DNA from: Peptococcaceae bacterium BRH_c4a | Lineage (GTDB): Bacteria > Bacillota > Desulfotomaculia > Desulfotomaculales > Desulfocucumaceae | DNA length: 64,000 nucleotides | Direction: 5' to 3' | Assembly (NCBI GenBank): GCA_000961585.1 | Contig: LADN01000049.1 | Location: 1-64,000 of the forward strand | In this document: positions 1 to 64,000 of the stretch, piece after piece | How positions within the stretch are numbered: position 1 is the first letter of the stretch | Layout: the number at the start of each line of letters is the position of its first letter | Made by a program: the position numbers and the translations under genes | Notes under the pieces: model-generated | Seen by the model: the letters and a program-made list of their open reading frames with translations, nothing else | What the model was told of the DNA's origin: nothing | Databases searched by the model: none

Positions 1-56
1 CCTTAGACCCATGGCTTTGCGTCCCCGGCTTTCGCTGGGTTTGCTTTTTTCGGTTA
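1..56 (-). ncRNA. c-di-GMP-I (GEMM-I) riboswitch, 5' part
   Basis: Read on the minus strand, this shows the GEMM-I signature in order: GCAAACCC, a GAAA tetraloop, GGGGACGCAAAGCC and GGGTCTAA. These are the P2 helix with its tetraloop and the conserved GACGCAAAGCC core of the c-di-GMP aptamer. The 3' half (P3) and the controlled gene lie beyond the left edge of the window. From about 57 to 165 the sequence is AT-rich leader/promoter DNA with no gene. The family usually controls motility, adhesion or c-di-GMP turnover genes; the target cannot be seen here. Confidence 0.85.
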
Positions 57-165
57 TTTTTATGACAGATTATTTATTTTTTATCACACTTTTACACTAA
101 ACAAAATAGGACTAATTTATCATTTTGGGATTGCGGAATATGTTATTAAATTTTTTAACGATAAG

Positions 166-590
166 AAAACGCCCTGACGGGCGTTGCCGGCTTGTAGACG
201 GCGGAACTCAGAATTCAGAATTCAGGAGACAGAATTGTGACAGGCTGCCTTAAAAGCGACCCTCAAGCGACCCCACAGCGACATGCAGTGAGGGGGAGGG
301 GTTTTAGTCCAGGCGGATGTTCCGGAGGCTGTTATCTGGCTCTTGGCGACAGAGCCGTACGGACTGCCGAACCGGCTGCAGGACGCAGCCGGTAGCCGGA
401 ATCGACGCATGGACGCGGCGTTGGAGGCGGTCGGCAGTCCGTTAGGCGACGAGCTTAGAGCCAGTTCAGCCGGAGGATAAGTAGATCGGACTCAAACCCC
501 TCCACCGGCCACAGAGTGACCCAGGAGCGACCCTCAAGCGACCCCGGAGGAGCCAGGGCGCAACAAGGCCTTAGCGCTTTAATGCTTATT
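166..590 (+). repeat. Structured intergenic repeat, copy 1 (subfamily A)
   Basis: Full-length copy of the repeat family described in the findings. Parts in order: a terminator-like hairpin CGCCCTGACGGGCG, a second hairpin GCCGGCTTGTAGACGGC, a degenerate tract of CAGAATTC-like units, GTGACAGGCTGCC, and direct units of GCGACCC. The structured core runs 298-500. It is closed by GGAGGGG.. pairing with ..CCCCTCC, then CTGGCTCT with AGAGCCAG, then ACGGACTGCCGA with TCGGCAGTCCGT, and tipped by CCGGCTGC/GCAGCCGG. More GCGACCC units and a short AT-rich tail end at the 3' side of ctc. No convincing reading frame lies inside. Confidence 0.85.
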
Positions 591-1219
591 TATTTCCTAT
601 TACCATTTTCCGGGGCGTTTTCTTTTTCATCTTCACCGGCTTCACCTGCTTCTCCAGCGGCCTTCTCCACAGCCTCTTCTTTCTGGGACAGAACGGTAAC
701 CACCGTGGTTCCGGGGTCGGTAACAACACTGACTCCCTCAGGTACGGCCAGGTCATGGACGGCTACACTGTCTCCGGCCTTCATTCCTGATACATCAACG
801 GTGAACTGGGATGGAATGTCGGCAGGAAGACATGTAATTTCCAATTGGCGCAGAACCAGTTGGGGCATGCCCCCGGCCGCCTCACCTGAAATATTTACCG
901 GAACCGCGGTGTGAATCTTGTCCAGTAAAGAGATTTGCTGAAAGTCGGCATGTATTATCCCCTTTTTCAGGGGGTCGAACTGGAGTTCCCGCACCATTAC
1001 CTTATATGGGCCGCCGTTGCCCGAAACCGCAAGGTTAATTATTGTATTCCTTCCCGAGCGAACCGCAGCGGACAGTTCCTTTCCCGAAACTTCCAGAGGC
1101 AGGCTGCCCACCGTTTTTCCATTGATAATGGCCGGCACCATACCACGGCTCAAAAGATCTTTTCTGTGACTCTTGGTCATATTTTCCCTGATAGAGGCTT
1201 CCAGATTGTATTCGGTCAT
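590..1219 (-). CDS. rplY: 50S ribosomal protein L25/general stress protein Ctc
   Basis: About 209 residues. The N-terminal half is the L25 5S-rRNA-binding beta-barrel (EASIRENMTKSHRKDLLSRG start, GMVPAIINGK). The second half is the TL5/Ctc beta domain. The tail is rich in Glu, Ala and Gly (about residues 185-209), as in long Ctc proteins. I chose the ATG four codons inside the longest frame because the family begins with a short Met-x-x-x-Leu strand. It lies in the same order as B. subtilis ctc after prs, though the HEPN/MNT pair and repeat copy 2 now separate them. It shares a divergent intergenic region with the PRC-barrel gene. Confidence 0.93.
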   Translation of the reverse strand: MTEYNLEASIRENMTKSHRKDLLSRGMVPAIINGKTVGSLPLEVSGKELSAAVRSGRNTIINLAVSGNGGPYKVMVRELQFDPLKKGIIHADFQQISLLDKIHTAVPVNISGEAAGGMPQLVLRQLEITCLPADIPSQFTVDVSGMKAGDSVAVHDLAVPEGVSVVTDPGTTVVTVLSQKEEAVEKAAGEAGEAGEDEKENAPENGNRK

Positions 1220-1370
1220 AAAATAACACACCCCAATTGTATTTTAATACTAACACTATTATTTCCCTTTATTTGTCATATAAAACCGGGAGGCTGCATA
1301 GCAATAGTTATAAAGCTTTCTTAAAGTCATTTAAGATCCGTTAATAAGCCTGTTAAAGGGGGGTCAGAAT

Positions 1371-2192
1371 TTGCGTAAAAGCAAGCAGTTTCAGGGCATG
1401 AATGTAGTTAGTCTGGAAGAAGGCCAGCAAATCGGCGCCATAAGGGGGTTGGTCATAAACCCCGCCCAAAAGAACGTGGCCGCCCTGATAATAGAGCAGA
1501 AGGGCTGGTTCAGGGAACAAAAGTTTATTCCCTTCACCAAGGTGCACAGCATAGGAGAGGATATCATCACCATTGACCGGATAAACAGGGCCGAAAAAGG
1601 CTCCAGTCTGCCGGAAATACTGACGCTGTTCAAGGACCGGGTAAATGTCATAGGATCACGTCTTGTGGCTGAAAACGGAACGGCCCTGGGTATGGTGGAT
1701 GAGTACTACATTGACCTGCAGACAGGGGATATAGTGGGGCTGGAATTCTCAGGAGGCACTGTAAACAACCTTTTCAGGGGAAGCGCCTTTCTGGACATTA
1801 ACCATGTCCGCACCCTTGGAACAAGAATAGTTATATGCAACAATTCCTGCCTGGACAGCATAGTTAAAATGGATGGCGGGCTGCAGGAAGCACTGAAAAG
1901 TTTCCGCAAAAACACCGGCCAGTTGCTGGAGACCACCTTTCAGAAAACCAGGGGCCTGAGCCGCAGCCTCAACCAGTCCCTAGAAAAAATAAGGAAGGAC
2001 AGAAAAAAAGACGGAGAGGACGATGGTGAAGATATAAAGACCGGGGAAGACAGCTCCGGCAGCGGGGAATATGCCGGCAGCCAACCAGAAGAAACGGCTG
2101 AAACCGGTGAAAACATACTGACAGCAGACCCGGCCTTGCTTCAGCCTCCCGGAAACGGGGATCAGGCAGATGCACCCAGAAAAGAAAACTAG
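1371..2192 (+). CDS. PRC-barrel domain protein
   Basis: 273 residues starting at TTG, placed 7 bases after a GGGGGG Shine-Dalgarno run. Two PRC-barrel domains are visible: residues 1-75 (GMNVVSLEEGQQIGAIRGLVINP...) and about 88-160 (GSRLVAENGTALGMVDEYYIDLQTGDIVGLEFS). The remaining 100 residues are charged and low in complexity (Lys/Asp, then Glu/Gly/Pro), probably disordered. PRC barrels occur in photosynthetic reaction centre H subunits, RimM and sporulation proteins such as YlmC/YmxH; the exact role is unknown. No signal peptide, so cytoplasmic. Repeat copy 2 follows the stop almost directly. Confidence 0.75.
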   Translation: MRKSKQFQGMNVVSLEEGQQIGAIRGLVINPAQKNVAALIIEQKGWFREQKFIPFTKVHSIGEDIITIDRINRAEKGSSLPEILTLFKDRVNVIGSRLVAENGTALGMVDEYYIDLQTGDIVGLEFSGGTVNNLFRGSAFLDINHVRTLGTRIVICNNSCLDSIVKMDGGLQEALKSFRKNTGQLLETTFQKTRGLSRSLNQSLEKIRKDRKKDGEDDGEDIKTGEDSSGSGEYAGSQPEETAETGENILTADPALLQPPGNGDQADAPRKEN

Positions 2193-2193
2193 T

Positions 2194-2597
2194 AAAAAAC
2201 GCCCTGACGGGCGTTGCCGTCTTGCAGACGGCGGAATCCAGGAGCCAGAAGCCAGAATCCAGAAAAAGCAAGCATGACCCCCAAGCGACATGCAGTGAGG
2301 GGGAGGGGTTTTAGTCCAGGCGGATGTTCCGGAGGCTGTTATCTGGCTCTTGGCGACAGAGCCGTACGGACTGCCGAACCGGCTGCAGGACGCAGCCGGT
2401 AGCCGGAATCGACGCAAGGACGCGGCGTTGGAGGCGGTCGGCAGTCCGTTAGGCGACGAGCTTAGAGCCAGTTCAGCCGGAGGATAAGTAGATCGGACTC
2501 AAACCCCTCCACCGGCCACAGAGCGACCCCGGAGCGACCCCAGAATTACTCTGGGCTTGCATAAAAATGCTTTGGTGCTTCAGTGCTTCAGTAAAAC
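2194..2597 (+). repeat. Structured intergenic repeat, copy 2 (subfamily A)
   Basis: Nearly identical to copy 1 (core 2305-2507) and with a more typical right end: GCGACCC units, a CCCAGAATTACTCTGGG hairpin, then an AT-rich tail (GCATAAAAATGCTTTGG and nearby). The left hairpin pair is CGCCCTGACGGGCG plus GCCGTCTTGCAGACGGC. Between them and the core lies a degenerate CCAGGAGC/CAGAAGC/CAGAATC tract. It fills the gap between the PRC-barrel gene and the HEPN/MNT pair. Confidence 0.87.
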
Positions 2598-2636
2598 AGT
2601 TTCAATGGTATTAACAAATATTTTCGCGGTTTCTAA

Positions 2637-2958
2637 TTAGTTTACGGCTTCATCATTGACGATCAGGTAAAAGTCCGCATAGTCGGAGGATTCCCTCCTC
2701 AGCCGGGCTTTGTTTAGTTCCTTGCCCATAGTCCTGTCTACAATGCCTGTTTTGACATAATGCTATGATACCGCTATGTTTTTTGCTATCTAAATGTTTC
2801 AGCGCCAACAACGCACGTGCAGCCGTAAATATGGCATAGTATGAACGGCTTAGCGAATCGCTGTACATCCCGGATTGCAAGAGTATATCCGCCGATTTTA
2901 AATGCTCGCGTGATTTTTGGAGACGATACATAGCCAGGTCATGGCTGGTCCGATTCAA
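2637..2958 (-). pseudogene. HEPN domain toxin, frameshifted
   Basis: The first 67 or so codons encode a HEPN (PF05168-type) helical domain with the typical SRSYYAIFTAARALL core. After GIIAL the frame goes wrong. A second frame continues the family sequence (VKTGIVDRTMGKELNKARL ... ADFYLIVNDEAVN) to a stop at 2637-2639. A deletion of roughly a dozen bases around 2765-2775 explains both the shift and the missing residues. HEPN proteins paired with MNT nucleotidyltransferases are RNase toxins. This one overlaps its partner by an ATGA and is probably inactive. The un-shifted frame would instead stop at 2653. Confidence 0.75.
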
Positions 2959-3287
2959 AGAGTCACCCCGTCTCGTACCACTTCGTTGTAAAACAAGGTC
3001 TGGTGTTTTTGGTTTTGTAGAAATTCTGAAGCAGTTAAAACCACGGGAGAAAGTCGTGAGTCATATTTTAGCTCAACGTCCAGGAGGATTTCGCTTATGG
3101 TATCCAGGATCTGTTCATTCCTTATATTAACTATAATAAGGACGTCGATATCTGATTCATCGTGAAACTTTCCTGTCGACTTGGAACCAAATAGTTTTAA
3201 GTCAAAGAGGTTTTTATTCAGAGCATTTTTTATTCTTGAAGAAAATTCGCGAAGGGCTTTTTCTTCCGTAGAGGTTAAAAAGAACAT
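2955..3287 (-). CDS. MNT-type nucleotidyltransferase antitoxin
   Basis: 110 residues. The minimal nucleotidyltransferase motif GS-x10-DxD is complete (GSKSTGKFHDESDID, about residues 34-48), with a later hydrophobic strand. I start at the internal ATG (MFFLTSTEEKAL) because the upstream 30 codons do not resemble the family. In MntA/HepT pairs this enzyme adds AMP to the HEPN toxin and neutralises it. It overlaps the HEPN gene by 4 bases, so the two are co-translated. Here the toxin is frameshifted, leaving the antitoxin intact. Confidence 0.8.
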   Translation of the reverse strand: MFFLTSTEEKALREFSSRIKNALNKNLFDLKLFGSKSTGKFHDESDIDVLIIVNIRNEQILDTISEILLDVELKYDSRLSPVVLTASEFLQNQKHQTLFYNEVVRDGVTL

Positions 3288-3501
3288 GCTATTATTCTCT
3301 CCCTGGAAAATTATTGAGAATATTATACCATGACCTGCCCATAGCTTGATTATAACCTGTTTTTTCCTGTTACTCAATATCTTAGAAATGGGAAGTCCTT
3401 AAGACCAGTATAGTACATAGACCGATAAGTTCTATTGAGCTGTCGGTTTTTATTTCATACATTGACGTAAATTCATTTAGCCTTGGGTTTGTCAGAACAT
3501 G

Positions 3502-3533
3502 AAAAAAAGATCTCCTACCGGAGATCTTTTTTT
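3502..3533. terminator. Bidirectional intrinsic terminator after prs
   Basis: AAAGATCTCC-tacc-GGAGATCTTT flanked by A and T runs on both sides, so it can stop transcription of prs (minus) and anything from the left. The rest of 3288-3635 holds no gene. 3565-3610 is another stretch of the degenerate CTGGCTCCTGACTTCTG tract seen in the big repeats. Confidence 0.85.
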
Positions 3534-3635
3534 GCTTTTCATTACCCTGAGAATTCTTGTCAGGAATACCGTAAATTCTGGCTCCTGACTTCTGACTTCT
3601 GGATTCTGACCCAACAGAAAGGGCTTTTTAGCTTA

Positions 3636-4583
3636 TCAGGTATCAAAAAGCTTACTGACGCTGAGATCTTCATGTATTCTGATGATGGCTTCCCCCAGAA
3701 GCGGGGCGACGGAAAGTATTTTCATCTTGGGAAGGACCTTTTCCTGGGGAACGTGAATGGTATTGGTCACCAGAACTTCCTTCACCGGAGCATCCTCCAG
3801 CCTCTTCAGGGCCGGGCCGCTCAACACCGGGTGGGTGCAGCAGATGTATATGTCCTTTGCCCCCCAGTCCTTCAGCGCCTTTGCCCCCTGGGCGATGGTA
3901 CCCGCCGTGTCTATTATGTCATCTATCATAATCACGTTCCGGTCCCGTATATCTCCAATGATATTCATAATCTCCGACACATTTGGCTCCGGACGGCGCT
4001 TGTCGATAATGGCGATGGGAGTGCCTATCCGCTCGGAAAGATCCCTGGCCCTGGTCACTCCGCCCAGATCAGGGGACACAACGATCAGGTCGCTGAGTTT
4101 TTGCTGTATGAAATACTGGGCAAGAATGGGAACACACGGCAGGTGATCCACCGGTATATCAAAAAAACCCTGTATCTGCCCGGCGTGAAGGTCCATGGTT
4201 ATTACCCTCCGGGCACCGCTGGCGTGGAGCAGGTTGGCCACCAGCTTTGCGGTAATGGGGTCCCGGGCTCTGGTTTTGCGATCCTGGCGGGCATAGCCAT
4301 AATAAGGCAATACCGCCGTTATTCTCCTGGCCGAGGCCCTCCGCACCGCATCAACCATGATCAGGAGTTCCATTAGATGCTCATTGATTGGTGTGCTGGT
4401 GGGCTGGACTATGAATACGTCCGCTCCCCTTACACTTTCGTTTATTTTAACCTGGATCTCACCGTCACTGAACCGGCTTACCTTGGCGGAGCCCACCGAG
4501 ACACCCAGATACTGGGCAATTTCCCCTGCCAGCCTGGGATTGGCGTTACCGGTAAAAATTTTTAATCTTCTGCGGGAAGTCAT
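3636..4583 (-). CDS. prs: Ribose-phosphate pyrophosphokinase
   Basis: 315 residues, the normal length for class I PRPP synthetase (ATP + ribose 5-phosphate to PRPP + AMP), cytoplasmic. The ATP flexible loop and RQD-type site are visible ([19 protein letters not shown]), as are the metal site [15 protein letters not shown] and the PRPP motif [18 protein letters not shown]. It follows glmU by about 40 bases in the conserved order spoVG-glmU-prs and is the last gene before a terminator. Confidence 0.97.
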
Positions 4584-4624
4584 TAAACTATACCTCCGTA
4601 TTAAAGCCCTGACTTGTGCTTGCC

Positions 4625-6013
4625 TTAATCTGGCTCCTTATCCTGCTTTTCCCCGGTCTTTTTCCGGCGGGACCACTCAGGAATATTTTTCTGGGTGTCC
4701 CTGGCCACCCCCAGGGCATGATCCGGCACATCTTTGGTAATGGTGGACCCGGCGCCCACCACCGCCCCCGATCCCACCCTCACCGGGGCCACAAGGTTGG
4801 TGTTGCTGCCGATGAAAGCATTGTCCCCGATGACTGTTGTCCACTTTTTCTCTCCGTCGTAGTTACATGTTATTGTTCCGGCCCCCACATTAACATTCTG
4901 GCCCAGTACCGCATCCCCCACGTAACTGAGATGCGGCACCTTGCTGCCTTTTCCTATTTCCACCTTTTTCAGCTCGACAAAATCCCCCACCTTTACGTTG
5001 CTGCCAAGAAGGCATCCCGGCCTGATGTAGGAGTACGGCCCGATTACACTATTGCTTCCGATTTCGCTGCCTTCTATCAGAGACTGCCTGATGGTTACAT
5101 TATCGCCCACACTGGCGGAAATAATCTGGGTGAAGGGTCCTATGACGCAGCCCTCACCGATGGCGGAGCTCCCCTGTATTATGGTGTTGGGATAAACAAC
5201 CGTATCCCGGCCAATGGTTGCCCCGGCGTCAATGAAAACCGTCCGGGGGTCGATCATGGTCACTCCGGAAACCATCAGGCTGTTGTTAATCCTTGCGCCC
5301 ATGGAGGCATGGGCCATGGCCAGCTGGCAGCGGTCATTTACACCCATAATTTCAGCCGGGTCATCGGCTGAAACGGCTGACACCACCTCACCCTCCCCCG
5401 CATAACAGCCTATAAGGTCCGGCAGATAGTACTCGCCCTGGGCGTTGTCGGGCTTTAAGCGGGCCAGGTCGGCAAAAAGCCCCCGGGATTTGAAACAATA
5501 TATACCTGTATTTATTTCACGGACGGCAAGTTCTTCCGGGGAGGCATCCCCGTGTTCAACAATTTTTACCACAGTTCCGCCGTCATTCCTTATTACCCTG
5601 CCATAGCCGGCAGGGTTGTCCAGAACGGCCGTCAGCACTGTTGCCGAAGCATTGCTTTGCTGATGTGCCGAGATTAGTCTTTTTAATGTCTCCGGGGTTA
5701 CCAGGGGAGTATCCCCGCACAGCACCAGTATGTCACCCCGGTGGTCCTGTAAGGAGGCCGCCTGCATTAGGGCGTGGGCAGTTCCAAGCTGTTCATGCTG
5801 AAAAACAACCTCTCCCTGTCCCTCAATTGCCTTGGCCACCAGCTCTCCACCGTAGCCGGCCACCACCACTATCCTGTCTGATCCGGCCCCCCGGGCCGCC
5901 TTCAGCACATGGCGGATCATAGCGACACCGCAGATTTTGTGCAAAACCTTTGGCAACTCGGATTTCATTCGGGTACCTTTGCCTGCGGCAAGTATAACGG
6001 TTGCCAGGTTCAT
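4625..6013 (-). CDS. glmU: Bifunctional UDP-GlcNAc pyrophosphorylase/GlcN-1-P acetyltransferase
   Basis: About 462 residues. The N-terminal uridylyltransferase domain has [19 protein letters not shown] and LVLCGDTPL; the left-handed beta-helix acetyltransferase domain starts near residue 250 (hexapeptide repeats, then [10 protein letters not shown]). It makes UDP-GlcNAc for peptidoglycan. I start at ATG 6013, where the family motif [16 protein letters not shown] begins, rather than at the far upstream Met of the longest frame; an AGGCGGG element precedes it. It lies between spoVG and prs. Confidence 0.96.
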
Positions 6014-6156
6014 TTCCCCAGCCCGCCTTTCCGTCATTTTTTGAACCCAAACTGATTTATTCAACAAAAAATGATTTTTCCCTTTATCTTTAACTATTTT
6101 TTGAGTTTTCACACAAAAAGAGAGCCTAAGCTCCCTTATGTTCACCAAATGCGCTG

Positions 6157-6411
6157 TTATATAGCTGCTTCGTACGCCTGTAAAACTGCGTTCTGTATAA
6201 CCTCTCGGGCAGAAGATGTGATGGGATGCGCTATGTCTCTGAATTCTCCATCAGGAGTCTTCCTGCTGGGCATGGCAACGAAAAGCCCGTTTTGGCCTTC
6301 AACCACCTTGACATCATGTATTACAAACATATCATCAAGTGTAACTGATACTATCGCCTTCATTTTTCCTTCAGATAAAATTTTACGCACCCTTACGTCG
6401 GTAACAATCAG
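6157..6411 (-). CDS. spoVG: Septation/sporulation regulator SpoVG, probable CTG start
   Basis: About 85 residues. The match runs along the whole family: [10 protein letters not shown], the central V.LD..FVIHD, and the hallmark [19 protein letters not shown]. SpoVG is a small nucleic-acid-binding protein that affects septum formation and many regulons. The start is unusual. No ATG lies at the family start position; the codon there is CTG (6409-6411), preceded by AAGGTGGTGA at a normal distance. GTG or TTG codons just upstream (to 6435) would add 3-8 residues and are the alternative. Downstream gene: glmU. Confidence 0.9.
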
Positions 6412-6461
6412 CCCCCTCACCACCTTCCTAAACAAGTTTTACCAGTAATGATTTTGATTGA

Positions 6462-6488
6462 ATTCTCCATCGGGAATAAAATTCCTTC
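6462..6488 (-). promoter_or_regulatory. Sigma-H promoter of spoVG
   Basis: On the minus strand, GAAGGAATT (-35, 6480-6488), 11 bases, GGAGAAT (-10, 6462-6468). This fits the sigma-H consensus RnAGGAWWW-N11/12-RnnGAAT at every fixed base. It sits about 50 bases before spoVG, which is a classic sigma-H target in Bacillus. Confidence 0.85.
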
Positions 6489-6540
6489 ATTTTTCCAGTT
6501 CAATGTGAAAAATATTCCTTAACTGCTAGGCAGTTACACC

Positions 6541-7758
6541 TCATAGAATTTCCAGTGAATAACCCGCCTTTTCCAGGCTTTGGGTCACTTTTCCCACATG
6601 ATCCCAGTCCATCGTTTCCAGTACGAATTCAACCTCGGCGTCTTTTATATGCACCTTCAGACGGGATCTGTCATGTATGACGGAAATTATGTTCACCTTC
6701 AGAGCTGAGACCAGGGACACTATTTTTTTAAGGCTCCCCGGCCTGTCGGGAATAACCGTTTTTATACGCAGGCGCCGACCTGATTTGACAAGACCCCTTT
6801 CAATAATGGCGGACAACATGTTGACATCTATGTTTCCCCCGCTGATAACGGCCACCGCATTCATCCCGGACAGCTTCAGTCTGCCGTGCAGCACTGAAGC
6901 CAGCGCCGCCGCCCCGGCTCCCTCGGACACAATCTTGGTCCGCTCCAAAAGCATCAGTATTGTCTGAGATATTTCCTCATCATCCACCAAAACAATATCA
7001 TCCACATATTTCCTGATCATTTCCATGGTAATTTTCCCCGGGTGGCGCACATTTATGCCTTCAGCGATGGTGCCCGATACCGGCAATTCCCTGTTTTCAC
7101 CCAATTTCCAGTCAAGGTAAACCGCCGGGGCCCCGGCGGACTGCACACCGTATACCTTTATACCAGGATTTACCGACTTGATGGCAAAGGAAATACCTCC
7201 CAGCAAACCTCCGCCCCCCGCAGGCACCACAACGGCGTCAACCCCGGGAAGCTGATCCAGAATTTCCAGACCCAGCGTTCCCTGCCCGGCGATAACCTCA
7301 GTATCGTCAAATCCGTGAATGTATGTTGCACCGGTGGTTTTTTGCATATCTATGGCCGATTGAAAGGCCTCATCGTAGTCCTTCCCGGAAAGTATAACCT
7401 CGGCGCCGTAATCCCTGCTGGCCATTATCTTGGTTATGGGAGATCCTTCGGGCATCACAATGGTGGACCTGATGCCGCAGCTGGCGGCGGCATAGGCCAC
7501 TCCCTGGGCATGGTTGCCAGCCGAAGCGGCTATTACCCCCCTGGATTTCTCCCCGGCCGAAAGGTTGCTGATTTTATTATATGCCCCCCTGATTTTGAAA
7601 GACCCCGTTTTCTGCATGTTTTCCAGTTTCAAGTAAAGGCTGGCCCCGGTAAGACCGCTAAAGGTCCGGGTAAAGTCCAGCGGGGTGGCGTGAATAACTC
7701 CGGCCATCCTGCTCCTGGCTTCCTTCACCTGCTCCAGCGAAATGCCGGTATTTTTCAT
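6541..7758 (-). CDS. ilvA: Threonine ammonia-lyase (ilvA/tdcB type) with ACT domain
   Basis: 405 residues. PLP-dependent fold type II: the Schiff-base lysine in SFKIRGAYNK, the phosphate loop GGGGLLGG, and AASAGNHAQGVA. The last 75 or so residues form one ACT-type regulatory domain (RIKTVIPDRPGSLKKIVSLV). It converts threonine to 2-oxobutyrate and ammonia. One ACT domain and this length match the 400-residue class, so feedback control by isoleucine cannot be assumed. The start ATG has AAAGGAAACC nearby. Upstream is the terminator of the nucleotidyltransferase gene, so it has its own promoter. Confidence 0.93.
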   Translation of the reverse strand: MKNTGISLEQVKEARSRMAGVIHATPLDFTRTFSGLTGASLYLKLENMQKTGSFKIRGAYNKISNLSAGEKSRGVIAASAGNHAQGVAYAAASCGIRSTIVMPEGSPITKIMASRDYGAEVILSGKDYDEAFQSAIDMQKTTGATYIHGFDDTEVIAGQGTLGLEILDQLPGVDAVVVPAGGGGLLGGISFAIKSVNPGIKVYGVQSAGAPAVYLDWKLGENRELPVSGTIAEGINVRHPGKITMEMIRKYVDDIVLVDDEEISQTILMLLERTKIVSEGAGAAALASVLHGRLKLSGMNAVAVISGGNIDVNMLSAIIERGLVKSGRRLRIKTVIPDRPGSLKKIVSLVSALKVNIISVIHDRSRLKVHIKDAEVEFVLETMDWDHVGKVTQSLEKAGYSLEIL

Positions 7759-7830
7759 ATGGGTTTCCTTTCGTTTGATGAATTTATTCTTATTCCTTCC
7801 AGTTGCGACCACCGGTCCCAGAACATGGTA

Positions 7831-7862
7831 AAACCCCGGGCTGCAGCAGCCTCGGGGTTTTA
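7831..7862 (-). terminator. Terminator after the nucleotidyltransferase gene
   Basis: AAAACCCCGGG pairs around a short loop with CCTCGGGGTTTT; it has an A run on one side and a T run on the other. It lies directly after the stop of the gene at 7864-8616 and before ilvA. Confidence 0.75.
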
Positions 7863-7863
7863 A

Positions 7864-8616
7864 CTAGGCCGAATCCAGAACTTTACTCACCAGCTCAAGG
7901 TCGCAGGGTTTATCCACGTCAACGCCTACTTCGGGAAAGGAGGTCACCACAACCGCCCCTTCAATGCCCAGCACATCCGAAGCCTTTTCTTCGGCCTCCT
8001 TGAGGGATACCATGCGCAGTATAAATCGCAGAAGAAAAGGGATACCCATCAGCTTGCTGATTCGAAAGGGGTTCTTACGGGCGTCAACCAGCTGCTGTCC
8101 TTTTTCCATGCATCTGTTCACCGCTCCCGGGTCTATGAGGAAGATGTTTCCTCCGGTGAAGTCCCCTTCCTTAAATGCCACATAGGTTCTTCTGGTTTCG
8201 AAGAAGCTTTTCTCCACCACTTCTCTGGGAATTACCGGGTAGTAAAACTGGGCTGACTTGTTGCCACACCTGTCCAGAAAATCTTCTATGGCCCGGGTGG
8301 TTAAAAGCGGTATGTCGCAGGTGGCCAGCAATACCCTTTTTGCCCCCGGCAGGCACTCCACTCCCCTGGAGACGTTTTCCATAAGTTCTCCCCGGGCCTT
8401 TATAACGATAACGTCCTCCCGGCTGCAAAAGCCCGGTACATCTGACGGGCCCACAACCACTATCCTGCCAACCCTCTTGGAGTTTCTGAGGGCATCGATG
8501 ACATATTCAACCATTGTTTTGCGGCCAATGGTGATCATGGCCTCGTAGGGAACGGAGCTACATTGCCTTAGAGGGCCGTCATTCCTGCTGCCCGCCAGAA
8601 CCAGCGCGTCAACCAT
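7864..8616 (-). CDS. MobA-like nucleotidyltransferase family protein
   Basis: 250 residues of GT-A-like NTP transferase fold. It begins VDALVLAGSRNDGPL (a variant of the LAGGxxxR nucleotide loop, without the usual Gly-Gly), then VEYVIDAL and the metal-binding ATCDIPLLT. It is probably cytoplasmic. MobA/CofC/IspD relatives join a nucleotide to a small substrate; the real substrate is unknown. It abuts the GntR regulator with no gap and probably shares its operon, near ispE, as in several clostridial genomes. Confidence 0.75.
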   Translation of the reverse strand: MVDALVLAGSRNDGPLRQCSSVPYEAMITIGRKTMVEYVIDALRNSKRVGRIVVVGPSDVPGFCSREDVIVIKARGELMENVSRGVECLPGAKRVLLATCDIPLLTTRAIEDFLDRCGNKSAQFYYPVIPREVVEKSFFETRRTYVAFKEGDFTGGNIFLIDPGAVNRCMEKGQQLVDARKNPFRISKLMGIPFLLRFILRMVSLKEAEEKASDVLGIEGAVVVTSFPEVGVDVDKPCDLELVSKVLDSA

Positions 8617-9300
8617 CTAATCCTTTGCCTCCCGGAGTGCATTTAAAAGACTTTGCTCGGCATTTTCCACATGCTCCCGGGCCAGCAGCTGGGCCATGTC
8701 AACATTGCGATCACTGATGGCCTCAACAATTGCCCGGTGTTCACCCAGCGCATTCTTTGACCGGCCCGGCTGCGCCAGGGATGTGGTCCTGAAACGCTGG
8801 ATCTGCTCCTTCAGGTGGGTTACTATCTGGACCAGCCGCTCGTTGCGGCAGGCTTTATATATCAATTCATGAAAATTGGTGTCTGTCTCCACAATGGCAT
8901 CCAGATCTGCCTTGTCACTGAGCTCGGATATTTGCACCAAAGACCTTTCCAATTCCTCCAGTTCCTTGTCAGTCACCCTTTCGGCCGCCAGTCCCGCCGC
9001 CAGAGCCTCCAAGGCTGCCCTTACCTCAAAAACATCCACTATATCTTTTACAGATATACCCGATACGTAGGCTCCCTTGCGGGGAATCATCACCACAAAG
9101 CCTTCCAGTTCCAGCTTTCTGATGGCCTCCCTGATCGGTGTCCTGCTTACCCCCATTTCGTCGGCCATCTGGATTTCCATCAGGCGCTCGCCAGGTTTCA
9201 GCCGGCCTTGAATGATAGCTTCCCTTAAAGATTCAAACACCATTTCCCGCAAGGGCTTGTAGTTATCCAGCCTTATTGGGACCAACCTGGGCTGCTCCAT
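8617..9300 (-). CDS. GntR/FadR-family transcriptional regulator
   Basis: 227 residues. N-terminal winged helix-turn-helix (residues 10-80: REAIIQGRLKPGERLMEIQMADEMGVSRTPIREAIRKLELEGFV). The C-terminal FCD all-helical ligand domain (about 90-220) has the metal-type residues Asp and His in ETDTNFHELIYKA and EHRAIVEAI. FCD regulators usually sense small carboxylic acids. It is the first gene of a likely two-gene unit with the nucleotidyltransferase, whose ATG follows its stop directly. Confidence 0.9.
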   Translation of the reverse strand: MEQPRLVPIRLDNYKPLREMVFESLREAIIQGRLKPGERLMEIQMADEMGVSRTPIREAIRKLELEGFVVMIPRKGAYVSGISVKDIVDVFEVRAALEALAAGLAAERVTDKELEELERSLVQISELSDKADLDAIVETDTNFHELIYKACRNERLVQIVTHLKEQIQRFRTTSLAQPGRSKNALGEHRAIVEAISDRNVDMAQLLAREHVENAEQSLLNALREAKD

Positions 9301-9408
9301 GCAGATTCCCTCCTACCACTATAATCCAATTTTATTGTAAGCCCTACCCGAAAACACTGCAAGTGCACTTGATTGAACCACTAAAAATATAAAAAAGTTA
9401 TTAATTTT

Positions 9409-10251
9409 TTATATTGTAGCTGTGGCTATTATTCTGCAGCCCGGTAAATTCAGGCGGGAAGCCACGGCCAGGGCTTCCCCGGGGCTCGGACACAACCCAA
9501 AAACGGTGGGACCGCTTCCTGTCATCAGCGACCCTGCCGCCCCGGCACCCACCAGAGCGCTTTTTATATTCATTATTTCCGGATAAAGGGATACGGTAAC
9601 CCTTTCCAGCGCATTATACATCAGTCCGGCTACAGCTGTGAAATCTTTGCCCTCCATGGCCCTGACCAGTGCCCCGGCATCCTGTTCCGGCATGGGCGGC
9701 AGGGCGTCGTACAGTCTATACGCCTGGGCGGTGGAAACGCCAAAGGAAGGCTTGACCAGCACCACTCCAACTCCAGAAAAGGGCGGCAGGGGCGTAAGCG
9801 CCTCTCCCCTTCCCCCGGCCACGGCGGTATTTCCCAACAGGCAAAAGGGAACGTCCGATCCTATTTTTTCACCCAGACTGAACAATTCCTCCGGGCTGAT
9901 ATTGATATCCCAGGCAGCATTTAAACATTTTAAAGCCGCTGCGGCATTGGAGGACCCCCCGGCCAGCCCGGCGGAGTGAGGAATATTTTTGTTTATAAAT
10001 ATTCTGGCCCCGGCTCCGCCAAATTCCCTGCGCAGGAGATCTGCGGCTTTGTATGCAAGGTTTCCGGAGCCTGAAGGAATCCCGGGATCACTGCACTCCA
10101 CCTGGAGATCACCCTCCAGGGAGGCTTCAATCTCCAGAATGTCATGAAGTTCCAGTGACTGCATAACCGTCAGTATTTCATGATAGCCGTCCGGCCGCAG
10201 TCCCAGAACATCCAAAAATAAATTTATTTTTGCCCGGGCCTTGATTTCCAT
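9409..10251 (-). CDS. ispE: 4-diphosphocytidyl-2-C-methyl-D-erythritol kinase
   Basis: 280 residues. GHMP kinase with the family start KARAKINLFLDVLGLRPDGYHEI, the ATP loop IPHSAGLAGGSSNAAAAL (about 95-112), the aspartate of GSDVPFCL, and the C-terminal MTGSGPTVFGL. It phosphorylates CDP-ME in the MEP isoprenoid pathway, in the cytoplasm. It occupies the ispE position of the B. subtilis ksgA-yabG-ispE-spoVG order. AT-rich DNA with a few short ORFs lies upstream. Confidence 0.96.
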   Translation of the reverse strand: MEIKARAKINLFLDVLGLRPDGYHEILTVMQSLELHDILEIEASLEGDLQVECSDPGIPSGSGNLAYKAADLLRREFGGAGARIFINKNIPHSAGLAGGSSNAAAALKCLNAAWDINISPEELFSLGEKIGSDVPFCLLGNTAVAGGRGEALTPLPPFSGVGVVLVKPSFGVSTAQAYRLYDALPPMPEQDAGALVRAMEGKDFTAVAGLMYNALERVTVSLYPEIMNIKSALVGAGAAGSLMTGSGPTVFGLCPSPGEALAVASRLNLPGCRIIATATI

Positions 10252-10455
10252 TTTCTACCCCTATAGTTCCGCCTGACGGTGACCAGACGCTTTTTCCGGT
10301 ATTTACAGGCAGAAACACCTTTGTCTTAAACAAATCAAATCTACTTGATAATTATACCACCCGAAGCAGCATATCCCTTCTTTTTTCAACGGTACTCAGT
10401 AATTTTCACTTATTATCGGACTTTTTATTATTTACCCATGCCCATTTTTTTCGTA

Positions 10456-10484
10456 GCATAACACTGACTTATGAGGGCAATCTA
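10456..10484 (+). promoter_or_regulatory. Possible sigma-G/F promoter of the DUF1540 gene
   Basis: GCATA (10456-10460), 17 bases, CAATCTA (10478-10484). This resembles the forespore consensus GHATR-N17/18-CATNNTA with one mismatch. It lies just before a strong ribosome site. 10252-10455 shows no gene. Confidence 0.4.
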
Positions 10485-10507
10485 AAAATAAACGGGGAGG
10501 TGATTCA

Positions 10508-10663
10508 GTGTCTCAGGTTTCACGCTGTCAGGTTGAGGAGTGCATGTACAACAAGAACATGGAATGCCATGCCGAGGAAATTGAGGTTCTTTCCAGTACA
10601 ACCAACAGAAGTGTATCCCAGTCCGCCAATACCATGTGCGAAACATTCGCCCCCAAGGGATAA
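10508..10663 (+). CDS. DUF1540 small cysteine-rich protein
   Basis: 51 residues, GTG start 4 bases after GGGGAGGTGATT. It matches the DUF1540 pattern: C-x-V-x-x-C-x-Y-N at residues 7-15 (CQVEECMYN), a second Cys-Ala/Ala pair (MECHAEEIEV) and C-x-T-F near the end (CETFAPKG). The four Cys probably bind a metal. The family is common in clostridial spore formers and often expressed during sporulation; the function is unknown. A strong terminator follows. Confidence 0.85.
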   Translation: MSQVSRCQVEECMYNKNMECHAEEIEVLSSTTNRSVSQSANTMCETFAPKG

Positions 10664-10723
10664 TTGGCAAAGACGGGCTGCGCCCCGGGGAAACAGCCGG
10701 GAAATCAGATAATAATCCGGTCG

Positions 10724-10767
10724 GGAGCGGAGTTTAAACTCTTTTTGTTTAAACCCCGCTCCTGTTT
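10724..10767 (+). terminator. Terminator of the DUF1540 gene
   Basis: GGAGCGGAGTTTAAAC and GTTTAAACCCCGCTCC form a 16-bp stem around a 7-base loop, followed by TGTTTTATT. Confidence 0.85.
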
Positions 10768-10774
10768 TATTCTT

Positions 10775-11199
10775 GTTAAGGAAGGTATATGCCACATTAA
10801 AGTATTAAAGTGCTAAAGCGCTAAATCCTTATCGGCGCTAGTTCCTCCGGGGTCGCTAATGGGTAGGTGGAGCGATTTGAGTCCGGCCTACATAACCTCC
10901 TGCTGCAACTGTCTCTAAACTCGGTCGCCAACGGAACGCCGACCGCCTCCAACGCCGCGTCCTTGCGTCGATTCCGGCTTCCGGCTGCGTCCTGCAGCCG
11001 GCTCGGCATTCCGTAGGCTCGGTCGTTAAGAGACAGTAGCAGCCTCCGGTACATTCCGCACGGACTTAAATCACTCCCCCTCACTGCATGTCGCTTGAGG
11101 GTCGCTTTTAAGGAAGGCTGTCAACATTCTGGATTCTGGCTCCTGGCTTCTGGCTTCCGCCGTCTGCAAGACGGCAACGCCCGTCAGGGCGTTTTTTTA
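10775..11199 (-). repeat. Structured intergenic repeat, copy 3 (subfamily B)
   Basis: Inverted relative to copies 1 and 2. Core 10874-11072. The stems differ from subfamily A but stay paired: GATTTGAGTCC with GGACTTAAATC, CTGTCTCT with AGAGACAG, and GGAACGCCGA with TCGGCATTCC (read on the plus strand; one G-T). The tip CCGGCTGC/GCAGCCGG is unchanged. Its outer end, at 11160-11199, has the GACGGC hairpin and the CGCCCGTCAGGGCG hairpin with a T run, a working-looking terminator on the plus strand. The right-end hairpin near CCCAGAG is missing, so it is slightly shorter than copy 4. Confidence 0.85.
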
Positions 11200-11281
11200 T
11201 TGTGTTCATCCTTTTAATCATATCCCCCTTACGGTATTAATAAATTATCTGAAAGGCTTTACTTAAGGAGGGTGATTAAAA

Positions 11282-11842
11282 ATGGCGGAATACCCTGCAG
11301 AAGTGGAATCCGGAACAAGTATCGTTATCGTCAGGTTTGCCCGGAGGCTTAAATTCCTGTCCGGAAACAGCCTTGTGAAAACTTACCCGGTGGCGGTGGG
11401 AAAACATTCCACCCCCACTCCTTTGGGAAATTACAAGGTGGTCAATAAAATTATGAACCCCGGAAAAAGTGTCCTGGGAACAAGGTGGCTGGGGCTGAAT
11501 GTTCCGGCGGGAACTTATGGCATCCATGGAAACAACAACCCTTCTTCCATTGGAAAATACATTTCCAACGGATGTATCAGAATGCACAACTCCGATGTGG
11601 AAGAACTTTTCCCAAAAATTAAAATAGGCACTCCGGTAATCATAACGGACAGCCCGGACGGTTCAGATCCATTGCCCCAGGACAGCGCTTCTTCTGATGG
11701 AAAAAGATACGTTATAAAACCCGGAGATACCCTTTGGAAAATATCCCGTCAATTCGGGGCGCCGGTGGACTTGATTGTCAGAGTAAACCGCATTTCAAAT
11801 CCGGACTTGATCACACCCGGCGAGGTGATCATCATCCCCTGA
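11282..11842 (+). CDS. L,D-transpeptidase (YkuD) with C-terminal LysM
   Basis: 186 residues. YkuD catalytic domain at about 10-122 with the catalytic motif HGNNNPSSIGKYISNGCIRM (His, then Ser-x-Gly-Cys-Arg), which cross-links peptidoglycan through 3-3 bonds or anchors proteins. LysM domain at about 140-185 (YVIKPGDTLWKISRQFGAPVDLIVRVN). The usual order in Bacillus YkuD is LysM first; here it is last. No clear signal peptide, which suggests a spore-associated or otherwise non-Sec location, as for B. subtilis YkuD. The GGAGGGTGATT ribosome site is strong. It is convergent with the YdcZ gene, with only 2 bases between the stops. Confidence 0.92.
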   Translation: MAEYPAEVESGTSIVIVRFARRLKFLSGNSLVKTYPVAVGKHSTPTPLGNYKVVNKIMNPGKSVLGTRWLGLNVPAGTYGIHGNNNPSSIGKYISNGCIRMHNSDVEELFPKIKIGTPVIITDSPDGSDPLPQDSASSDGKRYVIKPGDTLWKISRQFGAPVDLIVRVNRISNPDLITPGEVIIIP

Positions 11843-11844
11843 AA

Positions 11845-12312
11845 TCATTTGCGCAGTATAAGCCATGCGCCGCCGGCCATAAGCAGTGTCCCGCCAACCC
11901 TGCACCAGCTGAAAGAGAGTTTTTCCATACTGAAGAGCCCAAAATGATCAATCAGCCCGGCGGTAAGTACCTGTCCCAGTATTATTGCGGTTGTGGCCGG
12001 GGCCACTCCCACTTTGGGTATGCTTCTCATTACACAGTACACAATGATTACACCCAGTATACCCCCCAGATAGGTATACAGGGGGGCCCGGCTGAGGAGT
12101 TCCAGCTTACCATCTCCCAGCTTGAAGGCAAACAAAAGCAGAGACACAAATACGAGGCCCACCGCATGCACCACAAAGGTGGCCTCCAAAATACCTATCA
12201 CCTTACTAAGGGCGGCATTTAAGGTGCCCTGAAGGGCCATGGTGACACCGGAAAAGCCTGCAATAAAAAGGGCCAGCAATCTGACGCTCATGGGGAGCAC
12301 TGCTCCTTTCAA
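11845..12312 (-). CDS. YdcZ/DUF606 family DMT-type transporter
   Basis: 155 residues with five membrane helices of about 20 residues: 7-27, 38-60, 70-90, 95-117 and 125-150. The layout matches the short YdcZ (DUF606) half of the drug/metabolite transporter group (internal FVSLLLFAFKLGDGK, APATTAIILGQVLTAGLIDHFG). These proteins probably act as dimers in the cytoplasmic membrane; the substrate is unknown. It is convergent with the L,D-transpeptidase. Between it and the next gene lie a terminator and a short CCAGGAGCCGGAATCC tract at 12355-12395. Confidence 0.85.
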   Translation of the reverse strand: MKGAVLPMSVRLLALFIAGFSGVTMALQGTLNAALSKVIGILEATFVVHAVGLVFVSLLLFAFKLGDGKLELLSRAPLYTYLGGILGVIIVYCVMRSIPKVGVAPATTAIILGQVLTAGLIDHFGLFSMEKLSFSWCRVGGTLLMAGGAWLILRK

Positions 12313-12451
12313 AAAAACCGGCGCTCAGCCTTTAGCCAGAAACATACGGGCGACTGGAATCCAGGAGCCGGAATCCAGACTCCAGACAACCTTGTAATCT
12401 CTGTGGCAAAAAAGCTTGCCGCTTATAGCTTACAGCTATTTTCAGAAACGA

Positions 12452-12487
12452 TAAAAAAATACCCCCATGTCTCTGGGGGTATTTTTT
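12452..12487. terminator. Bidirectional terminator
   Basis: ATACCCCC-atgtctct-GGGGGTAT with A and T runs on both sides; it ends the SPOCS operon (minus). The rest of 12313-12585 holds no gene. Confidence 0.85.
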
Positions 12488-12585
12488 GCTGCACAAGCAA
12501 AATAATATACATTTGCAATGACATATTCCCAAAAAAGAAGCTGTTCCCTGCGGAAACAGCTCTTGTTCACGGTATTTTGGATTTC

Positions 12586-13656
12586 TTAAAAGCCGCCCAC
12601 ACACATAAGGCTGGCGTCATCCACAACCACCTGGCAGTTGTTGGGCGGTGTGGCGTTGGGGTCCACCTGCAGGGCAACCCGCACCAGAGCATAGCTCACA
12701 GTTTCACTGACCGGGCCGGTGTCTAAACAGAACTGCCTGAAGGTGGTGGGAACCTGTGTGTCGTCCCAGGACTGGGTGACCGTATCAACCAGGTTGCTTT
12801 CGGCGTCAAAGAAACTTATCATGGCCTCCAGCGTGAAATCACAGTTGGGGGGCAGAATCTGAAGTCTCTGCGCCCAGAAGCAGAAGCGGTAAACATTGCC
12901 GGGCATCACCCTCCTGGTGGTCTGGAACACAGCCGCCGGAAGGGTGGGGTCAAGGCCCAGGCCGGCGCCGAAGCCTCCGTTCCTGCCTGCGGCCCTGAAT
13001 ACGTTGGTGGCGCCCCACAGCAGCGGAGTATTGCCTATCCACTGCTCAAAGCAGGGATCACGCAGCACGTTGACACCTTTGGGGCATTTTTCCGGAGAGG
13101 GGCAGACCTGGACAAAAATCTGGCGCTGCTCCACCACCTTGGTTTTTACTATAATAACCCCGGTCTGCTGCAGCCTGCTGGCCCTCACCAGGTCCCAGGT
13201 GACATCGGCCTTGGACCCGTGGAACTGGATTTCCACGTCGTCCACATCGAGAACGGGCTCGGGCTCTCTGAGCTCAATGGTCTTGGTGAAGGGAATATCC
13301 TCACCTACGTGCTTGACAGTATCTTCCTGGTTTACATAGTAAATTTGCTTGTGCAGAATACCGTGCACAATGATCTTTTTTACGAAGGCACTGCCGGCGT
13401 GGACTGCTTCAAACTGGTGAGGCCATTTTTTAGACATGCTTATGCTCCATGTGGACTCGTTCTCATGGACAAAGACCGGGTCGGCTTCCAGCCCCTGCAC
13501 CATAACATCGATATGGTCCACTTTTTTGGCCAGCTCGGGCAGGCAAAAGGTGGTATCCACCACTACCTGGGTCTCGGATTCGGCAATTACCACCGGGACC
13601 TTGATCTTCATACACCTGACCTGTTCCGGCTCGGTGAAAATAAATTCAATGGGCAT
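12586..13656 (-). CDS. SPOCS (DUF3794) domain protein with C-terminal lectin-like domain
   Basis: 356 residues, ATG after AAGGAGG. Residues 1-195 form a SPOCS-type region (IKVPVVIAESETQVVVDTTF, HVGEDIPFTKTIEL), a beta-rich domain of spore coat morphogenetic proteins such as SafA/SpoVID partners. Residues 205-356 resemble a jelly-roll/carbohydrate-binding fold (NVLRDPCFEQW, VFQTTRRVMPGNVYRFCFWAQR ... VVVDDASLMCVG). No signal peptide, as expected for a mother-cell coat protein. It follows the three-SPOCS/LysM gene by about 30 bases and is probably in its operon. Function inferred: coat or crust assembly. Confidence 0.7.
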   Translation of the reverse strand: MPIEFIFTEPEQVRCMKIKVPVVIAESETQVVVDTTFCLPELAKKVDHIDVMVQGLEADPVFVHENESTWSISMSKKWPHQFEAVHAGSAFVKKIIVHGILHKQIYYVNQEDTVKHVGEDIPFTKTIELREPEPVLDVDDVEIQFHGSKADVTWDLVRASRLQQTGVIIVKTKVVEQRQIFVQVCPSPEKCPKGVNVLRDPCFEQWIGNTPLLWGATNVFRAAGRNGGFGAGLGLDPTLPAAVFQTTRRVMPGNVYRFCFWAQRLQILPPNCDFTLEAMISFFDAESNLVDTVTQSWDDTQVPTTFRQFCLDTGPVSETVSYALVRVALQVDPNATPPNNCQVVVDDASLMCVGGF

Positions 13657-13683
13657 GCTTAAACCTCCTTATATTAATCTTTT

Positions 13684-15264
13684 TTACCCCATAGCCACAC
13701 AGGGAACATTTATAACCATTCCAACCTTGATGTTGTTGGGGTCCGGCAGCTGGGGATTGGCCGCCTTCATTTCGTTGAGGGAAACCCCGTACTTCCTGCC
13801 AATGCTGTAGAGGGTATCCCCCTGTTTGACGATGTACTCAAATGTAGATCCCGGAGGGCAAGGAGTTGTCGTTGCCGGCGATACCGTTGTGGGTACCGGC
13901 GCCACAGAGGTCAGCACCTGCCTCTCCAATGTCTGGGTAACCCTGGCCGTAACCTTAACCACAGCTTCCACGGTTATTTCACAGCCTTTGGCGCTGGACG
14001 TGACAAACTCCACCCTGGCGGTAACGTCAACATCGTCATCTTCCCGGGCTCCCATTACCTCCACAAAGGTACGGAAGGGCAGGCGCCTGTGCAGAGCGTG
14101 CACCGACTGATCGGGCTCGGCTGCCACATAGACTATCTGAACATCAATATTTCCGGTGACTATGACCTTATCGTTAATAATCCTTGTTTCTGTAACTGTA
14201 ACCTTATCCGCAGTGGTATCCAGAATTTTTTCAACATCGGGCTTGGGATCCGGCGTTTCAAAGGTATCCTTGAGGATCACCTGGCTTGTGTTTTCACCAA
14301 CCAGACTTTCAACCTTCAGATCGGTGAAGGTTGGGTTAACATTGGGGCAGTTGCTAAGCTCAGTGATAACCTGTACGGTGCGGGGCTCCACAACATTTGC
14401 GGTAATCCCCAGTACCATATCCACCCTCAGCCGGTCACACTTTGCGTTTGATACATCCACATCCACGTTTTCCACCCGGATATCCACTCTCACATTCATC
14501 CCCTGGGCGGCGCCGGGAACATCCACAAAGTCACTGAATTTAAAGGTGCGGTGCAGGCTATGTACCGGTTGATCTGGAAGCATTCCGACATAAGTAACTG
14601 TCACTGTGGCGGCGCCCTCCACAATAACCTTATTTTTGAGAACCCTGGTATTGGTGGTTTCAACCTTCACATCGGTATCAAGCACCTTCTCCACCGGGGG
14701 TTTCTCATCGGGCACGTCAAATTCGTCGCTGATCATAACCTGCCGCCGGTTGCTGCCCATAAGCTGATCAACCGTCACTTCTTCGGTTTCACAGGTGCAT
14801 CCGGCAGGGCACTGGGTAACCACGTCAAGGTCCATGACGTCACTGACTCTGGCAGACACCTCCAGTACCGCAGCCACGTCAAACCTTCTGGGATGATTGG
14901 CCTGACGGGTGACAGTGATATCCTCCACCGTTACGTCAACATCCACATCCATCCCCGGCAGTGCGCCAGGCACATCAACAAAGGTGGTAAAATTAATTGT
15001 TTGGTGCATGCTATGGACTGACTGAGCGGGCTCAAAGGCCACGTAAACTATCTGCAGGCTCAGGGCGCCATTTACAATAACCTTGTCAGGCACTATTTCT
15101 ACACTTCTAACCTTGGCCGACTTTTCGGTTGACAGGACCTTTTCAACATCCGGCTTGGGGTCCGGTACTGTGACAGTTCCCCGCACAACTGTCTGGGCAG
15201 TATTCTCACTGACTACCTGATTGACCCGAAGCCTTTCTGTGCCCGGTGCTACGGTTCCAACCAT
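13684..15264 (-). CDS. Triple SPOCS (DUF3794) protein with C-terminal LysM
   Basis: 526 residues. Three tandem SPOCS repeats (about 1-150, 160-305 and 310-450), each with the pattern VxGxxTVPDPKPDVEKxL, a D.KVIVxG strand, and VDVPGAxxGMxVDVxV. A Pro/Thr linker is followed by LysM at 476-522 (YIVKQGDTLYSIGRKYGVSLNEMKAANPQL). LysM would bind cortex peptidoglycan and the SPOCS repeats other coat proteins, as in SafA. The ATG has AAAGGAGG upstream. It is the first gene of a two-gene SPOCS operon. The exact B. subtilis equivalent is not clear. Confidence 0.8.
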   Translation of the reverse strand: MVGTVAPGTERLRVNQVVSENTAQTVVRGTVTVPDPKPDVEKVLSTEKSAKVRSVEIVPDKVIVNGALSLQIVYVAFEPAQSVHSMHQTINFTTFVDVPGALPGMDVDVDVTVEDITVTRQANHPRRFDVAAVLEVSARVSDVMDLDVVTQCPAGCTCETEEVTVDQLMGSNRRQVMISDEFDVPDEKPPVEKVLDTDVKVETTNTRVLKNKVIVEGAATVTVTYVGMLPDQPVHSLHRTFKFSDFVDVPGAAQGMNVRVDIRVENVDVDVSNAKCDRLRVDMVLGITANVVEPRTVQVITELSNCPNVNPTFTDLKVESLVGENTSQVILKDTFETPDPKPDVEKILDTTADKVTVTETRIINDKVIVTGNIDVQIVYVAAEPDQSVHALHRRLPFRTFVEVMGAREDDDVDVTARVEFVTSSAKGCEITVEAVVKVTARVTQTLERQVLTSVAPVPTTVSPATTTPCPPGSTFEYIVKQGDTLYSIGRKYGVSLNEMKAANPQLPDPNNIKVGMVINVPCVAMG

Positions 15265-15591
15265 TCGTTCTTCCTCCTTTCAAGGCTGGTCTATATATAG
15301 CCGTTCTATATATATATATTGAAATGCCCCCTAAAATGTGCAAACCTGACTGACAGGCGGTATCAAAAAGCAGTAAACTTCCCTCCTCTCATAACCTTTT
15401 AAAGCGGGCAAATATACCCTTCCGAACAAAAACTGCACACTTATATATATTTATCTTGATTTATAAAAATAACAGGAGCGGTGTCGGAAAGAAAAAAATT
15501 TATTCCAGATCAAACAAAAACACCCATAACAGGGTGTGGATACTCCGGATAGCCAAAAAGGGGGGATGATGCCATCCCCCCTTTTTTTATC
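15265..15591. other. Intergenic region with a lone bidirectional terminator
   Basis: Upstream DNA of the SPOCS operon: AT-rich, with two stretches of TA repeats (15290-15320) and no recognised sigma-E/K promoter. At 15555-15588 GGGGGGATGATGCCATCCCCCC with A and T runs is a strong hairpin terminator. The only gene near it is the SPOCS operon, transcribed away from it. No gene is visible. Confidence 0.6.
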
Positions 15592-16064
15592 GTTAAGGAA
15601 AGTATATACCATATTAAAGTATTAAAGCGCTAAATCGCCAAAGCATTTTTATGCAAGCCCAGAGTTTTTCTGGGGTCGCTCCGGAGTCGCTTGAGGGTCT
15701 CTGCATGGTCGCTAATGGGTAGGTGGAGCGATTTAAGTCCGGCCTGCATTACCTCCTGCTGCAACTGTCTCTAAACTCGGTCGCCAACGGAATGCCGACC
15801 GCCTCCAACGCCGCATCCTTGCGTCGATTCCGGCTTCCGGCTGCGTCCTGCAGCCGGCTCGGCATTCCGTAGGCTCGGTCGTTAAGAGACAGTAGCAGCC
15901 TCCGGTACATTCCGCACGGACTTAAATCACTCCCCCTCACTGCATGTCGCTGTGGGGTCGCTTGAGGGTCGCTTTTAAGGCAGCCTGTCACTATTCTGGC
16001 TCCTGGCTCCTGGCTCCTGGATTCCGCCGTCTGCAAGACGGCAACGCCCGTCAGGGCGTTTTTC
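15592..16064 (-). repeat. Structured intergenic repeat, copy 4 (subfamily B, complete)
   Basis: The most complete subfamily B copy; core 15730-15928. From its inner end: AT-rich tail (GCTAAATCGCCAAAGC), CCCAGAG/TCTGGG hairpin, GCGACCC units, then the core with GATTTAAGTCC/GGACTTAAATC and GGAATGCCGA/TCGGCATTCC perfectly paired. Next come GCGACCC units, the CTGGCTCCTGGCTCCTGG tract and the two outer hairpins, ending 10 bases before the stop of the triple CAP gene. The outer CGCCCGTCAGGGCG hairpin with TTTTT could act as a terminator on the plus strand. Confidence 0.88.
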
Positions 16065-16073
16065 TATGCGGTT

Positions 16074-17570
16074 TTAGCCGATAAACATTTGCACAAACAT
16101 TTTCCCGTAAGGGCCTCCGTTGATTATGCCAATACCCACTTCCCTGTAATTGCCGTTCAGTATATTGGCCCGGTGGCCCGGTGAATTCATCAGGTTGGTG
16201 TGCGCTATATCAGTGCCGGGGGCCCCGGCCAGGTTTTCACCGGCGTAGCGGTAGCTGACCCCAAACTGTTTCATCATATCAAAGGGGCTGCCGTAGGTGG
16301 GTGAAGTATGACTGAAATAGTTCTTTGCAATCATTTCCCCGGCCTTCAGCCTGGCCACCTCAGTAACTTTCAGGTTGGCCCTGAGCGCAGACAGGCCCAT
16401 TTTGGCCCTTTCGGAGTTAACCAGGTTCAGCATTCTCTGCTCATCAGCGGTAAGACCGACGGTTGTGCCGGCTGTTCCGCCACCCGGCTCAGTGCCCGGA
16501 TTTATGACCGGCGGTTTCGGCGGCTCCTGAGCCGGCGGCTGTGTCCCGCCCCCGGCAGGCGGCATAGATACTCCTGCATCCACAAACATCTCTACGAAAT
16601 ATTTATAGCTGCCTTTTACGGCTATGCCAATGCCTACCCTTTGGTAGCCCGGATTTACAATATTCGCCTTGTTTGCCGGTGAGGCCATTAGTGCGGCATG
16701 CGCCCTGGAGGCCGAGTATGATGCTGCCAGGTTTTCACCGGCGTTGACGTAATTTATGCCAAACTTGGTCAGCATGGTGCGGTAAGGCCCATAGGCGGGA
16801 GAGGTATGGGAAAAATATTTGTTGTCCACAAAATCCCGGGCCTTTAGCCTGGCCGCCTTGAAGAGCTGGGCATCGGGATTAAGCAAGGCCGCCCCTGCCT
16901 TTTGCCTCTCCTGGTTGATCAGGTTGACCAGCAGGGTTTCCTCGGCTGTAAGCCCCCCCTTTCCGTCAGTTGGCTGACTGGTCTGGGGCTGTGTTTGCGG
17001 GGGCGGGGGCAAAGTTCCTCCGGGCCCCGGGACGGCGGTTTCCCGCTGACCACCGGTGAAAAGCTGTACGCAGTACCGGTAACCGCCGGTTACCGCAATG
17101 CCTATTCCCACCCGGTCATAGTTTTTGTTTAATATGTTGGCCCGGTGGCCTGGGGATTCCATCAGCGCCTTGTGCGCACTGCCGACCGATCCGGCCATGG
17201 CCAGATTTTCACCGGCATAGTTGTAACTTACGCCAAACCTCTTGATCATATCGAAGGGGCTTCCGTAAGTGGGCGAATTGTGATCGAAATAGCGGTTGTC
17301 CACCATATCCCGGGCTTTAAGCCTGGCCAGCTTTACCAGGGTGGCATCCGGGCTGAGGGAACCAAGCCCCTGTGCAGTCCTTTCCTGATTTAAAAGGCTG
17401 GTCATTTGACTCTCTTCGGTGTCGGTGTTGACGGTATCATTTTGCTGTGAAACTGCATCCCGGGCCTGAGCGGCATCACCGGCCGGCACTTCGGCAAAGG
17501 CCGCCGCAGCCAGGCAAAGGCATATCAGAACAGCAAGGAATCCGGTAACCAGAATTCTTTTGGCACCCAT
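16074..17570 (-). CDS. Secreted protein with three CAP (SCP/PR1) domains
   Basis: 498 residues. Signal peptide at 1-26 (MGAKRILVTGFLAVLICLCLAAAAFA, cut after AFA). Three CAP domains (about 50-170, 215-335 and 375-498), each with LNQER or equivalent, GSLSP/LNPD, a His-containing SHTSPTYGSPF, NYAGENLA and GHRANILN-xx-Y-x-x-VGIGI. Proline-rich linkers separate them. CAP domains of the YkwD type are extracellular; several bacterial ones are linked to spores or cell wall, with no clear enzyme activity. The gene has a c-di-AMP riboswitch in front, which points to cell-wall remodelling or osmotic control. A shorter single-CAP paralogue lies at 57538. Confidence 0.93.
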   Translation of the reverse strand: MGAKRILVTGFLAVLICLCLAAAAFAEVPAGDAAQARDAVSQQNDTVNTDTEESQMTSLLNQERTAQGLGSLSPDATLVKLARLKARDMVDNRYFDHNSPTYGSPFDMIKRFGVSYNYAGENLAMAGSVGSAHKALMESPGHRANILNKNYDRVGIGIAVTGGYRYCVQLFTGGQRETAVPGPGGTLPPPPQTQPQTSQPTDGKGGLTAEETLLVNLINQERQKAGAALLNPDAQLFKAARLKARDFVDNKYFSHTSPAYGPYRTMLTKFGINYVNAGENLAASYSASRAHAALMASPANKANIVNPGYQRVGIGIAVKGSYKYFVEMFVDAGVSMPPAGGGTQPPAQEPPKPPVINPGTEPGGGTAGTTVGLTADEQRMLNLVNSERAKMGLSALRANLKVTEVARLKAGEMIAKNYFSHTSPTYGSPFDMMKQFGVSYRYAGENLAGAPGTDIAHTNLMNSPGHRANILNGNYREVGIGIINGGPYGKMFVQMFIG

Positions 17571-17590
17571 GTAATACCCCTTTCTTTTTG

Positions 17591-17722
17591 TGCCTCCGGA
17601 GTTAGCTGACGGGTTCGGTAAAAAGACAAAACCTACCCAGTTCAACTGAACTGGGATTCACCCCAAAACATGGTTCCTCCGTACCCATTTTTGTTTACTA
17701 ATGGGATTCGGCTGCATCCCGC
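17591..17722 (-). ncRNA. c-di-AMP riboswitch (ydaO/yuaA type)
   Basis: On the minus strand this contains the conserved blocks in order: GGATGCAGCCGAATCCC, a stem, TACGGAGGAACCA, GGGGTGAATC, a variable stem, ACCGAACCCGTCAGCTAAC and a closing CGGAGGC. These are the signature blocks of the ydaO element, which senses c-di-AMP and often controls wall hydrolases, osmolyte uptake and germination proteins. It ends about 20 bases before the start of the triple CAP gene and has no terminator between, so translational control or a distal terminator is likely. Upstream of 17725 to 17930 nothing else is clear. Confidence 0.88.
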
Positions 17723-17930
17723 ACAACCTTCCCCTTCCATTGCAGCCTGTGCCTTTAAAGCCAAGGCTTGTACAAAAAGGGAATATGTGCAAGGTGATTT
17801 TACCAAAAGACAAAGACCAGCCTCAACACCGCATATACACTCTGACGGAGAGGATAACCGGTTGGCCCGGCCGAAACGCAAAACCAACCGCCCTGGCGTA
17901 AAATATCGTTGCTATGGTATAATTAGTTAG

Positions 17931-18323
17931 TTAGGGGACATACATTACAGCCCCAAGTCCTTCAGTAAGGGCCAGGCATTCCAGATCATTGCCTTCCTCA
18001 AAAAAACCGGTTATTATGAACAGTCTTTTTTTGAAGGATCGCTGAAACCTTTTCACCGTTATCTCATCAAAGTTATGCAATAGCTCAAGGGTGTCCCCGA
18101 CCCCCTTTATTACCATCATATATCTACCATCGGGCTGCCGCAAAAACATAACCCTGTAAGGCTGATCTGAACCTTTTACAAGCTCCTCTATGTCCCTGAC
18201 AAATTCCTTTACCGCCAGCATGGCGTCCCTTTTTGTCTTGAGCCTGGGACCTATGGCAGGAATATCCTTACCCAAAAGGGCCATGGCAATTTCACCGTCT
18301 CTCACCGGATTCTCTTCAACCAT
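17931..18323 (-). CDS. Hypothetical protein
   Basis: 130 residues from the ATG (VEENPVRDGEIAMALL); no family recognised. It has a mixed alpha/beta character (KTKRDAMLAVKEFVRDIEELV helix, YRVMFLRQPDGRYMMVIKGVGDT strand pair, RSFKKRLFIITGFFEEG). No signal peptide or membrane segment, so cytoplasmic. It lies downstream of the protease gene on the same strand with about 80 bases between, and may share its transcript. Confidence 0.55.
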   Translation of the reverse strand: MVEENPVRDGEIAMALLGKDIPAIGPRLKTKRDAMLAVKEFVRDIEELVKGSDQPYRVMFLRQPDGRYMMVIKGVGDTLELLHNFDEITVKRFQRSFKKRLFIITGFFEEGNDLECLALTEGLGAVMYVP

Positions 18324-18401
18324 ACACGCCCCTCCCAAACGGCATAACTGCATAAGCCCCCCCCCCAGCCCTGCGGGAGGGGTCTTATGACAAAAGCAAA
18401 A

Positions 18402-19409
18402 TCATACCAGCTCTATTTCCAGCTTTGTCAGAACATTATCCATATGGTTAAATATGGTATATCTCTCCGATCCGGCAAACAGAAGTCCAACGGCTCTCAT
18501 TCTTTCGTCCAGTACCAGAGAACCGCTGTCTCCGCCCCTTGAAAGCATATCCGCAACAACCTGATCTGAAAACATACCCACCTCGGTGTCATTCAGCTCC
18601 ACTTGCAGGGATACCCCTATGGCGGTTACACTGCCGGCTGTTTTGCCTGAACTGCGACCGCTTTTCATAACCTTGCTGTCTATCTCCACCGTGGCCGTTC
18701 CCCGGGGTCGGCCTATTTCAAGAATATCCGGTGATATTACATCCTGTGACAAAGGCCTTGCCAGGGCGGCGTCGATAATGTTGCTTCCCCGGCTGCGCTT
18801 TACAAATCGCAGATCATAATTGGGCTTTATAATATGTACCAGCTTGCTGGCTATTTTGGCCACTCCCGCCGCCGCCGGACAGTCGGCCTTTTTCTCGGAC
18901 CGGATTAGCGGCACAAACCTTAGAAGATCGGCTATTTTGTCTTTTTCTGTTCCCCCGTCATAGGAACCCGGTTGAAGAACAGCGTCCCCCAGGGCAGCCC
19001 TGCCATCATTTCCGTCTGTGGCATTGGCCAGAATGTGGTTATTACTTAATATAAGGAGTTCCCCGGTGTTTATATCCCTTACCACAGCCCCGAAGGTTCC
19101 CGCAGTTATGCTATAATGCCCTATACTCATCCCGGGGCGGGCTGGCCGGGCCTTATCGGTCCTTTCATCAAGAAGGCGGACTTTACCTATTTCTATTACA
19201 TCCGTAACAACCCCGTCAATTTGCCGGGGTATCACCTGGTTCCTGCTTAAATTCTTCTTGTCGAGCTTTTTTTCAACAAAAACAATAACCGACGGCTGTT
19301 GCGTACGATTAAAACCAACTTGTTTCATTCCCACCCCAACGCCGACAACATTCTCCTTATTAAGAAAAAAATCCCTGGTACGCCTTAAGCTGCGCATACA
19401 CCTATCCAT
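18402..19409 (-). CDS. Trypsin-like serine protease family protein
   Basis: 335 residues. The N-terminal 90 residues (NKENVVGVGVGMKQVGFNRTQQPSVIVFVEKKL) match the prodomain-like start of the Nal1-like bacterial trypsin fold. The catalytic His is in LLILSNNHILAN (about 125-135) and the Ser in SRGGDSGSLVLDE (about 290-302); a central Asp is plausible in the LVHIIKPNYDLRFV/NIIDAAL region. No signal peptide, so it acts in the cell or forespore. The role is unknown. It sits beside, and on the same strand as, the recombinase gene. Confidence 0.75.
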   Translation of the reverse strand: MDRCMRSLRRTRDFFLNKENVVGVGVGMKQVGFNRTQQPSVIVFVEKKLDKKNLSRNQVIPRQIDGVVTDVIEIGKVRLLDERTDKARPARPGMSIGHYSITAGTFGAVVRDINTGELLILSNNHILANATDGNDGRAALGDAVLQPGSYDGGTEKDKIADLLRFVPLIRSEKKADCPAAAGVAKIASKLVHIIKPNYDLRFVKRSRGSNIIDAALARPLSQDVISPDILEIGRPRGTATVEIDSKVMKSGRSSGKTAGSVTAIGVSLQVELNDTEVGMFSDQVVADMLSRGGDSGSLVLDERMRAVGLLFAGSERYTIFNHMDNVLTKLEIELV

Positions 19410-19479
19410 TCAAAAACCCCCCCTTGCCGCACCTCCTGCCATATTATTCAGAAGGCGGAGAAAGGGTTCCGTCTGAGTT

Positions 19480-21042
19480 TCAATAGAGGGATTTGGGCAC
19501 TCCCAGCCTGTATTTACCGCGGGTTTCAACGAGCATAGCGCAATCCGGCCAACCGTCAAAAACATATGCAACAGTGACCCTGGGAACCAGCTTCCCTTGG
19601 TCAGTCGGTGAATCTACAATAATCCGCTCCACCAGATCCCTTACCAGATCCCTTCTGGCCTGGAAGGTGCAAGACAAAAGACTGTTCCGCAGCCACTCCG
19701 GATCCCCGGGCTGAACGGGCGGCCCCTGGGATTGGCGGAAGATCTCAGCCTTTCTCTTTTCCAATGCCTTGGCCTCGCAGGAAATATGCAGCATCTGTTC
19801 CCCGGCTTCTTCCCCGGTTATTACCCCCTTCCTTGACAGCAATATAATCCTCTTTCTTTCTTTATCCTTGGATCGGCACATTTTTTCTATCGATCTCAGT
19901 TCCTCCAGCTGCCCCGAAACATACTCCTCACTGGGCGGGAGGATACTTCCCGGCACATCCTCCGTAAGCTGTGAGCAGCTCAGAATAAAACGGGAAATAT
20001 CTTCCCATACTATTTGCTCAAGCAGATCGGCCCGCACCGATCTGGACGGACATTTTTCCGAATTACCCCTTAGCGAGGTATTTCCTGCGCACCTGTAGTA
20101 ATGCAGCCTCCCCTCCCTGCCGGACCCATCGCCAAAATAGGTGCGCCCGCAAATACCACACCTGATAATGCCCTTTAGAAGGTATTCCCACCGGCAGTTC
20201 CTGGGGGAGTACAGCGCTTTCTTTCGGCGCATCACCCGGGCGGCCTCCCACTGGTTAACAGAAATCACCGGAGGGCAGCGCACCTCGATGCCGCCCGCCC
20301 TCCCTCGGCCTCCGTAAAGAAATATACCGTAATAGCAGGGATTGGACAGTATATTCCACACCCTGCCGCCGTGCCACCTGCCTCTCCCCTTCAGTCCCCC
20401 GCCTCTTATCTCTTCCGGTGACGGAACACCGGCGGCGTTCAGGTAATGGGCGATGGAGACGGTACTCATCTCTCCTTCGGTATAAAGGCCGAATATCATC
20501 CTCACAATGTCTGACTCGCAATCATTGATCACCAGCCTTTTACTCTCCAGCCTGTACCCAAATGGCGGAGGCCCGCCGGGCCAGCGTCCCTCCCTCAGTG
20601 CCCTTTCCTTGCCTGCCCGCATCCTCTCGGCTATGGTTTCCCTTTCAATTTCTGCAATACCCCCAAGGGTGGTCATAAAGAATTTTCCGCTGGGGGTTGA
20701 GGTATCAAAGTTCTCAGTCATGCTCTTCAATATCACCCTGGCATCACAGAGCCTCTGATGGGTCTTCAATATATCCAGCGCCGTTCTGGCCAGTCTGTCC
20801 AGACGATACACGTATACCGCCCCGAAGAAGCCCCTGAGGGCGTCTCCAATCATCCTGGAGCCGGCCGGCCTGTTGTCCACCGGCACAGATCCGCTTACCC
20901 CCTCATCCAGGTAAAAATCATGAACCTCCAGGCTGTGAAGATCACAATATTTCCTTGCGAAATCCACCTGGTTCTCTATGGTTTTGGCATCAGCCTGGTC
21001 ATCGGTGGACACCCGGCAGTACACTGCCACTCTCATACGCAT
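19480..21042 (-). CDS. Large serine recombinase
   Basis: 520 residues. Resolvase catalytic domain at 1-150 with the nucleophile motif YCRVSTDDQ (Ser about 11) and YRLDRLARTALD. Recombinase domain with GGPPPFGYRLE and the DNA-binding helix of the NILSNPCYYGIF region. Zinc-ribbon cysteines (IRCGICGRTYFGD...YYRCAG...CPSR), then a long coiled coil. This is the type used for integrative elements and SpoIVCA-like excision. The reading frame is intact, but no other phage or element genes lie next to it, so it is an orphan or acts on a distant site. Confidence 0.9.
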   Translation of the reverse strand: MRMRVAVYCRVSTDDQADAKTIENQVDFARKYCDLHSLEVHDFYLDEGVSGSVPVDNRPAGSRMIGDALRGFFGAVYVYRLDRLARTALDILKTHQRLCDARVILKSMTENFDTSTPSGKFFMTTLGGIAEIERETIAERMRAGKERALREGRWPGGPPPFGYRLESKRLVINDCESDIVRMIFGLYTEGEMSTVSIAHYLNAAGVPSPEEIRGGGLKGRGRWHGGRVWNILSNPCYYGIFLYGGRGRAGGIEVRCPPVISVNQWEAARVMRRKKALYSPRNCRWEYLLKGIIRCGICGRTYFGDGSGREGRLHYYRCAGNTSLRGNSEKCPSRSVRADLLEQIVWEDISRFILSCSQLTEDVPGSILPPSEEYVSGQLEELRSIEKMCRSKDKERKRIILLSRKGVITGEEAGEQMLHISCEAKALEKRKAEIFRQSQGPPVQPGDPEWLRNSLLSCTFQARRDLVRDLVERIIVDSPTDQGKLVPRVTVAYVFDGWPDCAMLVETRGKYRLGVPKSLY

Positions 21043-21099
21043 CCCCCCGTAATCACAGCGGCATGGCCCGCATAGTATTTTAAAAAGAGGTGATCACCC

Positions 21100-21288
21100 G
21101 TGATAGTGGTTAAGGTGTTCGGATCGGGCGAAAACCGTGAGGCCCGAATCCATTCCGCCCTGCGAAAACTTTTTCATCCCGTCTCTTCAGGCTGGGATAA
21201 GTGTGGCCAAAATGAAACAAAACCAGAGGATAATTCTTCAACCGGAACGAAATCGCCAAACCCGGGAAAGAGCGGTAAGCTATTTTAA
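21100..21288 (+). CDS. Possible small protein, unknown
   Basis: 62 codons starting at GTG, with a perfect ribosome site AGAGGTGATC five bases upstream. That is the main reason to list it. The first 28 residues (MIVVKVFGSGENREARIHSALRKLFHPV) look like a protein start; the rest is polar and low in complexity. No family recognised. It could be the truncated first part of a gene cut when the divergent recombinase integrated, or a real small protein. Confidence 0.35.
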   Translation: MIVVKVFGSGENREARIHSALRKLFHPVSSGWDKCGQNETKPEDNSSTGTKSPNPGKSGKLF

Positions 21289-21303
21289 GTATATTTTCAG
21301 CCA

Positions 21304-21336
21304 TAAAAAATAAGAACGGCGGCAAAAGCCGCCGCC
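21304..21336 (-). terminator. Terminator of the LysR gene
   Basis: Read on the minus strand: CGGCGGC-tttt-GCCGCCG followed by TTCTTATTTTTT, just after the LysR stop. Confidence 0.8.
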
Positions 21337-21354
21337 GTCTGAACCTCGAGTCTG

Positions 21355-22275
21355 TCAGGCACCCGTCCACTTATTATCAACCATTATTTTGTGCAAATCC
21401 TCTCCTGTGATGAACTTGTTAAACTCATCACAGGCCCTGGATTTAAATTTGTCTTTTAGCTGTATATGGAAAAACCAGCGGGGAATGTCCAGCCCCTTTA
21501 TCCTCAGGGGCTTAAGACTGCCAAGGGCCAATTCCTTGCGCAAGCTCCACTTGGAGAGTATGGTTATGCCAAGCCCGGACTCCACGGCCTCCTTTATGGC
21601 CTGGGTACTGCCCAGGGTAATGACCCTTTCCGGGTTAAACCCGACCTTTTCAAAAAACTCCGACACGGCCAGCCTGGTTCCGGAACCCTCTTCCCTTATA
21701 ACAAAAACACACTCCCTGAGCTCCTCCTCGAAGACAAAGGACCTTTTTGCCAGAGGGTGTAAAGTCGGGACAACCAGCACCAGCTCATCCTTGAGAAAAG
21801 TTTTTATTTTCAACTGGGAATCTTCTATTACTCCCTCCACCAGGCCCACATCTATGGTGCCATCCCTGGTAAGCTCATGGATTAGCTCGGTATTTCCAAC
21901 TTTAACCGAGTATTCCACATCAGGGTATTTTCTGGCGAAGAAGGCCAGCATTTTGGGAAGCACATATTCGCCAATGGTCAGGCTTGCCCCGATGGTAAGT
22001 TTTCCGGTTACCAAATCCACCAGATCAGCCACCGCCCTTTTGGCCACCCGGTGCAAACCCAGTATATCCTGAGCGTATTTATACAAGACAGTTCCGGCCT
22101 GGGTGAGGTCAACCTTTTTACTGGACCGCTCAAGCAGTTTGGCCCCATAATAGTCTTCCAGAGCATGGATATTCTGACTTATGGCGGGCTGGGTCATATT
22201 GAGAAGCTCGGCGGCCCGGGAAAAATTTTTCTTATCGGCCACCGTAACAAATATATAAAGCTGGTTATCAAGCAT
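21355..22275 (-). CDS. LysR-family transcriptional regulator
   Basis: 306 residues. Winged helix-turn-helix at 1-65 (LYIFVTVADKKNFSRAAELLNMTQPAISQNIHALEDYYGAKLLERSSKKVDLT) and the periplasmic-binding-like effector domain at 90-295. It resembles CysB-like and selenium-associated LysR regulators in layout, but the effector cannot be read from the sequence. The upstream AT-rich DNA at 22290-22340 holds several ATATAT blocks, a likely site of autoregulation. The neighbouring gene upstream is a small membrane protein, with a 180-base gap. Confidence 0.9.
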   Translation of the reverse strand: MLDNQLYIFVTVADKKNFSRAAELLNMTQPAISQNIHALEDYYGAKLLERSSKKVDLTQAGTVLYKYAQDILGLHRVAKRAVADLVDLVTGKLTIGASLTIGEYVLPKMLAFFARKYPDVEYSVKVGNTELIHELTRDGTIDVGLVEGVIEDSQLKIKTFLKDELVLVVPTLHPLAKRSFVFEEELRECVFVIREEGSGTRLAVSEFFEKVGFNPERVITLGSTQAIKEAVESGLGITILSKWSLRKELALGSLKPLRIKGLDIPRWFFHIQLKDKFKSRACDEFNKFITGEDLHKIMVDNKWTGA

Positions 22276-22455
22276 GACTTTCCTCCGAATGTTTATCGCA
22301 AATCATTTATATATAGCGATAAATATATATCCGGATCAGTAATATTTCAACATATTTCCCCCCAATGGTCGGTAGCATAGGGCAACCGGACGTTAAACGC
22401 CCATGGCCGCCGGTTCATCCCCGGACTCACACCGGAAACACCTCATACTGCACCT

Positions 22456-22710
22456 TTACAGCCTCCCGGTCCTGAACAGGTACTTAAACGATAAAAGGGC
22501 CAAAAAGCCTCCCAGGGCGATCACCGCTGAAGCGGCATTAACCTGGTTAAGACGACCGGCCAGGAAGTTATAATATAGATCCGCCGCCAAAGCTTTCCCC
22601 GTTTGAAAAAGGGCGGTTACCACCGGTGTAATACGAAAAGCCTCCTGGGTATACGCCCCCAGAAGAAAAAGAGTCAGCGCCCCCATACCAAGCAATGCTT
22701 TCCTATGCAT
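22456..22710 (-). CDS. Small membrane protein, unknown
   Basis: 84 residues. A hydrophobic N-terminus (about 5-22) and one C-terminal hydrophobic segment (ASAVIALGGFLALLSFKYLF, about 60-79). The middle is amphipathic (ITPVVTALFQTGKALAADLYYNFLAGRLNQV). GGAGGGGATATA precedes the ATG, a good ribosome site. No family recognised. Membrane location is inferred from the hydropathy only. Confidence 0.6.
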   Translation of the reverse strand: MHRKALLGMGALTLFLLGAYTQEAFRITPVVTALFQTGKALAADLYYNFLAGRLNQVNAASAVIALGGFLALLSFKYLFRTGRL

Positions 22711-22855
22711 TATATCCCCTCCGTGTGTTTTTCTTAACTCCTGCCGCTAAGTTAAATGTACCACCTCAGGTCAAATGCCATATATTGCCATTTATAGGAA
22801 CTATCTCTTTTATTCATGCAGTGGGGCTTCCATACTCTTTGGGAAGTAATGATAC

Positions 22856-23278
22856 TAAAATAACCGCCTTGCCGGCGGTGCCGTCTTGTAGACGGCGGAA
22901 TCCAGGAGCCAGGAGCCAGAATCCAGAATGGTGACAGCCTGCCTTAAAAGCGACCCTCAAGCGACCCCACAGCGACATGCAGTGAGGGGGAGGGGTTTTA
23001 GTCCAGGCGGATGCTGGAATAGTCGTCAGTCGTAGGACTTCAGACGTCGGAATAGTTTTATTTTACCTCTGGTCAAAAGACTTTAAGACCGACGACTGAA
23101 GACTGACGACCGACGACTGGTACAGCCAGTTCAGCCGGAGGATAAGTAGATCGGACTCAAACCCCTCCACCGGCCACAGAGCGACCCCGGAGCGACCCCA
23201 GAAAAACTCTGGGCTACATAAAAATGGTTTGGCGATTTAGCGCTTTAATGCTTTAATGTGGCATATATTTTCCTTAAC
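22856..23278 (+). repeat. Structured intergenic repeat, copy 5 (subfamily A stems, tip type II)
   Basis: Core 22992-23165, only 174 bp. Outer hairpins are a different pair: CCGCCTTGCCGGCGG replaces CGCCCTGACGGGCG. The outer core stem and the GCCAGTTCAGCCGGAGG arm match copies 1 and 2. From 23012 to 23120 the whole tip is replaced by another self-complementary block with AGTCGTCAGTCGTAGGAC and GACTGACGACCGACGACT arms. The AT-rich tail (GGCGATTTAGCGCTTTAATG) ends the copy. It fills the 22711-23466 interval; 23279-23466 is AT-rich with nothing recognisable. Confidence 0.85.
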
Positions 23279-23466
23279 AGGAACACACTCAGGTATTACG
23301 TGACCAGCTATAGCGAAAAAACATGAAAGTGCTGTTTAAATATCTGCTTTATAGTGACTTTACTTTTGAAATCTGACAATCCAAATGCCGGTATACTCAT
23401 ATTTAAATTCTAACCTGCCATTGAGTTATCTATAACTAAAAAATTTATTTTTTCCTATACATGCAC

Positions 23467-23500
23467 AAAAAGCTCCGGCCTTAACCGGAGCTTTTTTTAG
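23467..23500 (-). terminator. Terminator of yabG/csp
   Basis: AAAGCTCCGG-ccttaa-CCGGAGCTTTTTTT, with T or A runs on both sides; the stop codon of the yabG-csp frame lies inside it. Confidence 0.85.
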
Positions 23501-23694
23501 ATTTTCAGTACATTATCAGCCTGCGGACCTCGTTTTCCTGCAACAACATCAAACTCAACCGGCTGCCCCTCATCCAGGGACTTGAATCCCTCTTCCTTTA
23601 TGGCCGAGTAATGGACAAACACATCGGCGCCGTCTTCGGATTCAATGAACCCGTAACCCTTGCCAGGGTTGAACCACTTAACTTTTCCCTGCAT
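23497..23694 (-). CDS. Cold-shock domain protein, internal start within the yabG frame
   Basis: 65 residues: [32 protein letters not shown] with RNP1 (KGYGFI) and RNP2 (VFVHY), then a conserved C-terminal half ending QADNVLKI. The ATG at 23694 has AGGAGGAAAGT before it, a strong site with normal spacing. The frame is the same as yabG and shares its stop. CspA proteins bind single-stranded RNA and DNA. Whether cells make it alone, as a fusion, or both is not visible. Confidence 0.85.
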
Positions 23695-24645
23695 ACTTTC
23701 CTCCTGAATATTTATACCTACACCTATATTCTTACCCTGATACTGTTTTTTAATACCTTTACTGTAAAATTTATCGGAATGCGCTTCTGTTGTTTCAACG
23801 CCTCCTATTCCGTCAAAGCCGGTTATTGTACTGGCAATGACATCCTTCAGCGCTATGGGATCATAAATGGATGTATAGGCCACCTTTTCCATAACAAATA
23901 CGGGATCGTAGGCATTTATTAAAACCCTTCTGGGCGAACTGGCAAAATTGGCGCCGGACGAAAGGAGGGCCTCGTAATGAGACTGGCAGGCCCCGGCGAA
24001 TATAACCAGGTCATCCCGGCTTTTCTCGTAGAGTCGGGCAGCCCTCACAGCATTAACAAAATGCTGTGAGTTATGGTACTTTTTTATGTCTTTGTAGTCT
24101 TCCTCCTTTGCTCCCTTTACCAGACCGTCGTGTCCGGTCAATACCAGCATGTCGGGACGGTGCTCCACCAGAAGATCCATTACTTTTTCCGCCTGCTTTT
24201 CCTCGTCGATGTGGTAGCCGTTACACTCTATTTGCAGTTGCTTGTAGCTGGTCATGCACATATCCAGGTATTCCCGATCTCCGTCAATATGAACCAGGGT
24301 TCCAGGCAGGTCAAAGCTTTGAACTTCATCCGCCTTGCTTTTTGTAGCCCTGCCCAGGGCATGCTTGCGGTGCTCATCCCTGCGTATGAATGTATACTTC
24401 ATTTTTTCCATGTTCTGCACCTGGCATTGGTGCCAAAACTGAGATACCTGCATCTGCTCCGCCCTGTTCAGGTCTTCCAGCGGAGCGGTGGCTTCCAGCC
24501 TCAGGTCCAGACCTTTCAGCCGGGCACAGGGCTTCCCGTTAATTTCTAAAAGCTTGACAACCTTGAAATATATATCGTTACCGTAAGACTGCCTGGTAAC
24601 AATGTCTCCCTCTATTATTGCGTTCAAAAGTCTTTCCCCCTTCAT
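23497..24645 (-). CDS. yabG: Sporulation peptidase YabG fused to a cold-shock domain
   Basis: 382 codons with no stop. Residues 1-317 are YabG, the coat-protein protease: [17 protein letters not shown] start, [30 protein letters not shown], then [44 protein letters not shown]. YabG is normally about 290-315 residues and ends after the [18 protein letters not shown] region. Here the frame runs on through NIQEES into a full 65-residue CspA domain. An AGGAGG with an ATG is embedded at the junction, so the cold-shock part can also be made alone. Order (ksgA ... yabG) is conserved. A sequencing or assembly loss of a stop codon cannot be excluded. Confidence 0.85.
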
Positions 24646-24703
24646 AGCTTTTTTTCATTTTATGGTAATACCCCGACAAGTGACACAGTTAAAAGCACCC
24701 GGA

Positions 24704-24848
24704 AAAAAAATAACCGCCTTGTCGGCGGTGCCGTCTTGCAGACGGCGGAATCCAGGAACCAGGAGCCAGAATCCAGAATGGTGACAGCCTGCCTTAAAAG
24801 CGACCCTCAAGAGACCCCACAGCGACATGCAGTGAAGGGGGAGGGGGG
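24704..24848 (+). repeat. Structured intergenic repeat, copy 6 (truncated left part)
   Basis: Only the left part is present: CCGCCTTGTCGGCGG and GCCGTCTTGCAGACGGC hairpins, the CCAGGAACCAGGAGCCAG tract, GTGACAGCCTGCC, GCGACCC units, and GCAGTGAAGGGGGAGGGG. It breaks off just where the closing stem begins, next to the stop codon of glnS. The break implies loss of the right part by deletion or incomplete insertion. Confidence 0.85.
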
Positions 24849-24851
24849 TTT

Positions 24852-26618
24852 TTAACCCTTGCCGTCAGCCTTTTGAATTTTGGCCCAGGAGTCCTTCAGC
24901 GATACTATACGGTTAAATACCGGGGAACCCTCGGAGGAGTCAACCGGATCCGCCACAAAATAACCGTGCCTCATGAACTGGTAGCGGGTTCCCGGCTTGG
25001 CCCCGGCAAGGCCGGGCTCCGCCAGGCAGGAGGTCAGCCGCTCCAGAGAGTTTGGATTAAGATTTGCCGTGAAAAGAGCGCCTTCCTTTTCCTCGTCCGG
25101 GTTTTCCTTTGAAAAAAGCTGATCGTACAGGCGTACTTCGACTTTCACTGCGTGATCGGCCGAAACCCAGTGCAGTGTTCCCTTTACCTTGCGAACCTCG
25201 GAAGATATACCGCTGCGCGTATCCGGATCGTAGGTGCAGCGCAGCTCCGCCACCTCACCGGTTTTCTCGTCCCTGACCACGCTGTCACACTTTATGATGT
25301 AGGCATGCTTCAGCCTGACCTCACGCCCCGGGGACAGCCGGAAGAATTTCTTGGGCGGGTCTTCAAGGAAATCCTCCCTCTCTATATACACAACCCGGGA
25401 AAAAGGAACCTTCCTTGTGCCCATCTCCGCATTCTCGGGATTTATCTCGGCGTCCAGATATTCCACCCGGCCCTCGGGGTAGTTGTCTATAACCACCTTT
25501 AACGGCCGCAAAACGGCCATCACCCGGGGAGCCCGCAGGTTTAAATCCTCCCGGATGCAGTGCTCCAGCATGGCTATGTCAACGATGCTGTTGGCTTTGG
25601 CCACCCCAATGCGGTCACAGAAATCACGGATGGCCTCCGGTGTGTAGCCGCGCCTTCTAAAGCCTGATATGGTGGGCATCCGGGGGTCGTCCCAGCCGCT
25701 GACATAGCCCTGTTCCACCAACTGGCGGAGCTTTCTTTTGCTCATCACGGTATAGCTTAAGTTAAGTCTGGCAAACTCTATTTGCTGCGGCGGAGATTCA
25801 AATTTCAGCGCCTCCAGCGACCAGTCGTACAGAGGACGGTGATCTTCAAATTCACAGGTGCAAATGGAGTGGGTTATTTTCTCAATGGCGTCCGAAATGG
25901 GGTGGGCGTAGTCGTACATGGGGTAGATGCACCACCTGTCTCCAGTCCGGTGGTGGGTGGCCCGAAGGATTCTGTAGAGTACCGGATCCCGCATATTCAG
26001 ATTGGGAGAGGTCATGTCTATTTTGGCCCTGAGCACCCGGGATCCGTCTTCAAATTCACCCGCCCTCATGCGCCGGAAAAGATCAAGGTTTTCCTCCGGG
26101 GTTCGGCTGCGGTAGGGGCTTTCCTTGCCGGGCCGGGTCAAGGTGCCTCGATATTCCCTTATTTGATCCGGGCTCAGGTCGCAAACATAAGCCTTTCCGG
26201 CCATTATCAACTGCTCGGCGTACAGATACAGCTTTTCAAAATAGTCAGAGGCGTAGAAAAGCCGGTCATCCCAGTCAAACCCCAGCCATTTTACATCGGC
26301 CATGATGGAATCCACGTACTCGACATCTTCCTTGGCGGGGTTGGTATCGTCGAACCGCAGGTTGCAGAGTCCCCCGTACCTGGCGGCTAGGCCGAAATTA
26401 AGGCAAATGGACTTGGCGTGCCCGATGTGCAGGTACCCGTTGGGCTCGGGCGGAAATCTGGTGTGTACCCGGCTATTGTATTTTTTTGTTCTCAAGTCCT
26501 CCTCGATAATGTCATGGATGAAGTTGGATGGATGATCAGATCTGTTTTCAGTCATATATCTGGATACCTCTTCATTTTCCTTTTTATAGTTTTGTACAGT
26601 ATTCGGCGTGGCCGGCAT
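24852..26618 (-). CDS. glnS: Glutaminyl-tRNA synthetase
   Basis: 588 codons from the first Met; class I synthetase. HIGH motif as HIGHAKS (about 65), the KMSKS equivalent VMSKRKL (about 290), the catalytic-core linker and the C-terminal anticodon beta-barrels. It charges tRNA-Gln directly, so this lineage does not depend only on GatCAB transamidation. The first ATG has GGGGAGGAAATAT and is preferred; the Met at 26555 ([10 protein letters not shown]) is the alternative and is closer to the usual family start. The repeat copy 6 touches its 3' end. Confidence 0.95.
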
Positions 26619-26806
26619 ATATTTCCTCCCCGGTGAACGATTTTACTCTCACCAAAGGCAAAAAAGCCTCCCGGCTGGTTCATATTTCCATATAATATCC
26701 AAAAATCCTTCCTATTATGTCAAAAAGAGCTATAAGTAAGTAAATCCACCTTTTCCGCAATGCTCATAAGATTCTCAGACAATAAAGCGTTTCCTGCAAA
26801 ATCTGA

Positions 26807-27241
26807 TCATAATCCTACTCTTAATGCGCTTAACAGATCAGCCGGGGGACAAACCATAAAAGGCAGTCCCTTAAAATTACTGGTTAGAAAATGCTTGTCC
26901 AGGCTCACCAGGCAGTCAATTCCGGCGTTTAAGGCAGCGGCAAGAATTACGGCATCCTTTTCATTTATAAATCCCGCAGCAATCTTTAGTGTGTCCTCCG
27001 TTGGATCTGCTATCTCAAAGGGTAGAATCTTAAACAGCCTGTGGTAATAAACCAGACAATGCGGTAGTTTCTTTTCAATATTCCTTATTACCTCCACCAC
27101 AACGGTTTCAGAAACCAAGGGTGTTATCAGGCCCATCTCAGCTATAGCCAATAATGCTGCCGAAGCACCGTCAGGAGAGGCTAAACCGGCAATTAAAACA
27201 CTGCTGTCAAAAAAAATTCTATTCTTCTTTTTTATATTCAT
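26807..27241 (-). CDS. PIN domain toxin (VapC-like)
   Basis: 144 residues from the internal ATG. PIN-like ribonuclease fold: acidic FDSSVLIAGL (about residue 9-18), the central E of VVVEVIRN, D of NEKDAVILAAAL, and LVSLDKHF. These Asp/Glu form the metal site of VapC-type tRNA or mRNA endonucleases. It overlaps the AbrB-type antitoxin gene by 23 bases. Assigned as toxin by fold and context. The downstream side (26619-26806) is AT-rich with no gene. Confidence 0.8.
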   Translation of the reverse strand: MNIKKKNRIFFDSSVLIAGLASPDGASAALLAIAEMGLITPLVSETVVVEVIRNIEKKLPHCLVYYHRLFKILPFEIADPTEDTLKIAAGFINEKDAVILAAALNAGIDCLVSLDKHFLTSNFKGLPFMVCPPADLLSALRVGL

Positions 27242-27527
27242 GGCTACCCTCTCTAAGTTCAGCCAACAAATCGTCAAGACTGATGTCCCGTTCCTTCATA
27301 CCGGAGGTTATAGCCCCTGCCAATTCCTTAACGGCAAGTTTTTCCGGTGAGACAATGATCACTTCTCCCAGTTGATACACATCCATTACGGTGTCTTCCT
27401 CAATTCGGAATTTTCTTCTGAATTCATGCGGGATGGTAATCTGCCCTTTATCCCGGACCCTTACCTTCTTAGGCCGGTAACTGATTTTCTGAGAAGACGT
27501 TTTCCCTTCCACAAAATACCCCCCCAT
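27219..27527 (-). CDS. AbrB-like antitoxin
   Basis: 102 residues. SpoVT/AbrB swapped-hairpin DNA-binding domain at about 18-65 (KVRVRDKGQITIPHEFRRKFRIEEDTVMDVYQLGEVIIVSPE). The C-terminal 35 residues are charged and helical, suited to holding the PIN toxin (ITSGMKERDISLDDLLAELREG). The gene is upstream of the toxin and overlaps it, typical of a VapBC operon under autorepression. Start codon choice is uncertain by a few residues. Confidence 0.8.
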   Translation of the reverse strand: MGGYFVEGKTSSQKISYRPKKVRVRDKGQITIPHEFRRKFRIEEDTVMDVYQLGEVIIVSPEKLAVKELAGAITSGMKERDISLDDLLAELREGSHEYKKEE

Positions 27528-27705
27528 ATTTTCTTAATTTCTTACATTCTCATTATACAACTCCAAAAGAACATAAGCAATAATGAACCGCCAGGCCGGT
27601 TAGTGACATCGGGCTGACCCCGGATGCCCCCTGAAACAAAATCCATAATATTGCCAAAAATTTTTTTGTTTGTCTGAAAAAAGAACTGGGGAAGCTAAGT
27701 AAAAT

Positions 27706-29061
27706 ATGCCATGTCATCTGGTGCGGAGGAATCCGGAATCCAGAATAATTCGGGTAAACGTTCCGAAGGTGAAGGTGCTAGCAGTGGCCGGTCCCAGTTA
27801 TGACGACATCTTTAAAAAGCTGGTTGAAGCCGCATACCGGGGAGATGTTCCGGAAGAAGTTGAAAAAATGCGAAAAAACGGCGATCAGCATACAGATGAT
27901 TATATTCTCTACGCCTCGGGCGGAGGCGACCCGAACAGAGTTGTTTTCAAAATCAGGGACTGCTCCGGCGGCTGCGTAAGTGATGATGGGAAAAACTGCC
28001 TGGCGTCGTGCCTGTTCGGAGCCATCGTCCACGACATTGAGGGCAACGTTGTGATCAGCCAGAACAACTGCTCTGGGTGCGGCCGCTGCGTAGAGGTTTG
28101 CAGGGACTACAGTCTGGTGGATAAAAAAGAGTTCCTCCCCCTGATAGAAATGCTGAAAGATCGAAAGATACCGGTCTTCGCCATCATCGCCCCTGCATTC
28201 ATCGGGCAGTTCGGCCCCCTGGCCACCCCCGGTAAAATGCGGGCGGCCTTAAAAATGCTGGGTTTTTACGGTATGGTGGAGGTGGCCCTTTTCGCCGATA
28301 TCCTTACCCTGAAAGAAGCCCTGGAATTTGAAAGAATGGTCACCAAAGAGGAGGACTTTTTCCTCACCAGCATGTGCTGCCCAATATGGGTTGCCATGGT
28401 CAGGCGGGTTTACATGAACCTGATCCCCCGGGTGTCTCCCTCGGTATCGCCCATGGTAGCCTGCGGAAGGGGAATCAAACACCTGCACCCCGGGGCCAGG
28501 GTGGTCTTCATTGGACCCTGCATAGCCAAGAAGGCCGAGGCCAAGGAGCCCGATGTCAGGGACGCCGTGGACGCCGTGCTGACCTTCCGGGAGGTGCGGC
28601 AGATATTCGAGGCGATGGGCATCAGCCCGGAGGAAATGGAGGAGGACGTCAGCCATCACTCTTCCCGGGCGGGCAGGATTTACGCCAGAACCGGCGGGGT
28701 AAGCCAGGCGGTGTCCGACACGCTGGAAAGGTTAAACCCCGAAAGGAGGATAAAAGTGCGGGCAGCTCAGGCCGACGGGGTACAGGAGTGCGGATCTCTT
28801 TTGAAAGAGGCTCTGGAAGGCGGGATAGACGCCAACTTCCTGGAAGGGATGGGTTGTCCCGGGGGGTGCGTGGGCGGGCCCAAAGTGATTATCGATCCGG
28901 GAGCCGGCCGGGACCTGGTCAACCGGTACGGAAATGAGGCCTCCTCCACCACCCCGGTGGACAACCAGCACGTTATGGAGCTGCTGAAAAGTCTGGGCAT
29001 TAAGGACATCCGGGAATTTCTGGACAGCCAAAAGGCACACATGTTTATCAGGAGTTGGTAG
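27706..29061 (+). CDS. [FeFe]-hydrogenase-like protein, probably redox sensor or maturation-type
   Basis: 451 codons. N-terminal iron-sulfur region: Cys 86, 90, 98, 102, then Cys 122, 125, 128 and 132 (CSGCGRCVEVC), two [4Fe-4S] clusters. H-cluster domain: L1 TSMCCPIW (224-225), L2 FIGPCIAKKAEAK (272) and L3 LEGMGCPGGCVGGPK (384, 388). L1 has an extra Met between Ser and the Cys pair compared with TSCCPxW, and L3 ends CVGG rather than GGGQP, so this is not a typical catalytic HydA. The genes for hydrogenase partners are absent. The first 20 codons overlap a degenerate CCGGAATCCAG tract, so the true start may be GTG 27769. Confidence 0.8.
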   Translation: MPCHLVRRNPESRIIRVNVPKVKVLAVAGPSYDDIFKKLVEAAYRGDVPEEVEKMRKNGDQHTDDYILYASGGGDPNRVVFKIRDCSGGCVSDDGKNCLASCLFGAIVHDIEGNVVISQNNCSGCGRCVEVCRDYSLVDKKEFLPLIEMLKDRKIPVFAIIAPAFIGQFGPLATPGKMRAALKMLGFYGMVEVALFADILTLKEALEFERMVTKEEDFFLTSMCCPIWVAMVRRVYMNLIPRVSPSVSPMVACGRGIKHLHPGARVVFIGPCIAKKAEAKEPDVRDAVDAVLTFREVRQIFEAMGISPEEMEEDVSHHSSRAGRIYARTGGVSQAVSDTLERLNPERRIKVRAAQADGVQECGSLLKEALEGGIDANFLEGMGCPGGCVGGPKVIIDPGAGRDLVNRYGNEASSTTPVDNQHVMELLKSLGIKDIREFLDSQKAHMFIRSW

Positions 29062-29072
29062 GGACATCGGGG

Positions 29073-29098
29073 ACCGACATCGGGGACGGTCCTTTTTG
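29073..29098 (+). terminator. Terminator of the hydrogenase-like gene
   Basis: GGACCG-acatcgggga-CGGTCC followed by TTTTTG. The GGGGAC-style ends also resemble REP-type repeats, so it may have both origins. Confidence 0.65.
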
Positions 29099-29226
29099 TC
29101 TCGCTGCAGAGTACTTTTACAACTCATCAACTCAGCTATTTTACTAATCGAACGCCTGGTGTTCACCAATTCAAATTTCTTTCAGTTGTAAACTTCTCAG
29201 TACGCTGTGTCCTCTGGGGCTGAAAA

Positions 29227-29697
29227 TCATTTGGTGTGTTTGTCTGCAACACTGGACGCAGCATAGGCGTCGGGTTTTATTTTGGCCTGAAAACCACTGC
29301 CGGTGACCATCCCCACCACCTCACGGATAAGGTCCCTGGTTTCCCCCTGCTTACCCACGTCAATGTGGATCTCCACCTCCAGATCGTCCAGCCCGCTTTC
29401 AGCCAGATAATTGGCTATCATACTGCCAACCTCAAGACTCAGGGCAGTTTCATAAAAAATTTTTTGTCGAAGGCTTTTAATTTTTCTCTGAATTTTTTTC
29501 CTGTAAAAGTACCGAGCGCCTTTACCCAGCCGGTGCACCACCACAGCCGTGATAAAACACGTCTCGGTTTTAACTTGGGAGTCGGACCCAATAATAACCT
29601 TGTAAGACGACATGGGCAGCCCGGTAATGTATCCGGCTATATCGGCCATCATATCGGAAAAGGTCATCTTGCCCTTGGAGGGGCTGATAAAATACAT
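29227..29697 (-). CDS. DUF458/YkuK family, RNase H-like
   Basis: 156 residues from the ATG. DUF458 pattern: MYFISPSKGKMTFSDMMADI at the start, IIGSDSQVKTE (an RNase H-like first Asp), YFYRK, and the C-terminal HIDVGKQGETRDLIREVVGMVTGSGFQAKIKPDAYAASSVADK. The three acidic residues fit the RNase H metal site, but no activity is proven. It lies 40 bases downstream of ksgA on the same strand and probably in its transcript. Confidence 0.85.
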   Translation of the reverse strand: MYFISPSKGKMTFSDMMADIAGYITGLPMSSYKVIIGSDSQVKTETCFITAVVVHRLGKGARYFYRKKIQRKIKSLRQKIFYETALSLEVGSMIANYLAESGLDDLEVEIHIDVGKQGETRDLIREVVGMVTGSGFQAKIKPDAYAASSVADKHTK

Positions 29698-29738
29698 AAA
29701 ATCACCTTTCGTCAATACCGGGGGCTCCCGGTGAACAC

Positions 29739-30605
29739 TTATTTAAAACCATGGATCTCCCGGGTTATGCCGGCAAATTCTTCAAGATTTAAAGTCTCCC
29801 CCCGGCGAAGGGGATCGATTCCCGCATTTTGCAGCAACCCCTTGAGCTTTTCCCGGGGGATATCGGAAAAAGCGGCTCCCAGAGAGTTTAACAGTGTTTT
29901 CCTCCTCTGTCCGAAGGAACCCCTGACAATTTTGAAAAACAACTCCTCGTCCGGTGTCTCCACCGGAGGGCCGGGCCTTGTGGCAAGCATTACCACAGCG
30001 GAATCCACCTCGGGCTTGGGAATGAAAACGGTACGGGGAACCTTAAAAAGATACCGGACCTCGGTATGGTACTGTACCGCCACAGAAAGGGCGCCATAGT
30101 CCTTGCCTCCGGGTAAGGCGGCCATCCTCCCGGCCACTTCCTGCTGAACCATAACCACACACAGGGACATATTAAACCGGCTCTTAAGCAGGTGCATAAT
30201 CAGGGGCGTGGTTATATAATACGGCAGGTTGGCGATAATTTTATACTGTCCGCCGTGGCCGGCAATGCTTTTGACCATGTCATCAAAATTGGTTTCCAGG
30301 GCATCCCCGGTCACAACATGGACATTGTCCAACCCCTGCAGTGTTTCCTCCAGTATGGGCGGCAGGCTCCTGTCCAGCTCCAGGGCTATAACGCTTTTAG
30401 CCATTACCGCCGCCGCCCGTGTGATAACCCCCAGCCCAGGGCCAATCTCAACCACCACATCATCCTTTTCCACCGAAGCCAAAGCAATTATTTTATTCAC
30501 TACATTGGCGTCTGCCAGAAAGTTCTGCCCCATGCTTTTACGGCAGCGGAAATTGTGTTTTTTGATCAGATTATTTACTGCCGACGGCGCTGTTAAGTCT
30601 ATCAT
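29739..30605 (-). CDS. ksgA: 16S rRNA dimethyladenosine transferase
   Basis: 288 residues. Rossmann methyltransferase: KSMGQNFLADANVVNKI, the SAM loop VVEIGPGLGVIT (about 51-62), ELDRSL, and the catalytic NLPYYITTPLIMHLL (about 125-139). KsgA methylates A1518 and A1519 of helix 45. In Bacillus it follows rnmV; here the accessory island is in that place. AT-rich DNA and the island lie directly upstream. Confidence 0.96.
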   Translation of the reverse strand: MIDLTAPSAVNNLIKKHNFRCRKSMGQNFLADANVVNKIIALASVEKDDVVVEIGPGLGVITRAAAVMAKSVIALELDRSLPPILEETLQGLDNVHVVTGDALETNFDDMVKSIAGHGGQYKIIANLPYYITTPLIMHLLKSRFNMSLCVVMVQQEVAGRMAALPGGKDYGALSVAVQYHTEVRYLFKVPRTVFIPKPEVDSAVVMLATRPGPPVETPDEELFFKIVRGSFGQRRKTLLNSLGAAFSDIPREKLKGLLQNAGIDPLRRGETLNLEEFAGITREIHGFK

Positions 30606-30696
30606 ATCTCCTCCGGTATACTCATCTATATAAGACGATAAAAGTCATTTTATCATACCCGCAATGGAATAAAAATTCAACTAAAATCAGGCATAC

Positions 30697-30840
30697 TCAT
30701 AGTCTAACCACAATACCGTGTTCTTCTGGCTTGTATGTAAGATACCAGTTGACGCCAATCTTCAGACCGGTGTTCTCTATTTTGCGTAGCATACCGAGCT
30801 TGCCAAAATCCCCAACGTCACCAGCGTATCTGTCCTGCAT
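30697..30840 (-). CDS. Truncated MQDRY...GDFGKLG family protein
   Basis: 47 residues, starting MQDRYAGDVGDFGKLGML and reading RKIENTGLKIGVNWYLTYKPEEHGIVVRL, then TGA. This looks like the N-terminus of a family seen in phage and accessory regions (MQNRYVGDIGDYGKYGLLR), whose members I recall as 200 or more residues. Only the first part is left, so it is a remnant or an unusually short member. The ATG follows the stop of the macro-domain gene by 4 bases, which fits a former operon. Confidence 0.55.
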   Translation of the reverse strand: MQDRYAGDVGDFGKLGMLRKIENTGLKIGVNWYLTYKPEEHGIVVRL

Positions 30841-30844
30841 AATA

Positions 30845-31864
30845 TCACGCCCCTAACAGACTCTCGTCAAAAGCGAACAGTGCCTCGTTTATCTCAAAGA
30901 TATTGTATTTCCCTTTGCCGATAAAATACTTGACAATCAGGTCAAAGCGACTGCTGGGAGATAATGCATAACCCGCACAACGGAGCAAATCCGCAGTCTG
31001 GTCAATATTAAGCTCCAATGCGACAGCCAAAGCAAGTGCGGTATTTTTGCTGGGCTTATACTTCAAATTGCTGCGTATTTTTGAAAACAGCTTGCGGTCA
31101 AGATTAGCGCATTTATAAACCTCTGGATCGGTTTTCCCGCTTTCATCTATGAGCCTCAAAAGCATTTCAGTAAAGCTTTCGCTTATATGATTGACTACAT
31201 CATCCAAATTGCGTGGTGCCGAGGAAGATGCCATTATTGGCTCAGAGAAATAGCCGTTTGTATCTGATGACTTCATTTCACGAATCTGATGTAATATCTC
31301 GTCATCGCTTTGTCTGCGGCGGGCAGTGCATTTCTCGACGTAATTATCATCTATGTATGCCACAATGGACTTGAAAAGCTTATCGCTTAATGTATATGCC
31401 GCCTTGTCAAAAACAACAAGATAGACCATCATTTCATGTTTTAGCAAGAAGCTTCCGATAGCTGTTATAGCTACTCTCAGGGCTTCGTCCTTCGGATATC
31501 CGAAGATGCCGGAGGATATGAGAGGAAAAGCAATGGAGTTAAGTTCATGCTCTAAAGCGAGGTTCAGCGAATTTGTATAGCAGGACGAAAGCAGAGCTTC
31601 TTCATTATGTGCTCCACCCTGCCATACCGGGCCTGCGGCATGGATAATACGTTTTGCAGGGAGCGCATAGCCGTAGGTGATTACCGCACTGCCAACCGGA
31701 CAATGGCCAATGCGGTTACATTCTGTCTGCAGTTTATCCGCTCCGGCCACAGCAAAAATTGCACCGCAAACACCGCCGCCTTGCTGAAGGCGACTATTAG
31801 CAGCGTTGACTATGGCGTCAACACGCATTTTTGTAATATCGTTGCGGACAATCTCCAGAGGCAT
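30845..31864 (-). CDS. Macro domain protein with helical C-terminal domain
   Basis: 339 residues. Macro domain at about 1-170: DAIVNAANSRLQQGGGVCGAIF (ADP-ribose loop), IIHAAGPVW and FPLISSGIFGYP. Such domains bind or remove ADP-ribose. The C-terminal half (220-339) has SFTEMLLRLIDESGKTDPEVYKCANLDRKLFSKIRSNLKYKPSKNTALALAVAL, a helix-turn-helix-like region present in some firmicute macro proteins. Neighbours suggest a defence or DNA-modification cassette. It could antagonise ADP-ribosylation of DNA or protein; the substrate is unknown. Confidence 0.85.
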   Translation of the reverse strand: MPLEIVRNDITKMRVDAIVNAANSRLQQGGGVCGAIFAVAGADKLQTECNRIGHCPVGSAVITYGYALPAKRIIHAAGPVWQGGAHNEEALLSSCYTNSLNLALEHELNSIAFPLISSGIFGYPKDEALRVAITAIGSFLLKHEMMVYLVVFDKAAYTLSDKLFKSIVAYIDDNYVEKCTARRRQSDDEILHQIREMKSSDTNGYFSEPIMASSSAPRNLDDVVNHISESFTEMLLRLIDESGKTDPEVYKCANLDRKLFSKIRSNLKYKPSKNTALALAVALELNIDQTADLLRCAGYALSPSSRFDLIVKYFIGKGKYNIFEINEALFAFDESLLGA

Positions 31865-31885
31865 TGATGCGTTCCTTTCTATGCG

Positions 31886-31978
31886 TCATGCCAAGACTTC
31901 ATCAATAATTTGTTTCATACGCTTGTTGCCAAGTTGTGTATGGAACTGAACTTTGTAGCCGTCATTAGCAAGCATCTT
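31886..31978 (-). pseudogene. C-terminal fragment of an unidentified gene
   Basis: About 30 codons with no start but a family-like ending: MLANDGYKVQFHTQLGNKRM...DEVLA, stop at 31886-31888, 21 bases before the macro gene. It directly follows the stop of the methyltransferase remnant, in another frame. Most likely the end of a gene whose body was deleted; I cannot name the family. Confidence 0.45.
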
Positions 31979-32899
31979 AATATTTTACATATGGCCACCA
32001 AACGAGTTCTCCATTACGTTCTGTTTTTTTCCATAAAATGTAGTCGTCCTCAACAAGCTTATCATATGTTTTTTTCTCTACCCTCCAGCAACTCTCATAT
32101 CCAGCAGTAGCCGTTGGATAAACGTCATTTCCATCAGGGTCTTTAATAGCGTAATACATATTTGGGCGATCTTCACGTCTATCATTACTTCCTGTTTTTC
32201 GCAATTGATCATAAGCGTATTTTCCAAAATCATCTTCATTATTAAAACGCTTAATATCATGTTCAGTTAAAGGTAAACCCGAAATATCAAGGTCTGGTTT
32301 CCGACCATATATGAATGCATAATCGAAAGAAGAACCTAACCCCCCACTGTCCTGACCAGTGGTCTGTCCGGTGGAACGGCAAATGCATCCCATGCAATTT
32401 TCCTCACCAAATATATCATCACATATTAACTTAAGATTAGCCTGCTCGTTATCATCAATAGAGATGAAAATTGCTCCGTCATCATGTAGTAAATCCCGTG
32501 CCAATTGCAAACGCGGGTACATGAACATCAGCCATGCTGAATGGGAAGCCGAGCCGCGTTTCGTTAGAGTCAATATTCGCTGCGCCTGTTCCTCGCTAAT
32601 GCTTAACTTTTCAGAAAGCTCCTCTACAGTGAAATTAAAATTGTCGTTATATACAAATCCGTCAGTACCGGTGTTATACGGTGGATCGATATAGATACAT
32701 TTCACTTGGCGTCAGGGGATCGTCAAAGTCGTGTTTTTGTGCAACATATTGTTGAGGTGGTCCTTTAATGCCACTACATGTTGTGTTAAAAATGTACTTT
32801 GACGGAGCCCTGCACTTGGCGTGAGTAAGACTTGAGTAGGTGCTTCAAGCCGTCGTTCGGTGCGGCTATCTCGTTTGCCGCTATTATATCCCTTATCAT
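31977..32899 (-). pseudogene. Adenine-specific DNA methyltransferase, disrupted
   Basis: Catalytic domain of a type III Mod-like N6-adenine methyltransferase: motif IV DPPYNTGTDGFVY and DDGAIFISIDDNE. The N-terminus is missing: an ATG at 32899 after GGGAGG is followed by a short stretch (MIRDIIAANEIAAPNDGLKHLL) that joins directly to the domain. Reading KSYSRQVKCIYIDPPYNTG needs removal of a 110-bp insert at 32714-32823. The C-terminal part, including the SAM motif I region expected in this order, is cut off after about 240 codons. Type III Mods are usually over 550 residues, so this gene cannot be functional. Confidence 0.8.
32704..32823. mobile_element. MITE-like insertion with a 10-bp target duplication
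   Basis: 100 bp at 32714-32813 with imperfect terminal inverted repeats: CAGGGGATCGTCAAAGT at one end and the complement CAGGGCTCCGTCAAAGT at the other. It is flanked on both sides by CACTTGGCGT (32704-32713 and 32814-32823). Removing the insert and one flank restores the methyltransferase frame (KSYSRQVKCIYI). The inserted DNA encodes nothing. A 10-bp duplication would fit IS4-type transposases, but the family is not identified. Confidence 0.85.
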
Positions 32900-32921
32900 A
32901 ATTGGTGTTCCTCCCATGTAT

Positions 32922-33695
32922 TTAGTCTGTTATTGTACCATTCTTGATATGGTATGCAATATTCCTCTCATTACAAAAATTAATAACTGCCGCAGCTTGT
33001 TCATTATAAAAGCCCTTATGCCTCGCGTATGTAGTTATATCTTTATTGTAATTCGTTCTGCCAAAGATGATTTTATCCGTAAAGCTAACGGCTAACAATA
33101 TATCATTTATATCCTGCTCAATAAGATTAGGCGTTGGGTAAGGCTCAATACTCACCCAGGTGCGCATACCTTTGTCATGCAGAGCTCGGAGTGACGTCAA
33201 ACGCTCTCGGTAGGATGCAGCGCCAGGCTCGACTTTGCGTCGATAGTCCTCATCGAGAGAAATAATGGTGATGCCATACTCATTTTCATTCGAATATTCC
33301 GCTAACTCAATCGGAAGAAGCCCTTTTGTAAGAACAGTGCACTTTATTCCGGCAGTGTTTAACTTTTTAATAGCTGCAAGACTCATTTCTTTGATCTCAT
33401 CATATTCATACATGAATGGATCGGTTGTAAAGCATAGTTGAACGGACTGTATTTTCGACTTCAGATGCGGTATTTCTTTATCGAGAATCTCCAGCGTATT
33501 ACTTACCAAATACGGTTTTATCCATTCATCATACGAAGCCGATTTACCGAAACGCTTTGCCATCAAAAAAGCATAGCAAGGATATTTACAGCCATGTGAA
33601 CAACCAAAAACATGGTTCATTGTGTAATCACCATATTCCACACCGGTTTTGTAAAGCATAGATTTTCTCTCTATGTATCCGTTTACCGTTTTCAT
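32922..33695 (-). CDS. Three-Cys-motif (DUF5131/radical-SAM-like) protein
   Basis: 257 residues. The cysteine motif FGCSHGCKYPCYA (about residues 29-40) is CxxxCxxxC rather than the radical SAM CxxxCxxC, matching the three-Cys proteins that pair with TcmP. The rest is TIM-barrel-like (TVLTKGLLPIELAEY, ITIISLDEDYRRKVEPG, RTWVSIEPYPTPN). Its ATG overlaps the end of tcmP by 4 bases. An iron-sulfur cluster is plausible; the reaction is unknown. The island context suggests phage defence or nucleic-acid modification. Confidence 0.75.
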   Translation of the reverse strand: MKTVNGYIERKSMLYKTGVEYGDYTMNHVFGCSHGCKYPCYAFLMAKRFGKSASYDEWIKPYLVSNTLEILDKEIPHLKSKIQSVQLCFTTDPFMYEYDEIKEMSLAAIKKLNTAGIKCTVLTKGLLPIELAEYSNENEYGITIISLDEDYRRKVEPGAASYRERLTSLRALHDKGMRTWVSIEPYPTPNLIEQDINDILLAVSFTDKIIFGRTNYNKDITTYARHKGFYNEQAAAVINFCNERNIAYHIKNGTITD

Positions 33696-34921
33696 GACTT
33701 GCTCCTCTCGATGGTTACACTTTGATTATTGCTTTTATCCTCAGTAAAAAATTTAGACGGCTTGCCTGTCTTTGGTGTTGTAGCAGGTATTCTTGTAACT
33801 TCTATTAAGCCGTTTTTCTCCATGTCCGCCCATATATTTCGTATTTCTCCTGATTTACACAGGACCCCGTATTCTGTGAAAAAGGCAGCTATCAGCTTGT
33901 TTGCAGTCATACTGTTTGAAAACTTTGATATAAAATTAAGCATTTTTTGCTGTATGTCATCTCGATCAACAACATTGTTTTGTACGTCGTGTTCAAATAG
34001 ACTTAATTGCCCTTGGTTCTGTATCTCAACAAAAAGCTCGTCTGAACGGGAAAACATGTTATCAGCCATAAGGATACAGCCTTCCTCATGATTACTAACA
34101 TGAATCATCCTGTATTTCGGATGTTGTTTTGACATTATACAGATTGGCATGTCTAAAATATATGTATATTTCTTCCGAAGGCACTGTTTGTATTCAGTGG
34201 AAAATCGCTTCTCTGCTTGATAACCGTCTATTTTATTAGAGTTGTAATCTTTTACTATATCCTGCCAATATTCACCGCCGGCGATATTATTCAATAGCTC
34301 TATAGACTGCTTATTGGCGTCAACTTGTGTTGGCTCATACTCGACAAGTTCATCAAGCGATTCATCCAAAACGTACTCAACACGCATTGCACGGCATGCA
34401 GCACGCATAAAACCAAAAGAATTCATATTTATCAGCATTTCGATGCTGAAGAATCCATAGTCTGCAAATTTTGAAAAAAGTCCGTAATCAAGAGCTTTAA
34501 TACCATAGGGGTCAATATAGAGAAATACATTCTTTCCTATTTTATCTGACAATAGCGTTTCAATTTGTTCCTCATATTTCCCGGATATAATCTGTGGGGC
34601 GCCATTCTTGGTGGAATAACCAATTGTGTTTGCCCGTAACTCATCCTCGTAATTTAGATCAATAAAGCAAGTATCAATCTTCGGATTTTTCGCTCTGGAC
34701 TGACTGATGCAGGTATCTCGTATTTGTAGAGCAATGCGAGGGGAGCCATCTTTTCCGTCGTCAAACTTTCCCTTTCCCGCAAAACAATCCACATAAAATA
34801 TAGATTTATTTGTCATCAGCACTTTCTGAAAGTACTGGGGGAGATAGTAGGAAAGCAATTTGTCCTTAATTTCTGACCAGCTATTTTTGCTCTTAAAAAA
34901 TGAGCTGTTATTTTTCGACAT
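33692..34921 (-). CDS. tcmP: Three-Cys-motif partner protein TcmP
   Basis: 409 residues from MSKNNSSFF. TcmP signature: KDKLLSYYLPQYFQKV, FYVDCFAGKGKFDDGKDGSPRIAL (about 45-68; an SAM-methyltransferase-like loop) and FLYIDPYGIKAL. A C-terminal winged-helix-like domain (FISKFSNSMTANKLIAAFFTEYGVLCKSGEIRNIWADMEKNGLIEV, about 340-385) follows. TcmP is a partner gene always found beside the three-Cys protein. The biochemical role is unknown; a Rossmann-like enzyme is likely. Base composition is clearly more AT-rich than the flanking core genes. Confidence 0.85.
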   Translation of the reverse strand: MSKNNSSFFKSKNSWSEIKDKLLSYYLPQYFQKVLMTNKSIFYVDCFAGKGKFDDGKDGSPRIALQIRDTCISQSRAKNPKIDTCFIDLNYEDELRANTIGYSTKNGAPQIISGKYEEQIETLLSDKIGKNVFLYIDPYGIKALDYGLFSKFADYGFFSIEMLINMNSFGFMRAACRAMRVEYVLDESLDELVEYEPTQVDANKQSIELLNNIAGGEYWQDIVKDYNSNKIDGYQAEKRFSTEYKQCLRKKYTYILDMPICIMSKQHPKYRMIHVSNHEEGCILMADNMFSRSDELFVEIQNQGQLSLFEHDVQNNVVDRDDIQQKMLNFISKFSNSMTANKLIAAFFTEYGVLCKSGEIRNIWADMEKNGLIEVTRIPATTPKTGKPSKFFTEDKSNNQSVTIERSKS

Positions 34922-34958
34922 AAAATCCCCCTTCAAAATTTGAATTTAATCCCTAACA

Positions 34959-35174
34959 TTAAGAAATATCGTTATCCGGTATCAATTCCATAATATCGCC
35001 GATATCACAACCTAAGGCCGCACATATCTTTTTCAATACTTCCATACTCACATTTTCATGATTTGAAAGTTTGGTAATAGTCGTAGAGCTAAGACCAGCA
35101 GCCTCCTGTAAATCCTTTTTTTTCATATCTTTGTCAATTAAGAGCTTCCAAAGCTTTTTATAACTTACGCGCAC
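34959..35174 (-). CDS. XRE/Cro-type helix-turn-helix regulator
   Basis: 71 residues from a GTG with AGAGGTGG five bases upstream. Typical of small control proteins: VSYKKLWKLLIDKDMKKKDLQEAAGLSSTTITKLSNHENVSMEVLKKICAALGCDIGDIMELIP. It is the first gene of the cassette, and similar regulators precede restriction-modification and TcmP operons. 35175-35358 has no gene. Confidence 0.8.
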   Translation of the reverse strand: MRVSYKKLWKLLIDKDMKKKDLQEAAGLSSTTITKLSNHENVSMEVLKKICAALGCDIGDIMELIPDNDIS

Positions 35175-35358
35175 CCTGGCCACCTCTGTTTTCACACTGT
35201 TTTCAGATTTTCTTAATTCTATCACAAAGCATCTAAGTTTCCAATATAAATGACGCAATTATAAAGTTTTATTTTATTTATATTAGGTTTTTTCATTTAA
35301 ATAGTAGCTATCTACTGCAAGCTGTGGTAGTGTCTGTTGCTGAAGGGGGACGGTATAT

Positions 35359-36035
35359 TGAAAAAGCTAATTATCGTCGGAATAGGCGTTATCGCCTGTG
35401 TCGCATTGTGTGCCGCTGTGTGGCCTTGGAGCGCCGAGGTGGAGAATAAATTTATCCGCCGAGCCGGAAAAGGCCGCCGTAAACGACGAAATTGAGGCTC
35501 GGTCAGAGGAAACGCAGCAAATTCTTTTATCTGCCGATACTCCTGCTCCTGAACCTGAGCTTGTCGCAGAAAGTGATACAGATGGAACGTATATAACGAC
35601 AGAAGAAAAAACAGAACAAGCGCCGCCAGCAGAACCGACGCCTCGTGCAGTATCAAAACCCGTACCAGTCTCCTCCGAGCCCAAGCCAGGAACGATAGCA
35701 ATTATCGACGGCGTCAAATCCTTGAGGGCGACATCAACAAGCAGGTCGGCGTTATGGGCAACGGCACTATGGTCGGAAATCCCGGCGACCAGCTCACAGG
35801 AAACAAGGTAGACATCATGGGTGGCGGAACAGTTGCTCATGATATGTACGAGAACGGTAATAAGATAGGGATTATGGGCGGAGAAGGATCTGCGCCAAGC
35901 AATTCGCCATCTCCACCTGCAGAGCTGCCAGAGCCGACAGGCGACGTCATATACATCGAGCTTCAACCGCCACCAGTAACAAAGGACAGCACCCCGCCGC
36001 CGTACATGCCAAACGGAGAGCCGACAAACCCATAA
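35359..36035 (+). pseudogene. DUF6550-family protein of an integrative element, two frameshifts
   Basis: The pieces lie in three frames. A TTG start with a signal-anchor (KKLIIVGIGVIACVALCAAVWPW) runs to about 35445. A second frame (EPEKAAVNDEIEARSEETQQIL...) runs to about 35720. A third frame (EGDINKQVGVMGNGTMVG...DMYENGNKIGIMGG) ends at TAA 36033-36035. This is the layout of DUF6550 proteins from clostridial conjugative elements. The frameshifts make the gene dead. It lies on the plus strand, opposite to the rest of the island. Confidence 0.7.
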
Positions 36036-36038
36036 GAT

Positions 36039-36792
36039 ACTGAAAAAGCGCAGGACAAACATGGATGAGCAGGATATGTTCTCCGGTCTGGTGAGGTGTA
36101 TCGATTGCGGAGAAGTTATGACACTGCACAGGGCGCATACCATGGCCGCCGTGAAAAACAACTTTATGTGCTCCACATACCGGAAACGCGGCAAGGAAAA
36201 ATGCAGCTCACATTATTTTCTGGAAGTCCAGCTGGCGGCAATCGTTCTGGACGATTTGCTGAGAGTGACACACTTCGCCCGGCAAAAGGAGGCGTTATTC
36301 ATCCAGTACATCAACCGTAAAAACAATGCCGAAACTCGACGTGAGATTGAGCGGCTTCAGAGAGAGCTGGAATTAATGCGCCTCAGGGACATGGAACTTA
36401 GCAATTTGTTCAAACGGTTATATGAGGACAATGTGCTTGGAAGAGTGACAAACGAGTAGTTCAGAATGCTGTCCGGTGACTACAACGCAGAACAAAAAAG
36501 TCTGCAGGAGAGAATCCCTCAGACAGCGGAACGGATTGAAGAACTGCAGGACTCCATCTCAAATGTCACCCGATTTATCGATAAGACGAAAAGATACACC
36601 GAGATTAACGAGTTAAGCGGCGAGCTTCTGAACCTGTTTATCGAGAAAATTGAGGTCGGCGAACGAGCAGAACGATACTCCAGGACGGCGGAGCAGGAAA
36701 TCGTTATCCACTACCGTGACATCGGCGTCGTCGGCGCATTCGCTGAAGAAGCCGAGAAAATAGCCGAGCAACGGCAAAGGCAGACAGCGTAA
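36039..36792 (+). pseudogene. Serine recombinase C-terminal fragment with an amber codon
   Basis: Begins in frame within KILKKRRTNMDEQDMFSGLVRC, the zinc-ribbon region of a Tn-type large serine recombinase (MFSGLVRCIDCG, CSTYRKRG). A coiled coil follows to the end. A TAG at 36457-36459 replaces a Gln codon in VTNE-Q-FRMLSGDY; the frame is intact after it to 36792. The N-terminal catalytic domain (about 300 residues) is gone, deleted at the junction with the DUF6550 gene. It is the tail of an ICE recombinase. Confidence 0.8.
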
Positions 36793-36872
36793 TCTGCTGT
36801 CTGCCTCAACCAATACCCACAGCTCATAAAATGTCCCTATGGATATGCGCCTAAGTCCCCACTTTTTTGCAG

Positions 36873-37865
36873 CTAATCCAATATATAAATCCTTACCCGT
36901 TTTACTCCCCAACTGTACGCCTCATTTTCAGATTCCAGGAATACATCGATACGATTACCTCTGATGGCCGATCCCCTGTCAAGGGCGGTGGCGTACCCGT
37001 ACCCCTCTATGTACAGCCGGGCGCCCATCGGTATCACCGAGGGATCCACGGCCACAGTTCCATAAGCCGGCACAGTCCCGCTGGAGGTGTTGTAGCCTGT
37101 GTAAGTATACGCCGTGGCCACCACATCCAGGGCCTCTTTGAACCTGATTACTTCTCCCGCCCTGGAAACCGACTGCCCGGTGCCCACCTCCACAACCTTA
37201 TCCACCGGCTGTGAGGTGATTTGCCTGTCCATAAGGCTGCGGGTTACCTCCTGCCTGTCATGGTAGGTAACTCTCCAGGTCTGGACTTCCTCTCCATCGT
37301 GACCTCCGCTGACTGTCCGGCTAATCCCCCTGGATATCTCAGGGTTGGGAATCCGCCTGGTATCGGACGCAATGGCCACCTTTTTCACCTCAGACTCGTT
37401 GACAACCCTGACAACTTTTATCTCGGTGTCACCGGTAATCCTGTCACCGGGCTGAGGTTTCACAATGTCTTCAACATTTAAAACAATCTTTTTCTCGTTA
37501 AGTACGTCCCCCACCGTTTTCCCTGCCGAGTAAAAATCTGATTTTCCATTGTCCGCCACCAAAGAAATCCTGTGGGCCCTTCTGACCTCCACCAGTGTGC
37601 CGTCTGTAAGTTTTTCCGACTGTCCGGGCATCACCACATCATGGGGTCCCAGCGCCACCTTTTGATCCAAAAGAAAAGTATTGACATCGGCAGCCCTTGT
37701 TTTTATGGTAATTTGCTTTCCATCGTCTACAAGTGTAACGGTTTTCCTGGTCCAAACAAAACCAAATACAGTTCCCGCCACCAGGGTTATTATAGCGAGG
37801 CCGGCAATGATCCAAGCCCGACGGACAGCAGAGACGGCAGTTGGGGTTTTTCTATCCAATCTCAT
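36873..37865 (-). CDS. yabE: YabE-like 3D domain cell-wall protein
   Basis: 330 residues. A signal-anchor (about 15-38, IIAGLAIITLVAGTVFGFVW) precedes two DUF348 domains (about 45-165: TIKTRAADVNTFLLDQKVAL; AGKTVGDVLNEKKIVL), a G5 domain (180-235) and the C-terminal 3D domain (245-330) with its three Asp (AVDPSVIPMG, ALDRGSAIRG, IDVF). Such proteins are lytic transglycosylases related to resuscitation factors. In Bacillus it is followed by rnmV; here rnmV is absent and the island comes instead. Confidence 0.92.
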   Translation of the reverse strand: MRLDRKTPTAVSAVRRAWIIAGLAIITLVAGTVFGFVWTRKTVTLVDDGKQITIKTRAADVNTFLLDQKVALGPHDVVMPGQSEKLTDGTLVEVRRAHRISLVADNGKSDFYSAGKTVGDVLNEKKIVLNVEDIVKPQPGDRITGDTEIKVVRVVNESEVKKVAIASDTRRIPNPEISRGISRTVSGGHDGEEVQTWRVTYHDRQEVTRSLMDRQITSQPVDKVVEVGTGQSVSRAGEVIRFKEALDVVATAYTYTGYNTSSGTVPAYGTVAVDPSVIPMGARLYIEGYGYATALDRGSAIRGNRIDVFLESENEAYSWGVKRVRIYILD

Positions 37866-38152
37866 ATCTGTTCCCCCTTTCCAGTTCACATCCACCGCAT
37901 GAACAATTAGATATTACTTCTATCTTTTTCCCCGGGTTCCTCCCAAATCCATAATAAAAGTATATTCGACAATATATATAAGTTGCCAGCAACCGATACA
38001 ATATTGCAAGTTGCTGGTAAGCGGCTGTCAGTCTATACTATTCAGCAAACCAGGTTTTAATGAAGGGGCAATTCAATAATACAGTTTTTTCCCTAGGAGA
38101 GTGTTCCAAAACTATATTAAGAGGTAAACAAAGTACTTATTCGACTACAACC

Positions 38153-38277
38153 GGAGGCTGTTCAAAAAGCTCCAGATGCAAGGCGCAGCAAGGCTTCAAG
38201 CGGAGGCGTACTCCTTGTACGCTGAGCATTGAAGCCGCCGCCGCAACGCCGCAGATGGACTTTTTCAACAGCCTCCT
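38153..38277. repeat. Palindromic repeat (MITE-like) in front of yabE
   Basis: AGGCTGTTCAAAAAGCTCC at one end pairs with GGACTTTTTCAACAGCCT at the other; the inner parts are also paired around GCGTACTCCTTGTACGC. About 125 bp with no reading frame. It lies at the end of cobO, whose stop is within 2 bases of its right end. Its ends differ from those of the main repeat family and of the element in the methyltransferase. Upstream 37866-38152 shows no gene. Confidence 0.75.
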
Positions 38278-38803
38278 AGAATTCAACGCCCTTCTGGGCT
38301 TTCATCCCCTGACGGTAAGGATGCTTTACTTCCTTCATCTCGGTAACCAGGTCAGCCCTGTCAATAAGAGACCGGGGGGCGCCGCGTCCGGTTAGAACCA
38401 GGTGGAGCTCTGGAGGTTTCAGGGAGATCAGGTCAAGCAGCTCCTGTTCCTCAAAAAGGTTATAGCCCAGTGCATATACTATTTCGTCCAGTATGACCAT
38501 ATCCCACCGGCCCGATGTAATTTCCCCCCGGGCCTCCTCCAGGGCCTTTCGGGCGGCCTGTTTGTGCACCTCGGCATCCTTCCCGCCTTCCCTGATAAAA
38601 CCTTCCCCCAGCTGCCTTATTTCAAAGCCGGCAAGCTTACCGGAGGCCAGCAGCTCACCGTAGACCCAGCCTCCCTTTATAAACTGCAGCACCAGTATTT
38701 TCATGCCCTGACCCCAGGCCCGCAGGGCCATTCCCAGGGCGGCTGTGGTTTTTCCCTTGCCGTTTCCGGTGAATACAATTACCAGTCCCCTGTTGTCAGC
38801 CAT
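38276..38803 (-). CDS. cobO: Cob(I)alamin adenosyltransferase (CobA/CobO type)
   Basis: 175 residues from ATG 38803, which has GGAGTGAT. P-loop FTGNGKGKTTAALGMALRAWGQGMK (about 10-33), EIVYALGYNLF, and the C-terminal HLVLTGRGAPRSLIDRADLVTEM. It attaches the adenosyl group to cobalamin. A cobalamin gene is out of place in the tatD-yabE interval and is either horizontally placed or a lineage feature. The stop falls within the palindromic repeat. Confidence 0.93.
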   Translation of the reverse strand: MADNRGLVIVFTGNGKGKTTAALGMALRAWGQGMKILVLQFIKGGWVYGELLASGKLAGFEIRQLGEGFIREGGKDAEVHKQAARKALEEARGEITSGRWDMVILDEIVYALGYNLFEEQELLDLISLKPPELHLVLTGRGAPRSLIDRADLVTEMKEVKHPYRQGMKAQKGVEF

Positions 38804-38827
38804 CAATATCACTCCAGGTTTAAAATA

Positions 38828-39619
38828 TCACCCTTTTACATAATTTGGGATTTTAATGCCGAAAATGCGTCCTGCATTGTCCGAGGCCGCTCTGGCCAAG
38901 TCTTCCGGGGGCATACCCCGGAGGCGGGCTATTTCTATGGCAACATATTTTACATAGGCCGGCTCGTTCCTTTTGCCCCGGTATAATTGGGGGGTCAGGT
39001 AAGGGCAGTCGGTTTCAATGAGAATCCTGTCCAGGGGAAGCCTTGAGGCTATATCCTTCAGCCTGGCCGCATTGGGATAGGTCACCGGGCCAGCGATGGA
39101 AATATAAAAGCCCATTCTCATACACTCCAGGGCCATATCCCAACTGCCGCTGTAGCAGTGCATTATTCCCCCCTTTTCAGGCATGCCGTCCTTTCTCAAT
39201 ATATCCATGAGATCACCGTGAGCGTCCCTGTCATGTATCACCACCGGCATTTCCATTTCCCTGGCCAGGGCCAGCTGGTCCCTGAACAACTTTTTCTGGG
39301 CCTCCCGGGGACTTAAATCACGGTAGTAGTCCAGCCCCATCTCCCCCAGGGCCACCACACCCGGCTGGCGGGCCAGATCAGCCAGCTCCTCCAGGTAGCC
39401 TTCCGGCGCCTTTGCGGCGTCATGGGGGTGAACCCCCACTATGGCGTATATCCCGCCATATTTAGCGGCCAGGGACACCGACCGGCGGGAGGACTGAAGA
39501 TCAAAGGAGGCATTGACAATAACCGCCACTCCGCTTTGGGCAGCCCTTTTGACTGTCTCCTCCCGGTCAGAGTGAAATTCCTCTATATCAATGTGGGCGT
39601 GGGTGTCAACCAATATCAT
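38828..39619 (-). CDS. tatD: TatD family hydrolase
   Basis: 263 residues. TIM-barrel metallohydrolase: VDTHAHIDIEEF (metal HxH), GEMGLDYYRD (Glu), VIHDRDAHGD, MHCYSGSW and LIETDCPYLTPQLYRGKRNEP (Asp). It is a 3'-5' DNA exonuclease or a D-aminoacyl-tRNA deacylase relative. It has the same position as Bacillus yabD after metS. Between it and metG (39620-39847) is only a CCAGGAGTCAGAATCCAG-type degenerate tract. Confidence 0.93.
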   Translation of the reverse strand: MILVDTHAHIDIEEFHSDREETVKRAAQSGVAVIVNASFDLQSSRRSVSLAAKYGGIYAIVGVHPHDAAKAPEGYLEELADLARQPGVVALGEMGLDYYRDLSPREAQKKLFRDQLALAREMEMPVVIHDRDAHGDLMDILRKDGMPEKGGIMHCYSGSWDMALECMRMGFYISIAGPVTYPNAARLKDIASRLPLDRILIETDCPYLTPQLYRGKRNEPAYVKYVAIEIARLRGMPPEDLARAASDNAGRIFGIKIPNYVKG

Positions 39620-39847
39620 CTCAAGCATTCCACCTCCGATGGCTCACGGGCACTACTGCCCGGCCATAATTCGAAAAGCCAGGAGTCAGAATCCAGACAT
39701 CCTGGCCGCAACAAAGCGGTCGCCAAAGAGAATGAAAACTGATCTTCCTGCCCTACTATTCAAAATTCATTCCGGTTTTCCCCATTCTGACTCCTGACTA
39801 CCGGCTCCTGGCTCCCGACAGAATAAGGTCATCAGTACGAGCTTTGA

Positions 39848-41383
39848 TCAGGCCGTCTCTATGCGGGGGAAAAGGGGATCCCCCCTTCTGACCACAGTCC
39901 CCACCGGAAAGCGGCCCCAGATAAGGGACTCCCAGGTGTGCAGGTCCGGCCTCCGGTCAATTCCCAGCAGGGGCCAAACCCTTGGGGCCATAAGGGGCAT
40001 AAAGGGTGAGGTGATCACCGTGATAAAGCGCACCGTTTCGGCCAGATTATAAAGTACGGTATTCAGTCGATCGGTTGTTTCCGGGCTTTTGGCCAAAACC
40101 CAGGGGGCTGTCTCGTCAACGTATTTATTGGCCCTGGAAACCAGGCGCCAGACAGCTCCCAGCGCATTGGACAGCTCTCTTCTCTCCATCAGATCCATAA
40201 CCACACCAGGGGTTTCCGAGGCCAGCGCAATCAGTTCTTCGTCCGGCCCTTCCACCTGGCCGGGGCTGCCTGTCACACCCTTGAAATACTTGTCCGCCAT
40301 GCCCAGTGTGCGGCTGACCAGATTGCCCAGATCATTGGCCAAATCTTTGTTGAGCCTGTTTATCAGGGCATCCTCGGAATAAAGCCCGTCAGTTCCGAAG
40401 CCCAGTTCCCGCAGCAGATAATACCTGATGGCGTCAACCCCGTACTTGTCTATAAGCACATGGGGATCCACCACGTTTCCCTTGGACTTGCTCATTTTCC
40501 CACTGTCCAGCAGGAGCCAGCCATGGCCCACCACCTGCCTGGGCAGGGGTATGCCGGCCGCCATCAGTATTACCGGCCAGATGATGGCGTGAAAGCGCAC
40601 TATATCTTTGCCTACCAGGTGTATGTCGGCGGGCCAGAATTTTTGATACAGACCGTCATCACCGCCGTATCCCAGTGCCGATATGTAATTGGTCAGGGCG
40701 TCAACCCACACGTATACCACGTGTTTGGGATCAAAGGGAACCTTTATTCCCCAATCAAAGGTGGTGCGGGAAACACAGAGGTCCTCCAGGCCGCTTTTGA
40801 TAAAGCTGACCATTTCGTTGCGCCTGGTAACAGGCTGAATGAATTGAGGATTCTCCTCAATGTGTTTTAGGAGACGATCGGCATATTTGGACATCCTGAA
40901 AAAGTAGCTTTCTTCCTTCAGCAGTTCCACCGGCCTGCCGCAGTCTGGGCAGTTCCCATCCTCCAGCCGGGCCTCCACCCAGAATGTTTCACAGGGCGTA
41001 CAGTACCAGCCCTCGTAGCCGGCCTTGTAGATATCGTCCTGGCGGTACAGCCTTTCAAAAATTTCCGAGACCACCCTTTTGTGCCTTTCTTCGGTGGTGC
41101 GGATAAAGTCATTGTTGCTTATGGCCAGTCTTTCCCAAAGAAGTTTAAAACCCTCCACTATTTTATCCACATACTCCTGGGGTGTCTGCCCCCTGGACCG
41201 GGCGGCCCTGTCAATCTTCTGACCGTGCTCGTCGGAACCTGTCAGAAACCACACTTCATGCCCGGTAAGCCTCATGAACCTGGCGAAGGTGTCGGCAGCC
41301 ACTGTGGTATAGGCATGCCCTATATGCAGATTATCGCTGGGATAATAAATAGGTGTGGTGATGTAAAAAGTTTTCTTTTCCAT
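39848..41383 (-). CDS. metG: Methionyl-tRNA synthetase
   Basis: 511 residues. HIGH as HIGHAYTTV, zinc site CTPC..CPDC in the connective peptide (about 125-145), KMSKS as KMSKSKGN (about 298-305) and the C-terminal helical anticodon domain. It lacks a C-terminal tRNA-binding (EMAP) extension, so it is the short form. A T-box leader with a Met (ATG) specifier controls it. Confidence 0.97.
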   Translation of the reverse strand: MEKKTFYITTPIYYPSDNLHIGHAYTTVAADTFARFMRLTGHEVWFLTGSDEHGQKIDRAARSRGQTPQEYVDKIVEGFKLLWERLAISNNDFIRTTEERHKRVVSEIFERLYRQDDIYKAGYEGWYCTPCETFWVEARLEDGNCPDCGRPVELLKEESYFFRMSKYADRLLKHIEENPQFIQPVTRRNEMVSFIKSGLEDLCVSRTTFDWGIKVPFDPKHVVYVWVDALTNYISALGYGGDDGLYQKFWPADIHLVGKDIVRFHAIIWPVILMAAGIPLPRQVVGHGWLLLDSGKMSKSKGNVVDPHVLIDKYGVDAIRYYLLRELGFGTDGLYSEDALINRLNKDLANDLGNLVSRTLGMADKYFKGVTGSPGQVEGPDEELIALASETPGVVMDLMERRELSNALGAVWRLVSRANKYVDETAPWVLAKSPETTDRLNTVLYNLAETVRFITVITSPFMPLMAPRVWPLLGIDRRPDLHTWESLIWGRFPVGTVVRRGDPLFPRIETA

Positions 41384-41453
41384 CGATTACTTCTTCCCCT
41401 TTCAGAAAGAAATTTCTCATAAAACAGAACACGGAATTCAGGCGCCCTGGCAT

Positions 41454-41750
41454 AAAAAAACCTCCGCCCGACAACAAGCCGGGGACGGAGGCATCTTCCG
41501 CGGTACCACCCCAATTTGCCGCCGCCTCACGGCTGCGGCCTCCACAGGTATGGATAAAAAATCCTTAAACCCTGAGACCGGTAACGGGATCCCAACCCGG
41601 CAGCACTTACATCCGCCGGGTCTGACGACACGGCATTTCGGCGCCCGGCTCCGGAGCCATGTTGGGCCGTCTGGTCCGGCGGGCTCACACCTGACCCCGC
41701 TCTCTTTGCGGACTACCCAGCTTACTCTTATCCTTCATTGCCTTTAAGTG
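41454..41750 (-). ncRNA. T-box riboswitch, methionine specifier
   Basis: On the minus strand: stem I with AAGAGTA and a specifier loop CAACATGGC, whose codon is ATG (complement at 41658-41660). At the 3' end comes the T-box core GGGGTGGTACCGCGG (about 41499-41513) and a GC-rich terminator CCTCCGTCCCC...GGGCGGAGG with TTTTTTT (41454-41491). The element reads uncharged tRNA-Met and switches metG on. Typical of Gram-positive synthetase genes. Confidence 0.95.
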
Positions 41751-41856
41751 TAGAATTTTTAACCAACAGGGTAATTTTACCCTCCTTTATCCCCTGTGTC
41801 AAGTTTTCCCCGGTAAGACCGCAGAACACAATATTATCCAAAATTTAGAACACCTA

Positions 41857-41886
41857 TTGACTTTTAATGGTATCGTTGGTACCATT
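41857..41886 (+). promoter_or_regulatory. abrB promoter overlapped by an inverted repeat
   Basis: -35 TTGACT (41857-41862), 17 bases, -10 TACCAT (41880-41885). The interval AATGGTA-N7-TACCATT (41866-41886) is a perfect inverted repeat that covers the -10 box and part of the spacer, as an operator for repression would. It lies between the metG leader and abrB. Confidence 0.65.
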
Positions 41887-41945
41887 TAGTCACATTGATT
41901 TTGTTTCTTTCTGTCGAAGGTTGCTGCATTGAGGGGAGGGATAGT

Positions 41946-42203
41946 ATGAAGTCTACAGGTATTGTACGGAAGGTGGACGAGCTGGGTAGGGTAGTTATCC
42001 CCATTGAGCTAAGGCGCACCATGGGCATTGACGAAAAGGACGCCCTGGAAATCTACGTGGATAACGAAAAAATCATCCTGAAAAAATATGAGCCTGCTTG
42101 TATTTTTTGCGGGAACGCAGCTGACATCCAGGACTACAAAGGCAAGCGGGTGTGCAGGGAGTGCGCACAAGCCATGGTGGACGTGGCCTCAAAGGCCGTG
42201 TAA
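41946..42203 (+). CDS. abrB: Transition-state regulator AbrB
   Basis: 85 residues. SpoVT/AbrB DNA-binding domain at 1-48 (MKSTGIVRKVDELGRVVIPIELRRTMGIDEKDALEIYVDNEKIILKKY), then a zinc-ribbon-like CIFCGNAADI...RVCRECAQAM end that is typical of AbrB in clostridia. The ATG follows GAGGGGAGGG at normal spacing; the far upstream ATG of the long frame lies in leader DNA. It represses stationary-phase and sporulation genes. Its inverted-repeat operator suggests autoregulation. Confidence 0.93.
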   Translation: MKSTGIVRKVDELGRVVIPIELRRTMGIDEKDALEIYVDNEKIILKKYEPACIFCGNAADIQDYKGKRVCRECAQAMVDVASKAV

Positions 42204-42230
42204 CAAATCAAGCGGTTAGTAAGTGGCCAT

Positions 42231-42265
42231 GAGTCAGGGGGTTTTTATACCTCCTGACTTTTTTT
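42231..42265 (+). terminator. Terminator of abrB
   Basis: AGTCAGGGGG-tttttata-CCTCCTGACT followed by TTTTTTT; the rsmI stop lies at its start, so the two genes converge here. Confidence 0.8.
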
Positions 42266-43114
42266 GTCCAGAAGGGCTGAGTAAACCTCTCTTTTGGGTA
42301 TCCCCACCCGCCTGGAGATTTCCTTGACGGCGTCCTTGCGGGGAGTTCCCCTTTCCTCCAGATCAATAACCAGTACGGCCAACTCCTCAGGGCTGAGGAG
42401 TTTTTTTTCGGCTTTTGCCAAATCAGACTCCGAAACTCCCGATCCTTCAAGCACCAGAGTAACCTCACCCCTGGGGGGCTGGTTTTTAAATTTTACAATG
42501 GACTCTTCCAGACTGCTCCGCCAAATTTCCTCAAAATGCTTGGTCAGCTCCCGGGCAACGCAAACCCGTCTGTTGCCAAAAGCCCGGGACAGATCAGAAA
42601 GGGTTCCGACAAGCCGGTGTGGGGACTCGTAAAAAATGATGGTCCTGTCTTCCCGCTTCAAATCCTCCAGCCGCGCCTTTCTGTCCTTTCCCCTGGCCGG
42701 GAGAAAGCCCTCGAAGCAAAACCTTTCTGTGGGAAGACCGGACACCACCAGGGCAGCCAGGGACGCACTGGCCCCGGGAATGGGAACCACCCTTATCCCC
42801 CGGCTCACCGCCAGGGTGGCCAGCTCCTCTCCGGGGTCGGACACTCCGGGCAGACCGGCATCGGTAACCAGGGCTATGTTTTTACCTGCCAAAAGCTGTT
42901 CCACCAGATATTGGCCCTTACTGCGGCGGTTGTGTTGATGATAGCTGGTCAGGGGGGTGTGTATGTCAAAATGGCTGAACAGCTTCCTGGTGTGCCTCGT
43001 GTCCTCTGCTGCCACCAGGTCGGCCTCCTTCAGCGTGCGGATGGCCCGGAGGGTGATATCCTCCAGATTTCCGATGGGGGTGGCGCAGAGATAAAGTATA
43101 CCGGCATCTTCCAT
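42245..43114 (-). CDS. rsmI: 16S rRNA (cytidine-1402-2'-O)-methyltransferase
   Basis: 289 residues from the ATG 43114 (the family start [21 protein letters not shown]). SAM tetrapyrrole-methylase fold: LYLCATPIGN, DTRHT, VTDAGLPGVSDPGE, then YESPHRL and ARELTKHFEE. A C-terminal extension of about 40 residues with a winged-helix look (EERGTPRKDAVKEISRRVGIPKREVYSALL) is common. Its ATG overlaps the TGA of yabA. Confidence 0.96.
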   Translation of the reverse strand: MEDAGILYLCATPIGNLEDITLRAIRTLKEADLVAAEDTRHTRKLFSHFDIHTPLTSYHQHNRRSKGQYLVEQLLAGKNIALVTDAGLPGVSDPGEELATLAVSRGIRVVPIPGASASLAALVVSGLPTERFCFEGFLPARGKDRKARLEDLKREDRTIIFYESPHRLVGTLSDLSRAFGNRRVCVARELTKHFEEIWRSSLEESIVKFKNQPPRGEVTLVLEGSGVSESDLAKAEKKLLSPEELAVLVIDLEERGTPRKDAVKEISRRVGIPKREVYSALLDKKSQEV

Positions 43115-43443
43115 CAGGAGGACACCGTCCGTCCCTTTTGCATAAAGGCCGCGCAAAAAAGGCAGTCCCCGCCGCGGACCCCCCCGAAATATATATTGCA
43201 GATGTGGAATCCCCTGTCATAAAGGTTGATTAGATTGTCCATGCCCTGGGGCTCCCGCCCCGATCCCTCCAGCCTTTGGGCCGTATCAAGGTCCGGCAGC
43301 AAAACCCTGGCCAGCTCATCCTTCAGCCTGGTGTTTTCTGCCTCCAGCATTTGAACCTGTCTCTTGATTTTTGCAAGATCTGCAGCAAGATCTTGCATCT
43401 TTATTTCCATTTGCCTGATCATTTGACCCAGGGGGTGTGTCAT
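43114..43443 (-). CDS. yabA: DNA replication initiation control protein YabA
   Basis: 109 residues. N-terminal leucine-zipper-like coiled coil at about 12-50 ([39 protein letters not shown]), a linker, and the C-terminal zinc site with HICNIYFGG and DCLFCAAF. YabA restrains DnaA by binding DnaA and DnaN. The first 128 bp overlap the end of ricT in another frame, which is a long overlap for a core gene pair. Confidence 0.9.
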
Positions 43444-44260
43444 TTTCTCCCCTCGCTCCCTTAGGAGTTATTTCGTTACTGGAAAAATCCTTAATGGCTT
43501 TACTCTCTTTCAATTCAACGGCAACAGTCTTTTTAAATATATTGATGCCAATTACCCTTCCCTCGCCAAGGGGGGTTACCACCCTGCTTCCCACCTCAGG
43601 AAACTCTTCCCGGGCAAGTTCATAGGTATCGTTTTCATACTTTAGGCAGCACATCAGGCGGCCGCATATTCCTGAAATCTTGGTGGGATTCAGTGAAAGA
43701 TTCTGATCCTTGGCCATCCTTATGGAAACCGAGGCAAAGTCTGAAAGCCAGGTGGAGCAGCAAAGCTCCCTGCCGCAGCAGCCCAGCCCCCCCATCATCT
43801 TGGCCTCATCCCTGACACCTATCTGCCGGAGTTCAATGCGGGTGCGGAAAACGGCTGCCAGATCCTTTACCAGGTCCCGAAAATCTATTCGCCCCTCGGC
43901 GGTGAAATAAAATATTATTTTATTTCCGTCAAAGGTCTGCTCCACACTGACCAGCTTCATGGGAAGGCCGTGGGCGGCTATTTTGTCCAGTCCCACCTGA
44001 TAGGCCCTGGTTTCTTTATCCCGGTTCTCTTTCAATTGTTTTCTGTCTTCATCGGTGGCCTTCCTCAATACTTTTTTGAGGGGCGCCACAACCTCTTCAT
44101 CGGGCACATCCGCCGTGCCCACCACAATCTCACCATACTCTATACCCCTGGCGGTTTCCACTATAACATCCTCTTCCACCACAAAAACCATCTCACCAGG
44201 GTCGAAATAGTATATTTTCCCCGCCTTTTTGAACCTAATCCCCACTACACAGTAAGACAT
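43316..44260 (-). CDS. yaaT: Stage 0 sporulation regulator RicT/YaaT (PSP1 domain)
   Basis: 314 residues from [23 protein letters not shown]1 domain with the RGIEYGEIV motif, then an iron-sulfur-type cysteine set ([31 protein letters not shown]). Its partners RicA and RicF form an Fe-S complex that helps RNase Y and phosphorelay. The tail after NEITPKGA is a low-complexity Asn/Gly/Cys stretch that is read in the overlap with yabA; it looks like a lineage-specific extension or a lost stop. Confidence 0.93.
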
Positions 44261-44264
44261 ATAG

Positions 44265-45272
44265 TTAAAATACCTCCTCCAGCCGGACGACATCCGGGTC
44301 TTTTCCCGCCAGCCGCAGGAAAAGAGCCTCCAAAGCAATCTGGACGTTGGCGCTGGCTGCCAGCGCGCCTTTGGCCCGCTCTATATCATTTATTATTTCC
44401 ACAATCCTGCCGGTGGTGAAACATCCGGCCAGTCCCTCTGTCTCATTTCCTCTGTCCCAGTTGATCAGGTGCCTGCCATCCGTTTCATTATACAACATCA
44501 CGTCACGGAACCAAACAATGATCATCTCCAGAAGGACAAGCACATCTTCCCTTTTTCCGGCGGTTTCACCGGCCAGTGCCAGAACTTCCTCCACCGTCCC
44601 GTTCAGCCTGCGGATAACCTCGTATGCCCGGTCCCTGGCTGAAATGCCCCCGGATAAAAGGCTCAGGGCTTTTCCCAGGCTTCCCCCGGCCAGTGACGCC
44701 GCCATAAGGACTTCTTCTTCCGGCACTCCCGCAATCCTTATCATACCCTGAACAAGCTGGTATTTCAACAGGGGCCGAAAGTACATATGCTGACAGCGGG
44801 ATATGATGGTGGGAAGCAACGCCTGGGGCCTGGCCGAAACCAATATTATAATTACCCCGGGCAGGGGCTCCTCCAATGTCTTAAGCATGGAATTGGCGGC
44901 CTCCACCGTCATCAGGTCGGCCCCATCCACTATCCTCACCGTCCACCGGCCGGTGGCCGGGCCCATTTGGACACTTGCCGACAATTGCCGGATCTGGCTT
45001 ATTTTCACGCTGGAACCCTCCGGGTTGATCACCGACACATCCGGGTGCAGGTCCCGAAATACCCTCCGGCAGCCGTCACACTCCCCGCAGCCGTCACCTT
45101 CCACCGGGCGCTGGCATTTAAGGGCGGCGGCAAAAGCCATGGCGGCGGTGATTTTACCCACCCCCCGGGGCCCGGAAAAGAGGTAGGCATGGGACACCCT
45201 TTCCGAAACCAACGCCCCTCTAAGGTTTTTTATTATATCATCATGTCCGATTATATCTCTCAGTAAAATCAT
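44265..45272 (-). CDS. holB: DNA polymerase III delta' subunit
   Basis: 335 residues from the ATG of MILLRDIIGHDDIIKNL. AAA+ clamp-loader fold: Walker A region GPRGVGKITAA, in which Ile takes the place of the usual Ser/Thr; zinc-finger CQRPVEGDGCGECDGC; the SRC motif IISRCQHM, and LKTLEEP. The delta' subunit binds no ATP in E. coli, so the Walker A change may be harmless. It follows tmk and precedes ricT, as in Bacillus (without yaaQ/yaaR). Confidence 0.93.
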   Translation of the reverse strand: MILLRDIIGHDDIIKNLRGALVSERVSHAYLFSGPRGVGKITAAMAFAAALKCQRPVEGDGCGECDGCRRVFRDLHPDVSVINPEGSSVKISQIRQLSASVQMGPATGRWTVRIVDGADLMTVEAANSMLKTLEEPLPGVIIILVSARPQALLPTIISRCQHMYFRPLLKYQLVQGMIRIAGVPEEEVLMAASLAGGSLGKALSLLSGGISARDRAYEVIRRLNGTVEEVLALAGETAGKREDVLVLLEMIIVWFRDVMLYNETDGRHLINWDRGNETEGLAGCFTTGRIVEIINDIERAKGALAASANVQIALEALFLRLAGKDPDVVRLEEVF

Positions 45273-45311
45273 TGTCCCCGCTCCTCCGCCCAGATTCACG
45301 AATTGGCAGCC

Positions 45312-45929
45312 TTAGCCCAGTATACCGTAAACCGCCGCAAGAACCCTGAGAAACAGCTCTTCCGCAGGTGCGGCGGAGTCCAATACAAGGTAGTGATGGG
45401 GGCTCTCCTGGGCCAGGGCCAGAAATCCGTTCCTTACCCGCCGCAAGAACCCGACCCCTTCCTTTTCCATGCGGTCGGCCGGCCGGGTAAGCCTGGATAT
45501 GGCCAACAGGGGGTCAATTTCCAGCAGAACAGTAAGATCCGGGGTTAACCCCCTACAGGCGTACCGATTCACATTTTCCAGGAAGCCTCTGTCCAGCCCC
45601 TTGCCCCATCCCTGGTAAGCAAGCATAGAATGGGAGAAACGATCGGAAATAACCACCGATCCGCCCCGCACCGCCGGGAGTATCCTTTCGGCCACCAACT
45701 GGGCCCTGGCCGCCCCATACATGAGTGCCTCGGCCACCGGGTCAATGGGCCCGGGGCTGTATAGCAAAACATTTCTCAGGCCTTCCCCCAGCCCGGTTCC
45801 CCCAGGGTCCCTACAGATCACCACGTCACGTCCCTTTTCCGTCAGTGCAGCGGCCAGCAGATCAACCTGGGTGGTTTTGCCGGACCCGTCTATTCCCTCA
45901 AATACAATAAAAACACCTTTTTTACTCAT
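45312..45929 (-). CDS. tmk: Thymidylate kinase
   Basis: 205 residues. P-loop FEGIDGSGKTTQVDLLA (about 9-25), the DR(F/Y/H) motif ISDRFSHSMLAYQGWGKGL, and a Lid-type stretch RLTRPADRMEKEGVGFLRRVRNGF. It makes dTDP from dTMP. It sits between the decarboxylase and holB genes, conserved in Firmicutes. Confidence 0.96.
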   Translation of the reverse strand: MSKKGVFIVFEGIDGSGKTTQVDLLAAALTEKGRDVVICRDPGGTGLGEGLRNVLLYSPGPIDPVAEALMYGAARAQLVAERILPAVRGGSVVISDRFSHSMLAYQGWGKGLDRGFLENVNRYACRGLTPDLTVLLEIDPLLAISRLTRPADRMEKEGVGFLRRVRNGFLALAQESPHHYLVLDSAAPAEELFLRVLAAVYGILG

Positions 45930-45963
45930 TTATTCCCGGTGTTCCTTTCAGGGATTTCACATT

Positions 45964-47412
45964 TTATTCCAGCACCCTTATATAATCCAGCGCCGGGTGG
46001 TCCGGGCCCTGAAAGCCAGCCCCGGCCTCCCTGGCTCCGCCTAAATAATTCACCATGGCGGGGGTTATCTCCTCCCCGGGAATAAGAACCGGTATTCCCG
46101 GCGGGTAAGCAGCCACCCATTCCGCGCATACCCGTCCGGCTGAATCTCCCAGCCTCACAGGCCGCGAGGGGGCAAACCAGGCCTCCCTTAATTTCATCAC
46201 CGCCCGGGCGGAAGGAATTTCCGGCGCAGGCAGAAGGGCACGGCCCTTCCCCTCCCTGACTGCCAAATCACCCAAGACCTGCGCCAGCTTCCGGCAGTCC
46301 TCCCGGCCAATCCCCGGCCCCAGCGCCAGTACAATATTATCCCTGTCGGCCATCTCAACAAAAATACCGTGACCGGTCAGCCACTGGGCGGCCTGGTATC
46401 CCCGGATGCCTGTGCCGCTTACCCGCACCACCACCCTGGAGCGGTCATAATCAAATACTCCGTCCCCATCCAGGAACCGGGACCCGAACACCTCCAACCC
46501 CCTGATGCCGGACAGCCATTCCCTGATCTCAGCGGATATCTCCAAAACCTCCTGCCACAGGTCAGTCCCCCGAACGGCCAGTTGCCGGCGGGCCGCATCC
46601 AGGGAGGCCATCAGAATATACGAGGGGCTGCTGGTCTGTATAAGTTTGACGGCTGCGAACACCCTGTCCCCGTCCAGGAAAGGCCCCTTGATATGTAAAA
46701 TGGAGGACTGCGTAAGCGATCCGCCGGTTTTGTGCATGCTCTGCACGGCGGCGTCGGCCCCTGCCTCCAGCGCCCCCAGGGGGTACTGCGGGTGAAAGTA
46801 CAGGTGGCAGCCGTGGGCCTCATCGGCCAGCAGCGGCACCCCGGCAGCCCGGGACAGGCGGGAAACCCCGACAGTATCTCCCACCGTTCCGTAGTAGGTG
46901 GGGTGAATGCAAAGAAGGGCGCAGGCTCCGGGGTGATCTCCCAGCGCCCTTTCAATTGCTGCAGTTGGTACCCCGGCAGCGAAATTAAAGCCCGGAACCA
47001 CGGTGGGAGCGATAAAAACCGGGTCAATGCCGGCCAGTATCAGCCCCCCTATTATTGAACGGTGGCTGTTTCTGGGTAAAATAAGCTTGTCCCCCGGCTT
47101 ACCGACCGCCAGCACCAGGGCCTGCAACCCCAGGGTGGCGCCATTGGCCAAAAAAAAGCTCCTGTCGGCCCCAAAGGCCCGGGAAGCCAGTTCCTGTGCC
47201 CTGGCTATAACCCCGGTGGGGCTGTTCAGGTCATCCAGTCCCGGCAGCTCGGTAACGTCCATTGAAAAAACGGCGCCACCCAACGCCGCAGCCAAATCCG
47301 GAGGAACCCCCCTCCCCCCGCCGTGCCCCGGCACGTGGAATCTTGACGGGGAAGAACCGGCATATCCCAAAAGGACCTCTAGCAGCGGTGTTTCAAACTG
47401 GCTTTTGTCCAT
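45964..47412 (-). CDS. Orn/Lys/Arg decarboxylase family (SpeA/YaaO-like)
   Basis: 482 residues. PLP-dependent fold type I: DVTELPGLDDLNSPTGVI, the N-terminal RFHVPGHGGGRG, and the PLP-lysine in SMHKTGGSLTQSSILH (about residue 225). LADEAHGCHLYF lies before it. It belongs to the short ADC/LDC-like group, often called YaaO, found next to tmk in Bacillus. The substrate (arginine, lysine or other) is not clear. Slightly long C-terminal beta domain with decarboxylase C-terminus. Confidence 0.9.
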   Translation of the reverse strand: MDKSQFETPLLEVLLGYAGSSPSRFHVPGHGGGRGVPPDLAAALGGAVFSMDVTELPGLDDLNSPTGVIARAQELASRAFGADRSFFLANGATLGLQALVLAVGKPGDKLILPRNSHRSIIGGLILAGIDPVFIAPTVVPGFNFAAGVPTAAIERALGDHPGACALLCIHPTYYGTVGDTVGVSRLSRAAGVPLLADEAHGCHLYFHPQYPLGALEAGADAAVQSMHKTGGSLTQSSILHIKGPFLDGDRVFAAVKLIQTSSPSYILMASLDAARRQLAVRGTDLWQEVLEISAEIREWLSGIRGLEVFGSRFLDGDGVFDYDRSRVVVRVSGTGIRGYQAAQWLTGHGIFVEMADRDNIVLALGPGIGREDCRKLAQVLGDLAVREGKGRALLPAPEIPSARAVMKLREAWFAPSRPVRLGDSAGRVCAEWVAAYPPGIPVLIPGEEITPAMVNYLGGAREAGAGFQGPDHPALDYIRVLE

Positions 47413-47569
47413 AAAACTCCCATCAAAACAAAATTAAAAATAATTTTATCATGTTCAAAAAGAAGCTCAAGTGTTTTTAAACATATTACCAACATTTAAT
47501 TTAATATTACTTTTTTTAATGATGCAAACTATAATAAATTAGATTAGCGTAAACAAAGGAGGTGATCCC

Positions 47570-47839
47570 GTGTCGGCGGAAAAAACGGATAGAATTAATG
47601 AAAAACTTTTATCCAAAAAATACCAAACCAATGTGATCCGGCTGATCAAGGCATGGAAAAAGGGCCTCTCGGATTTTGAGGTTTCACGGGAAACGGGAAT
47701 TGACCCGGTCAAGCTAAAACACATCAAAACAGATATAGAGATGGCCCATCGCAAACTCCGGCTGGCCAGAAAAAAACCATTGATCCCGCCGGGTCAGGCT
47801 CCCGGACAACGCCATATTTTCTTCAATCCGTTTATGTAA
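47570..47839 (+). CDS. Hypothetical protein, helix-turn-helix-like
   Basis: 89 residues, GTG start after a perfect AAAGGAGGTGAT. The N-terminal half (KLLSKKYQTNVIRLIKAWKKGLSDFEVSRETGIDPVKLKHIKTDIEMAHRKL) looks like a helix-turn-helix in shape and sits where a small regulator would fit. The Pro-rich last 20 residues overlap the 3' end of the convergent gin gene by 46 bp. No named family recognised. Confidence 0.65.
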   Translation: MSAEKTDRINEKLLSKKYQTNVIRLIKAWKKGLSDFEVSRETGIDPVKLKHIKTDIEMAHRKLRLARKKPLIPPGQAPGQRHIFFNPFM

Positions 47840-47988
47840 AGGCTGTACGAATAGTCATTGCATATGGAGTTGACAATGCTGCGCTCGCAGTTTGCGCATA
47901 TGAACCTGCCTCTCAATCTAAGCCCATATACATATATTCCCGTAACCCCGCAGATAATGCACCTGGCCGCCACCCGTTCCGCCCGCAA
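47794..47988 (-). CDS. csfB: Sigma-G inhibitor Gin (CsfB)
   Basis: 64 residues. Zinc-type pairs CIICGVTGIYVYG and FICANCERSIV, then a conserved end YINGLKKIWRC. This is the pattern of Gin, the forespore factor that holds sigma-G (and sigma-E in the mother cell) in check. It occupies the csfB position near the decarboxylase and tmk. The TTG at 47988 with GGAGGGGGTGAGG is the best start; a later GTG is possible. Confidence 0.75.
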   Translation of the reverse strand: MRAERVAARCIICGVTGIYVYGLRLRGRFICANCERSIVNSICNDYSYSLYINGLKKIWRCPGA

Positions 47989-48124
47989 AGCGCCTCACCC
48001 CCTCCTGAATAAAAACGGGACTATATTAAAGTATTCCCGTTTAGCTTCGGGGGTTACATTGCGGGATCCATAATCCAGTGATTTCTGATTTCTCATAGCC
48101 GGGAGCTGACGGCTGATAACCTTT

Positions 48125-48832
48125 TTATTGTTCGGCGCGCCTGGATGAACAGACCGCTTCGCAGCCGGAGCACAAAGGATTTTCGGTGCAAACGTGATTG
48201 GCGAACAATTTCAGCAGGGTGTACGTTTTAACAAGATTGTATCCGCTGTTGCCGGAAATTTTTTTGACTGCCACCATTACGGCCTCGGTATCCGGCTTGC
48301 GCCCGGAAAGCAGGTCAAGCCTGGATAAAAACCGTATCAAGGCCTTCTGATTTTGGGACACCTCCTTGAAGCCCAGGTGATCCAGCAGTGACTTTACGTT
48401 GGTGGGACCGATGTATCTGAAGGTTGTGGTTAATTCCTTGAAAATATTGTCCGCCGCATCGATCCAGTTCCTGAGTCCGCCGTGTTTTTCCGAAAGCGCA
48501 AAAGCCCTGTTCAGGTTCTCCCCCAGAATCGAAAGTTTCGCCTGGTTGTCACATTTTTTGAGCGCCCGCCTGACACAGAATTCTATTCCGAAAACATTAA
48601 CCAGAAACTTTCTAAAGGAAAAAAAGGAAGATCTGATTGCCGGCCAAGAATTCCTGGCGCTCTGATACTGGTAGCCGCTCAAGAAGGCCACCCAGCATAT
48701 TTGTTCGACGATTTTCCTTTCCGGCATGCCATAAAAGCTCTCTCTACTCTCATCATCCAATAACTTTTCCAGATCCGTAAAGTTTTTTTTAAGAGTCCGC
48801 TGGCATTTATACAATACCTGGCTTGAAGCCAT
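48125..48832 (-). CDS. HhH-GPD-like DNA glycosylase with iron-sulfur cysteines
   Basis: 235 residues, all-helical. The N-terminal part (IVEQICWVAFLSGYQYQSARNSWPAIRSSFFSF) resembles TAG/EndoIII-type glycosylases. A helix-hairpin-helix-like YIGPTNVKSLLDHLGF follows (about 135-152), and the C-terminal HVCTENPLCSGCEAVC gives a Cys-x5-Cys-x2-Cys-x4-Cys set near the EndoIII [4Fe-4S] spacing (x6, x2, x5). Likely repairs base damage; the substrate is unknown. A 240-bp upstream gap has no gene. Confidence 0.65.
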   Translation of the reverse strand: MASSQVLYKCQRTLKKNFTDLEKLLDDESRESFYGMPERKIVEQICWVAFLSGYQYQSARNSWPAIRSSFFSFRKFLVNVFGIEFCVRRALKKCDNQAKLSILGENLNRAFALSEKHGGLRNWIDAADNIFKELTTTFRYIGPTNVKSLLDHLGFKEVSQNQKALIRFLSRLDLLSGRKPDTEAVMVAVKKISGNSGYNLVKTYTLLKLFANHVCTENPLCSGCEAVCSSRRAEQ

Positions 48833-49069
48833 ACCCTCACCACCTGCATTTGACTGAAAGCGCCTTTTTGTTATTATATTTATTGAAGCCCGGCAATGTT
48901 ACTCCCGGCTGTTTTTTATTGTTGCTGCGGCAGCATCGCCGAAAGCCCGGGGTTGCCGGCTTTTCCCGCTACCGGCTGTGCCTTTCGAATACTTCAAGTT
49001 ATATAAGTCCTCCCAGAACAATATAATTATTTATAGTAACGGTTATTTTCCGATAAGAGGGTGAGCAGG

Positions 49070-51019
49070 GTGGCTTTTTTTGGCAGCCAACACTTCCTGG
49101 TAAAGACTAAAGCCGGTGATTTGCTGGATATATATGCTGGGAATTCGTCCGTCATTTACAAAATTTACCGACCGGGGTACAAATCTCCTCTTGCCGCTCA
49201 GGCACTGATTGATGATCTCATTTTTGATTATGATGTAAAAATAGACGCCCATGACAACATCCATCTGGTATGCATCACCCGGGGCGGCGAGCTGAAATAT
49301 TATGTCGGGCAGCTGGGTAAGGTCTGGAACAGTACGCATCTGGCCTCCCTGGATATGAAATCCCGCCATTACAGGTACCTTTCCCTGCTGGTGGCGGGCG
49401 GCAAGGTTCACCTGTTCTGGCTTACGGCCAGCCCGATGAATTCATTTATCTGGTCCATCCTGCACTCCTTCTGGAACGGCCGGGAGTGGCGGGAGCAGCA
49501 GGCGGGGGAAATAATTGCCGGTAAATACGTGCCCCCCTATGCGGTGGATACCGACAGCCAGGAGAACCTTCACCTGTTGTATTCTTGCGCCACCGGGAAC
49601 AAGCAGTACGAGGCCTTTTATAAACGGTTCAACAGCGACTTCGACCTCTGGAGCCATACCGAGCGGCTGCCCGTGCAAGAAAATGCCCAGAGTCTTTTTT
49701 CCCTGGTGGACCGGTACGATAACCTGCACCTGTTGTGCAGCGGCCCCGTCGGCAGGGAAAACAAAAACCAGATCAGCTACCGGAGCAGAAAAAATCTGAC
49801 CAAACTTTCGGGCCTGTGGGAGCCGGCCAAAGCCCTGTCCAGATCTGCAGACGGAAATATCCAACCATTTCTCCTGTGCAATGAGAATTCACTGATCGCC
49901 CTATGGAAGGAGAAAAATCAGTTTATCAGCCTCCGGTCCGAAGACCACGGGACCGCCTGGCTAAGACCGGAACCCATTAATTTCCCAGGCAAGGGGGTTT
50001 TCATGTCTTACTGCTCAAATTATCCCCCCGAGGCGGGAAGAAAGAAGGTGCCTTTCCTGGTGGGAGTATCCGAACCCAGGCTGCTCATGGTAATCGACGA
50101 CCTGACCGATATTGTGCCCCGGCAGCAGGGGCCCGCACAGGAGGCGCCCGTCCAGGAAACCGCCCCTTCCGGGGAAAACCCTTTACCGGAAAGAGCGGAA
50201 TCCCATTCCCAGGCTGGGCAGGCTCCGCCGGCTGATTCCGGGACCGGAGAAGCGGCGGGCGGGCCCGGGCCGGAAACAACCGCTGAAACGGCAGTTGACA
50301 GGCTGACCCGGGAAGTGGGGGAAATTCGTTCCGGCTTGGACGCTGCGGCAGCCGAGGGCAGAATCCTTTTTCAGGTTGTGGAGGATATCGAAAATATGGT
50401 GGGCGAACTCAGGGAGTGTTACAGAGATTTGAAAAAAGCGCTTCCGGGAGAGGATTTTATCACTTCCCTGGAGGATCTGAGGGGCCGGCTGGACAAAATG
50501 GCGAAAGAACTCAGGGATACCGGCAGGGATCTGACATCGGCACAGCAGTTGATAACGAACTTGCAGAAAGAATATGAAAGCAGCGGCAAAAAACAGGAAG
50601 AACTATACAATGAAAGGGAAAAAAGCATCAAGAACCTCCATCAGACCCTGCAAAAACTAGTCAAGGACAATGCCTCACTGCAGGGGGAGATAAGCCAGAT
50701 CAGGGAAGCCCGGGAAAAAGCGGCAGCCGACCTGTCCGCCAGGGAAATGGAACGGGACGGTGCGTGGAAAAGCCTGACCGGGGAAATCGACAACCGGGTA
50801 CGGGCCGTGGACGGCCAGTGCAGGGAGGCTGTCTCCCAATTAAAAGATCAGCAGGAGGAACAGAAGGTCTTCGCCCAGAAACTGGAAAACATGGAGGAAA
50901 CCCACGGTGAGCTTCTCCGCCAGGTTGAGACTCTGCAGAGGGATCATCAATCGCTGAGGGAAGAGGTGGAAAAGCAAAAAAGCTCAGGATTCTTAAAGAA
51001 ACTGTTTTACTCCCAGTAG
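49070..51019 (+). CDS. Beta-propeller/coiled-coil protein, unknown
   Basis: 649 residues from the GTG at 49070 (AGAGGGTGA upstream). Residues 1-330 have repeated aromatic/hydrophobic strands with a rhythm of about 45-50 residues (NIHLVCITRGGELKYYVG, KVHLFWLTASP, NLHLLYSCATG, NLHLLCSGP, SLIALWKEKN), suggesting a six- or seven-bladed propeller. A Pro/Glu-rich linker (about 345-405) leads to a long coiled coil from 410 to 640. No signal peptide or membrane segment. Probably a structural or scaffold protein. No family named. Confidence 0.6.
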   Translation: MAFFGSQHFLVKTKAGDLLDIYAGNSSVIYKIYRPGYKSPLAAQALIDDLIFDYDVKIDAHDNIHLVCITRGGELKYYVGQLGKVWNSTHLASLDMKSRHYRYLSLLVAGGKVHLFWLTASPMNSFIWSILHSFWNGREWREQQAGEIIAGKYVPPYAVDTDSQENLHLLYSCATGNKQYEAFYKRFNSDFDLWSHTERLPVQENAQSLFSLVDRYDNLHLLCSGPVGRENKNQISYRSRKNLTKLSGLWEPAKALSRSADGNIQPFLLCNENSLIALWKEKNQFISLRSEDHGTAWLRPEPINFPGKGVFMSYCSNYPPEAGRKKVPFLVGVSEPRLLMVIDDLTDIVPRQQGPAQEAPVQETAPSGENPLPERAESHSQAGQAPPADSGTGEAAGGPGPETTAETAVDRLTREVGEIRSGLDAAAAEGRILFQVVEDIENMVGELRECYRDLKKALPGEDFITSLEDLRGRLDKMAKELRDTGRDLTSAQQLITNLQKEYESSGKKQEELYNEREKSIKNLHQTLQKLVKDNASLQGEISQIREAREKAAADLSAREMERDGAWKSLTGEIDNRVRAVDGQCREAVSQLKDQQEEQKVFAQKLENMEETHGELLRQVETLQRDHQSLREEVEKQKSSGFLKKLFYSQ

Positions 51020-51039
51020 GGGCCCCGCAGGGCCCCTTT

Positions 51040-51446
51040 TTATCGTTAAGAAAAGTATATGTCATATTAAAGTATTAAAGCGCTAAATCGCCAAACCATT
51101 TTTATGTAGCCCAGAGTTTTTCTGGGGTCGCTCCTGGGTCACTCTGTGGCCGGTGGAGGGGTTTGAGTCCGATCTACTTATCCTCCGGCTGAACTGGCTG
51201 TATCAGTCGTCGGTCGTCAGTCTTCAGTCGTAGGTCTTAAAGTCTTTTGACCAGAGGTAAAATGAAACTATTCCGACGTCTGAAGTCCTACGACTGACGA
51301 CTATTCCAGCATCCGCCTGGACTAAAACCCCTCCCCCTCACTGCATGTCGCTGTGGGGTCGCTTGAGGGTCGCTTTTAAGGCAGCCTGTCACAATTCTGG
51401 ATTCTGGCTTCTGGATTCTCAAGCGTCCTTCAGGGCGTTTTTTTAT
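51040..51446 (-). repeat. Structured intergenic repeat, copy 7 (subfamily A stems, tip type II)
   Basis: Inverted relative to copy 5 and very close to it in sequence. Core 51158-51331, 174 bp. It carries the same alternative tip: TATCAGTCGTCGGTCGTCAG and CCTACGACTGACGACT arms around GGTCAAAAGACTTTAAG. The outer left hairpin has decayed (AAGCGTCCTTCAGGGCG). 51447-51605 upstream of the next gene is AT-rich with no gene. Confidence 0.87.
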
Positions 51447-51605
51447 TTGCCGCCGGCGCAAATTTTGCAGAAAAAGATTGGATCGCATTAACAATAATGG
51501 GAACACTGACATATTATTACAATAAGACGGTGGCGGGTTCTCATTTGTACGGCTATCGTTTGGCCAAGGGCCAAAAATTTAATCTTATTTAAGGAGTGAA
51601 ACTCA

Positions 51606-52214
51606 ATGGGAATAACTTTCAACAACTGTCTGGTCTTTCAGGGTTGCGCACAAAAAATAGCTGAAGCCGGCATCACCGTTACAGCTCTCAACATCCTCAC
51701 CGGCCTGGGTATCGTGGTAAACCCTGTCACCGGGGAAGCCACCGCCGTTGTTGGCGGGGTTACCGTGCCCATCGCCTTTGAGGCGTGCTGCCAGACAACC
51801 TCACCCTTTTTCCGCTCCTCACTGCTGGTTGACAAAATAATTAACTGCGGCTGGGTCAACGGGGCTGTACTGATCAGGAACCTCATCACCGGTGCGGTTC
51901 TGGCCTGTGCCAACCTGGCCCTGGTGTTCCAGGAGGAGCAAGTGGCGCCTGGCGTGCTGCCTTCAGACACCATTACAGAAGTGGTGGTGGAGGATGAGGG
52001 CTCCGCCATTTGCATCGTGTTCTCAACCGACCCTGCCACCGGGGTTACCGAACCTTTACTGATCGTGAAGTGTGCCATGCTGGTGCAAAAGACCGTTACC
52101 CGGGATCAGGCCGTTTTTCCCTCCATCTGCCCGACTGTTTCCCCGTGCCCGACTCAACGGCAGGCCTGTCCGCCCGGCAGCAATCAGATCCGGATCCCCA
52201 CCACTTGTTTGTAA
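51606..52214 (+). CDS. Hypothetical cysteine-rich protein, possible spore-surface component
   Basis: 202 residues, ATG after AAGGAG. It is rich in Val, Thr and Ala; contains EACCQTTSPFFRSSL and CPTVSPCPTQRQACPPGSNQ near the end. The strand-like pattern fits a beta-sandwich that could self-assemble via disulfides. No clear signal peptide. It lies 30 bases before a second beta-rich gene, probably one operon, in a region with SPOCS-like and glycan genes. Function inferred only from context. Confidence 0.55.
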   Translation: MGITFNNCLVFQGCAQKIAEAGITVTALNILTGLGIVVNPVTGEATAVVGGVTVPIAFEACCQTTSPFFRSSLLVDKIINCGWVNGAVLIRNLITGAVLACANLALVFQEEQVAPGVLPSDTITEVVVEDEGSAICIVFSTDPATGVTEPLLIVKCAMLVQKTVTRDQAVFPSICPTVSPCPTQRQACPPGSNQIRIPTTCL

Positions 52215-52243
52215 ACATCTAATTCTGAGGAGGAATATCAGAA

Positions 52244-52894
52244 ATGCCTATCGCAAGACTGTCCGGCCTGCCCGGAAACACCTTTTTCAGGCTTGGCGCC
52301 CCGCCCTACCTAGCCACGAATATAGCCGTGCCGGTGGGGGTCCAGTTCCCGCTCTGGCCTGAAATAGAAAGCCAGGCCATTATTGTCGCCGGGGATCTGG
52401 CAGCCCCCCAATACCTGTGGTACCGTTCGGACGTTGACCCGGCCCTGGTGACCACCGGGGAGACTGCGTTCTTCGCCCGGGAGACCACCTTCAGTTTTAC
52501 TGTCCTGGGCGTTACGGTAACCGCCACCATGAACCTGAGCATCGCCGCCGACAACGCCTTCCAGTCCAGAGTGAGCATCATCCCGTCTCTGGGCTTACCC
52601 GTTACCTTCACTTTTACGGACGGCAACACCTCCCCGCTGACAAACGAGGTCAACCCGCCCTTCAACTGGCAGAATATCTATACTTTTCCGGTGGAATTCT
52701 CGCTTGCGGCGGGCGTGACGTCCTTCACGGTGGAATTCGAGGCCAAGGTGGTAAACTACGCCCAGACCCTGCCCGGGGCAAATCAGCAGACCAATCCCGC
52801 CGGCTTTATGTACACCATGGATTTTACCAATTTTGTAACCACGCCCACGGTGACCGAAGTGGTGCCGCCATCGCCGACAACCCCCCTGGTCTGA
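52244..52894 (+). CDS. Hypothetical beta-rich protein, possible spore-surface component
   Basis: 216 residues. ATG after GAGGAGG. The sequence alternates hydrophobic and Thr/Asn residues with strand-turn pattern (TFSFTVLGVTVTATMNLSIAADN, PVEFSLAAGVTSFTVEFEAKVV), suggesting a jelly-roll or beta-sandwich. No family recognised. A strong hairpin terminator follows. It forms a two-gene unit with the 51606 gene. Confidence 0.55.
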   Translation: MPIARLSGLPGNTFFRLGAPPYLATNIAVPVGVQFPLWPEIESQAIIVAGDLAAPQYLWYRSDVDPALVTTGETAFFARETTFSFTVLGVTVTATMNLSIAADNAFQSRVSIIPSLGLPVTFTFTDGNTSPLTNEVNPPFNWQNIYTFPVEFSLAAGVTSFTVEFEAKVVNYAQTLPGANQQTNPAGFMYTMDFTNFVTTPTVTEVVPPSPTTPLV

Positions 52895-52916
52895 TGAAAG
52901 ACTCGGCCTAGCCCGA

Positions 52917-52953
52917 AAATGAGGGAGTCCCGTTAAGGGACTCCCTCATTTTA
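52917..52953 (+). terminator. Terminator of the two-gene beta-protein unit
   Basis: AATGAGGGAGTCCC-gttaa-GGGACTCCCTCATT followed by TTATT. Perfect stem. Confidence 0.85.
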
Positions 52954-52969
52954 TTATTCTGTGCCGGCT

Positions 52970-53461
52970 AAAAAAACGCCCTGACGGGCGCTTGGGAATC
53001 CAGAATCCAGAATTGTGACAGGCTGCCTTAAAAGCGACCCTCAAGCGCCCCACAGCGACATGCAGTGAGGGGGAGTGATTTAAGTCCGTGCGGAATTTAC
53101 CGGAGGCTGCTACTGTCTCTTAACGACCGAGCCTACGAATTTGGAGGTTAGATGTTGGAAGTTGGAAGTTTGATTAAGCTAGAAATAGCTCTGAGGTCAT
53201 TTCCTACAAGTTTTCTAACCTCTAACCTCTGGCCTCCCACCTCCAAAATGGTCGGCATTCCGTTGGCGACCGAGTTTAGAGACAGTTGCAGCAAGAGGTA
53301 ATGCAGGCCGGACTTAAATCGCTCCGCCTACCCATTAGCGACAATGCAGCGACCCTCAAATGACCCCGGAGCGACCCCAGAAAAACTCTGGGCTTGCATA
53401 AAAATGCTTTGGTGCTTCAGTACTTCAGCGCTTTAATACTTTAATATGGCATATGCTTTCC
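52970..53461 (+). repeat. Structured intergenic repeat, copy 8 (subfamily B stems, tip type III)
   Basis: Core 53077-53320, 244 bp, the longest. The outer hairpin (CGCCCTGACGGGCG) is followed by a short CCAGAATCCAG tract. Outer stem GATTTAAGTCC/GGACTTAAATC and CTGTCTCT/AGAGACAG are as in copies 3 and 4. Between CCTACGAA and GGTCGGCATTCCG (about 53140-53250) the GC tip is replaced by a third palindromic block with GGAGGTTAG...CTAACCTC and GGAGG...CCTCC arms. The right tail (GCATAAAAATGCTTTGG and nearby) is complete. Confidence 0.85.
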
Positions 53462-53469
53462 TGTACAAT

Positions 53470-53500
53470 AAAAAAGGGGGAGCCCCTGGCGGGGCTCCCG
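53470..53500 (-). terminator. Terminator of the YVTN-propeller gene
   Basis: CGGGAGCCCC-gcca-GGGGCTCCC followed by a T run on the minus strand. Confidence 0.85.
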
Positions 53501-53517
53501 AATACTGGCTTGAATGC

Positions 53518-55098
53518 TTAACAGATGATGTCTTCCAGTTGGGGCGGGAAGAAGTCGGTGGGGAAGGGGGTCATCACAGGGTTGAAAAATACCGCACAGA
53601 CATCCTTCTTGGCCTCGATGAAGTCCTCGCAGGGCGTCGGTTCCGGGCAGAAGCCGAAGGCAGGCACCAGGAGCTGGACCCGGCCGACCACCTTGATCAC
53701 CAGGAACACACCCACCTGGATCAAGAGGCACTGGTCCACCACGGTGGGGGTGCAGAGCAGCTCGGACCGGGTTTCCACCAGGATGGTCAGGTCCACTTCG
53801 TCCCTGGCCGGCGGAATGAACAGCACGATGTCTTTCAGTATCTCCGGCAGCGTTCCGGTGACGGTGACAGTGCCGCCGGTGCTGGTGTCCAGCAAGGTGG
53901 CGTTGAAAGTGATGGTCACGGTCAGGCGCACCCTGGAGAAGTTCGGCCTGCTGGGTATGGGAATAATCTGCAGCGATCCCGGGACTATGGTGCCGCCAAA
54001 GAACCTAATGTTCTGAACCACGAAGGGACCTCCGGCGGGGAGTTCAACCCCTATTTCCGGGAAGCATTCCCTCTGCTGGCAGCTGGTGTAGACCTTGTCA
54101 ACAATGATGCACACAGATTCCCTGATTTCTTCGAGCACGTAGGGGTCGGTCAGGTCGATGGGATCGCCGGGGCTTTCCGCCGCTCCCAGGGGACCGATGT
54201 CAATGACTCTGGGTCCTCCGGTCAGTGCGATGCCTACCAGGGTTGCGATCACGGTATTGGTGGTGGTGTCGATGATGGAAATGGTGTTGCTGCCGAAATT
54301 TGTCACAAAAGCCCTGACCACACCCACCTCGGGATTGGTGTCAAAGGCTATGCGGTCGGGAGTGACGCCCACCGGCACGGTGGCCACCACCACAAAGCTC
54401 AGCGTGCTGATTACCGACACGGTGTTTGAGATGCTGTTGGCCACGTAAGCGAAGGTTCCGGCGGGGTTGACCCGCACCGAAATGGGACCGGCGCCCACAG
54501 CCACCGAGGCGATCACCGAGTTGGTGCCGGGGTCGATGACGGATACGGTGTTGCTGCCGAAGTTAGCCACCCATACCCGGCCGTCCGGGGCCACACTGAT
54601 GAACCTAGGGTCGTCGCCTACCGGAATGGCCGGCCCCACCACGGTGTTGGTGATGGCGTTGATTACCGTTACATTGTCGCTGCCGCTGTTGGCCACGTAT
54701 ACCCTGGTATTGTCGGGCGAAATCCCCACTCCCACGGGAGTGGCGCCTACGTTGACGGTGGCAACTACCGTATTGGTGGCGGTATCGATAACAGATACGG
54801 TGTTGCTGCCGCTGTTTGTCACATAGGCCCTGGTGCAGATGGAGTTGACTACCACGTCTGCGGGGGCTATGCCGACGGTTACCGTGGCAACGGGGGCATT
54901 GGTAACGGTATCGATAACAGTTACGGTGTTGGCGCCGTTGTTGGTAACGTATGCGCTGGTGCCCGCCGGCGTCAGCCTTACGCTTAGAGGGCCCGGGCCA
55001 GTGGATATCCTGGTGAGAATGGTGCCGGATAGTGAGTTGAGTACAGCTACTGAGTTATCTAGTGGGTCGGCAACGTAGGCACGAAAACCTACTAACAT
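53518..55098 (-). CDS. YVTN beta-propeller protein with C-terminal SPOCS-like domain
   Basis: 526 residues. Residues 1-305 are seven YVTN-type repeats (AYVTNNGANTVTVIDTVTNAPVATVTVG and close relatives, each about 42 residues). The C-terminal 200 residues hold a SPOCS/DUF3794-like beta domain (CIIVDKVYTSCQQRECF, PARDEVDLTILVETRSELL) with several Cys. No signal peptide. Propellers joined to SPOCS occur in clostridial spore surfaces; this one is probably a coat or crust protein. Promoter region (55099-55245) is AT-rich with a polyA/T stretch. Confidence 0.75.
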   Translation of the reverse strand: MLVGFRAYVADPLDNSVAVLNSLSGTILTRISTGPGPLSVRLTPAGTSAYVTNNGANTVTVIDTVTNAPVATVTVGIAPADVVVNSICTRAYVTNSGSNTVSVIDTATNTVVATVNVGATPVGVGISPDNTRVYVANSGSDNVTVINAITNTVVGPAIPVGDDPRFISVAPDGRVWVANFGSNTVSVIDPGTNSVIASVAVGAGPISVRVNPAGTFAYVANSISNTVSVISTLSFVVVATVPVGVTPDRIAFDTNPEVGVVRAFVTNFGSNTISIIDTTTNTVIATLVGIALTGGPRVIDIGPLGAAESPGDPIDLTDPYVLEEIRESVCIIVDKVYTSCQQRECFPEIGVELPAGGPFVVQNIRFFGGTIVPGSLQIIPIPSRPNFSRVRLTVTITFNATLLDTSTGGTVTVTGTLPEILKDIVLFIPPARDEVDLTILVETRSELLCTPTVVDQCLLIQVGVFLVIKVVGRVQLLVPAFGFCPEPTPCEDFIEAKKDVCAVFFNPVMTPFPTDFFPPQLEDIIC

Positions 55099-55245
55099 TA
55101 ATTTTGCCTCCTTTGCTATAAGTTTTTTATGTTAATACCCGCTTTATCCGGGTAAAGACATCGGATTATAAATTTATCCACCTCCTATTAGAAAAATTTA
55201 CTTCTTCTGTTATGATATGAAACCAGAAAAAAAACGGTTACATAC

Positions 55246-56268
55246 TTAAACATTTTTTTCCGGTTTTGATAATATTTTTTTATAACCTATCAGTGTTTCT
55301 ACTGCCACATTATTCCAGGTATAATGCGATAGCATGCGATCCTTGAGTAGTCTTTGTTTTTCCAGATCAGTACTGGAAAATGCAGCCAGTACTGCATTTC
55401 TTATGGACTCTACGCTTTCCGGGTGGCAGTAGCAGGCAAGGTCGCCAAAATACTCCCGGGCCGATCCCCTTTCGGTGGTTACCACCCTGCATCCGGAGAG
55501 GGCGGCCTCCAGGCTGGCCAACCCCGGCGTTTCAAACCAGCTGGGCAGAGCGTGAACCCTGGCGGCTGCGTAGAGCGACGGGAGCCGCTGGTGATCCAGG
55601 CTGTTTATAAAGAACACGTTCTCCCCCGAAGAAATAACTTTCCGGAGGTATTCCCGGTCATTTACCGGACCGGCCAGGACCAGGGGCAGGCCGGTATTTC
55701 TCAGCGCCTCCGCCAGGGACAGCTGGTTTTTCCGCAGCGAAATCCTGCCCACACACAAAATGAAGTCCTTCATTCGGTGCAGCCGGTAAAATTCTTCGGG
55801 GTCGCCCCGGGCAAATACCGGATCCGCCCCGTTTGGAACCACGTGGCAGGGGGCAACTTGCCCGTACTGGAACCTGATCAGGTCTTCCTCCAGGCGGGAA
55901 TTGGGAAAGAGTATGCCCGCTTCCCGGAATATCTCCTTCCTGTGGCGGGCGGTGGAGCTCCAGGCATTCCTAAGTCTGCCGGGGGCGTCCGGAGAAGAGA
56001 GGAAGTCCCCGAAGTCCCAGTATATGGTGGAAACGGCCACAGGGGTGCCGTATTTTTTGGCGGCCCTGAAAAACCTATAAGTTTCCGCCACCCGGGTGGT
56101 ATTGAACAGGTGAACCAGATCGTATCCGGCGGTGGAGGAGACCGAGGTGGACACATCCACCTTGACCCCCAGCTTTTTCAGGTATTCTTTTGTCTTAAGC
56201 AGCTGGATGGAGTCTCCGGCCGGATTATCCAGGTAATCGGGCCTGATCTGAAACAAAACCTTGATCAT
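55246..56268 (-). CDS. Glycosyltransferase, family 4-like
   Basis: About 340 residues from the ATG at 56268 (IKVLFQIRPDYLDNPAGDSIQL). GT-B fold: KPL.V region FILCVGRISLRKNQLSLAEAL, then the nucleotide-sugar site PGLASLEAALSGCRVVTTERGSAREYFGD near 280-310. The acceptor is unknown. It starts the run of minus-strand glycan genes and lies just after the CgeB-like gene. Longer starts (56286 or 56313) are possible and would overlap that gene. Confidence 0.85.
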   Translation of the reverse strand: MIKVLFQIRPDYLDNPAGDSIQLLKTKEYLKKLGVKVDVSTSVSSTAGYDLVHLFNTTRVAETYRFFRAAKKYGTPVAVSTIYWDFGDFLSSPDAPGRLRNAWSSTARHRKEIFREAGILFPNSRLEEDLIRFQYGQVAPCHVVPNGADPVFARGDPEEFYRLHRMKDFILCVGRISLRKNQLSLAEALRNTGLPLVLAGPVNDREYLRKVISSGENVFFINSLDHQRLPSLYAAARVHALPSWFETPGLASLEAALSGCRVVTTERGSAREYFGDLACYCHPESVESIRNAVLAAFSSTDLEKQRLLKDRMLSHYTWNNVAVETLIGYKKILSKPEKNV

Positions 56269-56299
56269 AGTCGGGATTATCTCCATTGACACATTTATC

Positions 56300-57283
56300 T
56301 TACGAACCTCCAAACCGCCTAATGGCGGCCATCATCTCCGCGGCCCGGAGCCTGTAGGTGTGATTGCCGTAAACCTCGGCCTGACCGCTTGCGGCGATTT
56401 TTTTTCTCAAATCTTCCCTGCCGAGGTAAAATTTTACCACCTCAGGAGTTTCTTCGGGATCCTTGACCCAGACAAGGTGTTTGTGGTTTTCAAACATGTT
56501 TTCTATGGCCGGAGTCCACTGGGTCAGGTAGAAGGCCCCGCACCCGAGGGCCTCGAAGGTCCGCATGCTCATCATGGTGGACGAGGTGTCCGCCGAATGG
56601 ATGCCCAGCACTATCCCGGCCGAGGAGTACACGGCGGGCAGCTGGAGATAAGGCAGGTATCCCCCGTAAAACCGCCGATCCGCATGAAAGGGCCGGTCCG
56701 GGTCCGTCCACCATTCGTTGCCGTAAAGCTTTATATTGAAATTTCCTCCCAGCAGGGGCTTCAGCACCACTTCCAAGCCCTTGAGGCGGGGAGTGTATTT
56801 ATGGTAATTGTTCCCTACAAATACAAGGTCATGTGAGAATTGCTTCACCGGGGCCACTTTTCTGTGAAAAGAGGGAAGGCAGGCAAAATGCAGGTAACTG
56901 GCGCTTATCCCCCGGGATCTGTACATGGAAACGCATTCAGCGGCCGGGGTGAATACATGCCTGGCCCGGCGGGCCATGGGCAGTGAAAATGTCTTAAATT
57001 CGACGGGGTCGTCTATGGCCCAGAAAAGCATGGACAGCCCAAGCTCACTGAGTGCTGGAAAAAGAGCCCGGGCGGGTTTTAATATGGCAGCGCCCTCCAC
57101 AAAAATGAAATGGGGCCGGAAAGCCTCCAGTTGCTGCCGGAAATAGTCCGGCCGGCGGGCAAAATTTCCCGGCACATCGATTATTTTCACCTCTTCTCCG
57201 GCTTCGGCCAGACCCTGGGCCAGGCCGTGGCTGATAATCGGCGGCCCGTTGACAAAAAGGATTTTCAAGATCAAGCCCTCCAT
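56300..57283 (-). CDS. CgeB-like glycosyltransferase (spore maturation type)
   Basis: 327 residues from the ATG of EGLILKILFVNGPP. CgeB/DUF3880 domain: FVEGAAILKPAR, LFWAIDDPVEFK, FTPAAECVSMYRSRGI, LVFVGNNYHKYTPRLKGLE, then the C-terminal glycosyltransferase DTSSTMMSMRTFEALGCGAFYLT. B. subtilis CgeB acts on the spore surface late in sporulation. This links the cluster to spore glycans. Upstream are two short GGGGACATTCC repeats. Confidence 0.88.
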   Translation of the reverse strand: MEGLILKILFVNGPPIISHGLAQGLAEAGEEVKIIDVPGNFARRPDYFRQQLEAFRPHFIFVEGAAILKPARALFPALSELGLSMLFWAIDDPVEFKTFSLPMARRARHVFTPAAECVSMYRSRGISASYLHFACLPSFHRKVAPVKQFSHDLVFVGNNYHKYTPRLKGLEVVLKPLLGGNFNIKLYGNEWWTDPDRPFHADRRFYGGYLPYLQLPAVYSSAGIVLGIHSADTSSTMMSMRTFEALGCGAFYLTQWTPAIENMFENHKHLVWVKDPEETPEVVKFYLGREDLRKKIAASGQAEVYGNHTYRLRAAEMMAAIRRFGGS

Positions 57284-57288
57284 TAACC

Positions 57289-57317
57289 GGGGACATTCCT
57301 TTTGCCGGTGTGTCCCC
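57289..57317. repeat. REP-like GGGGACATTCC palindrome, copy 1
   Basis: GGGGACATTCC...GGTGTGTCCCC, a short inverted repeat just upstream of the CgeB gene. Related to the copies at 57361 and 60319. Confidence 0.7.
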
Positions 57318-57360
57318 ATTCCTCTATACTATGTGGGTTATTGAGCAAATGCCATTGTAT

Positions 57361-57416
57361 GGGGACATTCCTCCGACTACCCCAGATTTGTGCTCAAAAA
57401 GAGGAGGTGTGTCCCC
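57361..57416. repeat. REP-like GGGGACATTCC palindrome, copy 2
   Basis: GGGGACATTCCTCC...GGAGGTGTGTCCCC with a longer interior, between CgeB and the CAP gene. The 57417-57537 remainder holds no gene. Confidence 0.7.
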
Positions 57417-57537
57417 TTTCATTATTAAACCCTGCAACAGCTGGTTAATATTACCTCTGCGAATTAAAAGGACTTCTGCCTATTTATGCAGAAATTGTAT
57501 TTCGACTCCAAAATAATTAAACAAGGAGGCATTAACC

Positions 57538-58233
57538 ATGATTTTGACAACGGGCAGAATCAAGATCGCCCTCGCCTTTATTCTGTCACTGGCGATGGCA
57601 ACAGTTCTCTTTCTCTCTCCGGCGGCGGCGGCCAGCTACGTAAAGATTACATCCAACGGCAGCGGCGGCTACAACTACCAGTACGGCGCCGGATATCCTA
57701 CCGGCGGGGTCACAGGCGGAAGCAATTCCGTTACGTTTAAATCTCCATACCAGTATGCGCCCAAGACACCTGCTCCGGCTCCGGCTCCCTCTCCGGCTCC
57801 CACCCCCCCCTCCGGCGGCGGAACCGTTAATCCGGCCCCGGCAACCGGGCTTTCCGCAGGGGAGCAGTACCTGGTGGCCGCCATAAACAGGGAAAGGGCC
57901 GCTGTGGGTGCGCCCCCCCTGCAGGCGGACATGCAGCTGGTGGGCCTGGCCCGGGCGAAGTCCTCGGACATGATCGCCAACAACTATTTCAGCCACACTT
58001 CGCCCACCTACGGTGGTCCGGGCCAGATGCTGACAGCCGCCGGGGTTAAATTCCGGGCCATGGGTGAAAACATCGCCGGCAACAGGACCGTGGAAGGCGC
58101 ACATACCCGCCTGATGAACAGCTCCGGGCACCGCCAGAATATACTGAACCCATCCTTTACCCACGTCGGGATCGGTGTGGTGGCGGGCGGACCCTACGGG
58201 CTGATGATTACGCAAATATTTATCGGCAGATAG
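57538..58233 (+). CDS. Secreted single CAP-domain protein
   Basis: 231 residues, ATG after AAGGAGG. Signal peptide at 1-32 (FILSLAMATVLFLSPAAAA). Short Gly/Tyr region, Pro/Ala/Ser linker (PAPAPAPSPAPTPP), then one CAP domain at 105-231 with INRERAAVGAPPLQAD, NNYFSHTSPTYGGPGQML, GENIAGN, GHRQNILNPSFTHVGIGV. It is closely related to the repeats of the triple CAP protein at 16074. It is on the opposite strand to the glycan genes around it. Confidence 0.9.
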   Translation: MILTTGRIKIALAFILSLAMATVLFLSPAAAASYVKITSNGSGGYNYQYGAGYPTGGVTGGSNSVTFKSPYQYAPKTPAPAPAPSPAPTPPSGGGTVNPAPATGLSAGEQYLVAAINRERAAVGAPPLQADMQLVGLARAKSSDMIANNYFSHTSPTYGGPGQMLTAAGVKFRAMGENIAGNRTVEGAHTRLMNSSGHRQNILNPSFTHVGIGVVAGGPYGLMITQIFIGR

Positions 58234-58236
58234 AAG

Positions 58237-58794
58237 CTAGGTTCTGAACCTGTACGTCTTTCCCCCGTACCTCAAGGTCTTTGTATTTGCCGGGCCGTGC
58301 CCGGGGACGGACATTTTGACGCCCGAGGCCCAGATGCTTTCCTGAAGGTGTTCGGGATCCGGCCTTGACTCCGCCGTGATCCCGGCAAAGCCGGCATTTG
58401 TCAGCAATTGTCGCACTCTGGCAGGTGTGAAACCGGTAAAGTGATACTCTCCGGGGTGAATCTGCAGGCCGAAAATGGTATGCAGGGGGAACCCCCATCT
58501 TTCACTCTCGGTCTTGTTCAGCCAATTACGCATGCACCATTCCAGGTTCGGCACAACCAGATTGAACACCCCGCCGGGCTTAAGCACCCGGCGCCATTCG
58601 GAGAGCACACTTGCCGTCTGCAGATGTGATATGTGTTCCAGCAGGTGAGATGAAAAAACTTCATCCACGCTGTTATCTGGATAGGGCAGGTTGTCTGCGG
58701 GAGCCAGCACCACGTTGGGGTGCTGGACAAACAGGTCCACGTTGATGTAGCCCTCTTTCAGTACGGCGCCGCATCCGATATTCAGTCTGACCAT
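58237..58794 (-). CDS. Class I SAM-dependent methyltransferase
   Basis: 185 residues from the ATG 58794, after GGAGGT. Rossmann fold: RLNIGCGAVLKEGYINVDLF (SAM loop GCG), ADNLPYPDNSVDEVFSSHLLEHI and EWRRVLKPGGVFNLVVPN. It probably methylates a sugar or a polyisoprenoid-linked glycan in this cluster. It is adjacent, with a 3-bp gap, to the CAP gene stop. Confidence 0.88.
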   Translation of the reverse strand: MVRLNIGCGAVLKEGYINVDLFVQHPNVVLAPADNLPYPDNSVDEVFSSHLLEHISHLQTASVLSEWRRVLKPGGVFNLVVPNLEWCMRNWLNKTESERWGFPLHTIFGLQIHPGEYHFTGFTPARVRQLLTNAGFAGITAESRPDPEHLQESIWASGVKMSVPGHGPANTKTLRYGGKTYRFRT

Positions 58795-58812
58795 TGCTTT
58801 TGCAACCTCCAA

Positions 58813-59541
58813 CTATTTTTTAAAACGGTATCTTTTGCCTTTATGCACGATGGTGCTGGTGGGGCTGGTTTTCTTTGAGTTTGCCAAGTGCTGCCTGTAT
58901 TCATTGATGAATTTTTCCCGCAGCCGGAAAAACTCTGCGTCAAACTGCTGGTTGCAAATATGCGACACCCAGGGGCTCAGTTGCGTGGGCACCACCACCT
59001 TTAAATTCCTTTTCCAATACTCCAGGCTCTGGGACAGGTCGTAAAAATGAAATCCGTCGATCAGGTCCTGCCGCCAGGGAATGTCGCGCTGGGTGGCCAG
59101 CAGGCACCCGTCGGCCACGGTGACCCATTCGTACGGTCGGGCTGTGGGTGGACCGCCCATTGAACCATTGACCCTGGGCACAAAAATGTTCCCGAATATC
59201 TCGTGGCAGTCCCACAGCCAGGTAAACAGGTGCGGGTCCAGGGGCAGCCTGCGGCCCCCCAGCACACCGATCATGCCGATGTCCGGGTCGGACAGGAAAA
59301 TATTGTTTATGTGGTGCAGGAAAAAGGGCTCCAGGATATGTACGTCCTGGTGGATATAAATTTTGTACCTGGCCTGGGTCCTGACCATGGCCAGGTTATA
59401 GGCGCTGGTCATGCTGACGCAGTTATGCATGGGGATGTACTCCACGCTGAACCCCTGTTTATCCAGCCGGGCCAGGTGGGCCAAGCACTGTTCGTACTGC
59501 GCATGGTTGTTGACACAGGTTATAAAAGCCACTGTAATCAT
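58813..59541 (-). CDS. Glycosyltransferase family 2-like (StrF/Glyco_tranf_2_5 type)
   Basis: 242 residues. GT-A fold: AFITCVNNHAQYEQCLAHLA, SMTSAYNLAMVRTQARYKIYIHQDV (a DxD-like HQDV), GMIGVLGGRRLP, then WVTVADGCLLATQRDIPWRQ. The last 25 residues are polar with a basic end (TSTIVHKGKRYRFKK). It has an adjacent paralogue (59562-60287), about half identical. It adds sugars to the spore or cell-surface glycan; donor unknown. Confidence 0.85.
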   Translation of the reverse strand: MITVAFITCVNNHAQYEQCLAHLARLDKQGFSVEYIPMHNCVSMTSAYNLAMVRTQARYKIYIHQDVHILEPFFLHHINNIFLSDPDIGMIGVLGGRRLPLDPHLFTWLWDCHEIFGNIFVPRVNGSMGGPPTARPYEWVTVADGCLLATQRDIPWRQDLIDGFHFYDLSQSLEYWKRNLKVVVPTQLSPWVSHICNQQFDAEFFRLREKFINEYRQHLANSKKTSPTSTIVHKGKRYRFKK

Positions 59542-59561
59542 TGTTTCAGTCCTCTCGTCAG

Positions 59562-60287
59562 TCAGGTGACTCTATATTTTTTCCCCTGATATTTGACGAT
59601 GCCTTTTCTCTGATGAGACCCTGGCGGGACAAGAAACTGATGGTATTCCCTGACGAAAGTGCGGCGCATTCTCTGGTAGCCCGGGGAGATTGCCCCGCTG
59701 GTGGAGATGTGTGCGCACCAGGGTGTTTCCTGCCGGGGAACCACCACCAGGTAACCCCTTTTCCGGAATTCGATGCTCTGGGAGAGGTCGTAGAAATGAA
59801 ACCCGGTAAAAAGGTCTTCCCGCCACGGGATATCGTACTGAGTAACCATGATGCAGCCGTCTATGAAATCAACCGGCTCGAATATACCCGCCGGATTATA
59901 TCGCTGCTCAATCCGGTTATTGCCGAGGTTGAAAATAGACCCCCATTTCTCCGGGCAGTTCCACACCAAAAGCGGGTTGCTGTTCATGTTCAGGTGCTTT
60001 CCACCCATCATGCCGATCATGCCCACCAGAGGGTTGGACTTGAAAATATTGTTGATCTGGCGGAGAAAATGGACGTTCCGGATAAAGGTGTCCTGGTGCA
60101 GGTAAACCTTGTATTTCGATGCCGACTTCCGCATGCCGGCGTTGTAAGCGGCAGTCATACTGTGCTGGTTTCGCACGGGACACATCTCGAAGTGAAACCC
60201 TGTTTTATCCAGCACATGGATGTGACCGCAACATTGATCATAAAGCGCCTGATCATTAACACAGGAAATAAATGCTACCGTTTCCAT
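59562..60287 (-). CDS. Glycosyltransferase family 2-like, paralogue
   Basis: 241 residues from METVAFISCVND, the same start as the neighbour. Same fold: SMTAAYNAGMRKSASKYKVYLHQDTFI, GMIGMMGGKHLNMN, FIDGCIMVTQYDIPWR. It ends with the same basic KGIVKYQGKKYRVT. The two genes are a tandem duplication with diverged donor sites. A REP-like repeat lies at 60319-60349, directly upstream. Confidence 0.85.
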   Translation of the reverse strand: METVAFISCVNDQALYDQCCGHIHVLDKTGFHFEMCPVRNQHSMTAAYNAGMRKSASKYKVYLHQDTFIRNVHFLRQINNIFKSNPLVGMIGMMGGKHLNMNSNPLLVWNCPEKWGSIFNLGNNRIEQRYNPAGIFEPVDFIDGCIMVTQYDIPWREDLFTGFHFYDLSQSIEFRKRGYLVVVPRQETPWCAHISTSGAISPGYQRMRRTFVREYHQFLVPPGSHQRKGIVKYQGKKYRVT

Positions 60288-60318
60288 CTTTATGTCCCTT
60301 CCCGAAGATATAAGGCAT

Positions 60319-60349
60319 GGGGACACACCTCCTTCTGAGGAATGTCCCC
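60319..60349. repeat. REP-like GGGGACACACC palindrome, copy 3
   Basis: GGGGACACACCTCCTTCTGAGG then AATGTCCCC, the inverse of the other two copies, between the GT2 paralogue and rmlB. Confidence 0.7.
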
Positions 60350-60361
60350 GATGGAATGTCC

Positions 60362-61378
60362 TTAATTTAAGGCTTGGTATTGCCGCTCCCTGTTTTTCAG
60401 CCCCTCCCACCAGCGGGCGTTCTTTACGTACCAGCCCACTGTCTCCTCCAGACCGGCGGAAAAGGGCATTTCAGGCCTCCAGCCCAGGCGGTCGAGAATT
60501 TTGCCGTAATTGACGGCATACCTTCTGTCGTGTCCGGAACGGTCCTCCACAAAGCGCAGCAGCGTGAGCGGCTTGTTTAGGATCCTTAAAATTCCGGTTG
60601 CTATTTCAATGTTTGTTCTCTCGTTGCCGCCGCCAATGTTAAATACCTCCCCGTCCCCAGCTCCGCTTGCCGCCACCATTTCAATGGCCCGGCAGTGATC
60701 CTGGACGTGCACCCAATCCCTGGTGTACAGTCCATCCCCGTATATGGGAATGGGAATGTCCCGCAGGGCGTTGGTAATGGCCAGAGGGATCAGCTTTTCC
60801 GGGTATTGATAGGGACCGTAATTATTGGAACAGCGGGTTATGATCACCGGCAGTCCGTAAGTCCTGTGATAGGACAGGGCCAGCAGATCGGCCGCCGCCT
60901 TGCTGGCGGAATAAGGGTTATTGGGGGACAAGGGGGATTCCTCGGTGAAGCATCCTTCGGTGCCCAGGGATCCATATACCTCGTCGGTGGAAACCTGAAT
61001 AAACCTGATCGGGGAACCCTGGCGGCTTTTGTTCAACAAGTTGGCTTTCAACACTGCCTTCAAGAGTGTCTGGGTACCCAGCACATTGGTTTTTATAAAC
61101 GGCGCAGGGTCGGAAATGCTCCTATCCACATGGGATTCAGCGGCGAAATTTACCACTGCGTCGATGTCCGGGCCGATTGTTTTTTCAATCAGCCGGGTGT
61201 CGGCAATGTCTCCCCTGATCAGACGGTAGGCCGGACTGCATTCAATATCTCCAAGGTTTTCGGGATTTCCGGCATAGGTTAACATGTCAAGGTTAACAAC
61301 CCTGTGATTTTTTTTAATGGAGTATCTTACGAAGTTGCTTCCGATAAAACCTAATCCTCCGGTAACCAACAACCTCAC
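60362..61378 (-). CDS. rmlB: dTDP-glucose 4,6-dehydratase
   Basis: 338 residues from GTG 61378, preceded by AAAGGAG at normal distance. SDR fold: RLLVTGGLGFIGSNFVRY (GxxGxxG), VNFAAESHVDRSI, STDEVYGSLG, YSASKAAADLLALSYHRTY (YxxxK), NYGPYQYPEKLIPL. It makes dTDP-4-keto-6-deoxyglucose for rhamnose or amino-sugar synthesis. rmlA is divergently placed at the window end; rmlC/rmlD are not visible here. Confidence 0.95.
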   Translation of the reverse strand: MRLLVTGGLGFIGSNFVRYSIKKNHRVVNLDMLTYAGNPENLGDIECSPAYRLIRGDIADTRLIEKTIGPDIDAVVNFAAESHVDRSISDPAPFIKTNVLGTQTLLKAVLKANLLNKSRQGSPIRFIQVSTDEVYGSLGTEGCFTEESPLSPNNPYSASKAAADLLALSYHRTYGLPVIITRCSNNYGPYQYPEKLIPLAITNALRDIPIPIYGDGLYTRDWVHVQDHCRAIEMVAASGAGDGEVFNIGGGNERTNIEIATGILRILNKPLTLLRFVEDRSGHDRRYAVNYGKILDRLGWRPEMPFSAGLEETVGWYVKNARWWEGLKNRERQYQALN

Positions 61379-61437
61379 ACCTATGTCTCCTTTCATTCCG
61401 CCGGATAACTGCCCTGGCGATCGGCAGAATGTTAAAA

Positions 61438-61470
61438 TGCCATATATCCCATTCTATGGGATATATGGCA
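61438..61470. promoter_or_regulatory. Perfect 15-bp inverted repeat before rmlB
   Basis: TGCCATATATCCCAT-TCT-ATGGGATATATGGCA. It lies 60 bases upstream of rmlB and after the terminator of the GT-D gene. It could be an operator, or a terminator with a weak T run; no T run of more than four is present on either side. Confidence 0.6.
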
Positions 61471-61534
61471 AAAAGGTTACACCTGCGGCATTCCCGTTCC
61501 CGCTTAAAAAAGCATCCTATTCTTTTCTTAGCGG

Positions 61535-61561
61535 CAAAAAAATGCCGCCCTCCAGACGGCA
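61535..61561 (-). terminator. Terminator after the GT-D gene
   Basis: GCCGTC-tggag-GGCGGC followed by ATTTTTTT on the minus strand, 15 bases after the GT-D stop. Confidence 0.7.
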
Positions 61562-61574
61562 GAATTTAAGGATT

Positions 61575-62390
61575 TCAAATCCTTATTCTCTTTTGCGGAT
61601 TTATTTTAACACATGGGAGGGAGGCAGGTTTTTTCACACCAATGCCCGCCTGCCGGGCAGTCCTCTGGGAAGCGTAACGGGGTCCCCAGGTATACATTCC
61701 CTGTTCGTCACAGGAAATAATTCCGTCAGCGGCGTGTCCCAGGTCGAAGGCCACCCGCCCGCAGTCCTTCACCGCCGCCGCCACTATCTTGGCATTGGCC
61801 CCGGCGGAGATGAAGGCCAAGTCAAAATTTAAAAGGGGCAGGCTGTTGATCACTCGGTCCAGATCCCGGTAGTTCCTTAAATTAAGCACCCCTCTTATAT
61901 TGGTGAATTTATAACGGTCCTCCAGAATTCCCCTGAGCCGGGCCATGGGCTTGCCTATCAGCAGTATGGCGGTGTGCCTAAACAGTTCATAGAACACCGG
62001 CATGGACACGCACTGTCTGTTTATGAAAGCATAGCAGGTGTCCGGAGGGCAGAAGCTGTAATACCTGAAAATTTTTACAGTCAGGGGGTACCAGCAATAG
62101 CAGTCCGTCTGGCTCAGCACACCCACCACGTCGGCCTTTCGGACGGCGTCCACCAGCCGATCCCTGGCCGGCAGATTTGGTATGGCTATGCCCGAGTATC
62201 CTTCTCCGGCCACAATGCTGTACATCCGGATCAGTTCTTCCGCCGTGTGTATGCTGTTTTGGGCCAGGAGGAAGTTCTCCCCGTCACCGATTCTTACCAG
62301 GGCAAAGGGTTTTTTCTTTGTCACGCATTCGTATACCCGGTCGATCAAATCTCCGGGACTGTTAATGCTGAAAGGAAGCAGGTCAGACAT
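61575..62390 (-). CDS. GT-D fold glycosyltransferase-like protein
   Basis: 271 residues. GT-D/DUF1792-like start PFALVRIGDGENFLLAQ, then GIAIPNLPARDRLVDAVRKADVVGVLSQTDCYCWY, and VAFDLGHAADGII. These proteins transfer glucose to protein-linked glycans in Gram-positives. Its ATG overlaps the stop of the small DUF1858-like gene by 8 bases, so the two are translationally coupled. Confidence 0.8.
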   Translation of the reverse strand: MSDLLPFSINSPGDLIDRVYECVTKKKPFALVRIGDGENFLLAQNSIHTAEELIRMYSIVAGEGYSGIAIPNLPARDRLVDAVRKADVVGVLSQTDCYCWYPLTVKIFRYYSFCPPDTCYAFINRQCVSMPVFYELFRHTAILLIGKPMARLRGILEDRYKFTNIRGVLNLRNYRDLDRVINSLPLLNFDLAFISAGANAKIVAAAVKDCGRVAFDLGHAADGIISCDEQGMYTWGPRYASQRTARQAGIGVKKPASLPCVKINPQKRIRI

Positions 62391-62622
62391 TTTTTCTTAC
62401 CATGTATTTCCTGTATCTGATCTTTATTTTAGGGATTATTTCCGGCTGAAGGATTGCCCGGGTTAAATCCCTGATCAGTTTATCCAGGGAAATATTGTTA
62501 TGCCGGGCCAACTGCCCGACGGTTTTCGGCGCTCCTTTTCATCCATAGCACCCGATGTCGTAAAAGGTAAGTATTCTCCGGGTGGACGGATGCCTTTTGA
62601 CCAGTTCTTCCAGGTTGTCCAT
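62383..62622 (-). CDS. DUF1858-like small protein with an in-frame TGA (candidate selenoprotein)
   Basis: 79 codons. Reading TGA as U gives HPSTRRILTFYDIGCYGU and then KGAPKTVGQLARHNNISLDKL, the DUF1858 pattern GxxCxxC-xxAP-x-TV in which the second Cys is U. The TGA is at 62539-62541. The frame after it is open for 50 more codons and ends by overlapping the start of the GT-D gene. It follows the upstream glycosyltransferase stop by 13 bases. Without recoding the product would be 27 residues. DUF1858 proteins are small, often redox-linked. A Cys-to-stop nonsense mutation is the simple alternative. Confidence 0.6.
62502..62520 (-). promoter_or_regulatory. bSECIS-like hairpin after the in-frame TGA
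   Basis: On the minus strand GTCGGGC-AGTTG-GCCCGGC, a 7-bp stem (one G-U) with a 5-base loop having G at its second position. The loop begins 26 nucleotides after the TGA. Bacterial SECIS elements sit about 16-37 nucleotides after the UGA, with G in the first two loop bases, so the geometry fits. GC-rich hairpins are common in this DNA, so this is supportive only. Confidence 0.5.
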
Positions 62623-62634
62623 TCCTGAAATCAC

Positions 62635-63660
62635 TCACATCAACCCCTTCTCTCTCAGTGTCAGGTCCATTATTGATGCGGCCACGGCGGCCCGCTGCCG
62701 CCAGGAGTTGCGGTAGGCCTCTTCCACCCGGAAGTTCCTGTTTTCCTCGGTGTCCCGGTGGAGAGCGTGATGCATCAACAGGTTAAACTCCTCCGGCGTC
62801 CTGCCCACCAGCACCCCGCCCATGCCGGCAACCTCCGGCAGTGGGGTGGAAATCACCGGCTTGCCTGCGCTGAGGTACTCATACATTTTAATCGGGTTGC
62901 AGCCCTCAGTCATTGAAGTCAGCCGGAAGGGTATCAGGCAGATGTCAAAACACTGGATGTAAGAGGGCAGCATCCGGTAATCCCTGTACCCCAGAAAGTG
63001 CAGGTTGGCCTTTTCAACGGGCGGGGCGATGTTATACAGGGGCCCCACAAAAATAAAACTGAACTGCGGATTCACCCCGGTAATATAATCTATTAATTCC
63101 CAGTCCAGCCAGGAAGCCAAGGCGCCTACGTAGCCGATGATCGGACGTCCCTTGTCCCGGACATCGGACGGCACAGGCAGGTGGCCGTGCCGGGCTCTGG
63201 AAAAGTGGTCAAAATCCACCCCGTTGGGACACAAATGGACGTTATGGTGTTCCTTTTTATTTTCTTCATAAAGTTTCCTGGAAGTGGCGAAAATTACATC
63301 CGCCTTCTTCCGGAGATTCGGCAGGTAAGGACCCCACTCGGAAAATTCTTCCGTAGGGTGGTCAAGGGCGTCGTAAGCCACCATGTGAGGCCGGTATTTA
63401 TTGATCCGCCTGACCATGGAAGGCGCATCCAGCCACAGAATTCTGGGCTCCGGGTGTATTATGCTCAGCGGGTCCGTTTTGGTTGCCACAATAAGATTTT
63501 CTGACAGCCTGCTAACCGAGGGGGGGGACTCCCGGCGGGCAGGATTGCAAAAAATGCAGTTGTAACCAAGGGCAGCAAATTGCACAAACATTTGCTGCGG
63601 CCGCTGAACCATCCACCTGAAGGGTATTGACGGCGGATGAATTATTGTAGGCAAAAACAT
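62635..63660 (-). CDS. Glycosyltransferase family 1-like
   Basis: 341 residues. GT-B: N-terminal IPFRWMVQRPQQMFVQFA, ILWLDAPSMVRRI, then KGRPIIGYVGALASWLDWELI, the donor loop FRLTSMTEGCNPIKMYEYLSAGKPVISTPLPEV (about 265-297). The sugar and acceptor are unknown. It is the first visible gene of the minus-strand unit that continues through the small DUF1858-like gene to GT-D. Divergent from rmlA. Confidence 0.88.
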   Translation of the reverse strand: MFLPTIIHPPSIPFRWMVQRPQQMFVQFAALGYNCIFCNPARRESPPSVSRLSENLIVATKTDPLSIIHPEPRILWLDAPSMVRRINKYRPHMVAYDALDHPTEEFSEWGPYLPNLRKKADVIFATSRKLYEENKKEHHNVHLCPNGVDFDHFSRARHGHLPVPSDVRDKGRPIIGYVGALASWLDWELIDYITGVNPQFSFIFVGPLYNIAPPVEKANLHFLGYRDYRMLPSYIQCFDICLIPFRLTSMTEGCNPIKMYEYLSAGKPVISTPLPEVAGMGGVLVGRTPEEFNLLMHHALHRDTEENRNFRVEEAYRNSWRQRAAVAASIMDLTLREKGLM

Positions 63661-63805
63661 CCTCCCTTCCTCTTTTTAACTTAATATATTCAGCCTCCCA
63701 CACCTATGGTGACAGATCGGGAGGGCAAAAAAAAGCAATTTTTCAGTAACCGTTTGGATGACATATCCATACACTGAAATATAGCAGTTAACATGGGGGG
63801 GTAAA

Positions 63806-64000
63806 ATGTCGAAAGCTCTTGTACTATGCGGGGGCGCCGGCACCCGGCTGAGGCCCTTTACCTTTGCCAGCGCCAAGCAGGTGCTGCCGGTGGCCAACAA
63901 GCCAATCGTCCACCATATAATGGAAAAGCTGGCCCTTGCCGGCATAAATGACGCCGGGGTAATCATCTCTCCCGAGAAGGGAAGCATTGTGAAGCATTGT
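63806..64000 (+). CDS. rmlA: Glucose-1-phosphate thymidylyltransferase, 5' part
   Basis: 65 codons to the window end. MSKALVLCGGAGTRLRPFTF (nucleotide loop GGAGTRLRP), AKQVLPVANKPIVHHIMEKLALAGI and GVIISPEKG. It makes dTDP-glucose, the substrate of RmlB. The start has GGGGGGG six bases away. The end carries a tandem GAAGCATTGT repeat (63981-64000); the rest of the gene is not in the window. Confidence 0.9.
   Translation, partial: MSKALVLCGGAGTRLRPFTFASAKQVLPVANKPIVHHIMEKLALAGINDAGVIISPEKGSIVKHC

Follow-up and report, generated by a model that had tools for sequence, protein, structure and literature searches.

Proteins of the DUF1858 type that carry a CxxU motif have already been tabulated as a selenoprotein family, with WP_012065717.1 (PMC9312934, PMC13188914). 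The bSECIS model quoted in PMC13188914 specifies a hairpin with a 3-9 nt loop, a 4-16 bp stem, a G in the first two loop positions, a distance of 16-37 nt from the UGA, and MFE <= -7.5. The gene described here lies in a 64,000-nt stretch (the window) of contig LADN01000049.1 from Peptococcaceae bacterium BRH_c4a. It very probably specifies a genuine selenoprotein, about 83 residues long, that acts as a redox protein, a judgement that does not extend to any role in glycan assembly. The apparent novelty lies in a distinct branch that has its own tail and keeps a fixed place, within a surface-glycan cluster, between the genes for a TuaH-like glycosyltransferase and a GT-D enzyme.

Gene model and in-frame TGA

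The gene was placed at 62383..62634 on the minus strand, which is the coding strand of the ORF. Read from ATG 62622, the frame contains 79 codons with a single internal TGA and a terminal stop TGA at 62385-62383, and a sequence-only reading had taken this as the gene; GTG 62634 is the likelier start, giving 83 codons. The GTG (62634-62632) is most likely the true start because it abuts the stop of the upstream glycosyltransferase (ATG-TGA-GTG), is preceded at 9 nt by a Shine-Dalgarno-like AAGGGG (62644..62649, minus strand, read from the sequence), and gives a product with which the N-termini of all three orthologues align gap-free. Inspection of the sequence found no properly spaced ribosome-binding site for ATG 62622. 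The encoded protein has a DUF1858-like domain followed by a basic C-terminal tail (P-x-x-x-P-K-I-K-I-R...), and the 3′ end of the gene extends 8 bases into the GT-D gene (ATG 62390), in agreement with the sequence-only reading.

The only internal TGA (62539..62541, minus strand; read 62541-62539) falls at the second Cys position of CxxC (GCYG-TGA-KGAP) and is read as U32 of 83 within C29-Y-G-U32; its number and position agree with the sequence-only reading. The first Cys of the motif (TGC, 62548..62550, minus strand) is invariant in four orthologues. The frame stays open past the TGA as claimed, for 51 codons rather than the 50 counted. In each of the three orthologues (L025, L026 and L027) this same codon is TGA, the only in-frame stop inside the gene. 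The in-frame UGA is thus aligned with the Cys of homologues and kept in other species, as expected of a bacterial selenoprotein. Homologues in the same gene context, for which a comparison of TGA with Cys codons had been suggested, all carry TGA and none TGC or TGT. A TGA confined to a single strain had been named as a contrary result; three other species share it.

Protein identity between orthologues was alike on the two sides of the TGA (upstream vs downstream, e.g. 0.68 vs 0.58; 0.37 vs 0.36), and pairwise comparisons revealed no frameshift around it. Past the TGA, third codon positions were the most frequent class of change in all orthologue pairs. Taken together, these comparisons indicate that the region downstream of the TGA is translated. 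CxGU, TVGQxAR and the tail were conserved at the protein level among the four orthologues.

Protein family and predicted fold

The window copy matched DUF1858 (PF08984) at E=1e-4 with 22.8 bits, under the gathering cut-off of 32.2 bits, and is therefore named 'DUF1858-like'. All four orthologues matched this Pfam family at E<1 (best 6.9e-9). Against TIGR03980, the window copy scored 29.9 bits (E=4e-7) compared with a curated cut-off of 44.95 bits, and the best orthologue tested scored 36.1 bits. The predicted structure (pLDDT 72, a modest confidence, with the CxxU loop and the C-terminus the least certain parts) had the DUF1858 structures 2k5e and 2k53 as its best PDB fold matches, with the active-site CxGU at the position of CxGC; 2k5e was also the best PDB match by sequence (E=3.8e-6). 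A weaker likeness to ScdA/YtfE N-terminal domains was observed (ScdA model E=3e-4 for one orthologue; PDB 9r7j, E=0.003). From the CxxU motif and the family, we infer that the product is a small selenol/thiol redox protein.

bSECIS hairpin

A hairpin, GUCGGGC-AGUUG-GCCCGGC, follows the TGA at 62502..62520 (minus strand), with a 7-bp stem and a 5-nt loop that has G at position 2. The stem starts 19 nt past the TGA and the apical loop AGUUG at nt 26; the stem length and loop G noted before were borne out, and nt 26 is the start of the loop, not of the hairpin. The element agrees with the model in PMC13188914 in all four respects (5-nt loop, 7-bp stem, G at position 2, nt 26, with -12.1 kcal/mol). 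It is a putative binding site for SelB.

For the synonymous recoding test, the protein was held fixed and codons were drawn from each species' own usage. For the four species, 1.7, 3.2, 1.5 and 0.8% of recodings reached the observed hairpin energy or lower, the 1.7% being the window copy. Among all TGA triplets in the window, 0.9% had an equally stable hairpin whose loop carries G at position 1 or 2. Of 10 sampled DUF1858-like genes with a TGA, 9 have the hairpin, pairing 5-7 of 7 positions; it was absent from 20 Cys-containing DUF1858 genes, in which 1-5 of 7 positions pair (Mann-Whitney p=6e-5 for Sec-form vs Cys-form, the rows being related). Homologues all with TGC or TGT and lacking a hairpin had been named as evidence against a selenoprotein; the hairpin proved instead to be a feature specific to the Sec form. 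A GGGCAG...GCCC hairpin, encoded by (V/L/I)GQxAR codons, was also present in five further TGA-containing DUF1858 genes of the phylum. The D. palustris hairpin is imperfect in strict register (5/7 pairs), and covariation is limited, the branch being known from four species only. A similar hairpin follows the UGA in most of the selD genes in these genomes (GUCGCAG-GUN-CUGCGAC, loop at nt 34), which is a useful positive control for the window hairpin.

Selenocysteine machinery

The host genome assembly comprised 98 contigs with a completeness of 100. A selB gene was found over the cut-off (E=5.5e-111) with selA adjoining it (E=1.6e-183), and ARAGORN called a tRNA-Sec whose anticodon is UCA (74 bits). 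The genome has two distinct selD genes, at G000:C97:18372-19292 and G000:C78:60105-61022, and both contain a single in-frame TGA. All four components that the sequence-only reading had proposed to look for were therefore present, and their presence means that the organism is equipped to decode UGA as Sec. In the D. palustris assembly (84% complete), a full selB or tRNA-Sec was not found; a TGA-containing selD is present there.

The host genome also contains a tRNA-Sec-like tRNA-Cys (selC*-type) with anticodon GCA at L012:1501-1597 (host C85:102163-102255); tRNAs of this kind, 93-97 nt long and over the Rfam tRNA-Sec cut-off, were likewise observed at L122, L124 and L127. In the host and three relatives, this tRNA lies directly 5′ of the selenium transporter gene yedE (host copy L012:1621-2709; TIGR04112, E=1.8e-146). 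A fourth relative (L132) has a match to the tRNA-Sec model beside yedE that ARAGORN did not call. selC* tRNAs are already known, and certain of them from other bacteria carry UCA as anticodon (PMC7609411); no mention of the linkage to yedE was seen.

Orthologues and distribution

Three orthologues at 34-41% identity came from a search of 100 relatives, and a pattern scan across 84,980 species recovered these and no others. They are carried by Peptococcaceae bacterium BRH_c4b, Desulfocucumis palustris NAW-5 and a Desulfovirgula MAG, and the four carriers span three genera and two families. With a four-row profile, the four members scored 128-153 bits and every other DUF1858 relative <50 (113 class genomes and 398 sampled phylum genomes). 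Among DUF1858-like proteins, the glycan branch formed a separate clade (support 96/84, 64 columns). No Cys-form version in the same gene slot was found in the 113 class genomes, the 398 sampled phylum genomes or the 84,980-species pattern scan, and a plasmid search for the selenoprotein gave no match. In two genomes of the phylum (L106, L107), a Cys-containing DUF1858 gene close to a GT-D cluster was considered and set aside: it is of the usual CxGC form and lies about 330 nt beyond a glycosyltransferase gene, outside the interval between GT and GT-D. Genomes of the same family without this GT-D and cluster were also without the selenoprotein gene, with selB in most of those checked.

Another Bacillota genome has tandem DUF1858-like matches (L039 and L113; G382:C5:40231-40413 and 40576-40758), one copy with a TGA (ACYSUGSPRNTALEQAAR) and the other without a stop. 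In the tree, the TGA copy stood closest to the glycan branch.

Genomic neighborhood

Upstream of the selenoprotein gene is a glycosyltransferase of group 1, TuaH-like below the cut-off (62635..63660), and downstream is a GT-D fold glycosyltransferase (61575..62390; PF22882, E=8e-56; NF040628, E=4.5e-51), both on the minus strand and both with an orthologue adjacent in all four loci. The same cluster contains, also on the minus strand, a dTDP-glucose 4,6-dehydratase (RmlB; 60362..61396; TIGR01181, E=3e-135), two Glyco_tranf_2_5 glycosyltransferases (58813-59541 and 59562-60410; PF13712) and two further glycosyltransferases (55246-56313, and the PF13524-type 56300-57319). A divergent nucleotidyltransferase of the sugar-nucleotide pyrophosphorylase type begins on the plus strand at 63806 and runs past the window end at 64000 (PF00483, E=3.6e-50 on L010:3807-4874); such a gene is also found beside the L035 and L036 orthologues.

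The order glycosyltransferase, selenoprotein, GT-D was kept in 4/4 genomes, each time among further glycosyltransferase genes, while the other neighbors differed. In the other species the spacing from selenoprotein to GT-D was roughly 20 to 120 nt, and the overlap was not conserved. GT-D relatives of this type were found in the class only in the four carrier genomes and in one distant case (32% identity). GT-D genes beside a related GT and without any selenoprotein (L071, L108) occur in that fifth genome and in others of the phylum. As such pairs exist, the selenoprotein seems to have been added in this lineage, and those enzymes do not in general require it.

A Cys in the GT-D motif YCWYP was present in all four partner enzymes and in 0 of about 35 other aligned GT-D sequences. 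This residue is a candidate redox target; it could equally mark common descent. Cys enrichment of the upstream GT was also considered as a sign of redox coupling; no general enrichment was seen and the idea was not convincing.

Beside the cluster in 4/4 genomes is a gene for a protein of about 200 residues (xxQxIFTYESIF..., 'TIFTYESIF'; L010:4898-5533, L035:2914-3495, L036:3008-3589 and L037:4168-4764). It gave no Pfam or NCBIfam match and is predicted to be mostly beta; a fold search brought up no informative match. Inside the glycan cluster, a CAP-domain protein with a repetitive GSGGYxYxxG leader is encoded at 57538-58233 (plus strand), and similar-looking genes lie near the L035 and L036 orthologues.

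Proposed mechanism and alternative explanations

The reading of the gene as a CxxU selenoprotein, made earlier from the sequence, is supported by the conserved TGA, the Sec machinery and the hairpin, and the results that it had named as contrary did not appear. SelB with Sec-tRNA-Sec(UCA) would recognize the hairpin 19-37 nt after the UGA, and selenocysteine would, almost certainly, be inserted at U32. The product would then combine a DUF1858-like helical domain, a C-Y-G-U redox pair and the conserved basic tail, and would probably function, judging from family and motif, as a small cytosolic selenol/thiol redox protein. In surface-glycan assembly it might, for example, keep a Cys of the partner GT-D or glycosyltransferase reduced; alternatively, the enzyme might be switched by the redox state of the cell. 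Redox service to the adjoining surface-glycan enzymes, for which gene position is the argument, is put forward tentatively, at somewhat less than an even chance; GT-D and GT pairs without a selenoprotein (L071, L108) count against it. The fuller proposal of a Sec-dependent redox protein dedicated to the surface-glycan pathway, reducing or switching a GT-D cysteine (e.g. that of YCWYP) and linking selenium and redox state to glycan assembly, is rather unlikely as it stands.

The simple alternative offered before was a Cys-to-stop mutation in a decaying DUF1858-like pseudogene. One step separates TGC or TGT from TGA and the window copy scores under the DUF1858 cut-offs, but the same TGA in three other species at 34-41% identity, in frames open elsewhere, excludes a pseudogene or strain-specific mutation for practical purposes, as do coding constraint past the TGA and a bSECIS hairpin in each orthologue; with the full Sec machinery in the genome, the probability left to it is negligible. 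Reading of the UGA as another amino acid (e.g. Cys or Trp via a UGA-reading tRNA) is very improbable. The genome does hold a second, tRNA-Sec-like tRNA-Cys, and some selC* tRNAs elsewhere have a UCA anticodon (PMC7609411), but the anticodon of the selC*-type tRNA here is GCA, tRNA-Sec(UCA) and SelA/SelB are present, and the hairpin has SelB-type geometry, with a similar one after the selD UGA in these genomes.

The ORF could also be a selenium-sensing leader, in which readthrough of the UGA would carry ribosomes to the stop overlapping the GT-D start for re-initiation, such that selenium would set GT-D expression and the peptide itself would matter little. The 8-base overlap of the stop with the GT-D ATG in the window and the tight order of the three genes fit this model, but a gap of roughly 20 to 120 nt replaces the overlap in the other species, and CxGU, TVGQxAR and the tail are conserved in the protein, which argues for a working protein; we regard the leader as improbable. 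A real selenoprotein merely co-located with the glycan genes, with for instance a general part in Fe-S or persulfide handling comparable to that of the ScdA/YtfE N-terminal domain, is quite conceivable, if short of an even chance. The resemblance to those domains and the ties of other DUF1858 members to anaerobic respiration and Fe-S contexts speak for co-location. Against it, the gene order is kept in four species, three genera and two families despite differing other neighbors, and genomes of the same family without this GT-D are also without the gene, though selB is in most of those checked.

Significance and comparison with known systems

The gene represents a rare, well-supported selenoprotein lineage that ordinary annotation would end at the UGA. 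It would place selenocysteine in surface-sugar assembly, a process for which no report of selenium use was found. If the glycan link is true, it would have no precedent, in the literature found, among selenoproteins that serve glycosyltransferases, and these anaerobes would couple glycan building to selenium supply or redox state. The branch also offers a clean contrast of Sec with Cys in one small domain, in which to study how coding sequence (the VGQxAR codons) accommodates a bSECIS. The sequence-only reading had held a selenoprotein of this type between glycosyltransferase genes to be new. This does not apply to the family, which is tabulated (PMC9312934, PMC13188914); for the glycan-cluster branch no report was found. 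No report linking selenoproteins to glycosyltransferases was found in a literature search that left aside Haft and Tolstoy (2025) on selenoprotein neighborhoods.

The Cys-form DUF1858 proteins, including TIGR03980 ('hybrid cluster protein-associated redox disulfide domain'), share the fold and the CxGC position; they differ in using Cys, in lacking the GGGC...GCCC hairpin and in lacking this gene context, and the window copy is under the curated cut-off of TIGR03980. The ScdA/YtfE (RIC) N-terminal domain, DUF542, shows weak similarity in sequence and fold, but the window protein is without the di-iron domain and has CxxU where ScdA/YtfE have a CC pair. The DUF1858 CxxU selenoproteins (PF08984) have the same domain and Sec at the second Cys of CxxC, and their type A relatives (L044, L052, L056, L059, L061) have a bSECIS hairpin at the equivalent GQ-x-AR codons. 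The glycan branch differs from these selenoproteins in forming a clade of its own, in a C-terminal tail of about 20 residues, in a spacing one codon shorter, and in its seat between glycosyltransferase genes.
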